NCBI GenBank assembly: GCA_030526715.1
Contig: JAUNCG010000001.1
Span: forward strand, 16,150 to 80,149
DNA: 64,000 nucleotides
Source of the DNA: Eubacteriales bacterium
GTDB taxonomy: Bacteria; Bacillota; Clostridia; Lachnospirales; Lachnospiraceae
Direction: 5' to 3'
This document shows, one piece after another, positions 1 through 64,000 of the stretch. A model generated the notes under the pieces. The model worked only from the letters and a program-made list of their open reading frames with translations. It did not search any database and was not told the origin of the DNA. The position numbers and the translations under genes were made by a program. How positions within the stretch are numbered: position 1 is the stretch's first letter; every line of letters starts with the position of its first letter.

Positions 1-390
1 ACCATTTTTACACCATTTTCGCATGGGCTTATATCCGAAAATATGAAATTATGAGGCGGTAGGTTATGCGAATTTGGTGTATTTTCAGACTACATTGAGA
101 TACATGAATTTATGGGGAGATATGAAATCAGGCCGTTTTCCACGATTCCAAGTTTCATCTATTTTTCCTCCTAATCTTATGTCCATACCATCGTGTGCCG
201 ACTTTGTCGACATACATTGCCGTAGACTACATCCGACGTTGAAAAACTACTTCAGATGTCATTTTTCTACGAAAACATCTTTTTTCTGTTCTTGAAACAG
301 TTTAGCACAGGAAATGACCCTATTGCAAGACAATTCCATCGCCTTATCCTGACAGGACACGACCGTCCTCGACGGAATTCGACAGATACT
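1..390. other. Window-edge intergenic stretch, no gene recognised
   Basis: No reading frame here resembles a known protein, and those present are short with no good ribosome binding site. On the plus strand a 6-bp inverted repeat, AGATGT at 254-259 and ACATCT at 275-280, is followed by five T residues and could be a weak terminator for a plus-strand gene ending before the window. Downstream of thiN several CGAC tetramers recur at 10-15 bp spacing (360, 370, 380, 395 and 406). Otherwise I see nothing. Confidence 0.4.
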
Positions 391-1086
391 TCACCGACTT
401 CCTCTCGACAAAATATCACTTCGTCCCGCAAAGCTCTTTTTTTCATCTCTTGATTCGATGACAAGCAGTTTTCCGCCTTGGAAGGATATTCTCCCCTCTT
501 TTTCCACAATCTCATTGCTGATTCCCAGAGCAGAATCCGCCGACAGCACGTGATTCTTCAGCGGATAAAAGAAGCCCTCCAGCGTCAGCCCCGTCACAGG
601 ACCACCGTGAGCCAGCAGAGAAATATACTTGCCGTACTGCTCCTCCTTACCAATTGTCAGACCGTGATCCACCATGCGGATCCGATTATAGGCATCCACG
701 AGACAGCAGGGTATTCCCCGATTCAGCGCCATAGACAGATTACGGATACTCCCGAGTACGTGATCTATACGGCTGCCTGTAGCTCCCAATACACAAATCT
801 CTGTGCTTCCCGCAGCCAGCGCCGTCTCCATGGCGATCTCCATATCTGTGGAATCCTTCTGGGGACGGAATCTGCGCACCGTCACCCCCCTGTCTGCGAA
901 CTTCTCTGAAAGTCCCTCCCTCGCAGAATCAAAATCTCCCACGATCTGATCCGGAAGGATACCGACTCTTAACAGAAATTCCATCCCGCGATCTGCCGCG
1001 AGAATATAGTCAAATCTATGATTTGCCAAAAAATCGAGGGCAAAGTCATCCTCGATGCTGCCCCCGTTAACGATCAATGTCCGCAT
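391..1086 (-). CDS. thiN: Thiamine pyrophosphokinase
   Basis: This enzyme transfers pyrophosphate from ATP to thiamine, giving the cofactor thiamine diphosphate in the cytoplasm. The 231-residue product carries the family hallmarks GDFDS (residues 50-54), a KDSTD metal/nucleotide motif (77-81) and GATGSRIDH (101-109). The ATG at 1086 lies inside the end of rpe (13-nt overlap), so the gene is the last of a tightly packed minus-strand run stp-prkC-rsgA-rpe-thiN, a common Firmicute order. The C-terminus runs about 17 residues past the usual LLVIESRD ending; the polar tail has no recognisable function. Family assignment is firm. Confidence 0.93.
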   Translation of the reverse strand: MRTLIVNGGSIEDDFALDFLANHRFDYILAADRGMEFLLRVGILPDQIVGDFDSAREGLSEKFADRGVTVRRFRPQKDSTDMEIAMETALAAGSTEICVLGATGSRIDHVLGSIRNLSMALNRGIPCCLVDAYNRIRMVDHGLTIGKEEQYGKYISLLAHGGPVTGLTLEGFFYPLKNHVLSADSALGISNEIVEKEGRISFQGGKLLVIESRDEKKSFAGRSDILSRGSR

Positions 1087-1745
1087 GTCACTGTCTCCAT
1101 CACGTTCTTCAGTTTTCTTACATTCGCCACAATATCTCCTTTGAAAACCGCAGATCCGGCAACGATCACATTGGCGCCTGCCTCCAGAACTCTCGGCAGA
1201 GTCTCCTCATTGATACCGCCGTCAACCTGTATATCCAGCGTCTTCCCCCGGGCTTGTGCCATATTGCGCAGCTGACGAATCTTGCAAAGTGTGCTCTCTA
1301 TAAACTTCTGTCCTCCGAATCCCGGATTCACCGTCATGATAAGCACCATATCCACCTCGTCCAGTACACATTCCAGCATGCTCACCGGTGTCGCGGGATT
1401 GATCGCCACCGCTGCCTTAAGTCCCTGATCATGAATCTGATGGAGCACACGATCCAGATGTCTGCATGCCTCCGCATGAACCGTGATCATATCTGCGCCG
1501 CAGCGTGCAAACTCTTCCACATAGCGTCCCGGCTCCTCCACCATAAGGTGGACATCAAATTTTTTATCTGTCACCTTACGGATCGAGGAGATCAACGGCA
1601 TACCAAAGGAAATACTCGGTACAAACATCCCATCCATGACATCGATATGGATATAATCCGCTCCGGCCTGCGCCGCTGTCTGTATCTGTTCTCCAAGCCT
1701 TGAAAAATCAGCTGCCAAAATAGAAGGTGCTAACAGATTCATCAT
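1074..1745 (-). CDS. rpe: Ribulose-phosphate 3-epimerase
   Basis: Interconverts ribulose 5-phosphate and xylulose 5-phosphate in the pentose phosphate pathway. The 223-residue TIM barrel begins with LLAPSILAADF and shows the metal and phosphate-binding motifs HIDVMDG, VHLMV, MTVNPGFGGQ and QVDGGI. I place the start at the ATG at 1745, whose first base is the last base of the rsgA stop (TGATG coupling), with an AAGGAG site six or seven bases upstream. A second ATG follows immediately at 1742, and a TTG lies at 1748. The family is certain; the start is uncertain by one codon. Confidence 0.95.
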   Translation of the reverse strand: MMNLLAPSILAADFSRLGEQIQTAAQAGADYIHIDVMDGMFVPSISFGMPLISSIRKVTDKKFDVHLMVEEPGRYVEEFARCGADMITVHAEACRHLDRVLHQIHDQGLKAAVAINPATPVSMLECVLDEVDMVLIMTVNPGFGGQKFIESTLCKIRQLRNMAQARGKTLDIQVDGGINEETLPRVLEAGANVIVAGSAVFKGDIVANVRKLKNVMETVTCGH

Positions 1746-2623
1746 CAATATCTCCTTTTCTCCTTTAATTCTCCATACATCTCAAGATAATTTTCATAAC
1801 GTTCCCGACTGATTTCTCCTGCTTCCAGCGCTTCCTTCACCGCGCACTCAGGCTCGTGCGTGTGTGTACACCCAAGAAACCGGCATTTCCCCTCATATGG
1901 AAAGAATTCCGGAAAATAATCCTTCAGCTCCTCCTTCTCCATATCCCATACAGCCAGTGAACTGAATCCCGGCGTATCACAGAGATAGGTATCCTTTTCC
2001 ACATATAAAATCTCGGAATGCCTCGTCGTATGTCGCCCCCGGTCAATCTTCTGACTGATCTCTCCGGTCTCCATCTTCGCCTCCGGAACCAATAGGTTCA
2101 CCAGAGAGGACTTTCCCACTCCGGATGGTCCCGCCACGGCTGTCGTCTTTCCGCGAAGAATCTCCCTGATCTGCTCCAGCCCTTCCTGTTCCAGCGCGCT
2201 GGCAAACAGTACCTGACATCCACTGTGCTCATAAATGCGTCCCAGCTTCTTCAGCTCTTCTTCCTCCACCGTATCCTGCTTATTAAAGCACAGCACGCTG
2301 GAAACAGACTGACGCTCCATAGCTACCAGAAAACGATCCAGCAGATTCAGATTCGGCTTCGGTCTGGACGCGGCAAAAATCACCAGCGCCTGATCAATAT
2401 TTGCCACCGCCGGCCTGATCAGCTGATTCTTTCTTGGCAGGATCCGATCCAGATTCCCCACCTTCTTTTCCTCATTCACCACGCTGATCTCGACCTCATC
2501 CCCCACCAGAGGCTTCTGTCCTTCTTTTCTGAAAATACCTTTTGCCTTACACTCGTAAATACCGGATTCCGCTACCTGAACGTAGTAGAATCCGGCGATT
2601 CCCTTGATTATCTTTCCCTGCAT
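1745..2623 (-). CDS. rsgA: Ribosome small subunit-dependent GTPase A
   Basis: A circularly permuted GTPase that checks late maturation of the 30S ribosomal subunit. The 292-residue protein has an N-terminal OB-fold (about 1-70), then GTPase motifs in permuted order: G4 NKQD (114-117), G1 GPSGVGKSS (165-173), the switch GRHTTR (196-201) and G3 DTPGFS (216-221). A C-terminal zinc knuckle uses Cys247, Cys252, a His and Cys260. It lies three bases after prkC and overlaps rpe by one base, so the three are probably co-transcribed. This placement beside the PP2C/PASTA-kinase pair is typical of Firmicutes. Confidence 0.95.
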   Translation of the reverse strand: MQGKIIKGIAGFYYVQVAESGIYECKAKGIFRKEGQKPLVGDEVEISVVNEEKKVGNLDRILPRKNQLIRPAVANIDQALVIFAASRPKPNLNLLDRFLVAMERQSVSSVLCFNKQDTVEEEELKKLGRIYEHSGCQVLFASALEQEGLEQIREILRGKTTAVAGPSGVGKSSLVNLLVPEAKMETGEISQKIDRGRHTTRHSEILYVEKDTYLCDTPGFSSLAVWDMEKEELKDYFPEFFPYEGKCRFLGCTHTHEPECAVKEALEAGEISRERYENYLEMYGELKEKRRY

Positions 2624-2626
2624 ATA

Positions 2627-4729
2627 TTATCCTACCTGACTGAACGGAACATCATAGGTCACGATCGTCTCATACTGACCGGTCTCGGCATTCAGCGTCG
2701 CAAGCGATACCACGCCGCTTGAAAGCCCTGCTGCACCCTGCACGTTCAGATCATAGGGAAACTTAATGTTCTCCCCCTCTGCCAGAATCGTACTCACACC
2801 ATTTTGCTCCAGCACCAGCCTTGCCTGTTCGCCATTGTAATTCGTCGGCGCATCCAGCTGTACATTACATGCCCAGCTTCCCGCTGTCGGATCGTTCTGC
2901 GCAGCACTCTCCGGGCCGGCACTGACGATCAGTATCACCGTGCTGCCGATGTCCGCATTCCCCATCATACTCTGTTCCATGACGATTCCTGCCGGTACCG
3001 TACTGCTGTTATCGTCCTGACGCTGTACATAAAAGCCCGCTTCCATCAACATGTCATACGCATCTTCATAGGTGTTTCCGGTCACGTTCGGAACCTGTCC
3101 GGGCAGAAGCTGTACAGAATTGACCTCCTCCGTCGCCGGTGTCTCCGTCGCCTCCGTCTGTGCCACGGCTTCCGTTGTCGTCTGTGCCGAGGTCTGTGCC
3201 TGTGTCTCCTGCTGTACAGACTGCGTCGTATTTCCCTGCGTACTCTCCGTGGTCTTCTGTATCTCTGCCCCACTCTCGGTGGATGTGCGATTACCGAACA
3301 GACTTGGGAAGCTGAACTTGAAAAGTCCAAGAGCATTCGCCACCAGTCCGAGGAAAATACAGGCGATCAAAATCGCGATCATAATGCTTGCCGCCGTCAT
3401 GATCTTTTCCAATCTGGGATTCAGCACGCTCTTATCATCATCGTCATCCTGAAAGCTTCTGCGGCCGTCATACAAATCCTCCTGATAATCATATCCCCTT
3501 TTTCCGTACGCTCTGGAATCCATGCCATAGGTATACGGATCATAGACGTCCTGCGGTACAGGACCGTTCCCCATGCCGTTCTGTATGGGTCCGTTCATGG
3601 CACCGCCCATGCCGTTCTGCATAGATCCGTTCATGCCGTTCATCTGCCCCACCATACCGTTATTCATGGGAGTGTTCATGACGCCTGCCATCCCTCCCGT
3701 CATAGCGCCGGGCATAACATTTCCCATATTACCGGTCATCTGACCATTTGCAGCGCCCATCTGACCGGTCTGACGAAGTCCCTGAGGCTCCTGCAGCGCC
3801 TGCTGCGCCTGTGCGGCATTATAGCTGTCCTTGATCGCACTGAGCTCCTCTCTGGAAATCACCACCGTGCGTCCCCCTTCATTATTGGGGATAAACACGA
3901 AATCACCCTCCGGGTTCACCAGAGACTCCTTCAGATCCCGAATCAGCTCCGACATATTCGCATATCGGCGATCCGGACTCTTCTGGGTACATTTGTTGAT
4001 GATCTGTACGGTGCTCCGCGGAAGATCCGGCACATAGAAATCCGGAGACTTCATCTCCTCCTGAAGATGCTTGATGGCAATCGCCACTGTAGAATCTCCG
4101 TCAAACGGCACTCTTCCCGTCAGCATCTCATACAGCGTGATTCCCAGAGAATAGATATCACTCTTCGCATCGCTGTATCCGCCTCTCGCCTGTTCCGGAG
4201 AACTGTAATGAACAGATCCCATGGCCGCCGTAGTGATGGTATTGTTATTTACCGCGCGGGCAATTCCGAAATCCGTCACCTTCACCTTACCATCTGTGGA
4301 GATGATGATATTCTGCGGCTTTACATCCCTGTGGATGATCCCGCTGTTATGCGCAGCCTCCAGTCCCTGAGATACCTGTATCGCTATACTGGTGGCCTCA
4401 CGCACCGTAAGCCTTCCTTTTTTAGCTACATAATCCTTTAAAGTGATGCCTTCTACCAATTCCATGACGATAAAATACATGCCATGATCTTCACCGACAT
4501 CATAGATATTTACAATATTCGGATGAGCCAGACCTGCCGCCGCCTGAGCCTCTGCTCTGAACTTCGTGATAAATGCCTTATCCGCGCGAAACTCGGCTTT
4601 TAAGACCTTCACGGCAACAAAGCGGTTCAGCTTATGATCTTTGGCTTTGTAGACATCCGCCATGCCGCCGGTACCGATCTTACCGACGATCTCATAACGT
4701 CCCTGTATGAACATTCCTTCCTTCAACAT
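2627..4729 (-). CDS. prkC: PASTA-domain Ser/Thr protein kinase
   Basis: A membrane-anchored eukaryotic-type kinase that senses peptidoglycan or lipid II and phosphorylates cell-wall and growth regulators. The 700 residues comprise a kinase domain (about 10-270) with glycine loop GKIGTGGMADVY, Lys41, HRD (133-135) and DFG (153-155); an unusual Met/Gly/Asn-rich linker (about 320-395); one transmembrane helix (about 443-466); a Thr/Gln-rich extracellular stalk; one clear PASTA domain (about 535-606); and an unassigned C-terminal domain (about 620-700). One PASTA unit is fewer than the three or more of well-studied homologues. It follows its cognate PP2C phosphatase by 17 bases. The linker has methionine at nearly every fourth residue, reported separately. 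Confidence 0.93.
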   Translation of the reverse strand: MLKEGMFIQGRYEIVGKIGTGGMADVYKAKDHKLNRFVAVKVLKAEFRADKAFITKFRAEAQAAAGLAHPNIVNIYDVGEDHGMYFIVMELVEGITLKDYVAKKGRLTVREATSIAIQVSQGLEAAHNSGIIHRDVKPQNIIISTDGKVKVTDFGIARAVNNNTITTAAMGSVHYSSPEQARGGYSDAKSDIYSLGITLYEMLTGRVPFDGDSTVAIAIKHLQEEMKSPDFYVPDLPRSTVQIINKCTQKSPDRRYANMSELIRDLKESLVNPEGDFVFIPNNEGGRTVVISREELSAIKDSYNAAQAQQALQEPQGLRQTGQMGAANGQMTGNMGNVMPGAMTGGMAGVMNTPMNNGMVGQMNGMNGSMQNGMGGAMNGPIQNGMGNGPVPQDVYDPYTYGMDSRAYGKRGYDYQEDLYDGRRSFQDDDDDKSVLNPRLEKIMTAASIMIAILIACIFLGLVANALGLFKFSFPSLFGNRTSTESGAEIQKTTESTQGNTTQSVQQETQAQTSAQTTTEAVAQTEATETPATEEVNSVQLLPGQVPNVTGNTYEDAYDMLMEAGFYVQRQDDNSSTVPAGIVMEQSMMGNADIGSTVILIVSAGPESAAQNDPTAGSWACNVQLDAPTNYNGEQARLVLEQNGVSTILAEGENIKFPYDLNVQGAAGLSSGVVSLATLNAETGQYETIVTYDVPFSQVG
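3572..3739 (-). repeat. 12-nt tandem repeat encoding (Met-x-x-x)n inside prkC
   Basis: The reverse-complement start triplet CAT recurs every 12 bases over most of this stretch, so the kinase linker has Met at nearly every fourth residue, with Gly, Asn and Pro between. One unit is shortened to three codons and one Met is replaced by Ile. The units are degenerate in sequence but strictly in frame. Confidence 0.85.
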
Positions 4730-4746
4730 ACCTTCACCTCAATCGT

Positions 4747-5487
4747 CTACATTCTCACCAGCAGCACCGTTATGTTATCCAGCCCGCCGTTCTCATTTGC
4801 TTTCTTCACCAGAGAATCCCCTGCGCTCTGAAGGCTGTCCGCGGCACGTACCACCTCCGACAGCTCCTCATCCTGAAGCATGTTCGTCAATCCGTCCGAA
4901 CACATCAGTACGATATCTCCGCTCCTGAGCTTCACATCAAAAAAGTCGATATCCACATGATCCTCGACCCCTACCGCTCTGGTGATCATATTTTTTTTCG
5001 GATGATTCCGGCTCTCCTCCTTCGTCATCCGACCGCATCGCACCATCTCTGCCACCAGAGAGTGATCCCATGTCACCTGATGGATCTCTCGCTTTCCCTG
5101 TCGGTTGCTGAGCAGATACAGCCTGCTGTCTCCTACATTTGCCACATAGAGCGTCTTATTTACAATCGTCGCAGCCACCATAGTCGTCCCCATACCCCGG
5201 AACTCCTCTTTTTGGTGCGACTCCTTCCATACCTCTTCGTTTGCCGCTTCGATGGCTCTGCGAATGATCCGCACGGGATTCTTCTCCCGCTCCATCTCCC
5301 GGATCTTCTCCTGCAGAACCTCCACTGCATAGCTGGATGCCCGATCGCCTGCACGATAGCCTCCCAGTCCGTCCGCCACAACAAAAAGGTTCGGGAGCTT
5401 GCCTACCGGCTGTTCCGAAGCAAAGACATAATCCTGATTCACGCTGCGGATCTGTCCTTTATCCGTTGCACCATACGATTCCATCAT
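4747..5487 (-). CDS. stp: PP2C-family Ser/Thr protein phosphatase
   Basis: A metal-dependent phosphatase that reverses the action of the adjacent PASTA kinase. The 246-residue catalytic domain shows the PPM motifs in order: NQDY near residue 17, VADGLGG, GDSRLYLL, MCSDGLTNML and a C-terminal GGLDNITVLLV. The open frame extends upstream to 5793 but that part is the antisense-like shadow of rlmN; the ATG at 5487 (with a second ATG at 5484) is preceded by GAGGAG and begins the conserved YGATDKGQIRSVNQD segment. It lies just below the rlmN terminator and starts the stp-prkC-rsgA-rpe-thiN group. Confidence 0.94.
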   Translation of the reverse strand: MMESYGATDKGQIRSVNQDYVFASEQPVGKLPNLFVVADGLGGYRAGDRASSYAVEVLQEKIREMEREKNPVRIIRRAIEAANEEVWKESHQKEEFRGMGTTMVAATIVNKTLYVANVGDSRLYLLSNRQGKREIHQVTWDHSLVAEMVRCGRMTKEESRNHPKKNMITRAVGVEDHVDIDFFDVKLRSGDIVLMCSDGLTNMLQDEELSEVVRAADSLQSAGDSLVKKANENGGLDNITVLLVRM

Positions 5488-5563
5488 TCCCTCTCCTCTT
5501 GTCTGCCGGGTCTCTTTCCCGGTCTGAAAAAAACAAAAATTCAGTTTAATTCTACCGCAGGAA

Positions 5564-5594
5564 CGAAAAAAAGGCAAGCCATTTATGCTTGCCC
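5564..5594 (-). terminator. Rho-independent terminator after rlmN
   Basis: Inverted repeat with arms at 5573-5579 and 5587-5593 (GGCAAGC/GCTTGCC), followed on the minus strand by a run of seven or more T. It overlaps the rlmN stop codon and separates rlmN from stp, though read-through is possible. Confidence 0.85.
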
Positions 5595-6638
5595 CTTTTT
5601 TTCCTGTGTATCCATATAGCTTTTTCTTAGCTGTCCGCAGGAAGCATTCACATCCTCTCCCAGCGTGCGACGAATGGTCGCATTGACCCCCGCCCGCTCC
5701 AGCTTGGCCCGAAACTGCTCCGCCGCCCTGCGATCCGGCTGGACAAATTCCCGCTCCTTGATTGGATTGACCGGAATCAGATTTACATGACAATTTATCT
5801 TTCCGATCAGCGCGGCAAGACGCTTGGCATCCTCCTGAGAATCGTTGACATTGCTCACAAGACTGTATTCAAAGGTCAGTCTGCGACCCGTCTTTTCGAA
5901 ATAATTTCTGCAGGCTGCCAGCACCTCCTCAAGCTCATATTTCAATGCGATCGGCATCAGCTTCGTGCGTTTTTCCTGCGTGGACGCATGCAGTGATAAG
6001 GCCAGCGTGATCTGAAGCTTCTCCTTCGCCAGATCGTACATCCGCGGAACGATACCGCAGGTGGAGACCGTAATATTGCGCTGGCTGATATGTAATCCGT
6101 GCTCATCGCTGAGCATATGGATAAACTGTAGCAGATTCTCATAGTTATCCAGAGGCTCACCGGTTCCCATCACCACGAGATTGGAGACCCGCTCATTGCT
6201 GTATTTCTGAATCTTATAAATCTGATCCAGCATCTCTCCCGGAAGCAGATTCCGTGTAAGACCGCCCAGCGTGGACGCACAGAAACGACATCCCATGCGG
6301 CATCCCACCTGAGACGAAATACACACGGAATTTCCGTGGTGATAACGCATCAGCACACTCTCGATCACATTCCCGTCCGCCAGTCGAAACAGGAACTTCT
6401 GTGTTCCGTCCGTGGCAGAGGTCAGCACCTCCAGAATCTCCAGATCCGTACACACATACTCCTGTGCCAGACGGTTTTTCAACGCCTGCGGAAGATTGCT
6501 CATATCCTGAGGTGTATCCGCCAATTTTTCGTGAAACCACTGGTACATCTGTCTGGCGCGAAAGGTCTTCTCACCCATAGCAAGTAGCTCCTGCTGCAGC
6601 TGATCGTAATTCAGTGATTTCAGATCCTTTTTTTCCAT
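5583..6638 (-). CDS. rlmN: 23S rRNA A2503 / tRNA A37 C2-methyltransferase
   Basis: A radical-SAM enzyme that methylates C2 of adenosine 2503 in 23S rRNA and A37 in some tRNAs. The 351-residue protein has the [4Fe-4S]-binding CX3CX2C at Cys113, Cys117 and Cys120, and the C-terminal resolving cysteine in GEDVNASCGQL at about residue 334. The radical-SAM core includes MGTGEPLDNYENLL. It starts ten bases after rsmB, consistent with one transcript, and ends in a strong hairpin. Cfr, the close resistance paralogue, methylates C8, but this length and context fit the housekeeping RlmN. Confidence 0.96.
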   Translation of the reverse strand: MEKKDLKSLNYDQLQQELLAMGEKTFRARQMYQWFHEKLADTPQDMSNLPQALKNRLAQEYVCTDLEILEVLTSATDGTQKFLFRLADGNVIESVLMRYHHGNSVCISSQVGCRMGCRFCASTLGGLTRNLLPGEMLDQIYKIQKYSNERVSNLVVMGTGEPLDNYENLLQFIHMLSDEHGLHISQRNITVSTCGIVPRMYDLAKEKLQITLALSLHASTQEKRTKLMPIALKYELEEVLAACRNYFEKTGRRLTFEYSLVSNVNDSQEDAKRLAALIGKINCHVNLIPVNPIKEREFVQPDRRAAEQFRAKLERAGVNATIRRTLGEDVNASCGQLRKSYMDTQEKKGQA

Positions 6639-6648
6639 CTGTCTCCCC

Positions 6649-7992
6649 TTATCTGACTCTCTTCAATCTTGCAATAAAAAATCCATCTGTTCCATGCACT
6701 CCCGGCAAAAGCTGCAGATAGCCCTCCTTCGTCGTAGCGCTATGAAGCTCCTCACACAGATATGGATCCAGACTCTCCAGCTCAAAGGGATAGTTTTCCA
6801 AAAACCATTTCACATTCTGCCAGTTCTCCTCGGCCGCGATGGTGCAGGTACTGTAGATCAGAGTTCCTCCCACCTTTGTATAGGACCATACCGTATCCAG
6901 AATCTTGCGCTGAATGCGTACCAGCTCCTGCTGCTTTGCCTCTGTCATGCGAAAACGGATATCCGGCTTCCTGCCAATGACCCCAAGTCCGGAGCACGGT
7001 ACATCCGCCAGCAGAATATCTGCCTTCTCCACAGACTGTGAATCAAAAATCGTAGCGTCTTTCTGCACCGCCGCCATATTGATACGTTTGCTGCGGTCGA
7101 TGTTATCCTGCATCAGCTCCACCTTATATTCCGTCAGATCTCTGGCCTCCACGTAGCCGCTTCCGCCCAGCTTATCCGAAAGATGCAGACTCTTGCCTCC
7201 CGGAGCCGCACAGACATCGATACAGTAATCTCCCCACTTGGGGGCTGCCGCCTCCGCTACCAGCATGGAGCTGACGTCCTGCACCTGAAAATACCCTTCC
7301 TTGAATGCCTGAATCGCCTGCAGATAATTGTAATCCGAAATCTCAAGAGCGTAATCCAGATAAGGAACCTCATGTACGGTGATCTTCTCCGCCTCCAGCA
7401 TTTTTACGATCGTTTCCTTCGTCGTGCGGCTTAAATTGCATCGAATGCAGGTCGGACGCTCCACCTCCATACTGCCGCAGATTTTTTCCACCGTCTCAAA
7501 ATCAAACTGCCCCAGCCACTTGAGCAGGATCCACTCGGGCATGGAATAGCGAACAGACAGGTACTTCAGCGGCTGCCTTTCCGGATCCGGATATCGTACC
7601 TGCGCAAGTCCGCGTGCCACAGCGCGAAGCACACCGTTTACAAACCCTTTCAGGGTATAAAAGCCTTTTTTCTGCGCGAGCTTCACCGCCTCATTGCATA
7701 CCGCGGAATCAGGTACGCTGTCCATATATTTCATCTGATAGACGGACATACGCAGCAGATTACGGATCAAGGGCTTCATATTGCGCACCTTCACCGTGGA
7801 AAAACACTCCAAAATATAATCCAGCTGAATCATATGCTCCAGAGTTCCCTCCGTCACCCGTGAAATAAACGCACGATCGCGTTTTTCGAGATACTGATAT
7901 TTTTCCAAAACCTCCCGCAGCACCACATGACTGTAACGCTCTTCCTCCGTCACTTCCATCAGAATTCCCAAAATAATCTCTCTTATATTCAC
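6649..7992 (-). CDS. rsmB: 16S rRNA m5C967 methyltransferase
   Basis: An SAM-dependent RNA cytosine-5 methyltransferase acting on 16S rRNA. The 447 residues comprise an N-terminal NusB-like RNA-binding domain (about 1-140) and a C-terminal Rossmann methyltransferase domain with the SAM motif DVCAAPGGKSLH and two catalytic-cysteine motifs, DVPCSGLG and YSTCTIA. Length is normal for RsmB/Sun. It sits between the YugP-like protease and rlmN in a continuous minus-strand run. Confidence 0.95.
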   Translation of the reverse strand: MNIREIILGILMEVTEEERYSHVVLREVLEKYQYLEKRDRAFISRVTEGTLEHMIQLDYILECFSTVKVRNMKPLIRNLLRMSVYQMKYMDSVPDSAVCNEAVKLAQKKGFYTLKGFVNGVLRAVARGLAQVRYPDPERQPLKYLSVRYSMPEWILLKWLGQFDFETVEKICGSMEVERPTCIRCNLSRTTKETIVKMLEAEKITVHEVPYLDYALEISDYNYLQAIQAFKEGYFQVQDVSSMLVAEAAAPKWGDYCIDVCAAPGGKSLHLSDKLGGSGYVEARDLTEYKVELMQDNIDRSKRINMAAVQKDATIFDSQSVEKADILLADVPCSGLGVIGRKPDIRFRMTEAKQQELVRIQRKILDTVWSYTKVGGTLIYSTCTIAAEENWQNVKWFLENYPFELESLDPYLCEELHSATTKEGYLQLLPGVHGTDGFFIARLKRVR

Positions 7993-8013
7993 CGATCCTT
8001 CGATCCTTTCCTT

Positions 8014-8751
8014 TTAATCACGATTTCTTGAGCGTGAAAGTAAAATCAGACGCAGAAGCTGAAGCATCGAGCTGGCCAGCGCCGCTACATAGGTCAGCGC
8101 CGCAGCGCTCAGAACGCTTCTCGCTCCCTTCATCTCCTGCTCCCCCAGCATACCGCTGCTCTCCAGCACCTTCAGAGCTCTGGAGGATGCATTGAACTCG
8201 ACCGGGAGCGTCACAAACTGAAAGAGCACTGCCAGAGAAAACAGCAGAATGCCCGCCGTCATCAACGGCTGAATGGAAAAGAAGATCCCCGCCAGAAAAA
8301 TCGGCCATGACAGCTGGGAGCCAAAGTTCGCCGCAGGAACCAGACTGCTTCGAAGCACAAGCGGCGCATAATTCTTCTGGTGCTGTATCGCATGTCCGCA
8401 CTCATGAGCCGCCACACAGACCGCCGCGATGGAATTCGACGCATAGGTACTGTCCGAAAGACGCAGCACCTTACCTCTTGGGTCATAGTGATCTGTCAGA
8501 TTCCCGGATACCCGTGCGATCGTCACATCATAGATCCCCGCCATATGCAGTACACGCTCCGCAGCCTGCGCCCCGGTAAGACCGGACATGCACCGCACGC
8601 GATGATATTTTGCAAAGGTACTCTTCACATTGGCAGACGCCAGCAGCGTCAGCACAAGACCGGCCAACGCCAGCAGCATGGTAGGATCAAAATACAGACC
8701 GCCATAGCCTCTTCCATATCCGTAAAAATTGTTTGCATAGCTTAACAGCAT
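8014..8751 (-). CDS. YugP-family membrane zinc metallopeptidase
   Basis: A 245-residue membrane protein with a zincin HECGH motif at 116-120, followed by hydrophobic helices in the C-terminal half. A first helix (about 24-41) follows a Tyr/Gly-rich N-terminus. This matches the YugP/DUF2265 family of predicted membrane proteases found between fmt and rsmB in many Clostridia; its substrate is unknown. The start at 8751 overlaps the end of fmt by ten bases and is preceded by AAGGGGGT. Confidence 0.88.
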   Translation of the reverse strand: MLLSYANNFYGYGRGYGGLYFDPTMLLALAGLVLTLLASANVKSTFAKYHRVRCMSGLTGAQAAERVLHMAGIYDVTIARVSGNLTDHYDPRGKVLRLSDSTYASNSIAAVCVAAHECGHAIQHQKNYAPLVLRSSLVPAANFGSQLSWPIFLAGIFFSIQPLMTAGILLFSLAVLFQFVTLPVEFNASSRALKVLESSGMLGEQEMKGARSVLSAAALTYVAALASSMLQLLRLILLSRSRNRD

Positions 8752-9683
8752 AGGATTACCCCCTTCTCTACGGAATAGCCTCTCAAAAATGCGTCTGCAG
8801 CCATCCGTTTCTTTCCTTCCAGCTGCAGCTCCTCAATGATCAAAACTCCGTCTCCCGTCTGAACTCCCAAGGTCTTGCCGTCATTCCACACCACCGTTCC
8901 GGGCTGCTCCTGACCTCTCTGTACGGACTTCTCCACCGACGCCCGCCAGATCTTCAGAGTCTTTTCCCCAAGCTTCGTATAAGCGCTGGGCCACGGATTC
9001 AGCCCGCGCACCAGACGTTCGATCTTCTCGGCCGGCTGATTCCAGTCGATCCTGCCCATCGTCTTATCCAGCATGGCCGCATAAGGCGTAGGGCTATCCT
9101 TTGGCTGCTTACGAGGTGTAACCGTTCCCTTTTCCAGTTCCTTTAAGGTGCGTATTAAAAGCTGTGCTCCTACGCAACTCAGCTTATCAAACAGAGAGCC
9201 GCCGGTCTCATCCTCTGCCAGCACCACCTCTTCTGTCAGCAGCATATCTCCGGTATCTAATCCGGCATCCATCTGCATGGTGGTCACACCCGAAACGCGC
9301 TCTCCGTCAATGACTGCCCACTGGATCGGAGCTGCTCCGCGATATTTCGGGAGCAGCGACGCATGCACATTGACGCACCCATATCTTGGTAACTCCAGAA
9401 TACGCTCCGGAATGATCTGACCGAAGGCCACAACGACGATCACATCCGGGGTCAAATCCTTCAGCGTTTCAAAAAACATATCCTCGCGTACCCGCTTCGG
9501 CTGATAAACCGGGATATTCGAAGCCACCGAAAGCTCCTTTACCGGCGTAAACTGCATGGACTTCCCTCTGCCCTTCGGTTTATCCGGCTGGGTTACCACA
9601 GCCACCACCTCATGCTCGGAATCCAGCAGCGCCTGCAAGGTTCCCACCGCGAAATCCGGCGTTCCCATAAATACTACTCTCAT
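8742..9683 (-). CDS. fmt: Methionyl-tRNA formyltransferase
   Basis: Formylates initiator Met-tRNA with 10-formyl-tetrahydrofolate. The 313-residue protein starts MRVVFMGTPDF and has the formyl-transfer signature NVHASLLPKYRGAAPI with the catalytic Asn/His, followed by a C-terminal tRNA-binding OB fold. I use the ATG at 9683, which has GAGGAG eight bases upstream, rather than the GTG at 9692. It follows def by five bases, the usual functional pairing of formylase and deformylase. Confidence 0.96.
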   Translation of the reverse strand: MRVVFMGTPDFAVGTLQALLDSEHEVVAVVTQPDKPKGRGKSMQFTPVKELSVASNIPVYQPKRVREDMFFETLKDLTPDVIVVVAFGQIIPERILELPRYGCVNVHASLLPKYRGAAPIQWAVIDGERVSGVTTMQMDAGLDTGDMLLTEEVVLAEDETGGSLFDKLSCVGAQLLIRTLKELEKGTVTPRKQPKDSPTPYAAMLDKTMGRIDWNQPAEKIERLVRGLNPWPSAYTKLGEKTLKIWRASVEKSVQRGQEQPGTVVWNDGKTLGVQTGDGVLIIEELQLEGKKRMAADAFLRGYSVEKGVILCC

Positions 9684-9688
9684 ACACG

Positions 9689-10180
9689 TCACTCCTCATC
9701 TTCTTCCTGTGGCATCGGAAGATCCTCATTATCATAGAGTTCTCCTTCTACCAGCTCTGTATACATATGTCCGTCCAGATGATCACACTCATGACACAGT
9801 GCGCGAGCCATTAGCTCGGTGCCCTCCAGCTCAAACTCCTCCATATTCTCGTCCAGCGCACGAACCTTCACATAATTCGGTCTCGTTACCACTCCGCTTT
9901 TCCCCGGAAGACTTAAACAGCCCTCATATCCGGTCTGCTCCCCATCCGTCTCAATGATCTCAGGATTGATCAGCGTAATGCCTCCCTCTCCGATATCGAT
10001 CACTACGATTCTTTTCAAAATACCGACCTGAGGCGCTGCCAGACCTACCCCATTTTCCTCATACATGGTATCATACATGTCCTCGATCAGTTCACGTACG
10101 CGCGGAGTCATCTCCTTTACCACCTTACATTTTTTCTCCAGTACCGGATCACCCTGTATTCTAACCTCTCTCAGTGCCAT
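9689..10180 (-). CDS. def: Peptide deformylase
   Basis: Removes the N-terminal formyl group from nascent proteins using a catalytic Fe2+/Zn2+. All three class motifs are present in the 163-residue protein: GVGLAAPQVG, EGCLSLPG (metal Cys) and HECDHLDG (two metal His and catalytic Glu). The start is set at the ATG at 10180, which has GGAGG at close spacing; the frame upstream is open to 10204 but overlaps the priA end. The acidic Glu/Asp-rich C-terminus is common in clostridial enzymes. Confidence 0.96.
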   Translation of the reverse strand: MALREVRIQGDPVLEKKCKVVKEMTPRVRELIEDMYDTMYEENGVGLAAPQVGILKRIVVIDIGEGGITLINPEIIETDGEQTGYEGCLSLPGKSGVVTRPNYVKVRALDENMEEFELEGTELMARALCHECDHLDGHMYTELVEGELYDNEDLPMPQEEDEE

Positions 10181-10196
10181 AATTTCCTCCATTTTA

Positions 10197-12440
10197 TTAA
10201 TCATTCATATCAAATTGTATATTCACGGTTTTATATCCATCATTGATCTCAATATATTTTTCCAGCAGATTCTTCATCTCAATGAGACTCTGCCGCTTTC
10301 GCGCCTTTAGATACAGTACCATGCGGTATGCATCCTGCAGCTTCGCGATACTCTCCGGCGCCGGACCGAAGATCTGGATCTCTCTCTTCTCAGATATTTT
10401 CTGCGCAAATCGTCTCAGATATTCCATGGCCGTCTGCAGATGTATCTCCTGCAGACAGCTTCCGTGTACGGAGAGCATCTGGCGATCCGGCGGATAACCT
10501 CCCAGCATACGATAGCTGATCTCTTCCTCGTAAAAACGATCATAATCCTGTGACGCCGCGGCCTGTACCGCATAGTGCTCCGGATCGTAAGTCTGAATCA
10601 CCACTTCTCCGGCATGCTCTCCCCGTCCGGCACGGCCTGCCGCTTGTGTCAGAAGCTGAAATGTCCGCTCCGAAGCCCGATAATCCGAGGCATGCAGGGA
10701 GATATCCGCCGCCAAAATTCCAACCAGCGTAACCTCCGGAAAATCATGTCCCTTGACGATCATCTGGGTACCGATCAGAATATCTGCCTCATGATTGGCA
10801 AAAGCCGAGAGAATCTTCTCATGTCCGTCCTTTTTTCTTGTAGTATCCATATCCATGCGCAGCACCCGCGCCTGAGGAAAATACGTTTTCACCGTCTCCT
10901 CTACCTGCTCCGTACCGATGCCGAAGCCACTGAGCAGCTCAGAGCCGCAGCTTGGACATTTGGACGGTCTGGGCTCTTCATGTCCACAATAATGGCAGAT
11001 CAGCCGACTGCCCCGGTGTACGGACAGAGAAACGTCACAATGGGGGCAGCAGATCACATGACCGCAGCTTCTGCAGGAAAGAAATCCGGAATATCCTCTG
11101 CGATTTAAAAACAGCATGATCTGCCGTTTTTTCTGCAATGCAGTTTCCATTTTTTTCTGCAATTCTTCACTCAGTATCGAACGATTTCCCCGGCGAAGCT
11201 CCTCGCGCATATCTGTGATCTCCACCTGCGGAAGCGCACTTGAGCGAGCCCGTCGTTCAAGCTTATACAGTCCGTATTCACCTCTCAGCGCACGACTGTA
11301 GGCCTCCAAAGAGGGCGTAGCCGATCCAAGAATCACTCTCGCATCCTCCAGCTCTGCTCTTCGAATCGCCACTTCTCTGGTATGATAGCGCGGCATGGTC
11401 TCACTCTGATAGCTCGGCTCATGCTCCTCATCCATAATGATCACTCCCAGCCGTGGAAAGGGAATAAACAATGCCGAGCGCGGTCCGATCATGACGTCGA
11501 TCTCTCCTCTTGCCGCACGTTCAAACTGATCGTATCGTTCTCCGGCAGAGAGCCTTGAATGTATGATCGAAATGCGGTCGCCAAACCGATGGTAAAAACG
11601 CATGACGGTCTGGTATGTCAGCGCAATCTCCGGAATTAGGACAATTGCCTGTTTCCCCTGCTCTATGGTACGGGCGATAAGCTCCATATAGACTTCGGTC
11701 TTACCGCTGCCGGTAACTCCATAGATCAGAGAAACGCGTCGATGTGTCTCCTGCCATTCGCGCCAGATCCCTTCCACTGTCCGTCGCTGCTCCTCATTGA
11801 GCGTGACGTTCCTCTCCCCCTGTCGGGAAAGCTTTCCGGCATCCAACGGATTGCGGTAGACCGAACGTGATCTGATTTCCAGAATCTGCTGCTCCTCCAG
11901 CGCCCGAATCGTTGCTAAAGAGATATTCAGCTTCCCGGTCACCAGCTCATAGGGGATCTCCTGCTCCTCCAGCAGCGCTGTCAGAAGACGTACCCTTGCT
12001 CTTTGATTTTTTCTGCAAAATATCGCCAACGATTCCTTGGCCTGCACCGAATCCATTTTCAGAGCAATGCTTTTTTGCACGCGTTTTTCCATCCTCTTAC
12101 GCACAGGGATCACGGTTCTCAACGCCTGAATCATCGTAGAGCCATAGGTATCCCGCATCCACGCCGCAAGAGCCACCAAGCGGTCTTCACCGGAAAGCTG
12201 CGCCATATCCGTCAGCAGCGCACCGACCTCCTTGGTACGACCGGGATCAAACTGCGCCTGTTCCGACAATCCCACCACATAGCCCTTCGTTGCCCTGTTG
12301 GATCTGCCAAAAGGTATCTGTACCACCGATCCTATCCGGATGTTCTTCTGCAAGTTCTCCGGTACCAGATACTGAAAGGTTCGATCCAGCTTTTCATGAG
12401 AAATATCCACGATAATATCTGCAAACATCGGCCCGCTCAT
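10197..12440 (-). CDS. priA: Primosomal replication restart helicase
   Basis: A superfamily 2 DNA helicase that reloads the replisome at collapsed forks. The 747-residue protein has the N-terminal 3'-DNA-binding domain (FADIIVDIS start), Walker A GVTGSGKTEVY, a DEEH box, and a zinc-binding insertion with eight Cys from CRSCGHVICCPHC to CPSCGSELL. It overlaps murE by four bases (12437-12440). An alternative ATG four codons in (12428) gives the more typical MFADIIVDIS start but lacks its own ribosome site. Confidence 0.96.
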   Translation of the reverse strand: MSGPMFADIIVDISHEKLDRTFQYLVPENLQKNIRIGSVVQIPFGRSNRATKGYVVGLSEQAQFDPGRTKEVGALLTDMAQLSGEDRLVALAAWMRDTYGSTMIQALRTVIPVRKRMEKRVQKSIALKMDSVQAKESLAIFCRKNQRARVRLLTALLEEQEIPYELVTGKLNISLATIRALEEQQILEIRSRSVYRNPLDAGKLSRQGERNVTLNEEQRRTVEGIWREWQETHRRVSLIYGVTGSGKTEVYMELIARTIEQGKQAIVLIPEIALTYQTVMRFYHRFGDRISIIHSRLSAGERYDQFERAARGEIDVMIGPRSALFIPFPRLGVIIMDEEHEPSYQSETMPRYHTREVAIRRAELEDARVILGSATPSLEAYSRALRGEYGLYKLERRARSSALPQVEITDMREELRRGNRSILSEELQKKMETALQKKRQIMLFLNRRGYSGFLSCRSCGHVICCPHCDVSLSVHRGSRLICHYCGHEEPRPSKCPSCGSELLSGFGIGTEQVEETVKTYFPQARVLRMDMDTTRKKDGHEKILSAFANHEADILIGTQMIVKGHDFPEVTLVGILAADISLHASDYRASERTFQLLTQAAGRAGRGEHAGEVVIQTYDPEHYAVQAAASQDYDRFYEEEISYRMLGGYPPDRQMLSVHGSCLQEIHLQTAMEYLRRFAQKISEKREIQIFGPAPESIAKLQDAYRMVLYLKARKRQSLIEMKNLLEKYIEINDGYKTVNIQFDMND

Positions 12441-13906
12441 GCCTTAGCCTGATCCTCCTCAAGAATCTCTGCGATCAGAACACGCTCATCCATGGGATGC
12501 TTCACGCCACAGATCTCCTGATAATCTTCATGCCCCTTACCCGCAAGCACGATCACATCCCCCGGCTGTCCGTGATGGATCGCATAGCGGATGGCCTCCT
12601 TGCGGTCAATGATCTTCTTATATTTACCGCTCGTCTTCTTCATACCGGTTTCAATATCCTGCAGGATCGCCTCCGGCTCCTCGTATCTCGGATTGTCTGA
12701 AGTGATGATCGTAAGGTCTGCTAGTCTTCCCGACACCTCTCCCATCTCGAATCTGCGAGACTTTGCACGGTTGCCTCCACAGCCAAACACACATACCAGA
12801 CGCTTCGGATGATATTCCTTCAACGTCGTCAGCAGGCTCTCCAGACTCATGGCATTATGCGCGTAATCGATCATGAGGGTAAACTCGTCAGACACCTTGA
12901 TCATCTCAATGCGTCCCTTCACCTTCGCCTGCTTTAACGCAGTCAGAATATTCTCTTGGGTCACCCCAAAGCAGTCGCACACTGCGATGGCCGCCAGAGA
13001 ATTATATACGCTGAATTTTCCGGGAATATCGATCTCCACCTGAAAATCACGTTTTCCTGTCAGATGATAGGCTACTCCGAGATATCCCGGATTCGATACC
13101 AGATGCACCTCAGATGCCCGATAATCCGCGCCTTCCCCAAAGCCGTAGGTCTCCACCTCACAGGTATGTCCTTTCAGAATTTCTTCTAAATGCTTATCAT
13201 CTGCATTTAAAATTCCCAAACGGCATTGCTTGAATAAACGTGACTTACATTCCAGATAATCCTCGAAGCTGCTGTGCTCCGCCGGTCCGATGTGATCCGG
13301 TTCCAGATTCGTAAAGATTCCGATCTCGAACAAAATACCTGCCGTGCGGTGCAGCATCAATCCCTGTGAAGATACCTCCATCACCACGCTGTCGCAGCCG
13401 ATCTCCACCATTTTGGCAAAATACTCCTGAATCGTCATGGATTCCGGTGTCGTATTGGCTGCCGGAATTACGGTATCCCCGATAATAGCCTCGATCGTAC
13501 CGATCAGTCCCACCTTATGACCTGCCGCCTCCAAAATAGAGCGAATCATATAGGTGGTGGTCGTCTTGCCCTTGGTTCCCGTGATACCGATCACCTTCAG
13601 CTTCTCGGAAGGGTAACCGTACCATGCCGCCGCGATCAAAGCCATCGCATAGCGGCTGTCCTCCACCTGAATCACGGTCACATCCTTCGGCGCCTCTACC
13701 GGATGCTGTACGACCAGTACCTTCGCACCCTTTTTCACCACATCCTCCACATAGGTATGCCCATCTGTCACTGCTCCTGCAATGCACAGGAACAGCGATC
13801 CCTCCGTTACCTTTCTTGAGTCATTAAAAATCCCTGTCACATCAATATCCAAATCACCCTGCAGACAGGTAAAGGTAAGCCTTTCCAGCAGTTTTGTCAG
13901 TTTCAT
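12437..13906 (-). CDS. murE: UDP-MurNAc-tripeptide synthetase (meso-DAP adding)
   Basis: Adds the third amino acid to the peptidoglycan precursor UDP-MurNAc-L-Ala-D-Glu. The 489-residue Mur ligase has the ATP motif GITGTKGKTTT, a central-domain KSRLFK region and the C-terminal DNPRYE. In characterised MurE enzymes DNPR marks specificity for meso-diaminopimelate rather than lysine, so this predicts DAP-type peptidoglycan. The start at 13906 follows GGGGAGGT; the upstream frame to 13939 is not needed. It heads the murE-priA-def-fmt run. Confidence 0.95.
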   Translation of the reverse strand: MKLTKLLERLTFTCLQGDLDIDVTGIFNDSRKVTEGSLFLCIAGAVTDGHTYVEDVVKKGAKVLVVQHPVEAPKDVTVIQVEDSRYAMALIAAAWYGYPSEKLKVIGITGTKGKTTTTYMIRSILEAAGHKVGLIGTIEAIIGDTVIPAANTTPESMTIQEYFAKMVEIGCDSVVMEVSSQGLMLHRTAGILFEIGIFTNLEPDHIGPAEHSSFEDYLECKSRLFKQCRLGILNADDKHLEEILKGHTCEVETYGFGEGADYRASEVHLVSNPGYLGVAYHLTGKRDFQVEIDIPGKFSVYNSLAAIAVCDCFGVTQENILTALKQAKVKGRIEMIKVSDEFTLMIDYAHNAMSLESLLTTLKEYHPKRLVCVFGCGGNRAKSRRFEMGEVSGRLADLTIITSDNPRYEEPEAILQDIETGMKKTSGKYKKIIDRKEAIRYAIHHGQPGDVIVLAGKGHEDYQEICGVKHPMDERVLIAEILEEDQAKA

Positions 13907-14040
13907 TTTACTACCTCCCCTGAAAATGCGCAAAAACATCGCTATTTTAAAAATAAGAATATCACATCTGAAAAATCATTGCAACCGACAACGCCGCCAT
14001 GTTATCCACACAGCAAATTTAAGAAACATCACTTTTTTCT

Positions 14041-14068
14041 TTGCAAATCATCCTATTTGCGTTATACT
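14041..14068 (+). promoter_or_regulatory. Putative sigma-A promoter of the yprB-like gene
   Basis: TTGCAA (14041-14046), 16-bp spacer, TATACT (14063-14068), about 90 bases before the plus-strand gene at 14160. Base matching only. Confidence 0.45.
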
Positions 14069-14159
14069 TGTGACGCTGCTTAAAGAACATGCAACAGCTT
14101 AACAAATACATTTCCGGGAACTATCGCCGGTATGCAAAAGAGAATTGAGGTCAAGGATT

Positions 14160-15221
14160 ATGATAAAACGTACTTCTTATATAGAATTGAATTTAGACGG
14201 AACACCGCTGCAGGATCACGATCGATCCGGTATGCTCTTCTTTGATATAGAAACTACAGGCTTTACCGCCTCTACTTCCTCTCTTTACCTGATCGGCGCC
14301 GTGAGCTGGGTCGGAGACGGCTGGGTCGTAACACAGTGGCTTGCGGAGCATCCTCAGGAGGAGGCTATGATCCTTGCGGAATTTCTGGCATTTGCCAAGC
14401 CCTTTACCCAGCTGATCCATTTTAACGGAGATCGTTTTGACATTCCCTATCTTCAGGAAAAAAGTCGGTATTATCAGCTATCAGACTCACTTTCTACCAT
14501 CCTCAGCCGCGATCTTTACCGCATGATCCGACCGCTAAAGACGCTCCTGAAGCTTCCTGCTCTGAATCAGCGGGCTCTGGAAGAATATCTTGGCATTTTT
14601 CGGGAGGATCCCTATACAGGCGGAGAACTGATCCGCGTATATGAAGATTACGTGAAGCACCCCACGGATCAGGCACTCCACGATCTGCTCTTACACAATT
14701 TAAATGATCTGGAGGGCATGCTGTCTATCCTGCCTATTCTGTCCTATCAGGCTGTTCAGAATGGGGATTTTCGTGTAGCCACTGCACAAATCGTTGGGGA
14801 TTCCGTCATTGTCCGCGCATGGCTTCCTCTCATGCTTCCACAGACTTTTTCCTATCGAACAGAGCATATGTACCTTACCGGCTCTCAGGATCAGCTCGCA
14901 TTTGAGATTTACGGAATTCATGACACATTGAAGTATTTCTTCCCGGATTATAAGAATTACTATTATTTACCTATGGAGGATATGGCTATCCACAAAAGCG
15001 TCGCTGCGTATGTGGATAAAGAGCATCGTGAACCCGCCAAAGCTTCCACCTGCTACAATCGCAAAAAAGGCTTCTATCTGCCGCAGCCGGAAGCCATCTA
15101 TACCCCCGTCTTTCGCAGAGATTATCACGATCGGCAGATGTATTTTGCCTGTAAGCAAGAATTTGTGGAGGATACTGCACAGATGCATGATTATCTGATG
15201 CAATTGATTGAGGAAATTTGA
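14160..15221 (+). CDS. YprB-like ribonuclease H-fold exonuclease domain protein
   Basis: A 353-residue protein with an N-terminal DnaQ/RNase H-like fold: FFDIETTGF supplies the first acidic pair, HFNGDRFDIPYL the second, and HNLNDLEGM a later acidic residue, giving the DEDD nuclease pattern over about residues 25-200. It resembles Bacillus YprB, whose biological role is unknown. The remaining part is Tyr-rich and has no recognised domain. The ATG at 14160 is preceded by purine-rich sequence; a TTG at 14145 is an alternative. It is the only plus-strand gene in this part of the window and ends at a shared bidirectional terminator with rpsA. Confidence 0.8.
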   Translation: MIKRTSYIELNLDGTPLQDHDRSGMLFFDIETTGFTASTSSLYLIGAVSWVGDGWVVTQWLAEHPQEEAMILAEFLAFAKPFTQLIHFNGDRFDIPYLQEKSRYYQLSDSLSTILSRDLYRMIRPLKTLLKLPALNQRALEEYLGIFREDPYTGGELIRVYEDYVKHPTDQALHDLLLHNLNDLEGMLSILPILSYQAVQNGDFRVATAQIVGDSVIVRAWLPLMLPQTFSYRTEHMYLTGSQDQLAFEIYGIHDTLKYFFPDYKNYYYLPMEDMAIHKSVAAYVDKEHREPAKASTCYNRKKGFYLPQPEAIYTPVFRRDYHDRQMYFACKQEFVEDTAQMHDYLMQLIEEI

Positions 15222-15249
15222 AGATAGAGTGTTGCAAAATGTATACTTT

Positions 15250-15286
15250 AACAAAAATAGAGACGTACACAGTGTACGTCTCTATT
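15250..15286. terminator. Bidirectional terminator between yprB-like gene and rpsA
   Basis: A nearly perfect 31-bp palindrome: 13-bp arms at 15256-15268 and 15274-15286 with a five-base loop. T-rich sequence flanks it on both strands, as expected between two convergent genes (stops at 15221 and 15317). Confidence 0.88.
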
Positions 15287-15316
15287 ATATTACATTTCTT
15301 TATGAAGTGTTCCAAA

Positions 15317-16402
15317 TTACTGCTCGTCGCTGTAAACCGGAGCCTCTTCTCTCTGCTCAAGTGCCTTCATGCTCAGGCTGATCTTTCTGTCTGCCTCGTT
15401 GAAGTCAACAACCTTCGCTTCGATCTCCTGACCGATCTGCAGAACATCTGCCGGCTTATCAACATGATCATGAGAGATCTGGGATACATGCAGAAGCGCA
15501 TCTACACCCGGCTCAAGCTCAACGAATGCACCGAAATCAGTCATTCTTGCTACACGACCGCTTACAATATTGCCTACCGCATACTTGTCAGCAGCAGTCA
15601 GCCACGGATTCTGATCCTCAAACTTCAAGCTGAGCGCGATCTTGTTACCGTTGATCTCCTTCAGGAGAACCGTTACCTTATCTCCAGAGCTGAAGATCTT
15701 CTTCGGATTGTCAACTCTTCCCCAAGACATCTCGGAGATATGAAGCAGACCGTCTGCTCCGCCAAGATCAATGAATGCACCGAAATCTGTAACATTCTTT
15801 ACAGTACCTTCGATCACATCACCTACGTGGATTCTCTCAAACAGAGCCTTCTGCTGCTCTGCTCTCTTAGCTACCAGAAGCTGCTTGCGGTCACCGATGA
15901 TTCTTCTTCTGCGCGGATTGAACTCTGTGATTACAAACTCAATCTCCTGACCTGCATACTTCTCAAGGTCTTTCTCATAAGTATCAGATACCAGACTTGC
16001 CGGGATAAATACGCGGGCCTCATCAATGACAACGCTCAGACCGCCACCGAGTACCTGAGTTACCGGAGCCTTCAGAACCTCATGATTCTCAAATGCCTCT
16101 TCCAGTCTCTTGTTACCCTTCTCTGCTGCAAGTCTCTTATAGGTAAGAAGTACCTGTCCGTCACCATCATTGACCTTCAGTACCTTTACTTCCATTGTAT
16201 CGCCAACGTGTATCACGTCACGAAGATCAACATTCTGATCATTGGTGTACTCGTTGCGGGACAGAATACCATCTGCCTTATAACCGATATTCAAAACAAC
16301 CTCGTCCTCTTTCACATCAATGACGGTACCTTCTACTACCTGACCATTGTGAATTGTTTTGAATGTCTCCTCTAACATCTGCTCAAAGCTCATCTCTGAC
16401 AT
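15317..16402 (-). CDS. rpsA: S1 RNA-binding domain protein (ribosomal protein S1-like)
   Basis: A 361-residue protein built of four S1 OB-fold repeats, visible from the recurrent GxxVxGxV...GAFVxL pattern (for example GTVKNVTDFGAFIDLGGADGLLHISE and GRVARMTDFGAFVELEPGVDALLHVSQ). Firmicute forms have four repeats instead of six and help mRNA binding or ribosome function. The ATG at 16402 has AAGGAGGT eight bases upstream, placed inside the 3' end of ispH; the two genes overlap by 20 bases. In many Clostridia the same two proteins form one IspH-S1 fusion. A second in-frame ATG lies at 16393. Confidence 0.92.
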   Translation of the reverse strand: MSEMSFEQMLEETFKTIHNGQVVEGTVIDVKEDEVVLNIGYKADGILSRNEYTNDQNVDLRDVIHVGDTMEVKVLKVNDGDGQVLLTYKRLAAEKGNKRLEEAFENHEVLKAPVTQVLGGGLSVVIDEARVFIPASLVSDTYEKDLEKYAGQEIEFVITEFNPRRRRIIGDRKQLLVAKRAEQQKALFERIHVGDVIEGTVKNVTDFGAFIDLGGADGLLHISEMSWGRVDNPKKIFSSGDKVTVLLKEINGNKIALSLKFEDQNPWLTAADKYAVGNIVSGRVARMTDFGAFVELEPGVDALLHVSQISHDHVDKPADVLQIGQEIEAKVVDFNEADRKISLSMKALEQREEAPVYSDEQ

Positions 16403-17234
16403 ATTCCTGAACCTCCTTAATTAAATGATTAGGGGTCGATGCCCCTGCTGTAATACCTACACAACCGACTGGAGGAAAAGAATACCGTTCCAAATCATCG
16501 AGTGTCTGAATATAGTAAGTATTTTTGCAATTCGAATTACATATGTCAAATAACTTTTGTGTATTTGAACTGTGTCGTCCTCCGATAACGATCATCGCAT
16601 CCACTTCCTGAGAAATCTGACGTGCCTCTGTCTGCCGTTCTTCGGTCGCACTGCAAATCGTATTAATAACGTTAATATCATAACCCTTTTTTGCAAGAAT
16701 TTCAACTAAATTTTTAAATTTATTGTAATTAAATGTCGTTTGTGAAACGACACATACCGGTTTTTCGTTTTCCAGCCAAAAACCACGGGCTTCTTTCTCC
16801 GTCTCAATCACCATTGCCCGATTCTTGCACCATCCGCGGATTCCCTGCACCTCGGGATGTTCGGCATTGCCGATGATCACTACCTGTTCTCCCGCCCGAT
16901 CATGCTCCCGCACGATCCTGTGGATTTTGCGGACAAAGGGACACGTTGCATCCACCAGCTGCAATCCCTGACGCTCGATCATTTCGTAAATCTCCGGTCC
17001 TATACCGTGTGAACGTATGATGACCGTCCCCTCCTTCAGAGTACTAAGAGCCTCCCCGCTTTCGACCACAGTGACGCCTCTGCGTTCCAGATCCGATACG
17101 ACCTCTTCATTGTGAATAATAGGACCGAAGGTATAGATCGGCTTCTTCCCGTGTTCCACCTCTTCATACACCTTATCGACTGCACGTTGTACACCAAAAC
17201 AAAAACCCGCTGTCTTTGCAACCGTTACCTTCAT
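16383..17234 (-). CDS. ispH: 4-hydroxy-3-methylbut-2-enyl diphosphate reductase
   Basis: The last enzyme of the non-mevalonate isoprenoid pathway, making IPP and DMAPP with a [4Fe-4S] cluster. The three cluster cysteines are visible in TAGFCFGVQRAVD, DATCPFVRK and NTICSATEERQ, and the catalytic Glu lies in the central region. At 283 residues it is complete, ending in VRDEL. It starts one base after cmk and overlaps rpsA by 20 bases, so the order cmk-ispH-rpsA is an operon. Confidence 0.96.
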   Translation of the reverse strand: MKVTVAKTAGFCFGVQRAVDKVYEEVEHGKKPIYTFGPIIHNEEVVSDLERRGVTVVESGEALSTLKEGTVIIRSHGIGPEIYEMIERQGLQLVDATCPFVRKIHRIVREHDRAGEQVVIIGNAEHPEVQGIRGWCKNRAMVIETEKEARGFWLENEKPVCVVSQTTFNYNKFKNLVEILAKKGYDINVINTICSATEERQTEARQISQEVDAMIVIGGRHSSNTQKLFDICNSNCKNTYYIQTLDDLERYSFPPVGCVGITAGASTPNHLIKEVQEYVRDEL

Positions 17235-17235
17235 C

Positions 17236-17898
17236 TTATCTCGCCTTTCTCAGCTCCATGATCCTGTCAACCACCTCTTCGATCGTCATGTGGGAGGAAT
17301 CCAGATATACCGCATCCTTTGCCTGACAAAGCGGCGCAATAGCACGGTGCATATCCTGATCGTCCCGCTTCGTGATGTCGTTGCGAATTGCCTCAAGATC
17401 ACAGCTTTGTCCCTTTTCGCACAACTCCTTATAGCGTCTCTCGGCTCTGGTATCCACACTGGCCGTCAGATAGATCTTCAATTCCGCATTTGGAAGTATA
17501 TTGGTACCGATATCTCTTCCGTCCATTACAACATCATGCTCCTTCGCAAGCGTCTGCTGAAGCTCCAGCAGCTTCTCACGTACACATGGAATCGCAGAGG
17601 TTCTGGAAGCCATATTTCCTACTTCCTCTGTGCGGATCAGACCGGAGACATCTTCCCCATTCAACAGTACTCTCTGCTCTCCATCGACATATTTGATGGA
17701 TACGCTCATGTCCTGAAGCTGTCTCTTCACTGCATTCTCATCGGAGGTATCTGTCCCGGTTTTTAAAAGCCCAAGAGCAATGGCGCGGTACATAGCTCCT
17801 GTATCCACATATATAAAAGAAAGCTCTTTTGCTGCCAGTTTTGCAATGGTGCTTTTTCCGGCTCCCGCCGGTCCGTCTATCGCGATATTATATCCCAT
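17236..17898 (-). CDS. cmk: Cytidylate kinase
   Basis: Phosphorylates CMP and dCMP with ATP. The 220-residue protein has the P-loop IDGPAGAGKSTIAK at the N-terminus, VDTGAMYRA, and the DGRDIGTNILPNA NMP-binding motif. First gene of cmk-ispH-rpsA, with a good promoter about 85 bases upstream. Confidence 0.96.
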   Translation of the reverse strand: MGYNIAIDGPAGAGKSTIAKLAAKELSFIYVDTGAMYRAIALGLLKTGTDTSDENAVKRQLQDMSVSIKYVDGEQRVLLNGEDVSGLIRTEEVGNMASRTSAIPCVREKLLELQQTLAKEHDVVMDGRDIGTNILPNAELKIYLTASVDTRAERRYKELCEKGQSCDLEAIRNDITKRDDQDMHRAIAPLCQAKDAVYLDSSHMTIEEVVDRIMELRKAR

Positions 17899-17980
17899 AT
17901 CATTTCCTCTCTCTGCATGTCTTTCTCTGATGCTTCCGGGACTTGCACGCTATCGGCAAATGTCCTGAAAATACAGACCT

Positions 17981-18009
17981 ATTATAATCCAATTCCTCCG
18001 GCCGTGCAA
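17981..18009 (-). promoter_or_regulatory. Sigma-A promoter of cmk-ispH-rpsA
   Basis: On the minus strand TTGCAC (18009-18004), exact 17-bp spacer, consensus TATAAT (17986-17981). The start of cmk is about 75 bases downstream. Confidence 0.75.
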
Positions 18010-18053
18010 TACATAGCTCAACCGGAATACTCTCTTACGCTTTCTGCGTTTTC

Positions 18054-19370
18054 TCACTTCACAGAGCTGCCGGCCGCGTATCCTGTAGACCATGCGATCT
18101 GGAGATTAAAGCCTCCGGTCACTGCGTCCAGATCCAAAACCTCTCCGGCAAAGTAGAGACCCTTGACCAGCTTTGATTCCATGGTAGAAGGATCGACCTC
18201 CTTCACCGTCACGCCGCCTTTTGTGATGATTGCCTCATTATAATCACGCAGCCCCGTTCCCGTCAGCGGAAATTCTTTTATCCAGCCAATCAAAGTCTGA
18301 CGTTCTTCTTTCGTGATCTCATTTACGCGTTTCTCCGGTGCAATACCGCTCTGTTCGATCATAACCGGAGTGAGCTTGGCCGGGAACAGGCTGCCGATCA
18401 CATTTTTAAATTGTTTTTTATTACCGGCTTCAAACTCCCGCAACAGTCTCGCATCTAACTGCTCTTTTGTCAGCGCCGGTTTCAGATCAAGCTTGATCTG
18501 CAATTCCTTTTCTCGCAGCTTTTTTCCCACTACGGTGCTTGCAGTCAGTACCAGAGGACCCGTGATACCAAAATGCGTAAACATCATCTCTCCAAAGTCC
18601 TGATATAAGCATTTCTTACCATCGAATACAGAAAGACTGACGTTCTTCAGGGACAGGCCCTGCAGTTGCTTTGCATAGGCTTCTCTTGTATTGATAGGCA
18701 CCAGCGAGGGGAAAAGCGGCGTGACAGAATGACCGCATTCTTCTGCAAAACGATAGCCGTCTCCCGTAGATCCTGTGGATGGGTAAGAACACCCTCCCGT
18801 CGCCACGATCACCGCATCCGCAGAGATCCTTGTGCCGTCCGTAAGCTGTATTCCCAGAATCTGCTGAGGATCCATACGTTTTTTTGCTTTTTTTCCGGAA
18901 TGCTTTTGAGCTGTGATCTCATCCCCCGTTTTTTCTTCGGAAATCGGCTCTGTTTTTTCAACCAGCAATGACTTTACTTCTGTATTCAGATGTACCTGTA
19001 CGCCTTGTTCTCTCATGGCTCTGCGAAGAGCGTCAATGACGTCTGCGGAATGATCCGATACCGGAAATACCCGATTTCCTCTTTCTGTCTTTGTCTTCAT
19101 TCCATGCTTTTCAAAAAAAGCTATGACATCCTGATTACTATATCCGTAAAATGCACTGTACAAAAACTTCTTATTTGAACATACACTTTCAAAAAGCTCT
19201 TCCATATCGCAGGCATTCGTCAGATTGCACCGCCCCTTTCCGGTGATATAGATCTTCTTTCCCAGCTTCTCATTTTTTTCATATAGATCGACCTTATGTC
19301 CACATTCCGCAGCTCTGACCGCTGCGAACATTCCCGCGGCACCTCCGCCAATGATTATAACTTTACTCAT
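18054..19370 (-). CDS. HI0933/YhiN-family FAD-dependent oxidoreductase
   Basis: A 438-residue flavoprotein with the N-terminal dinucleotide-binding motif IIIGGGAAGMFAAVRAAE, the family segment GKGRCNLTNA, VIVATGGCSYPSTGSTGDGY, and a C-terminal FAGEVLDLDAVTGGFNLQIAWSTG that closes the FAD site. The family is widespread but its substrate is not established. A Lys/Glu-rich insertion (about residues 130-160) lies before the second FAD segment. It lies upstream of cmk on the same strand but cmk has its own promoter. Confidence 0.85.
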   Translation of the reverse strand: MSKVIIIGGGAAGMFAAVRAAECGHKVDLYEKNEKLGKKIYITGKGRCNLTNACDMEELFESVCSNKKFLYSAFYGYSNQDVIAFFEKHGMKTKTERGNRVFPVSDHSADVIDALRRAMREQGVQVHLNTEVKSLLVEKTEPISEEKTGDEITAQKHSGKKAKKRMDPQQILGIQLTDGTRISADAVIVATGGCSYPSTGSTGDGYRFAEECGHSVTPLFPSLVPINTREAYAKQLQGLSLKNVSLSVFDGKKCLYQDFGEMMFTHFGITGPLVLTASTVVGKKLREKELQIKLDLKPALTKEQLDARLLREFEAGNKKQFKNVIGSLFPAKLTPVMIEQSGIAPEKRVNEITKEERQTLIGWIKEFPLTGTGLRDYNEAIITKGGVTVKEVDPSTMESKLVKGLYFAGEVLDLDAVTGGFNLQIAWSTGYAAGSSVK

Positions 19371-19501
19371 AGTCGGTATCCTTTCTCTGATATCGTATAA
19401 TTTATCATTTATATTTTCAAATCCGATACATAATTTGCTGTATCTGCTCTGATATACAATAGTGAAGCATGAAACTGATTTTCATAGTTCACCATCACAT
19501 A

Positions 19502-19534
19502 TCAAAATACAAGGCCGACTCACACGAATCGGCC
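19502..19534 (-). terminator. Terminator of the decarboxylase operon
   Basis: Arms GGCCGA (19513-19518) and TCGGCC (19529-19534), followed on the minus strand by TTGTATTTT, just after the stop of the carboxyltransferase gene at 19554. Confidence 0.65.
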
Positions 19535-19553
19535 CTGCAATGATGTTTATTTA

Positions 19554-20966
19554 TTATACCGGATAAGCTCCGTTCTTTGTATCTGCAACCTTTGCATCTA
19601 CACCGGTCTGCTGAGCCTCTCTGTATTTGAAGAACTCAGTTGCAACCTGCGGGAACAGCGCGTAGGAAAGTACATCCTCCTCCTGCTGTGTCCACTGAGC
19701 GCACTCTTTCTTGAGCTTTTCAAGCTGCGGCTCGATCTTGTCTGCCGGACGGCAGGTGATGATCTCTGCATCGCCGATGCACTTCTTCTGTACTTCCGGA
19801 TTGAACGGCTTTACGGTTGCGCCGTATTTTCCGCTGAGTACATCCTTGGTCTGCTGCGGAACCATCTTATAACGCTCTCCGTTGATAACGTTCATAACCG
19901 CCTGTGTACCTACGATCTGAGAAGACGGAGTAACCAGCGGGCACTCACCGAGATCCTTACGAACACGCGGAACCTCTTCCAGTACCTCATAGTACTTATC
20001 CTCAGCATGCAGATCCTTCAGCTGGCTGGTCAGGTTGGACAGCATACCGCCCGGTACCTGATACAGCAGAGTCTTGATATTAACGCCAAGGTTCTTCGGA
20101 TTGAGCAGTCCGCTATCCAAAGCCTTGTCGCGAAGCGGACGGAAATAATCGGCGATCTCAGCCAGAAGCTGCTGATCAAATCCTGTATCGTACGGAGTAC
20201 CCTTGAAGGTCTCAACCATAACCTCAGTTGCCGGCTGGGAAGTGCCCAGAGCAAACGGAGACATTGCAGTATCGATAACATCTACTCCTGCCTCAACAGC
20301 CTTCAGGTATGTCATAGAAGCCACACCGGAGGTATAGTGAGTATGCAGCTGAATCGGAATATTCACAGTCTCTTTCAGAGCCTGTACCAGCTCAGTTGCC
20401 GTATACGGAAGCAGAAGACCTGCCATATCCTTGATGCAAAGAGAATTTGCACCCATTTCCTCGATCTTTTTCGCCATATCCTTCCAGTAATCCAGAGTGT
20501 AAGCATCACCCAGTGTATAGGAAAGCGCTACCTGTGCATGTCCTTTTTCCTTATTTGCAGCCGTAACCGCAGTCTGAAGGTTGCGGATATCATTCAGGCA
20601 ATCGAAAATACGGATGATATCGATACCGTTTGCGATAGACTTCTGTACAAAATACTCTACCACATCATCAGCATACTGGCTGTAGCCAAGAATGTTCTGA
20701 CCACGGAACAGCATCTGCAGCTTTGTATTCTTCGCTCTATCCTTGATCTTGCGAAGTCTCTCCCACGGATCCTCTTTCAGGAAACGAAGAGATGCGTCAA
20801 AGGTAGCTCCTCCCCAGCACTCAAGGGAATGATATCCAACCTGATCGAGCTTTTCAACGATCGGGAGCATCTCCTCTGTAGACATTCTGGTTGCAATCAG
20901 AGACTGATGTGCGTCACGCAGAATGGTCTCAGTAATCTTGATTGGTTTCTTAACTTGTTCTGCCAT
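19554..20966 (-). CDS. oadA: Oxaloacetate decarboxylase alpha / pyruvate carboxylase subunit B-type carboxyltransferase
   Basis: A 470-residue carboxyltransferase of the OadA/PycB/transcarboxylase-5S family, which moves CO2 between oxaloacetate or pyruvate and carboxybiotin. The HMGL-like TIM barrel begins ETILRDAHQSLIATRM and includes the metal-binding HTHYTSG and the DMAGLLLP segment with the catalytic Lys (CIKDMAG). The PYC/OADA conserved domain follows (about 300-440). No biotinyl domain is present at the C-terminus; a separate biotin carrier is encoded at 22170. Last gene of the operon with OadB, the carrier, OadG and an MmdA-type carboxyltransferase. Direction of reaction in vivo cannot be told from sequence. 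Confidence 0.93.
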   Translation of the reverse strand: MAEQVKKPIKITETILRDAHQSLIATRMSTEEMLPIVEKLDQVGYHSLECWGGATFDASLRFLKEDPWERLRKIKDRAKNTKLQMLFRGQNILGYSQYADDVVEYFVQKSIANGIDIIRIFDCLNDIRNLQTAVTAANKEKGHAQVALSYTLGDAYTLDYWKDMAKKIEEMGANSLCIKDMAGLLLPYTATELVQALKETVNIPIQLHTHYTSGVASMTYLKAVEAGVDVIDTAMSPFALGTSQPATEVMVETFKGTPYDTGFDQQLLAEIADYFRPLRDKALDSGLLNPKNLGVNIKTLLYQVPGGMLSNLTSQLKDLHAEDKYYEVLEEVPRVRKDLGECPLVTPSSQIVGTQAVMNVINGERYKMVPQQTKDVLSGKYGATVKPFNPEVQKKCIGDAEIITCRPADKIEPQLEKLKKECAQWTQQEEDVLSYALFPQVATEFFKYREAQQTGVDAKVADTKNGAYPV

Positions 20967-20982
20967 TGTAATTCGTTCCTCC

Positions 20983-22131
20983 TTATACTCCGAAAATAGC
21001 CATGAAGGTACCGGCTGCTACCGCCGTACCGATAACACCTGCTACGTTTGGTCCCATTGCATGCATCAGCAGGAAGTTGGTCGGATCTGCCTCCGCACCT
21101 ACCTTCTGAGATACGCGGGCTGCCATGGGCACTGCGGATACACCTGCGGAACCGATCAGCGGATTGATTCTGCCATGCGTAAGCTTGCACAGAAGCTTAC
21201 CGAAGAGTACACCACCGAATGTACCGAATGCGAATGCCACCAGACCAAGTGCAACGATCTTCAGCGTACTGATGTTCAGGAACGCCTCTGCACTGGTGGA
21301 AGCGCCGACAGAAGTACCCAGCAGGATAACTACGATGTACATCATTGCATTGGAAGCTGTCTCTGTCAGCTGTTTCACTACGCCGGACTCACGGAAAAGA
21401 TTACCGAGCATCAGCATACCAACCAGCGGAGCTGTGGACGGAAGCAGACAGCAGACAACGATCGTAATAATGATCGGGAACAGAATCTTCTCCAGCTTGG
21501 AAACCGGACGAAGCTGCTGCATCTTGATCTTACGCTCTTCCTCTGTCGTAAATGCCTTCATAATAGGCGGCTGAATGATCGGAACCAGAGACATGTAGGA
21601 ATATGCTGCCACTGCGATCGGTCCCATCAGCTCAGACTGTCCAAGCTTACCTGCTAAGAAGATAGAGGTCGGGCCGTCAGCGCCACCGATAATGGAGATG
21701 GCTGCTGCAGCTTTTCCATTGAATCCCAGAAAAATTGCCAGAAAATAAGCCATGTAGATACCGAGCTGGGCAGCTGCACCCATCAGGAAGCTGATCGGAT
21801 TCGCGATCAGCGGACCAAAGTCGGTCATCGCACCTACACCCATGAAAATAAGTGACGGCAGGATACTCCACTCATCCATTAAATAGAAGTAATGAAGAAG
21901 TCCGCCCACACCGTTGGACATATCCTCCGGTCTTGCCATGATCTCCGGATAGATATTTACCAACAGCATACCAAACGCAATCGGAACCAGCAGAAGCGGC
22001 TCAAAACCTTTTGCAATAGCAAGATATAAGAATACACATGCCACTGCGATCATTAGGTAGTTGCCCCACGTCAAATTCAAAAACGCTGTCTGCTGAAGAA
22101 GATTGCCTAATGTGCTTGTAACGTAAGCCAT
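20983..22131 (-). CDS. oadB: Na+-translocating decarboxylase beta subunit
   Basis: The integral-membrane subunit that decarboxylates carboxybiotin and exports Na+ (OadB/GcdB/MmdB family). The 382-residue protein has about ten hydrophobic segments and the family landmarks FMGVGAMTDFGPLIANP, SIIGGADGPTSIF (with the conserved Asp of the ion path), LMLGNLFRESGV and LMHAMGPNVAGVIGTAVAAG. It sits between the biotin carrier and the OadA-type subunit. Confidence 0.95.
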   Translation of the reverse strand: MAYVTSTLGNLLQQTAFLNLTWGNYLMIAVACVFLYLAIAKGFEPLLLVPIAFGMLLVNIYPEIMARPEDMSNGVGGLLHYFYLMDEWSILPSLIFMGVGAMTDFGPLIANPISFLMGAAAQLGIYMAYFLAIFLGFNGKAAAAISIIGGADGPTSIFLAGKLGQSELMGPIAVAAYSYMSLVPIIQPPIMKAFTTEEERKIKMQQLRPVSKLEKILFPIIITIVVCCLLPSTAPLVGMLMLGNLFRESGVVKQLTETASNAMMYIVVILLGTSVGASTSAEAFLNISTLKIVALGLVAFAFGTFGGVLFGKLLCKLTHGRINPLIGSAGVSAVPMAARVSQKVGAEADPTNFLLMHAMGPNVAGVIGTAVAAGTFMAIFGV

Positions 22132-22169
22132 TGTTTTACCTCCTGTTTTGTTGTGTCACGCAGATCAGA

Positions 22170-22541
22170 TTAGTTCAGAGTTGCCAGAACGTCACCATTC
22201 TCTACAGATGCGCCAACTGCTACATCAATGCTTGCAACAGTACCATCCTGCGGAGCTACAACCGGGATCTCCATCTTCATAGCTTCCAGAATAATGATAT
22301 TATCACCCTGCTTTACGGTCTGTCCAACACTGGCTTCTACCTTAAATACCTTACCCGGTACGGAAGCGGTTACCTTTACGCCGCCTGCGTTTCCACCTGC
22401 TGCCGGTGCTGCTGCGGGAGCCGGCGCTGCCATCTGAGCCGGTGCTGCCTTTCTTGCAACCGGAGCTACTGCACCGCCAACGCCCTCTTCTACAGTTACG
22501 TCATATGCTACGCCATTTACGGTAATTGTATAATTTTTCAT
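22170..22541 (-). CDS. Biotin carboxyl carrier protein
   Basis: A 123-residue carrier that shuttles the carboxyl group between the carboxyltransferases and OadB. The N-terminal about 40 residues match the carboxyltransferase-docking segment (NYTITVNGVAYDVTVEE). An Ala/Pro-rich hinge follows, then the biotinyl domain with EAMKME, whose lysine is biotinylated. It is the gamma/1.3S-type subunit separated from the alpha chain. Confidence 0.95.
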   Translation of the reverse strand: MKNYTITVNGVAYDVTVEEGVGGAVAPVARKAAPAQMAAPAPAAAPAAGGNAGGVKVTASVPGKVFKVEASVGQTVKQGDNIIILEAMKMEIPVVAPQDGTVASIDVAVGASVENGDVLATLN

Positions 22542-22559
22542 CGTATATTCCTCCTGAAC

Positions 22560-23453
22560 TTAGGCTCTCTGCCATTTATTGCGATTACTTTTTCTGATAG
22601 AACGGACAACGAAGCCGTCTGTGCTCGTTCCTTCTGCTGCTGCGATTGCCGCTGCGATCACTGCGATCAGCTCGCCGTCATCTACGACCTCTTCCACGAC
22701 CGGAGCTGCTGTCGGAGCTGTCTGAGCCGGTACCTGTGCCGGTGCCGCCTTCGGAGCTTCCTTCTTATTCTTCAGTGCATCCTCCAGCTTCGCGATATAC
22801 TTAAATCTGGAAATCAGGAAGCTCAGGAATACCAGTGTGCAGAACACGATACCGATACCCATCAGCGTATTCAGACCCGCTTCCTTCATCGTCTCGCCGA
22901 AGGTCTTTTCACCGGTACTGAACACCATGCTATCCATGCCGAGCGTATCACGATTCAGTGTAGTAGTCACGACACCTTCCTGATTCTCACATGCGATCAC
23001 GGTTTCTACGATAAGCGCATCGTCATTTACACGAACTTCATGAGATACGATATTCTGGAATGCTCCAAGCTCTCCCTTGACGTCCTCCCATGACTGCACG
23101 CTTGCAACTACGCTCGCCTGCGGAACATTGAGTACGGAGCTCGGATGAATAACCTCCTCAATCTGTTCATCCGTCATGCCGACGATCATCTGAATGCTCT
23201 GCTCTGCATAATTCTGCAGTGCAGATACGTCTGCTGCCAGAAGTCCACTCTTCGGATCTACCGATGATGCAGCATCCGCAATCGCCGCGCTAAGCTCAGC
23301 TGCTTCCTCTGCTGAAACAGTCTCAGCCTCAGCTGCCTCTGTCACAACCTCCGTAGCCTGAGTCTGTGCCTCCTCAGCACCAGCTGTCACGCCTGTGCCG
23401 AGCAGCATTGCTGCCATAGCTGCCGAAACAAAAAATCCTCTGAATTTTCTCAT
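22560..23453 (-). CDS. oadG: OadG-family decarboxylase gamma/delta subunit with exported domain
   Basis: A 297-residue protein. A signal sequence (about 1-27, ending GVTAGA) precedes an exported acidic domain of about 160 residues, a transmembrane helix (about 193-215, MGIGIVFCTLVFLSFLISRF) and a Lys/Ala/Pro-rich cytoplasmic tail ending VVRSIRKSNRNKWQRA, as in methylmalonyl-CoA decarboxylase delta subunits. Classic OadG proteins are about 80-130 residues, so the exported part is an addition. I use the ATG at 23453 with GAGAGGTG just upstream rather than the GTG at 23462. The protein would tether the complex to OadB; the outside domain has no assigned role. Confidence 0.82.
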   Translation of the reverse strand: MRKFRGFFVSAAMAAMLLGTGVTAGAEEAQTQATEVVTEAAEAETVSAEEAAELSAAIADAASSVDPKSGLLAADVSALQNYAEQSIQMIVGMTDEQIEEVIHPSSVLNVPQASVVASVQSWEDVKGELGAFQNIVSHEVRVNDDALIVETVIACENQEGVVTTTLNRDTLGMDSMVFSTGEKTFGETMKEAGLNTLMGIGIVFCTLVFLSFLISRFKYIAKLEDALKNKKEAPKAAPAQVPAQTAPTAAPVVEEVVDDGELIAVIAAAIAAAEGTSTDGFVVRSIRKSNRNKWQRA

Positions 23454-23467
23454 ATTATTCACCTCTC

Positions 23468-24904
23468 TTAAACCGTACCGTGTTTCTTTGCCGGGCGGTC
23501 TTCTCTCTTTGTGAACAACATTTCGAATGCGCCGATCACATATTTTCTTGTATCGGCTGCCTCAATAATCGTATCTACATAGCCTCTCTTTGCTGCGGAA
23601 ACAGCGCTGGTCTGCAGTGCCTGATACTCTGCTGCTTTTTCATTCAAGGTTGCAGCGTCTGCGTCTGCATACATGATCTTGGCTGCAAGCTTGGCATCCA
23701 TAGTTCCCACCTCAGCGGTCGGCCATGCAAATGTCAGATCTGCACCGATGGACTTGCTGTTCATAGCCACATAAGCGCTGCCGTAAGCTGCGCCGATGAT
23801 CACATTCACCTTCGGAACCGTAGCGTTTGCGAATGCATAGGTCAGCTTTGCTGCTGCCGCCGCAATGCCCTTCTCTGTACATTTGCTTGCCTTAAAGCCC
23901 TTCACATTGGTCAAAGAAAGTACCGGAATACCAAACGCATCACAGAAGTTCACGAACTCTGCTGCCTTCAGTGCGCCTCTCTTTGTCAGAACTGCATCAA
24001 AGCTCTCCGTCTTCGCGCCGTTCTCATCATATACCTCTGTACGGTTTGCAACAGCGCCGACTGTCTGACCGTTCAGACGAAGGAAACCTGTTACCATCTC
24101 TTTTGCGTATGCAGCCTTCGTCTCCACAAATGCATTATCATCCGCAATGTTGGACAGCAGGATCGCAGTGTCACCCACACAGTTCGCCAGATCTGCACAT
24201 ACACGATTCAGATCGTCTGTACACTCCTCGTAAGAAAGATCGTCCTCGTTGTTTGTCGGAAGCATGGACACCAGCTCACGCATCTGCGCAAGGATATCCG
24301 CCTCGCTACCCACGAAGTCTACCAGACCGACCTCTTCGCTCTGGAACTTTGCAGAGGAAGTATCACATTTTTCCTTGGTATTACCCTCAAATGCATTCGG
24401 AGAATTCACAAACAGCGCCGCATCCTTCTCCTCCATGAATGTAAAGTCCGTCAATCCCGGAACCAGTGCCAGACCACCGCCGCAGTTTCCAAATACTGCT
24501 GTGATCTGCGGGACAACACCGGAAGCCATACTCTGCTTCAGATAGATCTCACCAAACGCGTTCAGTGCATCGGTTGCCTCCTGAAGTCTAAGACCTGCGC
24601 AATCGATCAGACCGATCACCGGCGCTCCCATCTTCAGTGCAAGATCATACAGACCTGCGATCTTTTTCGCATGCATCTCACCGATGGTACCACCCAGTAC
24701 AGATGCATCCTGGCTATATACATATACCAGTCCGCCATCGATCACACCATAACCTGTGATGACACCGTCTGCCGGAGTGTCGGCCTTAGCCATGTTGAAA
24801 TCCGTGTTTCTTGCAGTAACGCCTGCGCCGATCTCAACAAAACTGTTCTCATCAAGCAGAGCCGCGATTCTCTTACTTGCCAAGCTTTGTGCTGTGTTAC
24901 TCAT
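23468..24904 (-). CDS. mmdA: Methylmalonyl-CoA decarboxylase alpha-type (acyl-CoA) carboxyltransferase
   Basis: A 478-residue carboxyltransferase of the acyl-CoA family (MmdA, transcarboxylase 12S, PccB). Two crotonase-like halves are visible: the N-half with YSQDASVLGGTIGEMHAKK and the oxyanion segment GNCGGGLALVPGLTDF, and the C-half with IGAAYGSAYVAMNS and FAWPTAEVGTM. It would exchange a carboxyl group between methylmalonyl-CoA (or a related acyl-CoA) and biotin. First gene of the operon, with a promoter at 25021-25049 and a GGAGGG site. Homologues are usually slightly longer (about 510). Confidence 0.9.
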   Translation of the reverse strand: MSNTAQSLASKRIAALLDENSFVEIGAGVTARNTDFNMAKADTPADGVITGYGVIDGGLVYVYSQDASVLGGTIGEMHAKKIAGLYDLALKMGAPVIGLIDCAGLRLQEATDALNAFGEIYLKQSMASGVVPQITAVFGNCGGGLALVPGLTDFTFMEEKDAALFVNSPNAFEGNTKEKCDTSSAKFQSEEVGLVDFVGSEADILAQMRELVSMLPTNNEDDLSYEECTDDLNRVCADLANCVGDTAILLSNIADDNAFVETKAAYAKEMVTGFLRLNGQTVGAVANRTEVYDENGAKTESFDAVLTKRGALKAAEFVNFCDAFGIPVLSLTNVKGFKASKCTEKGIAAAAAKLTYAFANATVPKVNVIIGAAYGSAYVAMNSKSIGADLTFAWPTAEVGTMDAKLAAKIMYADADAATLNEKAAEYQALQTSAVSAAKRGYVDTIIEAADTRKYVIGAFEMLFTKREDRPAKKHGTV

Positions 24905-25020
24905 TTTTCAGCCCTCCATTTGATAAATTTGATAGCTCTTATCCTTAAAATGCCACCAGACAGCATTCTTAGAATTACCATTGACTAATTTTGTCAGCAG
25001 ATAAAAGCCAACTAGGGTGA

Positions 25021-25049
25021 ATTATAGCAAATATTAGTATTTCATGCAA
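25021..25049 (-). promoter_or_regulatory. Sigma-A promoter of the decarboxylase operon
   Basis: Minus-strand TTGCAT (25049-25044), 17-bp spacer, TATAAT (25026-25021). It leaves a leader of about 110 bases before the ATG at 24904, in which I recognise no riboswitch. Confidence 0.75.
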
Positions 25050-25073
25050 GGCATTTTCCTCCATAAATGTACA

Positions 25074-25110
25074 TAAAAAAATACCGCAGATCACTCAGGA
25101 TCCGCGATAT
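25074..25110 (-). terminator. Terminator after the Fn3-like secreted protein gene
   Basis: Arms at 25081-25092 and 25099-25110, pairing over 12 bases with two G-U pairs, followed by seven T on the minus strand, right after the stop at 25118. Confidence 0.8.
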
Positions 25111-25117
25111 TTTTACT

Positions 25118-25831
25118 TTAATATCGTTTTAACCAGATTTTAGACGCGTTGCTTTCCATTCCCTTGCTGGCAGAAACACCCGGAATGATTGTCGGTACGG
25201 TAGACTTGAAGCCCTTTCCCACTGCATCTATGTAGACGTAGTATTTTTTATTCATCGTCATCTTTTTGTTGATTTTAAAGGATCTTTTGGAGGTTGTTCC
25301 GATCTTTTTAAACTTTTTACCGTTTGTAGAAAAATAAACGTTATACTTTTTCGCGCCGGCAACCTTTTCCCATTTAATGATTTTGTTTTTAGAAAAGTCA
25401 ATAACCGTCGGATGCGGGACAATATAATTTGCTTCCGAAGCTGCGCTGTATCTATCATCCACATAAGCTCTTACTGTTACGGTAAAGGCCTGCTTTTTAA
25501 GTGCAGTGTTGTTCACGACCGCATATACCATGCTGGTATAATCGCTTTTCAAGTAGCTGCTATACTCAGACAAATTTTCTGTAGCAATCACCTGACCGTT
25601 CTTATTCATAAATGTCAGCTCATAGCCGAACAATCCATTTTTTATATAAGATGCGATCTGCGGATCATAGTTCCACTTAAACACAAAAGAACTACCGCTT
25701 TGTTCAACCAAAACCGGTACATCCGGCGTTGCCGGCACAATCGGTTCACTCGCAGCTCCCGCCTTCACAACACCCAAACAGACAAGGCACAGCGCCAACA
25801 GCATCAGCAATTTTCTTACATTCCTTCTCAT
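25118..25831 (-). CDS. Secreted fibronectin type III-like protein of unknown function
   Basis: A 237-residue exported protein: signal peptide (RRNVRKLLMLLALCLVCLGVVKAGA, about 1-27) with a signal peptidase I type site, then two beta-sandwich-like modules. The second (about 145-225) has the Fn3 pattern IKWEKVAGAKKYNVYFSTNGKKFKKI...YYVYIDAVGKG seen in many Lachnospiraceae surface proteins. There is no cell-wall anchor or lipobox. The start is the ATG at 25831 behind GGGAGG; the frame extends to 25870. Function is not recognised; it follows a D,D-carboxypeptidase gene and ends at a strong terminator. Confidence 0.7.
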   Translation of the reverse strand: MRRNVRKLLMLLALCLVCLGVVKAGAASEPIVPATPDVPVLVEQSGSSFVFKWNYDPQIASYIKNGLFGYELTFMNKNGQVIATENLSEYSSYLKSDYTSMVYAVVNNTALKKQAFTVTVRAYVDDRYSAASEANYIVPHPTVIDFSKNKIIKWEKVAGAKKYNVYFSTNGKKFKKIGTTSKRSFKINKKMTMNKKYYVYIDAVGKGFKSTVPTIIPGVSASKGMESNASKIWLKRY

Positions 25832-25915
25832 TACTCTTCCTCCCTCGTAATCCTGTAAGCATGATATCATACCCTTTCATTTAATCATATTTTCTTTTTG
25901 AATACAATCTTATTT

Positions 25916-27133
25916 TCAAAATACGCTGTATCTTTTCAGTACCCATTTCAGGCAGTCTTCCATTCTTCTTTCCGGTACCTTTTCCACGGTGATGATCATT
26001 TCTTCTTTTATCATGGTATCTCCCAGAAAGTATTGTACTTTTCCCACAACCTCTCCGGCGGCGACCGGGGCATATTTCATCTTCTGTACGGAGATTCGCC
26101 GTTCCAGCTTCTCCCGATCCGAAAGAAGATACTCTGTGGGCATCGTGTCGTTTTCCTGTACACGCAGCCCAACCTCCACTTTGCTCCAAGGATTGCCGTC
26201 CTTTGCGATCCCATTTACGACCTGCATCGCAGGGAGGGTGACCTCTTCCACGAGTCCAACCTTATGATAATGCTCCATCCCATACTCCATCAGCCTTCTG
26301 GTATCGCTCCATTTATAGCTTCGGTTGTATGGCCATCCGCAGGCAAGCAGTGATACCACAAACAGCCGCCCCTCGCTCTTTAACGCGCCGACATAGCAGT
26401 ATCCGGCCTCGGAGGTAAAGCCGGTCTTGCCCGAGAGCGCTCCTTCCATCATCCCCAGAAATGCGTTATGATTTCTACAGAAATAGCTCTGTTTTGCGTC
26501 AAGATCCGTAAAGGTATACTCTCCCGTCCGGGTGATCTGCAGAAATGCTTCCTTCTTAGGCGATTGATTGATACAGTAGCTCATGATCCGTGCCAGTTCC
26601 TTCGCCGTTGTGTGGTGGGAGCCTTCCTCGTCGCTTGCATCCAACCCGTTGGGTGTCACGAAATGTGTCCTGACGCAGCCGATCTCTTCGGCCTTTTGAT
26701 TCATAAGATCGGCAAAGCCCTCTACGCTCCCGCCGATATGCTCCGCGATCATCACCGCACTGTCATTGTGTGATTCCAGCATCAGAGAATACAGTAGATC
26801 CTCCAGATAAAACCGGGTTCCGGCCGCTGCACCGAGATGAACCTCCGGCTGCATGCAGGCACGCTCCGAGACCGTTACAACATCTTTTTGTTTTCCCAGC
26901 TCCAGCGCCAGAATGCAGGTCATGATCTTTGTCGTACTGGCCATGGGTAGCTCGGTATCCTCTTCTTTTGCAAAAAGAACACGCCCGCTGTCGCCATCCA
27001 TCAGGACCGCGCTGCGGGCGTATAAATTCTGTGGATCTTCCGTTTCTCCCTCCGCACAGGCATGAAACGCCATACCTGAACAGAGCACGAAAAACAGAAT
27101 CCATATTTTCTTCCACTTTTTTATCATCTTCAA
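25916..27133 (-). CDS. D-alanyl-D-alanine carboxypeptidase (PBP5/DacF-like)
   Basis: A serine peptidase that trims the terminal D-Ala of peptidoglycan stem peptides at the outer membrane face. The 405-residue precursor has a signal sequence (about 1-28), the SxxK motif Ser66-Thr-Thr-Lys69, an SHN motif in LESHNDSAVMIAEH (the usual SxN), and KTG in GALSGKTGF. A C-terminal all-beta PBP5 domain is present (about 280-390), and a weakly amphipathic tail ends the protein. It belongs to the S11 family. Gene order with the segregation genes downstream-to-upstream is typical of Clostridia. Confidence 0.92.
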   Translation of the reverse strand: MKMIKKWKKIWILFFVLCSGMAFHACAEGETEDPQNLYARSAVLMDGDSGRVLFAKEEDTELPMASTTKIMTCILALELGKQKDVVTVSERACMQPEVHLGAAAGTRFYLEDLLYSLMLESHNDSAVMIAEHIGGSVEGFADLMNQKAEEIGCVRTHFVTPNGLDASDEEGSHHTTAKELARIMSYCINQSPKKEAFLQITRTGEYTFTDLDAKQSYFCRNHNAFLGMMEGALSGKTGFTSEAGYCYVGALKSEGRLFVVSLLACGWPYNRSYKWSDTRRLMEYGMEHYHKVGLVEEVTLPAMQVVNGIAKDGNPWSKVEVGLRVQENDTMPTEYLLSDREKLERRISVQKMKYAPVAAGEVVGKVQYFLGDTMIKEEMIITVEKVPERRMEDCLKWVLKRYSVF

Positions 27134-27194
27134 GCTCCCATACCTCCCGCTTCACGGAACCTTTCGTTCCCTCTTCTGAAGATATGAAAGCTTT

Positions 27195-27983
27195 CTATAT
27201 AAAATTCCTGTTAAATCTACAGCAGAGCTCCTCCGGATCGTCCCGGTATCGGTAAAACTCTTCCAGCACGGTCACCGTTTCCGGAACCGTCAGATAAAAC
27301 ATCCTGCATAGCTCCTCGGTACTCTTTTTACAATACTCTCTCGGAAGCCTGCGCATCACTCTGCCCTGCACCAGCGGGTAGATGCCTGCGAGCTTTGCCA
27401 GATTCAGCAGCCAGCAGCGCTTCCACGGACGGTTGCAGACGGTAATGCCGGTGTAAAACTGTATGCCGCGCAACGCCTGACGCACCTCTTTTTCGGAAAT
27501 TCCTTCCAATACCGATGCAATGGCCTGCACGCTTCTGGACTCTGTCTGGATCACACTGGCCGGAAGGTAGTGAAACGGGTTCTTCTCCGTTCGAACCATC
27601 AGCTCCCGATCCAGCTCCGTCTCGATCTCATCATGTCCCGCACAGGTAATCTTCATAAATTCGGAAATATACGGATGACAGGTACTATCCAGCATAAAAT
27701 GACACACAAAGCCCATAAGATATGCCAGTACATTTGGATCCTTCGTCTGTGCATATATTTTCTTCGCGTGCCGGAAAAACACACTGGCCTGCTCCTCATG
27801 CATCCGCTGTCCCAGCTCATTGATCCTGTTTTTATGAAACGGACGTACATAAAATAAAATATCCGGTCCGTGCAGTCCGATCTGATAAGCCGTCTTATGC
27901 TGTAATATCAGGCGCTGAAGCTCCTCGTTCACCCGATGATATACCATTTTCCCGAATAAATCATGCGCATAAGTTGTCGGCAT
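27195..27983 (-). CDS. Zinc-dependent phospholipase C-family protein
   Basis: A 262-residue protein of the S1-P1/phospholipase C fold group. Candidate metal ligands are the N-terminal THAHDLFG-like start (TTYAHDLFGK), HGPDILFY, the helix GFVCHFMLDSTCHPYI and ETELDRELM. It lacks an export signal, unlike secreted clostridial phospholipases, so an intracellular or uncharacterised role is more likely. It follows scpB by 43 bases. Substrate unknown. Confidence 0.75.
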   Translation of the reverse strand: MPTTYAHDLFGKMVYHRVNEELQRLILQHKTAYQIGLHGPDILFYVRPFHKNRINELGQRMHEEQASVFFRHAKKIYAQTKDPNVLAYLMGFVCHFMLDSTCHPYISEFMKITCAGHDEIETELDRELMVRTEKNPFHYLPASVIQTESRSVQAIASVLEGISEKEVRQALRGIQFYTGITVCNRPWKRCWLLNLAKLAGIYPLVQGRVMRRLPREYCKKSTEELCRMFYLTVPETVTVLEEFYRYRDDPEELCCRFNRNFI

Positions 27984-28026
27984 GGTTTTCCTCCTTTGTA
28001 TCGCTGATCGACGATCAGTTCTCCTC

Positions 28027-28596
28027 TTACACCTTCAGCGTCAGCTGGACTTCCTCCTCTGCCTCCGCCTTGAAATCCTCCATCTTTACCGGATTGACTG
28101 CCGGAAGATCCTCCAAGGACTGCACGCCGAAATTTCGTAAAAACTCCTCCGTTGTTCCAAAGAGCAAGGGTCTTCCCGGTGCGTCCAGACGCCCCAGTTC
28201 CTTTACCAGATTGTACTCTACCAGCTTGTTCACCGCATGATCGCATTTGACGCCCCGGATCTTTTCCAGCTCCAGCTTCGTAATGGGCTGCTTATAGGCG
28301 ATGATCGAAAGAGTCTCCAGCACTACGTCCGTGAGCGTGATCTTGCGGGGCTGTTTGGCGATCCTCACCAGATAATCATACATCTCGTTTTTCGTACACA
28401 GCTGAAAAGAGCCGTCCAGTTCAATGATCCGAATGCCGCGCTCCTGCTCTTCATAGCGTGTCATCATATTTCGAAGAATCTTCTTCGTTGTTGCCGTATC
28501 CTGTTCGATGGCCTTTGCGATACGCTCCGCCTCCACCGATTCTCCCATAGCAAATAAAATCGCTTCGATCGCAGCCTCCAGTTTCTTTATCTCCAC
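28027..28596 (-). CDS. scpB: Segregation and condensation protein B
   Basis: A 189-residue winged-helix kleisin-interacting element of the SMC-ScpAB condensin. The two winged-helix domains are visible in AAIEAILFAMGESVEAERIAKAI and DVVLETLSIIAYKQPITKLELEKIRG, the latter the family signature. The start overlaps the scpA stop by one base, showing translational coupling. The acidic C-terminus is typical. Confidence 0.95.
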   Translation of the reverse strand: MEIKKLEAAIEAILFAMGESVEAERIAKAIEQDTATTKKILRNMMTRYEEQERGIRIIELDGSFQLCTKNEMYDYLVRIAKQPRKITLTDVVLETLSIIAYKQPITKLELEKIRGVKCDHAVNKLVEYNLVKELGRLDAPGRPLLFGTTEEFLRNFGVQSLEDLPAVNPVKMEDFKAEAEEEVQLTLKV

Positions 28597-29351
28597 TATT
28601 CTTCCTCACTTTGCGTTGCAGTAATCATAATTTCTGCAAAGGTATCTTCCTGCTCAACTTCAATCTTTCCTGTCTTCATCAACTCGAGAATCGTCAAAAA
28701 GGTGATAATGATCCTCATCTTTCCTTTCTGATGCTCAAGAAGACTCTTGAAGCTACACTTTCTATGCTTCCGAATATATTCCTCCACATGGGCAGTGGTC
28801 TCCTCAAGGTTGACCTCCTCCTTCTCCATCTGTCCGAACTTGCTTCGCACCGGATCCAGCCGGGATTCCTGACGCTTCATAACATCCTGAAACATACGAT
28901 TCAGCTGCTCCAGTGTCACATTACCCAACAGCTCTGAAACATCTACGGGCTGCCGATATTCCAGTACCTCCTTGGGGAGCGTCATCTCCTTATACATAGC
29001 CTTCTGAGCATCCTCCTGCCGATCCCGCAATTCGTAAGACATATACTTATAGAGCTTGTATTCCAGCAATCGCTCCACCAGCTCCTGACGCGGATCCTCC
29101 TCCTCGCCTTCCTCGTTGACCTCGCGCGGGAGCAGCATACGGGACTTGATATCCAGAAGCGTCGCCGCCATTACCAGAAATTCGCTCATACGTCCCATAT
29201 CTTCCTCATGGATATCTCTGATATACTCCATGTACTGATCGGTGATCTCCACGATCGGAATATCAAAAATATTCACTTTATTTTTATCAATCAAATGCAG
29301 GAGCAGATCCAGCGGACCTTCAAACTCCTGCAGCTTTACCGGAATCTCCAT
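28596..29351 (-). CDS. scpA: Segregation and condensation protein A
   Basis: The kleisin subunit that bridges SMC heads. The 251-residue protein starts IPVKLQEFEGPLDLLLHLIDKNKVNIFDIPI, the hallmark of ScpA, and ends in a winged-helix C-terminus (KMRIIITFLTILELMKTGKIEVEQEDTFAEI). I set the start at the ATG at 29351 rather than the upstream frame limit at 29420, because that upstream part overlaps the phosphoesterase and is not conserved. Confidence 0.95.
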   Translation of the reverse strand: MEIPVKLQEFEGPLDLLLHLIDKNKVNIFDIPIVEITDQYMEYIRDIHEEDMGRMSEFLVMAATLLDIKSRMLLPREVNEEGEEEDPRQELVERLLEYKLYKYMSYELRDRQEDAQKAMYKEMTLPKEVLEYRQPVDVSELLGNVTLEQLNRMFQDVMKRQESRLDPVRSKFGQMEKEEVNLEETTAHVEEYIRKHRKCSFKSLLEHQKGKMRIIITFLTILELMKTGKIEVEQEDTFAEIMITATQSEEE

Positions 29352-29367
29352 ATGATGTACTTCCTTC

Positions 29368-30171
29368 TCAGCGTAATTCCAGCACAGTGATCTCTGCCGG
29401 ATTATTGAGGCGCAAGGCAAAGGAATGCGATCCCAGCCCCGCTGTCACCACCAGCTTATGTCCGTATTTTTGAAACAATCCACAGTCATATTTCGGAAAC
29501 AGCTGAATCTGCGGACTGATCACTCCGCCCAAAAATGGCAGCCGTACCAGTCCTCCGTGCAGATGACCACTCACAGTCAGATCTGCTCCCCATAGCGCAT
29601 AGCTGTCAAAAAATAACGGATTATGAGCCAGCAAAATATTATAATGTCCCTCTACCGGCTCACCAAGATGCTCCCGCACCACATTGGCCGTAAGGGGTTT
29701 CGTTCCAAATCTTCGATAATACTCCATAGGAAGCTCAAAGCCGTGGATCGCCAGCCGCGTACCCAGCAAGTCCACCTTCGCACATTCATCCTCCAGCAGA
29801 TGTATTCCGGCGCGATGCAGCTCACGGATCAGCTTCAGATAAACCCCCGGATAGGTCTGCGGATAACACTTTGTACGAAACTCATGATTGCCATGAATGC
29901 AATACACCGGACATTCACAGGACAGACGCTTCAGCAGAGACAGTCCCACATCCAGATTCGTCTCTTTTCCCGGTTTCCCCACCGTCAGATCCCCTACGGA
30001 AAGTACCAGATCCGGCACCTGCTTCCCAATGGCAGTTACCAGCTCATTGTTTGCCTCCCCAAATATTCGGTTATGCAGATCACCGATCATCACGATCCGC
30101 AGCGGACGTGTCGGCCGCGGCATATCACCGCGCATGGCGATCTGATATCTTCTTACCTTTATCCTGCTCAT
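29368..30171 (-). CDS. Calcineurin-like metallophosphoesterase (YkuE type)
   Basis: A 267-residue phosphoesterase with the five metallophosphatase motifs in order: GDLHNR (about 31), SVGDLTVGK, GNHEF, LLAHNP and SGHLHGG. It is related to YkuE/YaeI-type enzymes, for which lipid or membrane-associated substrates have been proposed. It lies 16 bases before scpA in the same transcript. Substrate not predictable. Confidence 0.82.
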   Translation of the reverse strand: MSRIKVRRYQIAMRGDMPRPTRPLRIVMIGDLHNRIFGEANNELVTAIGKQVPDLVLSVGDLTVGKPGKETNLDVGLSLLKRLSCECPVYCIHGNHEFRTKCYPQTYPGVYLKLIRELHRAGIHLLEDECAKVDLLGTRLAIHGFELPMEYYRRFGTKPLTANVVREHLGEPVEGHYNILLAHNPLFFDSYALWGADLTVSGHLHGGLVRLPFLGGVISPQIQLFPKYDCGLFQKYGHKLVVTAGLGSHSFALRLNNPAEITVLELR

Positions 30172-30278
30172 GCAATCTCCTGTTATCCTGTCTTTTCCAT
30201 CAGCAAAGTACTTCCCTGCATTCCTTCATAATCGAAATCAGTATATACAATATTTTCTTCTTTTGCAACCTGAAATGG

Positions 30279-30710
30279 TCATCTTCCCTCCATCCATGGT
30301 CTAAAAGTAAGCCTGCTCTCATACTGTTCAATGATATTCAGTCCTCTGCGAAATACGATATCTCTGGAAAACGGCTTATGTATCACATCTGCCGCCCCGA
30401 GTTCAAAAGCCCGATGCGTACTCTCGTCTGTCGTATCTCCCGTAATGACGAGCACCGGAAGTGTTTCGATCAAGTCTTTTTTTCTCATATAGGACAGCAC
30501 ATCAAACCCGTCCATGTGCGGCATGATCAGATCTAAAAGAAGAAGACCGATATCCTTCTGATATTTTTCCAGAAGAAAAACAGCCTGTTCTCCATCCACC
30601 GCTTCCAGAATTTCAAAATGCTCCTGAAATATTTCCGCTAATATATTTCGATTTAGCTCCGCATCATCTGCAATCAGGATATACCTTCTTATTAATGTAT
30701 CCATATTCAC
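30279..30710 (-). CDS. Stand-alone receiver-domain response regulator
   Basis: A 143-residue CheY-like protein with a complete receiver domain: acidic pair in LIADDAELNR, phosphoacceptor Asp in LLLLDLIMPHMDGF (about residue 58), Thr in VITGDTTD and Lys in HKPFSRD. It has no output domain; the last about 15 residues are unstructured. No histidine kinase lies nearby. It may be a phosphorelay intermediate or act through protein contact. Start at 30710 follows a GGGGGA site. Confidence 0.8.
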   Translation of the reverse strand: MNMDTLIRRYILIADDAELNRNILAEIFQEHFEILEAVDGEQAVFLLEKYQKDIGLLLLDLIMPHMDGFDVLSYMRKKDLIETLPVLVITGDTTDESTHRAFELGAADVIHKPFSRDIVFRRGLNIIEQYESRLTFRPWMEGR

Positions 30711-30771
30711 TTCCCCCTCATTGAAACTTTCCCTACTATGTTATTACGTATGAAAAAGTATAATATAACGC

Positions 30772-30800
30772 AAAAACCCCCGAAGGTTCAACCTTCGGGG
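30772..30800 (-). terminator. Terminator after fucI
   Basis: Arms CCCCGAAGG and CCTTCGGGG with a five-base loop, followed by GTTTTTG on the minus strand, 15 bases after the fucI stop. Confidence 0.9.
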
Positions 30801-30814
30801 AAATTTCTTAGCTA

Positions 30815-32611
30815 TTATTTGTAAAGCGGTCCATAATTCTTGCAAGCTCTGTAATCTGCACCCTCTTTGTCCATACCGAATGCATTCCATGCTGCCGGGC
30901 GGAAGATCTTCTCCTCCGGAACATTATGCATACATACCGGAATACGAAGCATCGAGCACATGGTGATCAGGTCTGCTCCGATATGACCATAGGAGATTGC
31001 TCCGTGGTTTGCACCCCAGTTATTCATTACATCATAAGCGCTCTTGAAGGCGCCGTCCTTGCCGTCACATCTCGGTGTGAACCATGTACACGGCCATGTA
31101 TAGTCGGTTCTCTTCCACAGCTTATCGGAAACCTCCTCCGGAAGCTTCACGGTCCATCCCTCTGCGATCTGTAATACAGGTCCGAGACCCTTTACAAGAT
31201 TCAGACGGATCATGGTAGCCGGCATCTCAGCATTTGTCAGGAAACGGGAAGAGAATCCGCCACCACGGAAGTAGCCGTTATCTGCAGCGTTCCATGTAGT
31301 AGCCTTCATGATAGCTTCCTGATCTGCCTCGGTCACATCCCACCACTGCTTCATGATCGGGTTGCCGTTCTCATCCTTAGCTTCACCGCATGCATCTAAG
31401 CAGGCTGCACCGGAATTGATCAGATGAATGAATCCGCCGTTCTCTTTTGCAACGCCTTCGATCTCATAGCCGGTCACTCTCTTTACTGCTGACGGGCTCC
31501 AGTAGGTACGAACATCTGCAAAGATCTGCGCACGGTTGGTCAACAGCTTCATAAACATCATACCAAGACCGTTCAGCACATCGTTCTCAGTCGCAAGAAT
31601 ATACGGCTCACGAGCGCCTTCCCAGTCAAAGGAGGTATTCAGGATCGCCTCTGCAAAGTCTGCGTTCGGATAGAAGTCTGTCCACTGTCTCTGTCCTTGG
31701 AAGCCTGCTGCCAACGCATTGTGGCCGATTGCTTCTTCTGAGAACTTCGGATCAAAATTCTTGTTGCCGTTCATCAGATCCTTGATGATCACTGCCATCT
31801 TTACAACGAACTCAAACTGCTCGTTCTTCTTTTCCTCTGTCATCTGAAGCTCCGGCGGGTTCTTATCGAAGCCGATCGTGCAGGTCTTCTTAGCCCATGC
31901 AAGCGCCTTTTCAAACTCAGCATGATCATAGATCCCCTCTGTCATACGGCGAATGATCTCTACCTCATCCACAGATTCTACACGCATGCCAAGATAAGAC
32001 TCAATGAAATCAGAATCAATGATGGATCCGCCGATACCCATACATACGGAACCGATCTGCAGCCATGATTTGCCTCTCATAGAAGCTGCTGCCACTGCCG
32101 CACGTCCGAAACGCAGAAGCTTCTCCTCAACGTCTGCCGGAATAGACATATCGTCTGCCTCAACTACCTCATGTCCATAAATACCAAATGCCGGAAGTCC
32201 CTTCTGTGCATGTGTAGCAAGAACGGATGCAAGATAAACTGCGCCCGGTCTCTCCGTCGCGTTCATGCCCCATACAGCCTTGATCGTCTGCGGATCCATA
32301 TCCATAGTCTCTGCACCGTAGCACCAGCACGGAGTCACGGTCAGGGTAATGTCAACGCCTTCTTTACGGAACTGATCGGCACACGCTGCGGACTCACCTA
32401 CACGGCCGATGGTCGTATTGGAGATCACGACCTTCACCGGCTCGCCGTTGGAATATCTCAGGTTATCCTCAAACAGCTTCGCTGCTGCCTTTGCCATATT
32501 CATTGTCTGCTCTTCCAGAGAGCCTCTTACATCCAGCGCACCGCGGCGTCCATCAATCGTCGGACGAATACCGATGACCGGATAGCTGCCGATTAATCTG
32601 CTTTCTGCCAT
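30815..32611 (-). CDS. fucI: L-fucose isomerase
   Basis: Converts L-fucose to L-fuculose, the first step of fucose use, with Mn2+. The 598-residue protein matches FucI over its full length ([34 protein letters not shown] start; [15 protein letters not shown]; the C-terminal [29 protein letters not shown]). A perfect AAGGAGG site precedes the ATG. It is monocistronic, ends at a strong hairpin and is divergent from an AraC-family regulator, the likely inducer. The kinase for fuculose is not in the window; the matching aldolase is in the microcompartment operon. D-arabinose would be an alternative substrate. Confidence 0.95.
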
Positions 32612-32658
32612 GATAAATTTCCTCCTTATATAAAAACACAGTTTTTTAAGATAGTCTC

Positions 32659-32691
32659 AGTATACATTTGCCAGACACATTTTTCTTGTGT
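32659..32691 (-). promoter_or_regulatory. Putative fucI promoter and operator
   Basis: Minus-strand TATACT (32664-32659) lies about 50 bases before fucI. The position 17 bp upstream has no recognisable -35 (AAGAAA), which would suit activator dependence. An inverted repeat ACACA-N7-TGTGT at 32675-32691 covers this -35 position and is a candidate site for the divergent AraC protein. Confidence 0.35.
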
Positions 32692-32697
32692 TATAAT
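32668..32697 (+). promoter_or_regulatory. Promoter of the AraC-family gene at 32766
   Basis: TTGCCA (32668-32673), 18-bp spacer, TATAAT (32692-32697). It overlaps the inverted repeat between the two divergent genes, so autoregulation is plausible. Confidence 0.6.
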
Positions 32698-32765
32698 AGC
32701 CAATAATAGTACAATATTCACTTTTTTCCATTATTTTATTAATTTTTTATAAAGGAGCTGTTACT

Positions 32766-33614
32766 TTGCATAATCCCGGACATAACGAAAACCGACCTCG
32801 CGGAACTTATGAATTTCCCTTTGAATTCCATCACATCGATATCACCCATCCCCGCTATGTCATGTCGTATCACTGGCATATCGAATATGAGATCATACGC
32901 GTCCTTTCCGGCTCGCTCACTGTCACTTTAGACGAAAAAAGTTTTTGTGCCAAGGCAGGGGATGTCATTTTCGTACATAGCGGTGTGCTGCATTCCGGAA
33001 TTCCTCAGGATTGTGTCTATCAGTGTATCGTTTTTGACCTCAATGCCTTTTTAAAAAATAATCCGGCCTGTTCTGTCTATGTGCAGCGCATCCTTCATCA
33101 AGAGGTGATCGTCTACCATCATTTCACCCGGAAATATCCAAAGATCCTCTCCGCTGTTGATTTCCTATTCGACGCTATGTGGTCAAAAGAACCCGGTTAT
33201 GAATTGATCGTATTTGGACAATTTTATCACTTTTTTGGTCTTGTGTTTTCCGAGCATTACTATCTGGAGGGGCTGTCCAGAACGCGCAAGGATCACAAGA
33301 GGATCCTGCAGCTCAAACAGGTATTGGATTATATGGAACGCCATTATCAGAATCCCATCTCCCTGCAGGAGCTCTCTGATTCCGTCTCCATGTCGCCCAA
33401 ATACTTCTGTCGTTTTTTTGCGGAAATGACACATCAGACGCCCATGGAATACCTGAACCGCCAACGCATAGAGCAGGCCTGCAGTCAGCTTGTCACTACC
33501 GACGATTCCATCACGGAGATCGCCTTCAATAACGGCTTCAACGATCTGAGCTACTTTATCCGTACATTCAAAAAATATAAGGGAACTACCCCCGGGAAAT
33601 ATCAAAAAAGGTGA
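32766..33614 (+). CDS. AraC-family transcriptional regulator (fucI-linked)
   Basis: A 282-residue regulator with an N-terminal cupin sensing domain (YHWHIEYEIIRVLSGSLTVTL...GDVIFVHSGVLHSGIP) and a C-terminal double helix-turn-helix (about 180-280, ISLQELSDSVSMSPKYFCRFFAEMTHQTPMEYLNRQRIEQA). The start is a TTG at 32766, nine bases after AGGAG; the next in-frame Met lies inside the cupin domain. It is divergent from fucI and convergent with the microcompartment operon, so it probably responds to fucose or rhamnose. Ligand is inference. Confidence 0.85.
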   Translation: MHNPGHNENRPRGTYEFPFEFHHIDITHPRYVMSYHWHIEYEIIRVLSGSLTVTLDEKSFCAKAGDVIFVHSGVLHSGIPQDCVYQCIVFDLNAFLKNNPACSVYVQRILHQEVIVYHHFTRKYPKILSAVDFLFDAMWSKEPGYELIVFGQFYHFFGLVFSEHYYLEGLSRTRKDHKRILQLKQVLDYMERHYQNPISLQELSDSVSMSPKYFCRFFAEMTHQTPMEYLNRQRIEQACSQLVTTDDSITEIAFNNGFNDLSYFIRTFKKYKGTTPGKYQKR

Positions 33615-33627
33615 GCTTTCGCTCACC
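33604..33627 (-). terminator. Terminator of the microcompartment operon
   Basis: Arms GGTGAGC (33610-33616) and GCTCACC (33621-33627) with a four-base loop, followed by six T on the minus strand. It overlaps the stop codon of the Fe alcohol dehydrogenase and the end of the convergent AraC gene. Confidence 0.88.
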
Positions 33628-34768
33628 ATAATTTCGCATAAATGCGCATAATATCCTCTTTCGTCGGAACTCTTGGATTCGTCGGAGTACATGCATCTGC
33701 AAGTGCAGCATCCGCCATTTTGCTGATCGCATCAAAATATTCATCCTTATCAACCGTTCCCATGTCACTGATATTCAGCGGTATGTTCATCTCCTTGAGC
33801 ATGAACTGTACCCAGTTCACTAAGGAACGCACGCTCATGATCTTATTGTACGCACTCAGACCCAATATGTGTGCGATATTAGAATAGCGCTTCACAGAAG
33901 GAAGGTACTCCTTCTGGCTGCGACTATGCTTATTGATATCTGAGTTGAACTCGATCACGTGCGGTAAAAGCATCGCATTGGCGCGTCCGTGAGGAATATG
34001 GAACACAGCGCCAAGCTGATGTGCCATACTGTGATTGATTCCGAGAGATGCTGAGTTGAACGCCAGTCCTGCAAGGCAGGACGCGACATGCATCTTCTGA
34101 CGGGCATGGGTATCATTCCCGTCAAGATAAGATCTAAGCAAAAAAACGCCACAGATCTCAATCGCTTTTTCAGCAAGCGCATTCGTAAATTCATTGTGAT
34201 CCGTGCTTACATAGGCTTCTAATGCATGGGTAAACACATCCATACCGGTATCCGCAGTGATCGCCGGCGGAACGCTCTTTACCAGCTCCGCATCAAGGAT
34301 CGCCTCATCTGCCGTCAGATCCTCCGATACCAACGGATATTTTACCTGCGCCTTTGTGTCGTTTACCACGGCGAAGGAGGTAACCTCCGACCCGGTTCCG
34401 CTGGTCGTCGGGATCGCGATCAGACCTACCTCTGCGTAGTGGTCTATCCGAAGCGCAAACTTCCGAATCGATTTTGAAGAATCGATGGCAGAGCCTCCGC
34501 CCACAGCCACGATCACATCCGGGCGATATTCCAAAAATTTCTGTACACCGACAGAGATTTTTTCCAGCGGAGCGTCCGGAACAACGTCGCTGAAGATCTC
34601 ATACTGCTTCCCGCCTGCACGAAGAGGAGCTGTAATCAGCTCCACCATCCCGCTGTGTACGACAAAGGGATCTGTGATCACCAGCACCTTCTGATAAGGA
34701 ATATCCTTCAATCGCTCCAGTGCATGATCTCCGAAATGAATTTTGGTCTTGATCTCAAAGCTCTTCAT
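33623..34768 (-). CDS. pduQ: Iron-containing alcohol dehydrogenase (PduQ-like propanol dehydrogenase)
   Basis: A 381-residue group III alcohol dehydrogenase. It has the NAD(P) motif VGGGSAID and the iron ligands in DTGMDVFTHALEAY, NHSMAHQLGAVFHIPHG and the following His. In this setting it should reduce propionaldehyde to 1-propanol and recycle NAD+, or reduce lactaldehyde to 1,2-propanediol; sequence alone does not separate PduQ from FucO. It starts directly after the DeoR gene stop and is the last gene of the operon. No encapsulation peptide is visible, in contrast to the Zn enzyme at 39879. Confidence 0.88.
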   Translation of the reverse strand: MKSFEIKTKIHFGDHALERLKDIPYQKVLVITDPFVVHSGMVELITAPLRAGGKQYEIFSDVVPDAPLEKISVGVQKFLEYRPDVIVAVGGGSAIDSSKSIRKFALRIDHYAEVGLIAIPTTSGTGSEVTSFAVVNDTKAQVKYPLVSEDLTADEAILDAELVKSVPPAITADTGMDVFTHALEAYVSTDHNEFTNALAEKAIEICGVFLLRSYLDGNDTHARQKMHVASCLAGLAFNSASLGINHSMAHQLGAVFHIPHGRANAMLLPHVIEFNSDINKHSRSQKEYLPSVKRYSNIAHILGLSAYNKIMSVRSLVNWVQFMLKEMNIPLNISDMGTVDKDEYFDAISKMADAALADACTPTNPRVPTKEDIMRIYAKLW

Positions 34769-35542
34769 TTATCTGACCCCCTCCGGGTAAATACAGGCAA
34801 CTCCCGCCTGCGCAAATTTTTCCATCCAAACCGCCTTCGGCCGCTTATCCGTAACGATCATCGTGATATCCTTCAGATCACCGATCTTGGCAAAGGACTG
34901 TTGATCGAACTTTGAACTGTCCACTACAAGAATTACTTCCCGTGCAGAGCGCATCATGGCTCTTTTCGCGGAAGAAAACTCCTCCTGCGAATCAAAGAAG
35001 CCCCTCTCCAGATCAAACGCCTTGCAGGAGATGATTGCCTTGTCTACACTGTAAGATGCAAGTCCTTCCTCCGTCTTTGTTCCGAAAAGAGAAAGGTATT
35101 CCCCTTTTAGCTTACCACCGGTGGATAACACTGTCCATTTTGTCATATCGGATAGCTCTATCAGATTCTCTATAGAATTTGTCACAACTGTCAGATTTTC
35201 TATTGTCTTCAGCGCCTTGGCCACAAATACACTGGTAGTACTGGCATCCAGCATCAGGTGATCCCCCTCCTGAATCAGAGACGCTACAAGATCCGCCACC
35301 TTCTGTTTCCCTACAACATTACGGTTCTTACGGACATTGAAGGGAACATCGATGCTGGTGCTCTCATTGATGATGGCACCTCCATAGCTTTTGATGACCA
35401 GACCTTCCTGCTCCAGCTTATCCAGATCTCTGCGAATGGTTTCTTCCGATACCGCATAAAGCTTACTCAGGTTACTGACAACCACGCGCTTTTCCTCATG
35501 AAGTTTTTCCAATATCAAATTGCGCCGTTCTACCGCAAGCAC
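34769..35542 (-). CDS. DeoR-family transcriptional regulator
   Basis: A 257-residue repressor-type regulator: N-terminal winged helix (VVSNLSKLYAVSEETIRRDLDKLEQEGLVIKSYGGA, about 17-55) and C-terminal DeoR sugar-phosphate sensing domain with STTSVFVAKAL and the conserved DSSKFDQQSFAKIG. Translation starts at a GTG (35542) after AAGGGGG. Being inside the operon, it may sense a phosphorylated intermediate such as fuculose- or rhamnulose-1-phosphate and feed back on the operon. Ligand inferred. Confidence 0.85.
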   Translation of the reverse strand: MLAVERRNLILEKLHEEKRVVVSNLSKLYAVSEETIRRDLDKLEQEGLVIKSYGGAIINESTSIDVPFNVRKNRNVVGKQKVADLVASLIQEGDHLMLDASTTSVFVAKALKTIENLTVVTNSIENLIELSDMTKWTVLSTGGKLKGEYLSLFGTKTEEGLASYSVDKAIISCKAFDLERGFFDSQEEFSSAKRAMMRSAREVILVVDSSKFDQQSFAKIGDLKDITMIVTDKRPKAVWMEKFAQAGVACIYPEGVR

Positions 35543-35586
35543 AGGATCGTCCCCCTTTTCTACTTTATCATTCCGTTTGATACCGT

Positions 35587-36135
35587 CTACAGGATCGATT
35601 CACAAACCTTTTTATCCGGATGTGCGATGACTGACGAGTCAAGATACATACCCTTCGGTCCCACAAAGGCCTTGGCCTTATCAATCGCCGCTTCCACCGC
35701 CGAAACCTCACCGGTCAGAAGCATGTAGGACTTGCCGCACATTCCCTTTGCAATACGCAGCTCGATCAGATCTACGATAGCTGTCTTAGCTGCAATATCC
35801 GCCGCTTCAATAATAGATGCCGCATCATACGTCTCAAGGATTCCCAGCGCACTGATCTTCTCCACATTTGTGGTGCCATAGATGGCCGGAAAGATCGACT
35901 CATGGGGATTTCCTAATACAAAGCTGTCGATCAGCTGTGTTTCATACTGTGTGCAGGCCACGTCCACCGCCGCTTTCACTGCACTCAGATCTCCCGAAAC
36001 AAGAGCGATATATTTTCCGGGACATACTGTCTGGGCTTCAATCAGCTCTACTTCTGAAGTTTTTACCATGGCATCTGCCGCTGTGATACCGGTTGCCACA
36101 GTCTTAAATTCAATCATACCGATTGCCTTACTCAT
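35587..36135 (-). CDS. pduT: PduT-like BMC-T shell protein
   Basis: A 182-residue tandem-BMC shell protein forming pseudohexameric trimers. Domain 1 (about 1-88) starts AIGMIEFKTVATGITAADAM; domain 2 (about 93-182) starts SALGILETYDAASIIEAAD. Cys38 in VCPGKY occupies the position of the PduT cysteine that coordinates a [4Fe-4S] cluster at the trimer pore, so it may carry electrons across the shell to the adjacent PduS. A second Cys at 133 lies in domain 2. It directly follows PduS, matching that pairing. Confidence 0.9.
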   Translation of the reverse strand: MSKAIGMIEFKTVATGITAADAMVKTSEVELIEAQTVCPGKYIALVSGDLSAVKAAVDVACTQYETQLIDSFVLGNPHESIFPAIYGTTNVEKISALGILETYDAASIIEAADIAAKTAIVDLIELRIAKGMCGKSYMLLTGEVSAVEAAIDKAKAFVGPKGMYLDSSVIAHPDKKVCESIL

Positions 36136-36152
36136 ATCCTTGCACGTCCTTT

Positions 36153-37475
36153 CTATGCTACAATTACAATTGCTCTATCGCTCACTTCGGTCACCTTGCC
36201 GGAAATCGATGCATGAATCGCTACGCTCAGCCCATTTCCCGGCTGTGCGATCATCTGTCCGGCCGTTACTACGTCTCCGGGCTTGACTACTGCCTGTGCC
36301 GGCGCACCGATATGCTGAGAAAGATTCACCGTCACCTTTTTCACCGCCCTCACCTCATCATCCAGAGGTGCCGGCCGATCATATTTGGTAAGACCAAGTC
36401 TCGCCATCAGACGTTCCTCCGGTACCTTGCAGTATTCCCGGGATGTCTGTACCGGTGTCGTTGTCGCTGCAGGCGGCTTCAGACCGGCCTTGCGAAGCCC
36501 CATCTTAAAGTCTGCCATCAGAGAACGCGGTGCCAGACTTTGCGGACATGCAAACATCTCACACACTCCGCAGGAGCAGCAGAAAAATGTATTGACATAA
36601 GGACTGGTATCACGATAATCCTTATTCGATGCCGCTCTCATAAATTCATGAGGCTTTATGGGGTGCCCCAGTGCATGACGCGGGCAGAGGTCTGTACACA
36701 TCTGACACTGACAGCAGATCGAAGCTGCACGCTTCATATCAATCGATGTGGTTCTGCGCTTCTTATTCACGATCGTATGATCCTGCGGAAGCACCAGAAT
36801 CGCATTTGTTGTCTTGGTTACAGGCTGTGACGGCGTACCGATATTCCCCATCATGGGACCGCCGACAAAATATACCGGATCCTTCACGGTAATCACACCG
36901 GCCATGGCCACGACCTCCTCCAGCGCTGTACCGAGCGGCACACGCACCGTCACCGGATCTGACACCTCGGCAACTACGGATACCAGCTTATCTGTCACCG
37001 GATGCTTCTGCTCCAATGCGCGGTAAATATTATATACTGTCTCTACATTAAATACCGCAACTCCCTGCTCAATGGGGAGTCCTCCCGGACGAACCACCCG
37101 ACCCGTTGCCTCATAGATGAGAACGACCTCATCTCCCATCGGGTAAACCTCTTCCAGAAGATGAAGCCGCATTTCGGGAAACTCCTCAATATGCAGCTTC
37201 AGAGCCTTCACAGTATCCACATAGGACTTCTTGATGCCGATGATGGCCTCCTGCGCACCCACGGTCTTTGCCAGCAGATGAAAGGTCTTCATGATCTCAT
37301 ATGCATGCTTTTCCAGAAGCTGGCGATGCAGCTTCAGCAAAGGCTCGCATTCCGCGCAGTTCATCAAAATGGTGTTGGCACGTTCATCCAGCTTTGCGTA
37401 AGTCGGGAAACCCGCACCGCCGGCACCAACTACACCGTTTTCCTGTATGATTTTCTTTAATTCATTGATATCCAT
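36153..37475 (-). CDS. pduS: PduS-like RnfC-type ferredoxin/flavin oxidoreductase
   Basis: A 440-residue RnfC-related protein. A Gly-rich segment (VGAGGAGFPTYAKL) and SLBB region supply NADH/FMN binding; two ferredoxin motifs, CCQCQMCTDLCP and CCSCGVCEMFACP, bind two [4Fe-4S] clusters; and a C-terminal barrel-sandwich (GDVVTAGQMIAQP) ends the protein. PduS binds the PduT shell protein and is proposed to move electrons in or out of the lumen. The start is the ATG at 37475 (GGAG seven bases upstream), four bases after the EutN gene, rather than 37514. Confidence 0.9.
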   Translation of the reverse strand: MDINELKKIIQENGVVGAGGAGFPTYAKLDERANTILMNCAECEPLLKLHRQLLEKHAYEIMKTFHLLAKTVGAQEAIIGIKKSYVDTVKALKLHIEEFPEMRLHLLEEVYPMGDEVVLIYEATGRVVRPGGLPIEQGVAVFNVETVYNIYRALEQKHPVTDKLVSVVAEVSDPVTVRVPLGTALEEVVAMAGVITVKDPVYFVGGPMMGNIGTPSQPVTKTTNAILVLPQDHTIVNKKRRTTSIDMKRAASICCQCQMCTDLCPRHALGHPIKPHEFMRAASNKDYRDTSPYVNTFFCCSCGVCEMFACPQSLAPRSLMADFKMGLRKAGLKPPAATTTPVQTSREYCKVPEERLMARLGLTKYDRPAPLDDEVRAVKKVTVNLSQHIGAPAQAVVKPGDVVTAGQMIAQPGNGLSVAIHASISGKVTEVSDRAIVIVA

Positions 37476-37479
37476 GCCA

Positions 37480-37746
37480 TTACTCCAATCCTGCGCCATC
37501 ATCGATGATTCCAACTATCGCCGCATCAACCGGCGCTGTCTCCAGATCACAGCCGATTCTCGCTGCACTCCCCTGTGCAACAAGAACATATTCGCCAATA
37601 CCTGCGCCGATATTGTCGATGGCAACTATTTGATTGAGATCTCCCTTCATATGGTGCAAAGGTTCTACAATCATGAACTTATTGCCGATCAATTTTTCAC
37701 TTTTTCTCGTAGAAACGATGCTTCCAACTACTTTTCCGACAATCAC
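37480..37746 (-). CDS. pduN: BMC-P pentamer vertex protein (EutN/CcmL/PduN)
   Basis: An 88-residue EutN/CcmL-family protein whose pentamers cap the shell vertices. It starts MIVGKVVGSIVSTRK and has the conserved VAIDNIGAGIGEYVLVAQGSAAR with the loop glycine, then APVDAAIVGIID. It is the only vertex protein in the locus. Short spacing to PduS indicates coupled translation. Confidence 0.93.
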   Translation of the reverse strand: MIVGKVVGSIVSTRKSEKLIGNKFMIVEPLHHMKGDLNQIVAIDNIGAGIGEYVLVAQGSAARIGCDLETAPVDAAIVGIIDDGAGLE

Positions 37747-37781
37747 AAAGTTATCCTCCTGTTCGCTGCACTTTACTGACT

Positions 37782-38426
37782 TTATTTTACGATTCTTACC
37801 GTCGAGCCCTGTACAATACCGGAGGCGTTCGCCTCATCCGTATCGATATGCATCTCCAGTGTGAAGCTCTCATCCACGCGGATCTTCACATGATTGAAGA
37901 TGGTTCCTCGTCCGTTGTCCGCCTTCACGGACACCTCCTGTCCGTTGGTAACGCCTGCCGCCATGGCATCCTTGGGAGACATATGAATGTGTCTCTGCGC
38001 CACGATACAGCCCTCCTGCAGATAAAGCACGCCGCAGGGACCAACCACAGCGATCGCTGCGGATCCCTTGATATCTCCGGATTCACGAATCGGAGCTTTT
38101 ACGCCAAGTCTGATCGCATCCGTTGCAGAAATCTCTACCTGCGAAGCTTTACGGCACGGCCCCAAAATCCGGACATTCTCAATTGCTCTCAGCTTCAGTC
38201 CCACGATGGTTACCTGTTCGTTAGAAGCAAACTGTCCGCCCATCAGTTCTTTTTTTCTGGTGAGCTGATACCCTTTTCCAAACAGGATCTCCAGATGCTC
38301 TTGGGTAAGATGTACATGTCTTGCAGAAACACCTACCGGAACCACATAACCATTGCCGACCGTCTCCTGCTTCTGCATTGCTTCCATCACCAGTCTGGTG
38401 ATCATCTCAATATTCTGATTATCCAT
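37782..38426 (-). CDS. pduL: Phosphate propanoyltransferase (PduL type)
   Basis: Converts propionyl-CoA and phosphate to propionyl-phosphate, recycling CoA inside the compartment. The 214-residue protein has two PduL beta-barrel halves with metal-binding His motifs SARHVHLTQEHL and RHIHMSPKDA plus MHIDTDEANA. The first about 20 residues (NIEMITRLVMEAMQKQ) form an amphipathic helix of the encapsulation-peptide type, followed by a short linker. The propionate kinase that would use its product is absent here. Confidence 0.92.
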   Translation of the reverse strand: MDNQNIEMITRLVMEAMQKQETVGNGYVVPVGVSARHVHLTQEHLEILFGKGYQLTRKKELMGGQFASNEQVTIVGLKLRAIENVRILGPCRKASQVEISATDAIRLGVKAPIRESGDIKGSAAIAVVGPCGVLYLQEGCIVAQRHIHMSPKDAMAAGVTNGQEVSVKADNGRGTIFNHVKIRVDESFTLEMHIDTDEANASGIVQGSTVRIVK

Positions 38427-38459
38427 GTCTTACGCCACTCTCCATTTGCTGGCAGTAAA

Positions 38460-38479
38460 AGTCGGGGATAACCCCGACT
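38460..38479 (-). terminator. Intra-operon hairpin between BMC-H and pduL
   Basis: Perfect 8-bp GC-rich stem (AGTCGGGG at 38460-38467 and CCCCGACT at 38472-38479) with a four-base loop, followed on the minus strand by TTTTAC. It sits five bases after the stop of the BMC-H gene, within the operon. The short U-tract suggests partial termination or a 3'-end stabilising stem. Confidence 0.6.
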
Positions 38480-38484
38480 ATTCA

Positions 38485-38901
38485 CTACTGTACCTTCGGC
38501 AGAATCATCTCCACATCTGTGTGCGGTCTCGGGATGACATGAGTCGCTACCAGCTCACCCAGTCTGGATGCTGCTGCGCTTCCGCTCTCTACAGAAGATT
38601 TTACAGCTCCTACATCGCCGCGAACCATTACGGTTACCAGTCCGGAACCGATCTTCTCGGTACCTACCAGAGTTACGTTTGCTGCCTTACACATTGCATC
38701 TGCTGCCTCGATCGCTGCAACGAGACCTCTTGTCTCCACCATTCCTAATGCTTCCTGAGCCATTCTTTTTTCCTCCTTCTTGGGTTTTGTATCTGTAGTT
38801 TCTTTTTTCACAGTTACCTTTGCGGTCACCTGCTTTGCGACTGCCTCTTTTTCAGAAGCCTCCACAGATACAGGTGCCTTTTTCGTCTTTGTATCTGCCA
38901 T
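38485..38901 (-). CDS. BMC-H shell protein with 46-residue N-terminal extension and internal start
   Basis: A 138-residue reading frame whose last 92 residues are a canonical PduA/EutM-type hexamer protein ([17 protein letters not shown], pore loop [23 protein letters not shown]). The first 46 residues are Lys/Thr/Val/Glu-rich and low in complexity, with 12 Lys and net positive charge. The upstream ATG (38901) abuts the preceding stop (TAAATG) and has a GGGGGA site. A second in-frame ATG at 38763 has a perfect AAGGAGG eight bases upstream, itself encoded by the Lys-Lys-Glu-Glu codons of the extension. Both proteins are therefore likely made, as with PduB and PduB'. The core is almost the same as the BMC-H at 39235. 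Confidence 0.88.
38752..38775 (-). promoter_or_regulatory. Internal ribosome binding site for the short BMC-H form
   Basis: Minus-strand AAGGAGG, eight bases, ATG at 38763, in the frame of the longer protein. As strong as any start site in the locus. Confidence 0.8.
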
Positions 38902-39201
38902 TTATGATTCCCCCTGCTTCTTCCAGCGGCTGGCACTCAATTCCACCATGCGAACAATCTCCTCATGTGGTCTTGCTATAACTCCTGTCGCAACCGGTCG
39001 CTTGATTGCCTTTTCGGATGCCGCTTCCACCGCCTGCTTTACAGAGGCAATGTCACCCTGAATGATCATGGTAACCAGACGACCGCCCAGCTTGCGCTCC
39101 CATGATGCCAGCTCAACGTCTGCAGTCTTCAGCATAATGTCCAACGCATCCATTGCCGCCACAACACCGGTGATCTCGACAAAGCCATATGATTTTCCCA
39201 T
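38902..39201 (-). CDS. BMC-H shell protein (second type)
   Basis: A 99-residue single BMC domain: YGFVEITGVVAAMDALDIMLKTADVEL, pore-loop KLGGRLVTMIIQGDIASV, and GVIARPHEEI. The pore triplet is GGR-like rather than the GSG of the PduA type, so the hexamer pore may be basic and pass different molecules. A short Lys/Trp-rich tail follows. Stop abuts the start of the extended BMC-H. Confidence 0.9.
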   Translation of the reverse strand: MGKSYGFVEITGVVAAMDALDIMLKTADVELASWERKLGGRLVTMIIQGDIASVKQAVEAASEKAIKRPVATGVIARPHEEIVRMVELSASRWKKQGES

Positions 39202-39234
39202 GGTATCTCTCCTATGCTATATTCCTGTACACCT

Positions 39235-39510
39235 TTATACGGTCGGCAGGATCTTTTCTACATCATCATGCGGTCTCGGGATGACATGAGTAGCTACCAG
39301 CTCACCCAGTCTGGACGCTGCTGCGCTTCCGCTCTCTACAGCTGCCTTTACAGCTCCTACATCGCCGCGAACCATTACGGTTACCAGTCCGGAACCGATC
39401 TTCTCAGTACCAACCAGTGTTACCTCTGCTGCCTTTGTCATAGCGTCTGCTGCCTCGATCGCTGCAGTCAATCCTCTTGTCTCAACCATCCCCAATGCTT
39501 CTTTTGCCAT
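39235..39510 (-). CDS. pduA: BMC-H shell protein (PduA/EutM type)
   Basis: A 91-residue canonical hexamer-forming shell protein: [56 protein letters not shown]. The GSG pore loop is that of PduA, the propanediol-permeable pore. It is a near copy of the core of the gene at 38485, differing at about ten positions. Start has a clear GGAGG site. Confidence 0.94.
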
Positions 39511-39543
39511 TTTTTTATCCTCCTGATAACAATCTGATTTATA

Positions 39544-39858
39544 TTATTTTTTATCTAATGCGCTGATCTTCAGCATCTTCTGACAATCCTCCGTAGGATT
39601 GGCGATCACATAATGCTGAACCACGCCCGTGGTGGCCTCGGCCACCCTCATACCGGCTTCTACCGCCGCTGTTACATCCTCCACACTGCCGCGGAATTTG
39701 ATCATAACCAGCAACGGAACCGGCAGAGCATCGGCATTGGCAGGCTTATTCTTATCAAAAACCTCTAACCGTACATTGGCCGCCTTGCATCCGGCATCTG
39801 CTGCCAGAAATGCGGTGCTCAGACCAAATACCTCTAATAATCCTACTGCTTCTGCCAT
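39544..39858 (-). CDS. Divergent BMC-H shell protein with an expanded pore loop
   Basis: A 104-residue BMC domain (AVGLLEVFGLSTAFLAADAGCKAANVRLE) in which the pore loop is enlarged: KNKPANADALPVPLLVMIKFRG stands where [13 protein letters not shown] lies in PduA. It lacks GSG and carries Asn/Pro residues. GAVQHYVIANPTEDC replaces the usual RPH end, and Cys23 and a C-terminal Cys are present. Such variants occur in GRE-type microcompartments but their pore role is unclear. First of four consecutive BMC-H genes after the alcohol dehydrogenase. Confidence 0.86.
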   Translation of the reverse strand: MAEAVGLLEVFGLSTAFLAADAGCKAANVRLEVFDKNKPANADALPVPLLVMIKFRGSVEDVTAAVEAGMRVAEATTGVVQHYVIANPTEDCQKMLKISALDKK

Positions 39859-39878
39859 CTCTTTCTCCTATCTTACAC

Positions 39879-41081
39879 CTACTGGTTCACAATCGCAATC
39901 TTAAGTCCTGTCATTGCGAGGTTTTTCTGATGTCCCTCGTTGATCTGCTCTAACGGGAAACGATCTGTGATCAGTTCCTTCATCGGAAGACCGATCGCAT
40001 TCGCTCTCTTCAGGAAATCAAATGTGGTTGCGTAGTCTCTCAGGGTGTATACCCATGAGCCGACCAGCGTGATCTCCTTGGAGCACAGATCAAAGTGCGG
40101 ATTGATGGTTGCATCACCGCCATTGATGAAGAAGCCAAGCTCACAAAGACCTCCACCGTTGCGGATAAACTTATAAATATTCGCATGAGCCTTCGGATTA
40201 CCGGTACACTGGAATGCAAAATCTGCCAGATGACCGTCAAACTGCTCCGCTACTGCTGCGCTAAGCGCCTCAATTCCTTTATGCTCCATAAAGTTTACGC
40301 TCTTCGTAGCGCCCATTTTCTTTGCGAACTCCAGTCTCTGCGCATTGCCGTCTACTGCAACGATGTTCTCAATTCCCATGGTGCGCAGTACTGCGATACA
40401 GATCAGACCGATCGGTCCGCAGCCCTGTACGACTACGCGGCTGTTGAATCTTAAGATACCCGTGGTCTTTGCTCTCTCAACCGCATGTACCAGAACCGCA
40501 CACGGCTCAATGAGGATACGTGAATCCAGATCGAGATCACTTACATTAAATACCGTAGATCCCTCCCGGATAAAAATATAATCGGAGAACCAGCCGTTCA
40601 GATGAATATCATCATCCGGAAGCAGTCCGTAAACATCAGCTCCGCCAACGTTCTGCTTGTTCAGGTCGTACATGGTAATATCCGGATCATCCTTGAAGAT
40701 CATACAGGTAACGACCTTGTCACCAATGTGAAGATCCTTGCCGGCGGAATCCTTTTTCACATTCTTACCCATCGCTACGATTTCACCGGTTCCCTCATGT
40801 CCGAGCGCTACCGGGATCAGTCCAAACGGGTCTCTCTTAAACTCATGGGCGTCGGTACCGCAGATACCGCATCCCTCTACCTTTACCAGAATATCACCGT
40901 CTCCGAGAGGCGGAATCGGAAATTCTTTGATATCATAATGCTCTAACGCTGTCAGCATAGCCACACGCGCTGTCTTTGGAATGCCTGTGGACGCTGCCTT
41001 CGGCGCTGTCGCACTCTGACCTGACATCTCGGCGAGTACCTGTTTTACGATCGCCTCAATGTTCATCTGATTTGTGTCCAT
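39879..41081 (-). CDS. Zn-dependent alcohol dehydrogenase with encapsulation peptide
   Basis: A 400-residue medium-chain dehydrogenase. Residues about 5-18 (MNIEAIVKQVLAEM) form an amphipathic helix followed by an Ala/Pro/Ser-rich linker, the typical lumen-targeting tag. The catalytic zinc site is GCGICGTDAHEF with GHEGTGEIV, and NAD binds at GCGPIGLICIAVL. It probably reduces lactaldehyde to 1,2-propanediol, or propionaldehyde to propanol, in the lumen; sorbitol/threonine-dehydrogenase-type activity cannot be excluded. The structural-zinc four-Cys lobe is missing. The AGGAGGT site overlaps the end of the aldehyde dehydrogenase gene. Confidence 0.87.
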   Translation of the reverse strand: MDTNQMNIEAIVKQVLAEMSGQSATAPKAASTGIPKTARVAMLTALEHYDIKEFPIPPLGDGDILVKVEGCGICGTDAHEFKRDPFGLIPVALGHEGTGEIVAMGKNVKKDSAGKDLHIGDKVVTCMIFKDDPDITMYDLNKQNVGGADVYGLLPDDDIHLNGWFSDYIFIREGSTVFNVSDLDLDSRILIEPCAVLVHAVERAKTTGILRFNSRVVVQGCGPIGLICIAVLRTMGIENIVAVDGNAQRLEFAKKMGATKSVNFMEHKGIEALSAAVAEQFDGHLADFAFQCTGNPKAHANIYKFIRNGGGLCELGFFINGGDATINPHFDLCSKEITLVGSWVYTLRDYATTFDFLKRANAIGLPMKELITDRFPLEQINEGHQKNLAMTGLKIAIVNQ

Positions 41082-41091
41082 TGTCTACCTC

Positions 41092-42480
41092 CTATCTGAT
41101 GCATAAGCTGTCTGTCATGACACATCTTCTTGCCTTTGTAAATGTCTTTGCACTGGTCAGTCCCTCTCCGGTACGACTGGCAATGGTGAATGTGCAAATG
41201 CTCTCTCCGCCAAAGCCGAGTGCTGCATAGCTCGGGCCGTTCTTTACCAGAATGGCAGTATCCAGTGCTCTCGCGTACTCTGTGATACGATCCACATTCT
41301 TGGAATGAATGTGTGCGGAATGACGGTTGCCATGCTCCAGCCAGACTGCCGTCTGCAGTCCCTCTGCAAAATCCTTTACTTTCACGATACCCAGTATCGG
41401 CATCATAAGCTCTTCCGCGATCAGCGGGTGTTCCTTCGGTCCGTAGAAGGTGATGCAACGGATATTATCCGGTACTTCCACACCGATCATTCCCAGCAGA
41501 ACCTTCGCGCTTCTGCCGACGCATTTGCGGTTCAGTCTTCCGTTCTGAAGAACCACTGCTGTCAGAGCTTCCTGTTCCTTTTCACTGATCTGATAGCAGC
41601 CCTGCTCGCTGATCATATAATGCATCAGCTCGTCCGCAATGCTCTCTACTGCCACGATCTCTTTTTCTGCGATACAGGGCAGATTATTGTCAAAGGTACA
41701 TCCGTTGACGATATCCTCTGCCGCCTTACGGATATCCGCTGTCTCATCCACCAGAGCGGGCGGATTGCCTGCTCCTGCGCCGATGCCGCGCTTACCGCTG
41801 GAAAGCACTGCCGTCACAACTCCCGGTCCTCCGGTAGCCGCGATCAGCGGAATGTCCTTATGCTTCATCATAATATTGCTGGTCTCCAGTGTCGGCTTCT
41901 CCACCGTACATGCAATATTATCCGGACCTCCGCATTCTATGGAAGCTTCATTCACCAGATTGATCGCATAAATGGATGTCTTGATCGCTGCCGGGTGGGG
42001 ATTGAATACCACCGTATTGCCGGCAGCCAGCATACCCATGGTATTGCACAGCACCGTCTCGCTCGGGTTCGTACATGGCGTGATAGCACCGATAACGCCA
42101 AACGGTCCCATCTCTACCAGTGTCAGGCCACGGTCTCCGGAGTATGCTTCCGTATGAAGATCCTCTGTTCCCGGAACCTTCTGGGCAACCAGCTGATGCT
42201 TCAGGATCTTATGACCTACATTACCCATACCTGTTTCATCCACACCCATGCGAGCCAGAATCTCTGCATTCTCCATGGTCTTCCTGCGGATCGCTGTAAT
42301 AATCTGTTCTCTTTGATCCAGAGACATACGTTTTACGACCTGCTGTGCCTTCTTTGCTGCCTCGATCGCTTCATTCATATCGGCAAATACACCGTGCATT
42401 CCGGTGCTGGCAGCAGAGATCTGCATCTTGGCCATGACCTCTTTCACAATGTCCTGAACCAGATTTTCATTTAAAGTCAT
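41092..42480 (-). CDS. pduP: CoA-acylating propionaldehyde dehydrogenase (PduP-like)
   Basis: Oxidises propionaldehyde to propionyl-CoA with NAD+ in the lumen. The 462-residue protein has an N-terminal encapsulation helix (LNENLVQDIVKEVMAKMQI), a linker, then the ALDH fold with NAD-binding EMGPFGVIGAITPCTNPSET and catalytic Cys in CTFDNNLPCIAEKE. The family includes PduP and EutE; the neighbouring propanediol dehydratase points to propionaldehyde. It follows the aldolase by 18 bases. Confidence 0.93.
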   Translation of the reverse strand: MTLNENLVQDIVKEVMAKMQISAASTGMHGVFADMNEAIEAAKKAQQVVKRMSLDQREQIITAIRRKTMENAEILARMGVDETGMGNVGHKILKHQLVAQKVPGTEDLHTEAYSGDRGLTLVEMGPFGVIGAITPCTNPSETVLCNTMGMLAAGNTVVFNPHPAAIKTSIYAINLVNEASIECGGPDNIACTVEKPTLETSNIMMKHKDIPLIAATGGPGVVTAVLSSGKRGIGAGAGNPPALVDETADIRKAAEDIVNGCTFDNNLPCIAEKEIVAVESIADELMHYMISEQGCYQISEKEQEALTAVVLQNGRLNRKCVGRSAKVLLGMIGVEVPDNIRCITFYGPKEHPLIAEELMMPILGIVKVKDFAEGLQTAVWLEHGNRHSAHIHSKNVDRITEYARALDTAILVKNGPSYAALGFGGESICTFTIASRTGEGLTSAKTFTKARRCVMTDSLCIR

Positions 42481-42498
42481 GGATTTCCCCTCTCTTTC

Positions 42499-43317
42499 TT
42501 AGCGAAGTAAGCCGAGCTGCTCCATCACTTTCTTTGTAATATTCGTTACGAGCTCCGGATCAGAGCTGACACTTCCGGTCACCGGATTGGTGCCGCATCC
42601 GCAGTTGCCGCCACAGTTGTGGCAGTTCTTAGCGCCCTTATTCTGGCAAAGATCTGCCGGATGCTTGCCGGCGAGACCCATTTTTCTTCTGATCTCATAC
42701 AGCTTCTCAACCGTTGCGGAATCAAACTCCTTCGGACCGCCCAGCATCTTTGACTGATACAGAAGCTGTGCATAGAACTCTACGGACTCCATCTTCATAT
42801 ATGCTGCCAGCAGATCGGTAGACCATGTCAGAGCTCCGTGGCTCTCAAGAAGTACTGCGTCAAAATACGGAAGATATTTCTCCACATTGTCCGGAATCTC
42901 CATAGTGGACGGTGTACCGTACTCAGCGATCGGCACGCATCCAAGCGCAATGACTGCCTCCGGCATGATCGGCTGTGTCAGCGGAATGCCTGCGATAGCA
43001 AAGCTGGTTGCATATACCGGGTGCGCATGTACAACCGCGCCGACATCCGGTCTCTTTTCGTAAACTCTCATGTGCATCTTGATCTCGGAAGACGGACGGA
43101 AGTTGCCATTGGCCTGAATCACTTTACCCTCTCTGTCTACCTTACAGATATATTCCGGTGTCATAAAGCCCTTCGATACGCCGGTCGGTGTACACAGAAA
43201 CTCATTATCATTGAGCTTCACGGAAATATTGCCGTCATTTGCCGCTACCATGTTGCGATCATAAATGCGCTTACCGATATCACAGATCTGTTTTTTAATC
43301 TCAAATTCGTTTACCAT
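42499..43317 (-). CDS. fucA: Class II fuculose/rhamnulose-1-phosphate aldolase with C-terminal encapsulation peptide
   Basis: Splits L-fuculose-1-phosphate (probably also L-rhamnulose-1-phosphate) to DHAP and L-lactaldehyde. The aldolase domain (about 1-210) has the zinc His in VVHAHPVYATSFA and ESHGALTWSTD. The remaining about 60 residues are unlike free FucA: a Cys-rich segment CHNCGGNCGC (CX2CX3CXC), a short linker, and a terminal amphipathic helix ELVTNITKKVMEQLGLLR resembling the targeting tags of the other enzymes. The start is the ATG at 43317 (GGAGG seven bases upstream), not 43395. A promoter lies directly upstream. Confidence 0.92.
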   Translation of the reverse strand: MVNEFEIKKQICDIGKRIYDRNMVAANDGNISVKLNDNEFLCTPTGVSKGFMTPEYICKVDREGKVIQANGNFRPSSEIKMHMRVYEKRPDVGAVVHAHPVYATSFAIAGIPLTQPIMPEAVIALGCVPIAEYGTPSTMEIPDNVEKYLPYFDAVLLESHGALTWSTDLLAAYMKMESVEFYAQLLYQSKMLGGPKEFDSATVEKLYEIRRKMGLAGKHPADLCQNKGAKNCHNCGGNCGCGTNPVTGSVSSDPELVTNITKKVMEQLGLLR

Positions 43318-43366
43318 ATTCGCTTCCTCCCAAGCATTGTATGTTGTTTTTATGCTAACTATGCGT

Positions 43367-43395
43367 AGTATACTACAAAATCCACAGAAGGTCAA
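43367..43395 (-). promoter_or_regulatory. Internal promoter before the aldolase gene
   Basis: Minus-strand TTGACC (43395-43390), exact 17-bp spacer, TATACT (43372-43367), with the -10 inside the palindrome GTAGTATACTAC. About 50 bases before the aldolase start. It could let the aldolase-to-PduQ part be transcribed apart from the dehydratase. Confidence 0.65.
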
Positions 43396-43410
43396 TGACT
43401 TTCTGTGGAT
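43380..43410. repeat. Inverted repeat spanning the aldolase -35 region
   Basis: Perfect 10-bp arms ATCCACAGAA (43380-43389) and TTCTGTGGAT (43401-43410), 11-base spacer containing the -35 hexamer. Either an operator or a weak terminator for the upstream transcript (TTTTG follows on the minus strand). Confidence 0.7.
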
Positions 43411-43451
43411 TCATGTGTTTTTTATGTTTGATTTTTGACCGTTTTGTTGTT
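43404..43451 (-). promoter_or_regulatory. Copy 2 of duplicated promoter module
   Basis: Minus strand: AACAACAAAA at 43451-43442, an A-rich middle with CAAAAATCAAACATAAA, then the 13-mer ACATGAATCCACA at 43416-43404. The same parts at nearly the same spacing occur before the dehydratase gene (47725-47771), where the 13-mer is inverted. Confidence 0.6.
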
Positions 43452-43457
43452 TTTCTG

Positions 43458-43952
43458 TTATTGCTTTGATTTGTCCTCTGATATCATGTTGTTTTCCGTG
43501 ACTTCTTCCCAAGGCATCACATCTCCGTCCTCCCGCAGGTGCTCGAGAATGTCCGGAATGCCTTCTCCGGTTCTGGAATCCACGAAAAAGATCTTCTCGC
43601 ACCCCGCCAGACGCAGCCAGTTAGCCGCACGCTCGGGATCCCCCTTCGGGTCGTCCTTTTTTGTGACGATGCCGATCACTTCCCGGTTACACATGCAGGT
43701 AATGCACGGCGGATACAGAGAATACGGTTCCGTGGAGGACAGCAGAAGTCCCACCACATGCGCTTCATAAGTATACAGCGCCAGAGCATGCGCCAGCGTA
43801 TGCGTCTGTGCATATTCCCCCGGTGTGTCAATAATCACATCAAAATGATTGATATATTGTGTCTTGTGATATCGGATCTTTTCTCCCCTGAGCGCCTGCG
43901 TCAGCGTCGTCTTTCCGCATTCACTCCGTCCCATCAGTACGATCTTCCGCAT
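43458..43952 (-). CDS. pduV: PduV/EutP-family P-loop GTPase-like protein
   Basis: A 164-residue small GTPase-like protein with P-loop GRSECGKTT, switch DTPGEYAQ (DxxG) and TKKDDPKGD, equivalent to TKxD. PduV is associated with movement or placement of microcompartments, and EutP has been reported as an acetate kinase, so its role here is open. The start is the ATG at 43952 with GAGGTG upstream, which overlaps the stop of the PduU gene; the longer frame to 43985 is less likely. The acidic tail is short. Confidence 0.85.
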   Translation of the reverse strand: MRKIVLMGRSECGKTTLTQALRGEKIRYHKTQYINHFDVIIDTPGEYAQTHTLAHALALYTYEAHVVGLLLSSTEPYSLYPPCITCMCNREVIGIVTKKDDPKGDPERAANWLRLAGCEKIFFVDSRTGEGIPDILEHLREDGDVMPWEEVTENNMISEDKSKQ

Positions 43953-43963
43953 GCTTTTGCACC

Positions 43964-44341
43964 TCAGGTCTTCGTGATCGGACATACGGTAAAACCAAGC
44001 TTACCGCCCACATAATCCAGAATCGCATATACCGCCGCTTCCACCTCGGAAACCGTCCCGGTAATGATCAGGCTTCCGCTGAATCGATCCACAAATCCAA
44101 GCTCTATTCCGGAGGACTTCATGGCAATGTCCGCCATAATGATCGCCGTCTCCGCCGGACTGACCGTCAGGATGCCAATCGCAGATTTCGCGTAATCGAT
44201 TGCCGGATTCAGCCCAAGCTTTTCATACATGACACGATCCGGATTTGCGATGATGTGTGCCAGAGAAATCTGTTTTCCGGGAACCAGCTCCTGTACGATC
44301 CTCTGTTTGGTTTCCGCTGATAATCCGTCTGTATATCCCAT
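43964..44341 (-). CDS. pduU: Circularly permuted BMC-H shell protein (PduU/EutS type)
   Basis: A 125-residue shell protein in which strand order is permuted: an N-terminal beta-barrel segment (QRIVQELVPGKQISLAHIIANP) precedes AIGILTVSPAETAIIMADIAMKSSGIELGFVDRFSGSLIITGTVSEVEAAV. PduU and EutS hexamers have a beta-barrel that blocks the pore. It starts three bases after the activase gene stop. Confidence 0.9.
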   Translation of the reverse strand: MGYTDGLSAETKQRIVQELVPGKQISLAHIIANPDRVMYEKLGLNPAIDYAKSAIGILTVSPAETAIIMADIAMKSSGIELGFVDRFSGSLIITGTVSEVEAAVYAILDYVGGKLGFTVCPITKT

Positions 44342-44344
44342 AGA

Positions 44345-45139
44345 TCAACCTCCAATACGGCATTCCAGACCGCTTTTTTCTCTTGCTGTCTGTAAAAGCC
44401 GCTCCATCTTCTCCGTCGTCGGCGGGAGCACATCTCCCATCAGATACGGTCTGCCAAGCCCCTCATACTTATCCTGTCCGAGTCTGTGATAAGGAAGCAG
44501 ATGCATTCTCTTTACATTCCCAAGGCTGCCTGCAAATTGTGCGATCTGTGCGATCTCTGCCTCTGTATCATTGAAGCCCGGAATCACCGGAACACGTATG
44601 CTCAGCTCCGTCCTGCCGGATGCCGCCACCTTTTTTGCATTCTCCAGCATCAGTTCATTTCCTTTTCCTGTAAATTCCCTGTGCTTTGCCGAATTCATAT
44701 GCTTAATATCCATCAGATACTGATCCAGATACGGCAGGATCGACTCGATCACTTCATATTTCGCACAAGCCATACTCTCCAGAGCAGTCGTAATGCCCTG
44801 CTCTTTGGCTGCCCGCAAAAGATCTCTGGCAAACTCCGGCTGACAGAGGCTCTCTCCTCCGGAAAGTGTCAAACCGCCGCCGGACCGTCGATAATAATTG
44901 CGATCCTTCTCCACGATCTCCATCACCTCGGCAACCGTCTTGTCTTCTCCGATCACCTTCGGTCTGCCCTGTACCGTCATGGTCTGGATCTGATATTCCT
45001 GAGACTCCGGATTACAGCACCAACGACAGCGCAATACACACCCCTTTAAAAATACAATGGTCCGGATTCCGTTACCATCATGTATGGAGTATCTCTGTAT
45101 ATCAAAAATCCTTCCTTTGGTCTGTAAATAACCCTTCAT
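44345..45139 (-). CDS. Glycyl-radical enzyme activase for propanediol dehydratase
   Basis: A 264-residue radical-SAM enzyme that places the glycyl radical on the adjacent dehydratase. The CX3CX2C motif is in GCVLRCRWCCNPES (about 31-38), and GGGLTLSGGE lies at about 91-100. The additional ferredoxin-like insertion with two CX2-5C...C clusters, present in many activases such as those for CutC and glycerol dehydratase, is absent; the protein is of the compact PFL-activase length. It overlaps the dehydratase stop by one base (TGATG). Confidence 0.93.
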   Translation of the reverse strand: MKGYLQTKGRIFDIQRYSIHDGNGIRTIVFLKGCVLRCRWCCNPESQEYQIQTMTVQGRPKVIGEDKTVAEVMEIVEKDRNYYRRSGGGLTLSGGESLCQPEFARDLLRAAKEQGITTALESMACAKYEVIESILPYLDQYLMDIKHMNSAKHREFTGKGNELMLENAKKVAASGRTELSIRVPVIPGFNDTEAEIAQIAQFAGSLGNVKRMHLLPYHRLGQDKYEGLGRPYLMGDVLPPTTEKMERLLQTAREKSGLECRIGG

Positions 45140-47658
45140 CAGAATCCCTGCTCCGTTCTGCGGATAATATCATCCTGCAATGATTTTGACAGTGTCGTGA
45201 ACAGTGCGCTGTATCCGGCTACACGAACCACCAGATGCGCATACTGCTCCGGATGCTTCTGCGCATCCAGCAATGTCTCCCGATCTACCACATTGAACTG
45301 CATGTGGCTTCCCTTCTGATCAAAATAGGTTCTGATCAGGTTCACGAAATTATTCAGTCCCTCATAGCCGCTCAAAGCTGACGGATGGAACTTCTGATTG
45401 AAGAGCGTTCCGTTCGATGCAATTCCGTGATCCAGTCTGGAAACGGAATTGGCTGCTGCCGTAGGACCATGGGTATCTTTTCCTGCTGACGGTGATACTC
45501 CGTCCGCTACCGGCGTATGTGCCAGTCTGCCATCCGGGGTCGCTCCGGTCTGTGCGCCAAGCGGTACATTCGCCGACACCGGGTACAGTCCTGCTTGGAA
45601 CTGTCCGCCTCTCGGATTACGGAATTCCTGCAGAGGTCTGGTATAGGTATAAGCCACATCCCTTGCAAAGGCATCCACCTCCGGAATATCATTTCCGAAC
45701 TTCGGCACTTCCTCGATCCACTCCAGCAGCTGATCGCAGAACTTCTGATCCTGTGCAGACGGCTTTACCTCCATGATTCCCTGAACCATCCGGGCGATCT
45801 CCTGCTCACTCAGGATCCTGCCCTGTGCCGCCATCTCCTTCGCTGCTGCCAGCGTCATATCCGCCGCTGTGGCAGCGTCAAATCCCTTGCCGTAATTCAA
45901 TAAAAGAGCCTTTTTATACTCTGCAAGCGTCAGCTTCTTCTTATCAAATACTAGCTTCTTCACCGCATACAGTGAATCTGCCATATTGGCAATACCGAAG
46001 CCCTGCGGCCCGGTGAAATTATAGATTGCTCCGCCCTCCTGCACTGTTTTGCCCCGTTTGATACAATCATCGACCATACAGGACTGGAACGGATTCGGGC
46101 AGCGCTCCGCGTGCGCCACATCAATGGCATTATCCGCATTTACCAACAGAGAAAGCTGATATTTCATCTGCTTCTTATATGCGTCATAAAACTCCTCAAA
46201 GGAGGTCATATCCTCCACGCGGCCGGTCTGAATACTGATCTGCTCTCCCTTATCCACACCATTGGAGAATACCAGCTCCAGCGGACGACACATATTGAAG
46301 AATGCCGCGTCATGCCAGCCTTCTGTCTTACCTGCCTTCTGCGGCTCCACGCAGCCGATAATGTTGTACTCTCTCGCATCCTCCAGTGTCAGGCCACGGC
46401 TCATCAACGACGGAATGATGACCTCGTCATTGTAATATGCCGGAAGTCCGATGCCGGTGCGTGTCAATCCTGCCGCCTTGATCAGAAGCTCATGAGGCGA
46501 ACCGTTCCACACACGGATAGACAGGGACGGCTGCGGCAGAAATACATGATGTGAGGCCTGAATACACATAAAGGACAGGTCATTCGTCACATCCAGCCCT
46601 TCCGCATTCTGTCCGCCGACGATAAGATTCTGGAAGAGACTGTAGCCTGCAAATCCCTCCGCGCTGGCTGCGTCACGACATTTATTCAAATCATTTAGCT
46701 TTACCCAGATGCAATCGATCAGCTCCTGCGCAAATTCCGGTGTCAGTCTGCCTGCATCCAGATCCTTCTTATAATAAGGATACATATACTGATCAAATCT
46801 TCCCGGAGAAATCGAATGTCCGCTGGACTCCACCTGAAGCAGCTGCTGTACAAACCAGAAGCTCTGACATGCCTCATAGAAGCTGGACGCACCGTTTTCC
46901 GGAACTGTGCCGCAGTTCTTCGCAATCGTCAGCAGCTCCTGTTTTCTCACGGGATCTGTACACTTATCCGCCTGTTCCTTTGCCAGAACCATATATCTGT
47001 GCGCATAACGGATCACCGCCTCGCAGCTTATGATCACTGCCTGCAGAAAACGGGACTTCTTCGCATAGTTCTCGTCTCCCGGATTGCAGGAGGACAACTC
47101 CTGCTGCGCCTCCGCGATGATACCGCGGTATCCGATGGCCAGCACCTTATCGTATTGAACCGTCACATGACCGACTCCGTTATAGAAATAATTCCCCGGA
47201 GTGAAAATATTATGTTCGATGGATCTGATCGCTTCCGGTGCCATATAGGCTGTGGCAAGCTCACTGGTGGTTCTGCCCTTCCAGTAGGCATCTACCTCCT
47301 TCAATTCTTTTTTCGTCTGTTCCGAAATATAAAAAGGATCCGCCGCTCTATGCTCTACCGTGTCGAATTCCGCTTCCAACCATTCATAGGAAAATTCCGG
47401 ATATGTCTGACAGCTTCGCGGCGCCAGTGTCGTGCTTCCGACGATCAGCTCCTCCTCACGGATCGTGATCGGCAAATGATCCAGAATATGTGCAAACGCC
47501 TTTGCGCGCCGCATTATGATAGGCTCGCCCTCCGTCTGCCTGTAAGACTCTGTCAGAAGAATCGCCCGGGCTGATTCGATCTGTGGCATCTTGCGGTAAA
47601 GGTTCTCTACCAGCCGTGTGATTCTCTCTGATTTCACCACATCTGTGTTTTGAAACAT
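45139..47658 (-). CDS. B12-independent 1,2-propanediol dehydratase (glycyl radical enzyme)
   Basis: Dehydrates 1,2-propanediol to propionaldehyde. The 839-residue protein has His164 (NGVGHV), Ser282 (GHSIS), the thiyl cysteine Cys436 and Glu438 in IIGCVEPQ, Asp450 (GWHDAAFF), and the radical glycine Gly815 in VRVAGYSALF. These match the diol dehydratase set, not choline lyase or formate lyase. Compared with about 787-residue glycerol dehydratase, it has about 50 more residues at about 620-680, as I recall for the Roseburia propanediol enzyme. A consensus promoter precedes it. No separate encapsulation tag stands out at the N-terminus. Confidence 0.94.
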   Translation of the reverse strand: MFQNTDVVKSERITRLVENLYRKMPQIESARAILLTESYRQTEGEPIIMRRAKAFAHILDHLPITIREEELIVGSTTLAPRSCQTYPEFSYEWLEAEFDTVEHRAADPFYISEQTKKELKEVDAYWKGRTTSELATAYMAPEAIRSIEHNIFTPGNYFYNGVGHVTVQYDKVLAIGYRGIIAEAQQELSSCNPGDENYAKKSRFLQAVIISCEAVIRYAHRYMVLAKEQADKCTDPVRKQELLTIAKNCGTVPENGASSFYEACQSFWFVQQLLQVESSGHSISPGRFDQYMYPYYKKDLDAGRLTPEFAQELIDCIWVKLNDLNKCRDAASAEGFAGYSLFQNLIVGGQNAEGLDVTNDLSFMCIQASHHVFLPQPSLSIRVWNGSPHELLIKAAGLTRTGIGLPAYYNDEVIIPSLMSRGLTLEDAREYNIIGCVEPQKAGKTEGWHDAAFFNMCRPLELVFSNGVDKGEQISIQTGRVEDMTSFEEFYDAYKKQMKYQLSLLVNADNAIDVAHAERCPNPFQSCMVDDCIKRGKTVQEGGAIYNFTGPQGFGIANMADSLYAVKKLVFDKKKLTLAEYKKALLLNYGKGFDAATAADMTLAAAKEMAAQGRILSEQEIARMVQGIMEVKPSAQDQKFCDQLLEWIEEVPKFGNDIPEVDAFARDVAYTYTRPLQEFRNPRGGQFQAGLYPVSANVPLGAQTGATPDGRLAHTPVADGVSPSAGKDTHGPTAAANSVSRLDHGIASNGTLFNQKFHPSALSGYEGLNNFVNLIRTYFDQKGSHMQFNVVDRETLLDAQKHPEQYAHLVVRVAGYSALFTTLSKSLQDDIIRRTEQGF

Positions 47659-47696
47659 GGTTTCGCTCCTTTCTCACGATTCTGTCTTTTTGGTAT

Positions 47697-47725
47697 ATTT
47701 TACTTCATATCTATAATATAGTCAA
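47697..47725 (-). promoter_or_regulatory. Main promoter of the microcompartment operon
   Basis: Minus-strand TTGACT (47725-47720), exact 17-bp spacer, TAAAAT (47702-47697), about 40 bases before the dehydratase ATG. Confidence 0.75.
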
Positions 47726-47771
47726 CATGAATCCACATATTTATTTTTGTTTTTTGTTGGTTTTTGTTGTT
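47725..47771 (-). promoter_or_regulatory. Copy 1 of duplicated promoter module
   Basis: Minus strand: AACAACAAAA (47771-47762), A-rich middle with CAAAAAACAAAAATAAA, then the 13-mer TGTGGATTCATGT (47737-47725) that touches the -35 hexamer. It is the probable activator site for the AraC protein encoded just upstream. Confidence 0.6.
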
Positions 47772-47782
47772 AAAATCCTTTT

Positions 47783-47823
47783 TTTCACAAAAAAAGAGCT
47801 CAACCTCACAGTCGAACTCTTTG
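47783..47823 (-). terminator. Terminator overlapping the end of the AraC gene
   Basis: Minus-strand stem AAAGAGTTCGAC / GTTGAGCTCTTT (12 bp, two G-U pairs) with a six-base loop, followed by seven T. It spans the stop codon at 47806 and insulates the dehydratase promoter. Confidence 0.8.
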
Positions 47824-48792
47824 TTCTGCCTGATTTTTTATCCGGAAAGCCCGGGGCGTCATATGATAGCGCTCTTTGAATACGCGGTGAAAATAACTGT
47901 TATTCTCATATCCTACTGCTGCGATTACATCATTTATCGAAAGATCCGTATCACAGAACAGTTCCACCGCCTTGTTCAATCTGCGTCGCTGAAGCAATTC
48001 CTTAAAGTTAAATCCCGTATTGCGTTTGATCAGTCTGCTGAGACCGTGGATCGGCAAATGCACCATATCACACAGCTCGGTCAGGGTCGCGGTACGGTAT
48101 TGGCGCTCTATATACTCCAAAGCGGTCATGGTGATCATATTCTCATATTCATTCGGAAGCCGCATTTCCGCGTACTGCACCGAATCCAGCAGATAGAGGA
48201 AGATCAGTCCCATGCTGGTCTGATGGATCCTGCTCTGATCCTCCCGTCCCTCCAGCAAAGAGTACACCAGATTCTCCAACAGATTCTGGATCGGCAGCTC
48301 CTCTGCCACCTTAAAATGAAGGTATTCCCCACGCTGCTCATCTCGCCGCAGCGCATTCACAACAAAATCCGCCAACACATTCCCGGAGCCCGCCATAGAA
48401 TAAGCCACATCAAAAAACTCCGGAAGCACCATGAAATTAACGGCAATATCGTTCACTCCCGCCGGAAGGATCTCATGATAGGTATGCTGATTCAAAAACA
48501 ACAGCTCTCCTTGGCGTATCTCCACCCGTTTTTCATCGATTATGTTCGTAAGAGATCCCTCACAGACATACAGCACCTCCACAAAATTGTGGCGATGCTT
48601 CGGGAATCGCACGAACCGTGTGTGGGTGCGGGCCGCGATCAGTCTGCCTTCTCCCAGCATCATATGACTGTCTACCGTGGTAAGATCCTCATCTGTGGTA
48701 TACAGCTTCGGTTCCACACCGCCTCCGCTGTCCAGAAGCCTCTGTTCCTCCTCTGTGATCGCGCGGAGACGTTCCAGTATATCCTCGCGCAT
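47806..48792 (-). CDS. AraC-family regulator (rhamnose/microcompartment linked)
   Basis: A 328-residue regulator with an N-terminal cupin (HKHRHNFVEVLYVCEGSLTNII-like, about 60-130) and a C-terminal AraC helix-turn-helix pair (about 225-325, TLTELCDMVHLPIHGLSRLIKRNTGFNFKELLQRRRLNKAVELF). It starts one base after rhaM and lies directly before the dehydratase promoter, so it is the best candidate for activating the microcompartment genes in response to rhamnose or a product. Ligand not shown by sequence. Confidence 0.86.
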   Translation of the reverse strand: MREDILERLRAITEEEQRLLDSGGGVEPKLYTTDEDLTTVDSHMMLGEGRLIAARTHTRFVRFPKHRHNFVEVLYVCEGSLTNIIDEKRVEIRQGELLFLNQHTYHEILPAGVNDIAVNFMVLPEFFDVAYSMAGSGNVLADFVVNALRRDEQRGEYLHFKVAEELPIQNLLENLVYSLLEGREDQSRIHQTSMGLIFLYLLDSVQYAEMRLPNEYENMITMTALEYIERQYRTATLTELCDMVHLPIHGLSRLIKRNTGFNFKELLQRRRLNKAVELFCDTDLSINDVIAAVGYENNSYFHRVFKERYHMTPRAFRIKNQAEQRVRL

Positions 48793-48793
48793 C

Positions 48794-49105
48794 TTAATCC
48801 AAATGGAATACCGTCTGCAGATCGACAGCTACCGGGCTATTATCCGGATTGGTTTCCATAATATCAGCCATGAAATCCCACCACTTACGGTTGATAGCGG
48901 TATCCGCTCCCTTGGCCCAGAGCTCCTCATCCTCGATCTCGATATAACCGAACAGGGTCAGCGTCTCCTTATCCAAAAAGATCGTATAATTCTTTCCGCC
49001 GTGTTCATGGATCATATCCTGCATCTCCGGCCACAGCTCATTGTGACGCTTCTCATACTCTGCTTCCTGTCCCGGATATAATTTCATCTTAAAGCCTTTG
49101 ATCAT
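48794..49105 (-). CDS. rhaM: L-rhamnose mutarotase
   Basis: Interconverts the alpha and beta anomers of L-rhamnose. The 103-residue protein is complete: FKMKLYPGQEAEYEKRHNELWPEM, the catalytic-region YTIFLDKETLTLFGYIE, and KWWDFMADIMETNPDNSPV. Its presence identifies rhamnose as a substrate of this region. Its gene follows the transporter's terminator and precedes the AraC gene by one base. Confidence 0.94.
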   Translation of the reverse strand: MIKGFKMKLYPGQEAEYEKRHNELWPEMQDMIHEHGGKNYTIFLDKETLTLFGYIEIEDEELWAKGADTAINRKWWDFMADIMETNPDNSPVAVDLQTVFHLD

Positions 49106-49180
49106 GTTCCTTTCTCCTTTCGTTAAAAGCCTCTCATCCTGATATCGGATTTCTACGTATTTTGTATTCCTGAAATCCTT

Positions 49181-49212
49181 AAAAAATCAGGACGGGGCAT
49201 AAAGCCCCGTCC
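49181..49212 (-). terminator. Terminator after the sugar-binding protein gene
   Basis: Arms GGACGGGGC (49190-49198) and GCCCCGTCC (49204-49212), five-base loop, then TGATTTTTT on the minus strand. Strong hairpin that splits transporter and rhaM-araC transcription. Confidence 0.92.
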
Positions 49213-49235
49213 CCCATCATACGAATCTTCTAATC

Positions 49236-50252
49236 TTAGTACAGCTTAGCCATCTCTTCGATATTGTCAGAGTTGAACTCCAGCGGCAGACCAAGAACGA
49301 TCTCAGTACCCTTATCATCAGCCTCTGTGATGGTGTACTCACCAAGGTCACCTGCGGTGAAGGTCTCATCCAGTGCGCCTGTGATGTCACCCTTAACCAG
49401 AGCCAGTGTTGCATATGCGCTCAGCTTACCTAAGCCCTGCATATCCCACAGATAGAAGTACGGGCAGGAATGCTCGTCATCAGCGCCTGTATACTCCAGC
49501 ATCTCAGACGGAAGACCAAGACCTGTCAGCTTGCATGCGGAACCGTTATCCTGAAGATACTTAGCAGCTGCTGCGATACCAACGGTAGTCGGAGCACAGA
49601 TCACCTTCAGATCCGGATATTTGTCCAGAAGAGCTGCGGTCTGATCTGTAGACTTCTGCGGCTCATCATCACCATAAGCAACCTCTACCAGCTCCAGATT
49701 TGCATACTTCTCATCGCCTTCCATGATAGTCTTCATAGCGTCGATCCATGCATTCTGGTTAGCTGCCTGAGAGGTAGCAGAAAGAACTGCCCACTGGCCT
49801 TCGCCGCCTGCGATATCATATACAGCATCGATCAGAGCCTGACCAACTGCAACGGTACCTGCCTGATTTACGAATATCTGACGGCTGTCAGCATTCGGAG
49901 CAGAGTCAAAGGAAGATACCTTGATGCCTGCATCCATAGCTTCCTCGAGCTTAGCCTGAAGAGCGTTTACGTCATTTGCAGAGATGCAGATTGCATCCGG
50001 CTGCTGGGAGATCAGGTTATCCAGAACCTTGATCTGTGCGTCAGCGGTAGCTGCTTCCGGATAAACTACGTCAACGGTTGCTCCCTCAGCCTCTGCTGCC
50101 TCTACGAAAGAATCTGCTGCGATCTCAAAGAATGCATTACCTGCAGACTTACCTACCAGAGCGATCTTCTCACCCTCTGCGCTTACCATTGCTGCGCTTG
50201 CACTCAGAACCATGGTTCCGCAAAGAAGTGCGCTTACTAATTTCTTGTTCAT
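49236..50252 (-). CDS. Sugar ABC transporter substrate-binding protein (RhaS-like)
   Basis: A 338-residue periplasmic-binding-protein-like receptor of the ribose/rhamnose class (PF13407 type). It has a cleavable signal (about 1-26, ending MVSA|EGE), then the two-lobed fold: KIALVGKSAGNAFFEIAADSFVEAAEAEG, DNLISQQPDAICISANDVNAL, GQWAVLSATSQAANQNAWIDAM. Unlike most Gram-positive receptors it has no lipobox cysteine at the cleavage site; the only Cys in the leader is at 11 in a poor context. The start is the ATG at 50252 behind AAGGAGG. Rhamnose specificity is inferred from rhaM. Confidence 0.86.
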   Translation of the reverse strand: MNKKLVSALLCGTMVLSASAAMVSAEGEKIALVGKSAGNAFFEIAADSFVEAAEAEGATVDVVYPEAATADAQIKVLDNLISQQPDAICISANDVNALQAKLEEAMDAGIKVSSFDSAPNADSRQIFVNQAGTVAVGQALIDAVYDIAGGEGQWAVLSATSQAANQNAWIDAMKTIMEGDEKYANLELVEVAYGDDEPQKSTDQTAALLDKYPDLKVICAPTTVGIAAAAKYLQDNGSACKLTGLGLPSEMLEYTGADDEHSCPYFYLWDMQGLGKLSAYATLALVKGDITGALDETFTAGDLGEYTITEADDKGTEIVLGLPLEFNSDNIEEMAKLY

Positions 50253-50348
50253 TTGTTTTTCCTCCTTTTGGAAATCTTTTTTTATTTTGCAACTGTCCCC
50301 CAATACCTAAGAGCAGTTAACAACGTAGTTCATAAAACACTGCATCTA

Positions 50349-51353
50349 TTATTTTTTCATTTTTACCGCACGCTGGATCTGTCCCACGATATTCGGCAAT
50401 GCCACTGCACCGATCAGGAGCAGACCTACGATCAGCAGGATAACCTGTGCATGCACATTTCTCTGTCCAAGACCTACTCTCAGACACACAATAATAAATG
50501 CAGAGATCAGACCGCCTGCGATATTTCCTTTACCGCCGGTAGATGAGATTCCGCCGAATACCGCCATGGCGATCGCATCCATCTCAAATCCGTTACCCGT
50601 AGTCGTATTGGCGCCATAGGATGAGGCAACCAAAAACAATGCGCACAGTCCTGAGATACTACCCATAACCGTGTAGATGATGAACCGGATCTTCTGTACA
50701 TGAATACCGGAATAGTAAGCAGTCAGACGATTCGTTCCGATCGCATAGACACGTCTTCCGAATGTACTCTTTCCAAGGATCACCGCTGCGATCACCGCCA
50801 GAATCAGCACCAGAAACAGTATGTACGGAACGCTTCCCACCTTGCCGCTGATGGCACGAAATCCATCGGTGTTGTTAGCGGAAATACTGCCGCCGCTTCC
50901 CAGAACGATCTCGGCAATACCGCGGAAAATGATCTGAGTCGCCAATGTGACGATCATAGGGGGCAGCTCCGGAAATCTTGTCAAAATACATCCGTTCACT
51001 GCACCGCAGACGGTACCTACCGCGATCGCCGCCAGAATTACTGCCACAAACGGAGCACCCGTATTGCACACAATGCAGGCTGCTGTAGCTGAAAGGCATA
51101 CGATAGAGCCCACAGAGATATCGATCTCACCCAGCACCAGAATAAATGCCATCGGGAGCATTAGGAACACCTCCGCCAGATAAACCGGCATCTGACGAAG
51201 CAGATTAAACGTATTATAATATTCCGAGAACCATACACAGAATACATTTACAAGGACAAGAACGATGACCAGAATACCTTCCCAGCTGAACAGGATCTGC
51301 TTCATTGGGCTCTCCGGCACATTGTTGATACTTCTTCCAGATTTTCCAGCCAT
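50349..51353 (-). CDS. Sugar ABC transporter permease (RhaQ-like)
   Basis: A 334-residue inner-membrane permease of the RbsC/XylH family with about eight to ten helices and the family motifs GEIDISVGSIV, VTLATQIIFRGIAEIVLGSGG, YAIGTNRLTAYYSGI and MDAIAMAVFGGISSTGGKG. It forms the channel with the permease at 51356, two bases upstream. Its N-terminus is a Ser/Asn-rich cytoplasmic stretch. Confidence 0.9.
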   Translation of the reverse strand: MAGKSGRSINNVPESPMKQILFSWEGILVIVLVLVNVFCVWFSEYYNTFNLLRQMPVYLAEVFLMLPMAFILVLGEIDISVGSIVCLSATAACIVCNTGAPFVAVILAAIAVGTVCGAVNGCILTRFPELPPMIVTLATQIIFRGIAEIVLGSGGSISANNTDGFRAISGKVGSVPYILFLVLILAVIAAVILGKSTFGRRVYAIGTNRLTAYYSGIHVQKIRFIIYTVMGSISGLCALFLVASSYGANTTTGNGFEMDAIAMAVFGGISSTGGKGNIAGGLISAFIIVCLRVGLGQRNVHAQVILLIVGLLLIGAVALPNIVGQIQRAVKMKK

Positions 51354-51355
51354 GA

Positions 51356-52351
51356 TTACATCTCCCTTCCTTTTAATGTATTCTTATCTGTTACCCGCTG
51401 CAGGATCACATTTACCACAACGACCACCAGAATGATAACGCCCTTGATGGTATTCAGCCAGAGCTGATCAAAGAACGGGATCAGCGGAAGCGCTTTCGCG
51501 ATCGTTGCCAGCACCAGTGCTCCGAGAAGCGCTCCGATCACGCTGCCACGGCCGCCGCTCATGCTGACGCCGCCGATGACGCAGGCTGCAATGACGTCCA
51601 TCTCGCCGCCCTGCTGCATATCCGGCATGGCAGATGCGTAAATTGATACCTGAAGCGCACCGCCGAGACCTGCCAGAAATCCCATGATCATATAAACCAT
51701 CAGTTTGATATTTTTTACATTGATACCGGATACCTCCGCTGCGTTCGAGTTGCTTCCCACAGCATAGATCTTGCGTCCGGTTCTCGTCCATTTCATAAAG
51801 AAAAAGAAAATCACATAGCAGGCTATGATGACCCAGATCACACAATTGAGTCCCAGCAGCTTGGAGGTCGCAAAATTCTTAAAGCTTCCGAGAGCCGCTG
51901 CTGACGCCCACTCGCCGCCGTTGGACACCAGATAGCCCATAGCGCGGAATACATACATAAAGCCCATCGTCGCAATGATCGGCGGAACATTTGCTCTGGA
52001 GATCACCAGACCTACCAGCGCGCCACACACCAGACCGATGATCATGGCGATCAGAAATGCCGTCACCGTACCGGAGATCACTCCGTATTTCAGCAGCATA
52101 CCGATAGACATACCGGACAACGCCAACGTAGACATGATCGAAATATCAATACCGCCCACCAGCATAACACAGAGCATTCCAAGCGCCATCACCAGAGTTA
52201 CCGCATTATTCTTGAGCATATCCATCAAAGACTTCGGTGTCAGAAAGGACGGACTGACTGCAGTGATCAATGCAAACAGGATGATCAGAATGATCGCAAG
52301 CAGTGCTTCACGGGATCCTGTAATCTTTTTTATCAGAGATTTTTTCTGCAT
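51356..52351 (-). CDS. Sugar ABC transporter permease (RhaP-like)
   Basis: A 331-residue permease of the same family as its neighbour: LVGGIDISIMSTLALSG, IATMGFMYVFRAMGYLVSNGG, YAVGSNSNAAEVSGI and MDVIAACVIGGVSMSGGRG. Start overlaps the ATPase stop by one base (TAATG), so translation is coupled. Confidence 0.9.
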   Translation of the reverse strand: MQKKSLIKKITGSREALLAIILIILFALITAVSPSFLTPKSLMDMLKNNAVTLVMALGMLCVMLVGGIDISIMSTLALSGMSIGMLLKYGVISGTVTAFLIAMIIGLVCGALVGLVISRANVPPIIATMGFMYVFRAMGYLVSNGGEWASAAALGSFKNFATSKLLGLNCVIWVIIACYVIFFFFMKWTRTGRKIYAVGSNSNAAEVSGINVKNIKLMVYMIMGFLAGLGGALQVSIYASAMPDMQQGGEMDVIAACVIGGVSMSGGRGSVIGALLGALVLATIAKALPLIPFFDQLWLNTIKGVIILVVVVVNVILQRVTDKNTLKGREM

Positions 52352-53862
52352 TATCTGTCTGCCTCCTTTCCGGAATGACCTTTTTCCATGGCGAACTCAA
52401 GAATTCTCTCCTGCGTTGCCTCCTGACGGCCAAGCTCTCCGGTCTTGCGTCCGTTGCACATAATGATTACGCGATCACTCATGCCGAGGATCTCGGGCAT
52501 CTCAGAGGAGATCAGTACAATGGCATATCCTTTTTGCGCCAGCTCGCCCATGATGGCATATATCTCCGCCTTCGCGCCGACATCCACACCCTTGGTCGGC
52601 TCATCCATAATGACTACCTTCATCTCCTGACTCAAGGCTTTCGCAACTACAACCTTCTGCTGATTACCACCGGAAAGTGAGCTCGCGGGCTGGAAGATAT
52701 CCACCGCCTTGGTATCTACCTCCTCCAGCAGCTGCTTGGACAGTTCGCGTTCCTTCTTATTATCATTAAATCCATGCTTCGCATATTTGCTGATCGTGGG
52801 GAGCGTCACATTTCTCCCGAGCCCCCAGCTCATGATCAGACCTGCCTTCTGACGATCCTCCGGAAGAAGAATAATTCCCTTCTCCATCGCATCGGACGGC
52901 TGCTTGATCTTCACTTCCTGCCCCTCCAGATAGACCTTGCCTTCATCCAGATTCGTAATTCCGCAGATGCTCTCTACTACCTCAGTTCGTCCGGCGCCTA
53001 CCAGTCCGGTCAGACCCACGATCTCACCTGCATGTACATTAAAGGAAACATTTTTAAAATAACCCACTCTGGACAGATTCTCTACCCGAAGCATCTCCTT
53101 CCCCAGCTTCACCTCCGGCTTCGGGAACAGATCGCTGATCTCACGTCCTACCATCGCCTTGATCAGATCTGCATTGGTGATGCCATCCACATCATAGGTT
53201 CCGATATACTGCGAATCACGAAATACCGTAACTCTGGAAGCCAGACGATACATATCCTCAAATCTGTGAGAGATAAAGATGACCGATACGCCGTCTTCTC
53301 TCAGCTTATCAACGATCCTGTACAGCTCCTCGGATTCTCTCTTGGTCAAGGCCGCGGTCGGCTCATCTAAAATGATGATCTTGGCATTGGTAGAAAGCGC
53401 CTTTGCGATCTCTACCATCTGCTGCTGCGCAACACTCAGGGTACCCATCTCTGCCGTAGCATCAAAATCTGCGTTCAGATTCGCAAGCAGTGCATTTGCT
53501 TCTTTGTTCATGGTCTTCCACTGGATCATCCCGTGTCGGATAATCTCATGTCCCATGAAAATATTCTCGGCAACGGTCAGATCAGGATAAGATGTGGGAT
53601 GCTGATACACCGCCGCAATACCTGCTGCCTGAGCATCCCTCGGTCCTTTGAAATCGACCTTTTGGCCATTCAGGAACATCTCCCCCTCTTCCGCCTTATG
53701 TACACCGGTGATCACCTTGATAAATGTAGACTTACCTGCACCGTTCTCACCCATCAGTGCATGTACCTCACCCGGCTTCAACTGAAACTGTACATTATTC
53801 AAAGCCTTGACGCCCGGGAAAATCTTCGTTATGCCTTTTAATTCAAGAACATACTCGGACAC
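52351..53862 (-). CDS. Sugar ABC transporter ATPase with two nucleotide-binding domains (RhaT-like)
   Basis: A 503-residue tandem ATPase of the RbsA/XylG class. Domain 1 has GENGAGKST, LSVAQQQMVEIAKAL and IIILDEPTAAL; domain 2 has the usual degenerate P-loop GLVGAGRTE, LSGGNQQKVVVAKAL and VVIMDEPTKGVDVGA. I prefer the GTG at 53862, which has AGGGAGG eight bases upstream and gives VSEYVLELKGITK, over the ATG at 53889. First gene of the transporter operon, divergent from a two-component system. Confidence 0.92.
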   Translation of the reverse strand: MSEYVLELKGITKIFPGVKALNNVQFQLKPGEVHALMGENGAGKSTFIKVITGVHKAEEGEMFLNGQKVDFKGPRDAQAAGIAAVYQHPTSYPDLTVAENIFMGHEIIRHGMIQWKTMNKEANALLANLNADFDATAEMGTLSVAQQQMVEIAKALSTNAKIIILDEPTAALTKRESEELYRIVDKLREDGVSVIFISHRFEDMYRLASRVTVFRDSQYIGTYDVDGITNADLIKAMVGREISDLFPKPEVKLGKEMLRVENLSRVGYFKNVSFNVHAGEIVGLTGLVGAGRTEVVESICGITNLDEGKVYLEGQEVKIKQPSDAMEKGIILLPEDRQKAGLIMSWGLGRNVTLPTISKYAKHGFNDNKKERELSKQLLEEVDTKAVDIFQPASSLSGGNQQKVVVAKALSQEMKVVIMDEPTKGVDVGAKAEIYAIMGELAQKGYAIVLISSEMPEILGMSDRVIIMCNGRKTGELGRQEATQERILEFAMEKGHSGKEADR

Positions 53863-53944
53863 AGCAGTTTCCTCCCTTTCTCTTTCCATAATCCTCCACA
53901 AACGACTCTATATGACACGTTTTCTGTGAAAGAGTTCTATTTTT

Positions 53945-53973
53945 ACTATATGTATCCTATCATTTTTCAACAA
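53945..53973 (-). promoter_or_regulatory. Possible promoter of the transporter operon
   Basis: Minus-strand TTGTTG (53973-53968), 17-bp spacer, TATAGT (53950-53945). The weak -35 would suit activation by the adjacent response regulator. Confidence 0.35.
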
Positions 53974-53997
53974 AATGCGTAACTGTAAAATTTTTAG

Positions 53998-54025
53998 ATA
54001 CGAGTAAAATATTTTTTTCTCGTAT
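53998..54025. repeat. Inverted repeat in the transporter/two-component intergenic region
   Basis: 7-bp arms ATACGAG (53998-54004) and CTCGTAT (54019-54025) around an AT-rich 14-base centre. It lies between the two divergent promoters and is a candidate regulator site. Confidence 0.5.
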
Positions 54026-54028
54026 TTT

Positions 54029-54057
54029 TTTCCACACTATGCTAAGATGGATATACT
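54029..54057 (+). promoter_or_regulatory. Putative promoter of the two-component operon
   Basis: TTTCCA (54029-54034), 17-bp spacer, TATACT (54052-54057); start codon 30 bases downstream. Confidence 0.45.
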
Positions 54058-54087
54058 ATTTTTAACACATTTTATACAGGAGAACTC

Positions 54088-55653
54088 ATGAAAATACTGA
54101 TTGTAGATGATGAAGAATTGACACGAAGCGGCTTGGCCTCCAGTATCGACTGGAAAGCACTTCATATTGACGAGGTGCTTCAGGCGGATGACGGAATAAA
54201 CGGTCTTGAGGCCGCATTGCGCCACAAGCCTGAGATCGTTCTCTGTGATATGCGCATGCCGCGTATGGACGGCGTCGTTATGATGGAACGCATTCATCAG
54301 GTTTTGCCGGATACGGTGTCCATCTTTATGAGCGGATATTCCGACAAGGAATATCTGATGGCTGCTATCAAGCTGCGGGCTATCAATTATATTGAAAAGC
54401 CCTTGCAGCCTCAGGAAGTATATGACGCTATTTTGGCTGCTCAGCATTTTTACAATCAAAAGCAGCACTCTCATCACGGAGAAGCTGTGAGCTCGATCGA
54501 ATCTGCCTCCAGACTCGCTCATCAGCTCACGCTCCCTCATCACGGCGATACCCTGTCGCCCAAGGAGCTGGCTGCTCCCCTGCCCCTGAGCATCACGCAG
54601 GACTCCTGTTTTACCTCGATCATAGTAAATCTGAATGCATCCGCAGAGGTCGCCCTGCCTTCCAGACAGGAAATCTATCTTCCTTTTCGGGATTTTTTGA
54701 AAAACTATCATCTGGACTGTATCTATACCGCAAGGCATTCACATTTTCTCGTATATTTTGTATTCGGTGAAAATATGCCCTCCGATACCGTCATGAAGTC
54801 CATGACCGAATATCTGCACCGGCTTTTCACGCCTTTTGGTCCCTACTATATGGCTCTCGGGGAAACCTTCCGGGGGATCTCTCGGGCATATCAGTCTTAT
54901 ACCTCCGCCGTGGTGCTGCTACAGAGCAGTTATTTTTTCCCGGTCAACACCTGTCTTACCACGCAGCTGGCAAAGGAATCCGTCAGCCTGCGACATGCTG
55001 TTCCAACTGCCAAAGACAGCCGTTTTTCCGAGCTTCTTACCAAGCATGATCGTGAAAAGACCACGGAATTTCTGGCAGAATTATATCGCAGTTACGAAAA
55101 AAACACCTCATTTCTCGCAAATCAGGTGAAGGATGTCTATTATAAGCTTTTCCTGATCCTTGAGGAAACCTGCCGGCAGCAGCAGATTCACCACGCCGGT
55201 GTATCGCAGCAGGAAAATACGCTGGACGCTCTGGAGCATGCATTTTCCTATGATGAGCTACATCAAGTACTTTTCCAGCGGACCGACGACTATTTTACAC
55301 AGCTTCAGAATACCGTAGCCGAGCACCCCACCATCTTCACGATTCGTGAATATATCGGAAAGAATTACTCTAATGAGACCTTATCTGTAAAAGATATCAG
55401 CGATCACGTATTTCTTTCCACCTCCTATGTCTGCACCTTCTTTAAAAATGAGACCGGACAGACTTTGAATCAATATCTTACGGAGTATCGCATGGAAAAG
55501 GCCAAGGCGCTTCTGGCGGATCCCCGATATAAAATTACGGATATTTCTTCGAGGGTAGGCTACAGTGACGGTAATTATTTCGGAAAAAGCTTCAAAAAAT
55601 ATACAGGTCTCACTCCATCCGAATATCGTGAGAAGATGGGAGCCGTGTCATGA
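54088..55653 (+). CDS. YesN-type response regulator with AraC DNA-binding domain
   Basis: A 521-residue regulator: N-terminal receiver (about 1-120) with KILIVDDEE, phosphoacceptor in VLCDMRMPRMDG and the conserved IEKPLQ; a long middle region (about 130-410) of the kind seen in YesN proteins; and an AraC double helix-turn-helix (about 420-515, ETLSVKDISDHVFLSTSYVCTFFKNETGQTLNQYLTEYRMEKAKALL). It overlaps its sensor kinase by four bases (ATGA) and is divergent from the sugar importer, so it most likely activates that importer. Confidence 0.92.
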   Translation: MKILIVDDEELTRSGLASSIDWKALHIDEVLQADDGINGLEAALRHKPEIVLCDMRMPRMDGVVMMERIHQVLPDTVSIFMSGYSDKEYLMAAIKLRAINYIEKPLQPQEVYDAILAAQHFYNQKQHSHHGEAVSSIESASRLAHQLTLPHHGDTLSPKELAAPLPLSITQDSCFTSIIVNLNASAEVALPSRQEIYLPFRDFLKNYHLDCIYTARHSHFLVYFVFGENMPSDTVMKSMTEYLHRLFTPFGPYYMALGETFRGISRAYQSYTSAVVLLQSSYFFPVNTCLTTQLAKESVSLRHAVPTAKDSRFSELLTKHDREKTTEFLAELYRSYEKNTSFLANQVKDVYYKLFLILEETCRQQQIHHAGVSQQENTLDALEHAFSYDELHQVLFQRTDDYFTQLQNTVAEHPTIFTIREYIGKNYSNETLSVKDISDHVFLSTSYVCTFFKNETGQTLNQYLTEYRMEKAKALLADPRYKITDISSRVGYSDGNYFGKSFKKYTGLTPSEYREKMGAVS

Positions 55654-57476
55654 GATATCTATACAACGTTTTCCGAACACACTATCGCAACAGTCATCTG
55701 CAGACAAAGTTCACCTTTGTTTTGATGATCACGGTCATTCTGCCTGCGCTGATGATCGTACTCTTTTTCTATGGACGTCTCTACGACATGGTAGTGGCCG
55801 ATACGATTCGCCGTGAACAGGATGCCTCCGCCCAGACAGCTCCTCTGATCAAAGCCACCGTAGATGAGGTTTTGGATGCCTATGACAAGATCAGCTCACA
55901 CGATTTTTACAAATTTCTCGGTCATATGACCTCAGAATATTCCATGAACGATCTGATGTCTTCCGCAGATGCACAGGATTTTTCCGATGCCGTGGATCTC
56001 CTGCAAAAGCAGGGGCTGATTACAAATATCAGAGTCTATATGGATTTTCCCAAAGCTTATGTCACCGAGGCCGAAGCATTGTATCAGGATGCTTCCATGG
56101 GACGCTATTTTGCCCCGGTCTCTCAGATACGCGGAACCTACTGGTACGGTATTTTTCAGGGAACTCACAGCACAGAGCTGTATTGTCCGTCCTTTTATCT
56201 CGGTACTCTGGAAAAGGAAAGCTATGGAGACAGCGCCTATATTCACGCCGGCTCCTTTTTGTATGAGGGTCACCCGTATCGCATTTATACTGCCGTCTAT
56301 TACAGCAGCGCGCGGTTCAGTCGCATTCTATCCGATCATCTTGCGCTGAAGGGCAGCGTCTCCTATATCATGAACGAGCGAAACAGTCTGGTGGCTTCCT
56401 CCAACGAATCCCTCTCCGGTATCTATTGGCTCGATTATGACGCAATACGTACCTTTTTTATGAATTCCAACAATTTTGTGGAACAGACCATTCTGGATCG
56501 GAAGGTATATGCGGGATTCTACAGTATTACCGAGCCTGAATGGTTCATGGTAACCATTTTGCCCGCGCAGCCTCTTGTGCGGAAAAGCAACCTGCTGATG
56601 CTGCAGTTTTTCCTGTTTTATCTGTTTGTCATTCTGCTGGCTCTGATGCTGGCAAGCTTCCTGTCACGTTCGATCACCCATCGGATCTCTTCTGTCATCA
56701 GTCAGATGCGCAAGGTCCGTCAGGGAACGCTTGTCCCTATGAAAGAATCGCCGGATCATGATGAGATCGGCGATCTGATCAATACCTACAACTATATGAC
56801 AAAAAAAATGAACCTGTTGATGGAACAACAGGCTCAGGCAGCGGAGGATCTTCGTGTCGCCGAATTCAAATCTCTGCAGGCGCAGATCAATCCGCATTTT
56901 CTTTATAATACCATGGATATGATCAACTGGCTTGCCACTCAGGGGAGAACCTCCGAGATCAGCAGCGCGGTGCAAAACCTTTCCCGCTTCTACAAGCTCA
57001 CACTCAGCCGCAAAACCAGTATCTCCAATATATCGCAGGAGGTGGAGCACGTCACGATCTACGTGCGGCTGCAAAATATGCGCTACCATGACAGCATCAC
57101 CTTGATCTGTGATATTCCGGACGAGCTCACAGAATATCAGATTCCAAAGCTCACTCTGCAGCCCGTTGTGGAAAATGCCATCCTGCACGGAATACTGGCA
57201 AAAGAAAGTAAATCCGGCACCATTGTCCTCACGGCATGGATGGAGGGCTCAGATATTATCCTGCTGATCTCCGACGACGGGGTCGGCATGCCCGTCGAAA
57301 AGCAGAAATCCATTCTCACAGGAAGCGGACAAAGTGCCTCCGGCGGAACCAATATCGCCGTCTACAACACGCATCGACGTCTGCAGGTTCTCTATGGGAA
57401 GGATTACGGTCTAAGCTATCATAGTCAGTCCGGCGTAGGAACCGAGGTACAGATCCGACTGCCAGCCCACAGATAG
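55650..57476 (+). CDS. YesM/LytS-type sensor histidine kinase
   Basis: A 608-residue membrane kinase: transmembrane helix 1 (about 24-46), extracellular double-CACHE-like domain (about 50-300), helix 2 (about 308-332), HAMP domain, His_kinase domain with the acceptor in LQAQINPHFLYNTMDMINW (about 412-430), and an HATPase domain with VVENAILHGI and DDGVGMP. The extracellular part would sense a sugar or the loaded binding protein. Ends at a strong terminator. Confidence 0.92.
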   Translation: MRYLYNVFRTHYRNSHLQTKFTFVLMITVILPALMIVLFFYGRLYDMVVADTIRREQDASAQTAPLIKATVDEVLDAYDKISSHDFYKFLGHMTSEYSMNDLMSSADAQDFSDAVDLLQKQGLITNIRVYMDFPKAYVTEAEALYQDASMGRYFAPVSQIRGTYWYGIFQGTHSTELYCPSFYLGTLEKESYGDSAYIHAGSFLYEGHPYRIYTAVYYSSARFSRILSDHLALKGSVSYIMNERNSLVASSNESLSGIYWLDYDAIRTFFMNSNNFVEQTILDRKVYAGFYSITEPEWFMVTILPAQPLVRKSNLLMLQFFLFYLFVILLALMLASFLSRSITHRISSVISQMRKVRQGTLVPMKESPDHDEIGDLINTYNYMTKKMNLLMEQQAQAAEDLRVAEFKSLQAQINPHFLYNTMDMINWLATQGRTSEISSAVQNLSRFYKLTLSRKTSISNISQEVEHVTIYVRLQNMRYHDSITLICDIPDELTEYQIPKLTLQPVVENAILHGILAKESKSGTIVLTAWMEGSDIILLISDDGVGMPVEKQKSILTGSGQSASGGTNIAVYNTHRRLQVLYGKDYGLSYHSQSGVGTEVQIRLPAHR

Positions 57477-57502
57477 TCCCGTCTAATGGGACTATCTTTT
57501 TT
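57472..57502 (+). terminator. Terminator of the two-component operon
   Basis: Arms GATAGTCCC (57472-57480) and GGGACTATC (57488-57496), seven-base loop, then T-rich sequence. It overlaps the stop codons of both convergent genes. Confidence 0.88.
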
Positions 57503-58157
57503 CTACGATCTCTCCCTGTTTCTTATAGATACTGTCCGCCTTTACTACACCGCGAACACAGGATACCGGATAGATCTGGGCATTTCTGCCGATGACGGTT
57601 CCGGGATTCAGTACGGAATTGCATCCGACCTCGACATTGTCACCCAGCATGGCTCCGAACTTTTTCAATCCCGTGGCGATCTGCTCCTCACCGTCCTTTA
57701 CCACTACGAGTGTCTTGTCTGATTTTACATTAGAGGTGATACTGCCGGCTCCCATATGCGCGCGATATCCCAGAATGGAATCGCCTACATAATTGTAATG
57801 AGGTACCTGAACCTTATTAAACAAGACCACATTTTTCAATTCTGTAGAATTGCCTACCACAGCGCCCTCTCCTACAATGGCATTTCCACGGATGAATGCG
57901 CAGTGACGAACCTCCGCTTCCTTACCGATGATCGCCGGACCATTAATAAAAGCGGTCGGCGCAACCTTTGCAGACTTGGCTACCCAGACATTCTCTCCAC
58001 GTTTCTCATACTCGTTCTCATCCAGAGCTGCTCCCAGCTCCAGAATAAAGCTGCTGATCTTCGGAAGCACCTCCCATGGATACGTTGCTCCCGCAAAAAG
58101 CTCCTTCGCGATCGTCTCCTCCAATGTATAAAGATTACTGATTTTTGCTGTCTCCAT
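57492..58157 (-). CDS. Hexapeptide-repeat (left-handed beta-helix) transferase-like protein
   Basis: A 221-residue protein with hexapeptide repeats (about 60-205): WVAKSAKVAPTAFINGPAIIGKEAEVRHCAFIRGNAIVGEGAVVGNS and GDNVEVGCNSVLNPGTVIGRNAQIYP. It resembles the C-terminal acyltransferase/uridylyl half of GlmU-type proteins but lacks the pyrophosphorylase domain, and is often annotated as a UDP-N-acetylglucosamine pyrophosphorylase-like protein. The N-terminal 55 residues (YPWEVLPKISSFILELG) are characteristic of that clostridial group. Substrate unknown. Confidence 0.8.
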   Translation of the reverse strand: METAKISNLYTLEETIAKELFAGATYPWEVLPKISSFILELGAALDENEYEKRGENVWVAKSAKVAPTAFINGPAIIGKEAEVRHCAFIRGNAIVGEGAVVGNSTELKNVVLFNKVQVPHYNYVGDSILGYRAHMGAGSITSNVKSDKTLVVVKDGEEQIATGLKKFGAMLGDNVEVGCNSVLNPGTVIGRNAQIYPVSCVRGVVKADSIYKKQGEIVEKR

Positions 58158-58272
58158 CTTTTCCTTCCTCTTCCGGCATCATACATCCTGATGCCCTTCT
58201 TCCTTTCTCATATCTTTTGTGACAATCCATTGCATTTCACACACCTACGCTCTGGATCCAATATGCAAATAT

Positions 58273-60282
58273 TTACTTTTTCTTTGCATAACTTCCCCTG
58301 CTGCTTTTCGTAGACTGGTAATACTTCGCCGCCTCATCAAAAAAGCTGCGGAGTGCAAACTGCTGGTTCATATTCAATACCGCTTCTGTACGGCTGCGCA
58401 CAAAATGATTCAATTTTTCCATATATTCTTCCGGTGTGACACTTCCCTCTGCCACCAGAGTCAGCCCCTTCTCCCAGCTCGCCGTCAGCTCCGGATTCAG
58501 CAGGGATCTCACAGACACGCTCACCACATCGAAAATCATCTCTCCGAGAAGTGTCGGCGTCAGGATCTGCGTCTTCTTATTCAAAGCGATGTATTTATTC
58601 GCCACCAGCTTTTTCAGGATCTCCGCACGGGTGGCACTGGTGCCGATGCCGCTGCCCTTGATATGCTCTCTCAGCTCCTCATCCTCGATAAGCTGACCTG
58701 CATTCTCCATGGCAAGGATCATTGAACCGGAGTTGTAGCGCTTCGGCGGTGAAGTTTCCCCCTCCCGGATCTCAAGCGCCTCCACCGGCAGAACCATCCC
58801 TTTCTTCAATGCCGCCAGAGCCGTGGTCAGGGACTCGTCCATAGAATCTTCTCTGCTTCGCTTCACTCCCGCCACCTTGAGATAGCCCTCCTGCTCCAGC
58901 ACCTTAAAGGAGGAGAAAAACTTCTCCTTATCCATCTTTGTCACCAGATTGATCTTTCGATAGACCGCCGGCGGATAAAAGATACTCAGAAAACGTCTGG
59001 AGATCAGCTCATACACCTTCCCTGCGCGCTCGGGCAGACTGCGCAGAGCAGCCAGTCCCTGCCCGGTAGGCACGATGGCATAGTGATCCGTGATCTGCTT
59101 ATCGTTCACATAGCGGGATGCAGACAATTTCTTGTAAGCGCCCTGCTGCAAGACCTCCTCCGCAAATCCTCCCACCGAAGGAACCCCGCACAGTCCCCGG
59201 ATATTTCGCGTAATCTCCTTCGCTACTGCCGTGGACAGGACACGGGCATCCGTTCTGGGATAGGTCACCAGCTTCTTCTCATAAAGCTCCTGCACGATAC
59301 GAAGCGTCTCGTCCGGACTGATCTTAAACAATCTGGAGCAGTCGTTCTGAAGCTCCGCAAGATTATACAGCAGCGGAGGATTCTTATTCTCCTTCTTCCG
59401 GTCGATGCTCTCCACCGTCGCCGTCATCGGCTGCGTCTGCGAAAGCTTTTCGATCAGTCCCTGCGCATCCTTTTTCTCCTTGAATCCGTTTTCCTTATAG
59501 AGCTTCGGAGACTGATACCAGACGGAGCCCTCTACGGCACGAAACTCTCCTTCCGTTCGGGAGCCCCCCAGATCCAGCTGATTTACCACACGGTAAAAGG
59601 GCGTCTTCACAAACTGCCGGATCTCACGTTCTCTTCTCACGATCATCCCCAGCACACAGGTCATGACCCGCCCCACAGATATCACTGTATATTTTGTATT
59701 CAGATAATTCGAAATGGAGTTTCCATACTTCAAAGACAGTAGTCTGGAAAAATTGATCCCCATCAGATAATCCTCTTTGGCTCGCAGATATGCCGCGTCA
59801 GAGAGATGATCATATTCCTCCAGATCCTTCGCCTCCCGGATCCCTCTGAGGATCTCCTCCTCCGTCTGAGAATCGATCCACACTCGTCGGCGGTGCTTCG
59901 CCTTCTTATCCACACCGGCCTGCTGCTCCACAAGACGATAAATATACTCTCCCTCCCGTCCCGAGTCGGTACAGACATAGATATTCTCCACATCCGCACG
60001 GTTCAAAAGACCGCTCACGATCTTGAACTGCTTGGAAACCTGAGGTATTACCTCGTATAAATAGTTCTCCGGCAAAAAAGGAAGTGTCGCCAGACTCCAC
60101 TTCTTATATTTTTCATCATAGACCTCCGGATAGCTCATGGTCACCAGATGCCCTACGCACCAAGTAATCACCGCATTCTCACCTTCAAGATATCCGTCGC
60201 GTCTTGCTGTATTCACTTTTAATGCTTTGGCAAATTCCTGTGCCACACTCGGTTTTTCCGCAATAAATAAAGATTTTGCCAT
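58273..60282 (-). CDS. topB: DNA topoisomerase III (type IA)
   Basis: Relaxes and decatenates DNA through a transient phosphotyrosine. The 669-residue protein has an N-terminal TOPRIM domain (KSLFIAEKPSVAQEFAKAL; CTDSGREGEYI in place of the usual DxDREGE) and the active-site Tyr in LVTYPRTDARVLS (about 334). No C-terminal zinc fingers. Lachnospiraceae often carry such an enzyme on the chromosome or on integrative elements; no other element genes are seen here. Confidence 0.92.
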   Translation of the reverse strand: MAKSLFIAEKPSVAQEFAKALKVNTARRDGYLEGENAVITWCVGHLVTMSYPEVYDEKYKKWSLATLPFLPENYLYEVIPQVSKQFKIVSGLLNRADVENIYVCTDSGREGEYIYRLVEQQAGVDKKAKHRRRVWIDSQTEEEILRGIREAKDLEEYDHLSDAAYLRAKEDYLMGINFSRLLSLKYGNSISNYLNTKYTVISVGRVMTCVLGMIVRREREIRQFVKTPFYRVVNQLDLGGSRTEGEFRAVEGSVWYQSPKLYKENGFKEKKDAQGLIEKLSQTQPMTATVESIDRKKENKNPPLLYNLAELQNDCSRLFKISPDETLRIVQELYEKKLVTYPRTDARVLSTAVAKEITRNIRGLCGVPSVGGFAEEVLQQGAYKKLSASRYVNDKQITDHYAIVPTGQGLAALRSLPERAGKVYELISRRFLSIFYPPAVYRKINLVTKMDKEKFFSSFKVLEQEGYLKVAGVKRSREDSMDESLTTALAALKKGMVLPVEALEIREGETSPPKRYNSGSMILAMENAGQLIEDEELREHIKGSGIGTSATRAEILKKLVANKYIALNKKTQILTPTLLGEMIFDVVSVSVRSLLNPELTASWEKGLTLVAEGSVTPEEYMEKLNHFVRSRTEAVLNMNQQFALRSFFDEAAKYYQSTKSSRGSYAKKK

Positions 60283-60311
60283 ATAACCCTTTCATTTTTA
60301 ATTGATATGCT

Positions 60312-61031
60312 CTATTCCGGGATGTTCCGCTCATAAAAGCTATGTCTTGCAAGAAATAAAAACAGAATTCCTATCAGCACGCATCCAAAAGAGCCGATAT
60401 ACAGCATCATGGCTCTCTTCGCAAACCATTCCTGCTGAAACAAAGAAAACGGCGTCAGATACTGTACGATAAAAAGCCCCGGAAACAAATAGTAGATCAG
60501 ATAGATCCCATAAAATACACACGGAACCACCACTGCTGCCCGTATATAACGATAGGTCCGCTTCGCAATGCAGGAAATACAGAAGCAATAACCACCCACA
60601 GCCACCTGCAGGGAAAAAGATCCAAGATTCAACAGAACATAAGTACTTCTCTTCCATACTCCCGTCAACCGATATACGCCGGTCAGGCATCCGAAGAGCG
60701 TCGAGACGGTCAACAGCAGCATTGCATTGATCAGGACAAATACCAGCTTCGTCCGAAAAATCCTCTGCGGGCTCATCTGTGTAGATAAGAGCAGCTCCAT
60801 AGTTCCGTCATCCTCCCGTGCCATCATGACCCGGTAAGCAAGCAGCATCATCATTCCTGCCGGAATCACAACTACAGGCAGCGTGTCCCAGAACATGTCC
60901 GAGATCTCGATGAGCCGCATATGGCAGATTCCCATGGCAATGAGGAGACTGAAAAGCTGTATCATATATGTGATCACGATCGCTCTGCGATTGATCATAA
61001 AATCCTGTTTTAATAACGCTATACTAAGCAT
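60312..61031 (-). CDS. ABC transporter permease-like membrane protein
   Basis: A 239-residue protein with six hydrophobic segments, starting LSIALLKQDFMINRRAIVITYMIQLFSLLIAMGICHM. It fits the ABC-2 type permease pattern (YVLLNLGSFSLQVAVGGYCFCISCI). The start is the ATG at 61031 with GGAGG eight bases upstream, which overlaps the ATPase gene by eight bases. Its substrate is unknown. Confidence 0.75.
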   Translation of the reverse strand: MLSIALLKQDFMINRRAIVITYMIQLFSLLIAMGICHMRLIEISDMFWDTLPVVVIPAGMMMLLAYRVMMAREDDGTMELLLSTQMSPQRIFRTKLVFVLINAMLLLTVSTLFGCLTGVYRLTGVWKRSTYVLLNLGSFSLQVAVGGYCFCISCIAKRTYRYIRAAVVVPCVFYGIYLIYYLFPGLFIVQYLTPFSLFQQEWFAKRAMMLYIGSFGCVLIGILFLFLARHSFYERNIPE

Positions 61032-61908
61032 GAAGTCTTCCTCCGTAGATATGGACAAACGTCTCCTCCAGCGAAAGCGGAATCGGCTCCATACCTGTCA
61101 CCTGATATTTAGAAAGCGCACGCAGCAACGGGAGCAGGGCTCCCTGTACCGTCACGATCACGTTACGGTCTTTCATACTTTTTATTTCAAAATGCTCCTT
61201 TGAGAACTGCATCGCCATATGAGCGCTGGAAAAACGGATCAGATAGTTCCGATACATGTTCTCCCGGAGATTCTCAATATCTCCCAGATACGCCACATTC
61301 CCATGATCTAACAGCGCCACCCTGTCACAGGTAAGATCCACGCAATCCACAGATTCCGTGGTCAGTATGATCATATGATTCTTCTCGCGTTCCTCAAGGA
61401 TCAGATCCGTCAGTATGCTGCGCTCCTTCGGATCCAAATGCTGAAACGGATGATCCAGCAGTATCACCTGAGGGCTGTGCAGCAGCGCCGCAATGATACC
61501 TGCCTTCTTCAGATCTGCCTCCCGCATTTTTCCCAAACGCTCATCGAGCTCCACATCCAGCCGCAGAGCCAGTTCAAACATTCTCTCCAGATTACGAATA
61601 CCGCGCATACCGGCCAGAGAACGCAGAAACTGCCGCGCGGTCAGTGTCGGCGGCAATGTCACGTTCTGGGGCAGATATCCGATCATCTTATGAAGGGAAA
61701 GACCGGCCTCGGCACAGTCTTTCCCGTTGATCGCACATCTTCCCTTAGACGGTCCCTCAAATCCCATAAGCATACGAAGCGCGGTTGTTTTGCCGGAGCC
61801 TGTCGGCCCCACCAGTCCGAACACTTCTCCTTCCTCCACCTCAAAGGAAAAATCGAAAATTCCCGCTCCTTTGCCATAGCTCTTTGTCAGATTCTTAAAC
61901 CGTATCAT
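61024..61908 (-). CDS. ABC transporter ATP-binding protein with degenerate catalytic motifs
   Basis: A 294-residue ATPase subunit with an intact Walker A (GPTGSGKTT, about 33-41) and Q-loop (GYLPQNV). Three other motifs depart from the consensus: the signature is KMREADLKK where LSxGM is expected; Walker B reads VILLDHP with His in place of the catalytic Glu; and the switch region reads LTTESVD with Glu in place of His. The protein may bind ATP but hydrolyse it poorly. The C-terminal about 70 residues are an extension as in export-type ATPases. Pairs with the permease at 60312. Confidence 0.82.
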   Translation of the reverse strand: MIRFKNLTKSYGKGAGIFDFSFEVEEGEVFGLVGPTGSGKTTALRMLMGFEGPSKGRCAINGKDCAEAGLSLHKMIGYLPQNVTLPPTLTARQFLRSLAGMRGIRNLERMFELALRLDVELDERLGKMREADLKKAGIIAALLHSPQVILLDHPFQHLDPKERSILTDLILEEREKNHMIILTTESVDCVDLTCDRVALLDHGNVAYLGDIENLRENMYRNYLIRFSSAHMAMQFSKEHFEIKSMKDRNVIVTVQGALLPLLRALSKYQVTGMEPIPLSLEETFVHIYGGRLHA

Positions 61909-61911
61909 AAA

Positions 61912-63003
61912 TTACTGTTCCTTTTTCTGAATATATCCGAGGGACTTCAGGCTCTCCGCACAGAGTACCGCACCACCCGCAGCGCCGCGCACGGTATTGT
62001 GGGACAGACCCACAAACTTGAAATCATATACGGTATCCTCGCGAAGACGACCGATGGAAACCCCCATACCATGTTCATAATCTACATCTGCCTTAACCTG
62101 TGGACGATTGTCCTCTTCCATATAACGGATAAAATGCTCCGGTGCGCTCGGAAGCTTCTGCTCCTGCGGATATCCGGAGAAGTTCACCAGCTTTTCGATC
62201 AGCTGTTCCTTGGTCGGATGCTTACGGAACTTCACAAACACGGCTGCGGTATGTCCGTTCAGCACCGGAACACGCAGACACTGACAGGTGATCACCGGCT
62301 CAGCGGCTTTCACGATCACACCATCCTTCACTTCACCGAGGATGCGCAGCGGCTCCTGCTCTGACTTCTCCTCCTCGCCTCCGATATACGGAATCACATT
62401 CTCTACCATCTCCGGCCAATCCTTGAAGGTCTTGCCCGCACCGGAAATTGCCTGATATGTGGTAGCAACCACCTCATACGGCTCAAACTCTCTCCATGCG
62501 GCAAGCGCCGGAGCATAACTCTGAATAGAGCAGTTCGGTTTTACGGCAATAAATCCACGGGTGGTTCCCAAACGCTTCTTCTGAGACTCGATCACCTCAA
62601 AATGCTTCAGGTTGATCTCCGGGATCACCATCGGGACATCCGGTGTCCAGCGATGAGCACTGTTGTTGGAAACCACAGGAGTCTCGGTCTTTGCATAAGC
62701 CTCCTCAATGGCCTTGATCTCATCCTTAGACATATCTACTGCGGAGAATACAAAGTCTACACTTGCAGCCACCTTCTCCACCTCATTGACATTCATTACT
62801 ACAATTTTCTTCACTGCCTCCGGCATCGGTGTCGTCATCTTCCACCGCTCGCCTACGGCTTCCTCATAGGTCTTTCCTGCGCTTCTCGGGCTCGCTGCAA
62901 GCGTTACCACTTCAAACCATGGATGATTCTCCAGCAGAGAAATAAATCTCTGACCCACCATACCGGTTGCACCAAGAATTCCGACTCTCAATTTTTCGCT
63001 CAT
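61912..63003 (-). CDS. asd: Aspartate-semialdehyde dehydrogenase
   Basis: Reduces aspartyl phosphate to the semialdehyde for Lys, Met, Thr and DAP synthesis. The 363-residue enzyme has the NADP motif GILGATGMVGQRF, the catalytic Cys in AVKPNCSIQSYAP and the catalytic His region in CQCLRVPVLNGHTAAVFV. It is of the archaeal/fungal-like Asd subgroup common in Clostridia. It lies three bases before the ABC ATPase gene. The DAP link agrees with the DNPR-type MurE. Confidence 0.95.
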   Translation of the reverse strand: MSEKLRVGILGATGMVGQRFISLLENHPWFEVVTLAASPRSAGKTYEEAVGERWKMTTPMPEAVKKIVVMNVNEVEKVAASVDFVFSAVDMSKDEIKAIEEAYAKTETPVVSNNSAHRWTPDVPMVIPEINLKHFEVIESQKKRLGTTRGFIAVKPNCSIQSYAPALAAWREFEPYEVVATTYQAISGAGKTFKDWPEMVENVIPYIGGEEEKSEQEPLRILGEVKDGVIVKAAEPVITCQCLRVPVLNGHTAAVFVKFRKHPTKEQLIEKLVNFSGYPQEQKLPSAPEHFIRYMEEDNRPQVKADVDYEHGMGVSIGRLREDTVYDFKFVGLSHNTVRGAAGGAVLCAESLKSLGYIQKKEQ

Positions 63004-63076
63004 AATTTCCTCCTCATTCCATGTAGTAACATGTTTCTTCTATATAATACTCTGTGCTATCCAGAATTTTATAACG

Positions 63077-64000
63077 TCATTCTGACAGATATGCTTTTCC
63101 TGCCTCAATACTTCTGCGCATGGATGCCTCGGAAGGCGCTCCGATCGTCTGTCGCTTCTCTACGCAGGTCTTCAGGCTCACCGCATCATAGATATCCGCC
63201 TCAAAGACCGGACTGATCGCTTTCAGCTCCTCAAGACTCAGCTCATGGATCGCCTTGTTCTTCTCAATACAGTACAGCACCAGTCTCCCGATGATCCCAT
63301 GGGCATCCCGGAACGGAACTCCGTGATTTACCAGATAATCCGCCGCGTCTGTTGCATTCGTGAAGCCGTTCATAGCGCTCTCCTCCATCACGTCCTTACG
63401 GAAACGCATGGTAGCGATCATACCGTTAAACAAAGCAACGCAGCCCTTCACCGTATCGATCGCGTCAAAGGTCAGTTCCTTGTCCTCCTGCATATCCTTG
63501 TTATATGCCAGAGGCAGTCCCTTCATTGTCGTCAGGATCGAGATCAGCGCGCCGTAGACTCTTCCGGTCTTTCCTCTTACCAGCTCCGCAATATCCGGAT
63601 TTTTCTTCTGCGGCATGATACTGCTTCCGGTACTGTATGCATCATCGATCTCCACAAAACGATATTCATTCGTATTCCAGATGATGATCTCCTCACAAAA
63701 CCTCGACAAATGCATCATCACCGTGGAAAGCGCCGACAACAGCTCGATCACATAATCGCGATCCGATACCGAATCCATACTGTTCATGGTCGGTCCGTCA
63801 AAATGAAGCAGCTGTGCCGTATATTCACGATCCAGCGGATAGGTTGTTCCCGCTAACGCACCACTGCCCAGCGGACAGTAATTCATTCTCTTTTTTATAT
63901 CAGCCAGACGAAGCCTGTCTCTTCGGAACATCTCAAAATATGCGCCGAGATGATGCGCCAAGGTGATGGGCTGCGCCTTCTGCAAATGTGTAAAGCCCGG
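63077..64000 (-). CDS. argH: Argininosuccinate lyase, 5' end outside window
   Basis: Cleaves argininosuccinate to arginine and fumarate. The 307 codons seen are the C-terminal two thirds; the reading frame stays open to the window edge, where [17 protein letters not shown] is the family's substrate-binding segment. The catalytic signature [12 protein letters not shown] is present, followed by the C-terminal lid. The start lies beyond position 64000. Confidence 0.95.

Follow-up and report, generated by a model that had tools for sequence, protein, structure and literature searches.

The prevailing picture of ABC transporters is that of machines which hydrolyse ATP, and the degenerate sites known among them coexist with an intact one. 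The heterodimeric exporters TAP, TM287/288 and BmrCD have their Walker B defects in one chain and their signature defects in the other, which leaves one site intact; in the sulphonylurea receptors, too, a consensus site is present alongside a degenerate one. Exchange of the catalytic Glu for Gln is the laboratory way of trapping ABC proteins in their ATP-bound state. As set out in a section of PMC4652930, the signature of one NBD joins Walker A, Walker B and the H-loop of its partner to form each site of an ABC dimer; the same section attributes to CFTR a consensus site alongside a degenerate one and states that CTS, a transporter of plants, loses its function upon a mutation creating two degenerate sites. 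In one portion of PMC7756269 CFTR is described as a channel and the sulphonylurea receptors as channel regulators, while known degenerate sites are characterised as not diverged among orthologues, which is taken to point to a newly acquired role. Judged from its listings, the open-licence literature on degenerate or inactive ABC NBDs deals mostly with heterodimeric or eukaryotic cases, and no description of a bacterial single-NBD module with both sites degenerate was found in it. Among the papers listed as naming Marvinbryantia together with ABC transporters, nothing was found on the ATPase gene of the window, as we call the whole stretch of 64,000 nucleotides.

For both subunits of the ATPase/permease pair found in this window (Table 1) the best solved-structure matches lead to NosF and NosY of the type V ABC system NosDFY in which, as predicted here, an NBD with a C-terminal domain is combined with a separate 6-TM permease. 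Wild-type NosF presumably has the catalytic Glu, as structure 7o17 is titled NosDFY E154Q. The ATPase of the window, in contrast, has lost catalytic Glu, switch His and signature, and no nosD-like gene was recognised by eye among its neighbours (queH, argH, asd, topB and the acyltransferase gene).

Table 1. Features of the ATPase/permease locus. Positions are those of the window; the names of asd, argH, topB and the acyltransferase-like gene are presumed ones, read from sequence.
Feature	Position	Strand	Remark
acyltransferase-like hexapeptide-repeat protein	57492..58157	(-)	conserved, after topB
topB (type IA topoisomerase)	58273..60282	(-)	conserved neighbour downstream
predicted 6-TM ABC-2 (type V) permease, 239 aa	60312..61031	(-)	start is the conserved ATG at 61031
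degenerate ABC ATPase, NBD + C-terminal domain, 294 aa	61024..61908	(-)	ATG start, stop present
Glu185 at switch (H-loop) His position	61354..61356	(-)	
His153 at catalytic Glu position, after Walker B Asp152	61450..61452	(-)	
signature position MREAD, residues 128-132	61513..61527	(-)	Gly131 gone in 16/16; relatives MSKGM/T
Walker A GPTGSGKTT, residues 34-42	61783..61809	(-)	Lys40 in 16/16 clade members
asd (aspartate-semialdehyde dehydrogenase)	61912..63003	(-)	3 nt upstream of ATPase; conserved neighbourhood
argH (argininosuccinate lyase)	63077..64000	(-)	runs past window end; conserved neighbour

The ATPase carries a true ABC_tran domain, as the PF00005 profile scores 74.8 bits at a curated cut-off of 25. 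Its model (mean pLDDT 87) comprises the NBD and the C-terminal domain and matches best 4yer, an unnamed T. maritima ATPase, and NosF, with 7o14 and 7o0y among the structures matched. The model of the permease is of moderate quality only (mean pLDDT 68) and features an elbow helix and six TM helices as well as a short helix between TM2 and TM3. Within this coupling-type helix D75, T77, M78 and L82 are invariant in six of six sequences. The fold search was led by NosY and PmtCD, albeit with E values of 0.005 to 0.08 and none below 0.001, so that the match to the structures 7o0y_E, 7o0z and 7znq (E 0.005) is a weak one, and the Pfam profile ABC2_membrane_2 remains, with 14 bits, below its cut-off of 27.2. 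As listed, the permease reading frame begins at TTG 61058; the start conserved among its relatives is the ATG given in Table 1, so that permease and ATPase genes share 8 nt. All five relatives fetched show this overlap as well. In the preliminary description the ATPase had been considered coupled to its permease.

That description had further claimed three altered motifs next to an intact Walker A, and all four read as claimed. The Walker B region (LLDHP, residues 150-154) retains its Asp, the switch region reads TTESVD (residues 183-188), and the signature region KMREADLK (residues 127-134) stands against KMSKGMKQ or KMSKGTKQ in relatives. An individual mutation, a sequencing error or chance can be rejected as the origin of these changes. 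Eight genomes of the genus were sampled and the ATPase was reached in seven of them, namely the own genome and six others, the contig of the eighth (G001) ending inside the permease before the ATPase. The six congeneric ATPases share 65-76% identity with that of the window at unchanged gene order, and catalytic Glu, switch His and signature Gly are missing from every one of the seven. At the catalytic Glu position the seven genes encode H, A, N, D, D, N and N, at the switch His position E, D, E, S, D, D and N, and at the signature Gly position A, A, A, E, A, A and A. The triple motif loss thus characterises the genus, but what stands in place of the lost residues differs from member to member. 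Positions 153 and 185 rank within the 9% most variable of the ATPase inside the genus, in contrast to G34, G39, K40, D152 and P154, which are invariant. We therefore reject the idea that His153 and Glu185 have become conserved residues of catalysis; that this particular His and this Glu matter finds no support. Canonical orthologues, which would have pointed to an individual mutation or a sequencing error, do not occur in the genus, and at this locus only a sister genus has canonical members.

The variability of several catalytic positions, together with the stepwise build-up of losses described below, would be in line with the slow decay of a dispensable pump. Such a decay appears very unlikely to us since none of the seven genus ATPase genes contains an internal stop and dN/dS is low in all pairs for which a finite value was obtained. 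In addition, 133 of the 294 positions are invariant in the genus, most densely so within residues 1-33 (26 of 33). The sole unsaturated pair, G003/G006 (dS 0.65, pS 0.43), yields dN/dS ratios of 0.061 (ATPase) and 0.20 (permease). For the other genus pairs the ATPase ratios amount to 0.08-0.12, yet they are rough as dS is saturated or nearly so, and the same limitation applies to the canonical sister ATPases with ratios of 0.07-0.14. Permease values in the genus (0.18-0.26, one of six pairs being without finite dS) lie above those of the ATPase. The earlier statement that the gene is not decaying is thus well founded, given an intact gene in all seven reachable genus genomes, the overlap with the permease and dN/dS of 0.06-0.12 in the genus. 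Judged from the sequences, the ATPase and its putative nucleotide-binding core are kept, while the residues predicted to serve hydrolysis and dimer closure are not.

Searching a family sample of 397 genomes with a permease profile revealed a clear score group of ten genomes (278-354 bits; next 241), and neighbour searches assigned all ten to a topB-linked pair. With congeners and additional genomes of the genera concerned included, 20 loci were read altogether, comprising the seven of the window's genus, nine further degenerate ones from five other genera (G170 and G428; G209; G376 and G034; G136, G426 and G427; G234) and four canonical ones from one further genus (G286, G429, G430 and G431). 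The pair sits between asd and topB in six genera, as holds for all 16 degenerate loci. In the seventh, the canonical sister genus, it is located beside topB, not beside asd. The canonical members share the architecture of the window's pair, as do other canonical ABC-2 pairs of the family, but retain MS[KR]G[TM], LDEP and the switch His. ATPase start codons of the G136/G426/G427 genus and of G431 are provisional. The canonical ATPase of G429 (L124, 6326-7027) measures only 233 aa and lacks most of the C-terminal domain.

In a tree built without the motif columns (residues 34-42, 126-136, 148-161 and 181-188) the 20 syntenic loci fall on one side of a branch with support of 93/90, the four canonical members beside the 16 degenerate ones, and these 16 in turn fall on one side of a branch supported by 100/98. 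Since the clade persists in the tree rebuilt without these columns, we reject the notion that it is an artefact of the degenerate motifs. Inside the degenerate clade the branching order is moderately supported, with values of 85-88 at several forks, and it should be noted that L053 (G234) forms a long branch and that rows L009 and L069 are the same gene. Outside the locus, the 31 distinct non-syntenic relatives are all canonical at the signature Ser and Gly and at the Glu and His positions; the underlying list contains 34 rows, three of which repeat a locus (L009/L069, L010/L063 and L016/L070).

The fewest losses required on this tree are one for the signature Gly, four for the signature Ser, two for the catalytic Glu and three for the switch His, as opposed to none for Walker A Lys and Walker B Asp. 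An LSGGQ-type signature Gly is absent from the ATPase of the window, as from all 16 clade members, and none of the 16 has lost Lys40 or Gly39 of Walker A or the Asp of Walker B. Glu and His are each retained in six of them. The signature is lost while both Glu and His are retained in G170, G428 and G376; G209, G034 and G234 have lost His and retained Glu, and in the window's genus signature, Glu and His are all lost. Walker A Gly37 is missing from two of the seven genus members and three of the 16 clade members. In all three genomes of one genus (L052, L054 and L122 of G426, G136 and G427, respectively) a natural Glu-to-Gln exchange is found next to a retained switch His.

The interpretation we favour, with a probability of roughly one half, is that the pair constitutes a type V (ABC-2, NosFY/PmtCD-like) module whose NBD would be an ATP-binding, non-hydrolysing subunit holding or gating the permease. 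As the sequences show, the nearest relatives at the locus are canonical, and the signature Gly was lost once, Glu and His repeatedly; purifying selection has meanwhile preserved Lys40 of Walker A, the Asp of Walker B and the remainder of the ATPase, along with the permease. The ATPase should accordingly still bind (Mg)ATP, although binding may be weakened in some members given the losses of Gly37, and should still dock on the permease. As there is one NBD gene only, both sites of the homodimer would be identical and devoid of signature Gly, Glu and His. A normal ATP sandwich would then be impossible for want of the signature, and hydrolysis at a useful rate for want of Glu and His, at either site. 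Against this reading, some residual ATPase activity via another residue may persist, considering the Asp at the Glu site in two of seven genus members and the Glu kept in six of 16 clade members. Because both sites are degenerate and no partner would rescue them, and by analogy with CTS as treated in the cited section of PMC4652930, the module would presumably no longer pump by hydrolysis; its NBD may instead hold or gate the permease, either as a structural element or in a way that depends on ATP occupancy. The role of an ATP sensor or regulator considered in the preliminary description is possible and comes close to this reading. An ABC fold that serves gating or regulation instead of pumping is also encountered in CFTR and the sulphonylurea receptors, which, however, are eukaryotic and possess a consensus site.

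Retention of Walker A and Walker B Asp, together with that of Glu and His in six of 16 members each, might also be expected of a slow pump using an unusual route of hydrolysis or driven by ATP binding and release alone, and the title of PMC13040083 has ATP binding alone powering ABC translocation. However, the signature Gly is gone in all 16 members and neither catalytic position has a fixed acid or base in the window's genus, which makes a slow pump quite unlikely in our view.

The main rival of an ATP-binding holder or gate is a scaffold acting independently of ATP, since the degenerate site diverges among orthologues here, unlike the known degenerate sites in the cited portion of PMC7756269. 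The NBD fold would then only stabilise a permease which has become a receptor, a channel or another membrane protein. Such a subunit, to which nucleotide has become irrelevant, would also be in line with the free drift of catalytic and signature positions, and with a permease that is kept while its post-TM1 segment has lost about 29 columns in the genus. Even so, we consider such a scaffold unlikely, as every one of the 16 members has, despite deep divergence, retained Walker A Lys, Gly39 and Walker B Asp, the Lys and the Asp without a single change needed on the tree.

The cited portion of PMC7756269 presents degenerate sites as commonplace among both heterodimeric and full-length ABC exporters. 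The ATPase of the window might, by the same token, pair with a canonical ABC ATPase encoded elsewhere in the genome, and the preliminary description had named cooperation with another ATPase as an option. The catalytic Glu lost and the altered H-loop and signature do resemble the situation in TAP, TM287/288 and BmrCD. Here, in contrast, both defects reside in one chain, and a normal ATPase partner would rescue no complete site because Walker B and signature defects share that chain. The operon contains no second ATPase gene. Of five other ABC-2-like ATPase loci inspected in the own genome, four are accompanied by an adjacent multi-TM protein, the fifth ending at a contig edge. We thus rate such a partnership as very unlikely.

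The own genome offers a further comparison. Among its 99 PF00005 places, 90 were fetched in addition to the window's own; the eight left out are the weakest, scoring below 35 bits, six of them under the curated cut-off. After dropping partial and duplicate alignments from 138 hits overall, 78 complete distinct NBDs were counted (77 others and the own one), of which the ATPase of the window alone lacks signature Ser and Gly, Glu and His together. Glu is missing from three others, L140, L215 and L171. From their motif patterns we take L140 to be the second NBD of a duplicated importer, L215 to be of the same type and L171 to be a probable NBD of a heterodimeric exporter. By sequence, all three look like members of systems with a second NBD at hand. 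L140 and L215 (contigs C38 and C14), as second importer-type NBDs, lack not only Glu and His but also the Lys of Walker A and the Asp of Walker B, probably reflecting the usual asymmetry of duplicated importers. L171 (G000:C93:82200-83500), situated just beyond the window end near queH, is an ABC exporter whose Walker B reads LDDST and whose switch reads AQR; it probably forms the degenerate half of a heterodimer. The partial rows L137 and L163 contain LDDS as well.

If the NBD indeed binds ATP without hydrolysing it, an all-degenerate single-NBD module under selection would imply that ABC architecture can persist for ATP binding alone. The further proposition of a bacterial ABC lineage without any hydrolysis, with a homodimer whose two sites are both dead yet still bind ATP and which acts as an ATP-occupancy switch or gate, is one we put forward as plausible but tentative. 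The 16 members would then represent a natural series leading from loss of the signature only via Glu-to-Gln 'ATP traps' to the loss of signature, Glu and His. With such a graded series at one locus, the order and the effect of each loss become testable with natural proteins.

Regarding the chromosomal context, the gap between asd and the ATPase amounts to 0-79 nt in the window's genus as opposed to 140-264 nt in eight of the other nine degenerate members and 2259 nt in the ninth. In the lineage with the most motif losses, the pair was therefore probably incorporated into the asd transcript. Scans of the locus for promoters (7 found, 6.5 expected) and terminators (7 found, 4.3 expected) gave numbers near chance, and no Rfam element was matched across 17 kb around it.

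Finally, the permease genes show some variation of their own. An apparent stop in the permease of G002 was dismissed, as it merely marks the end of the matched reading frame and the gene reads through 241 aa. The permease alignment reveals that the roughly 29 columns after TM1 missing from the window's genus are present in most other members. The permease of G209 exhibits a separate, different gap close to this segment, which must therefore have been shortened at least twice.
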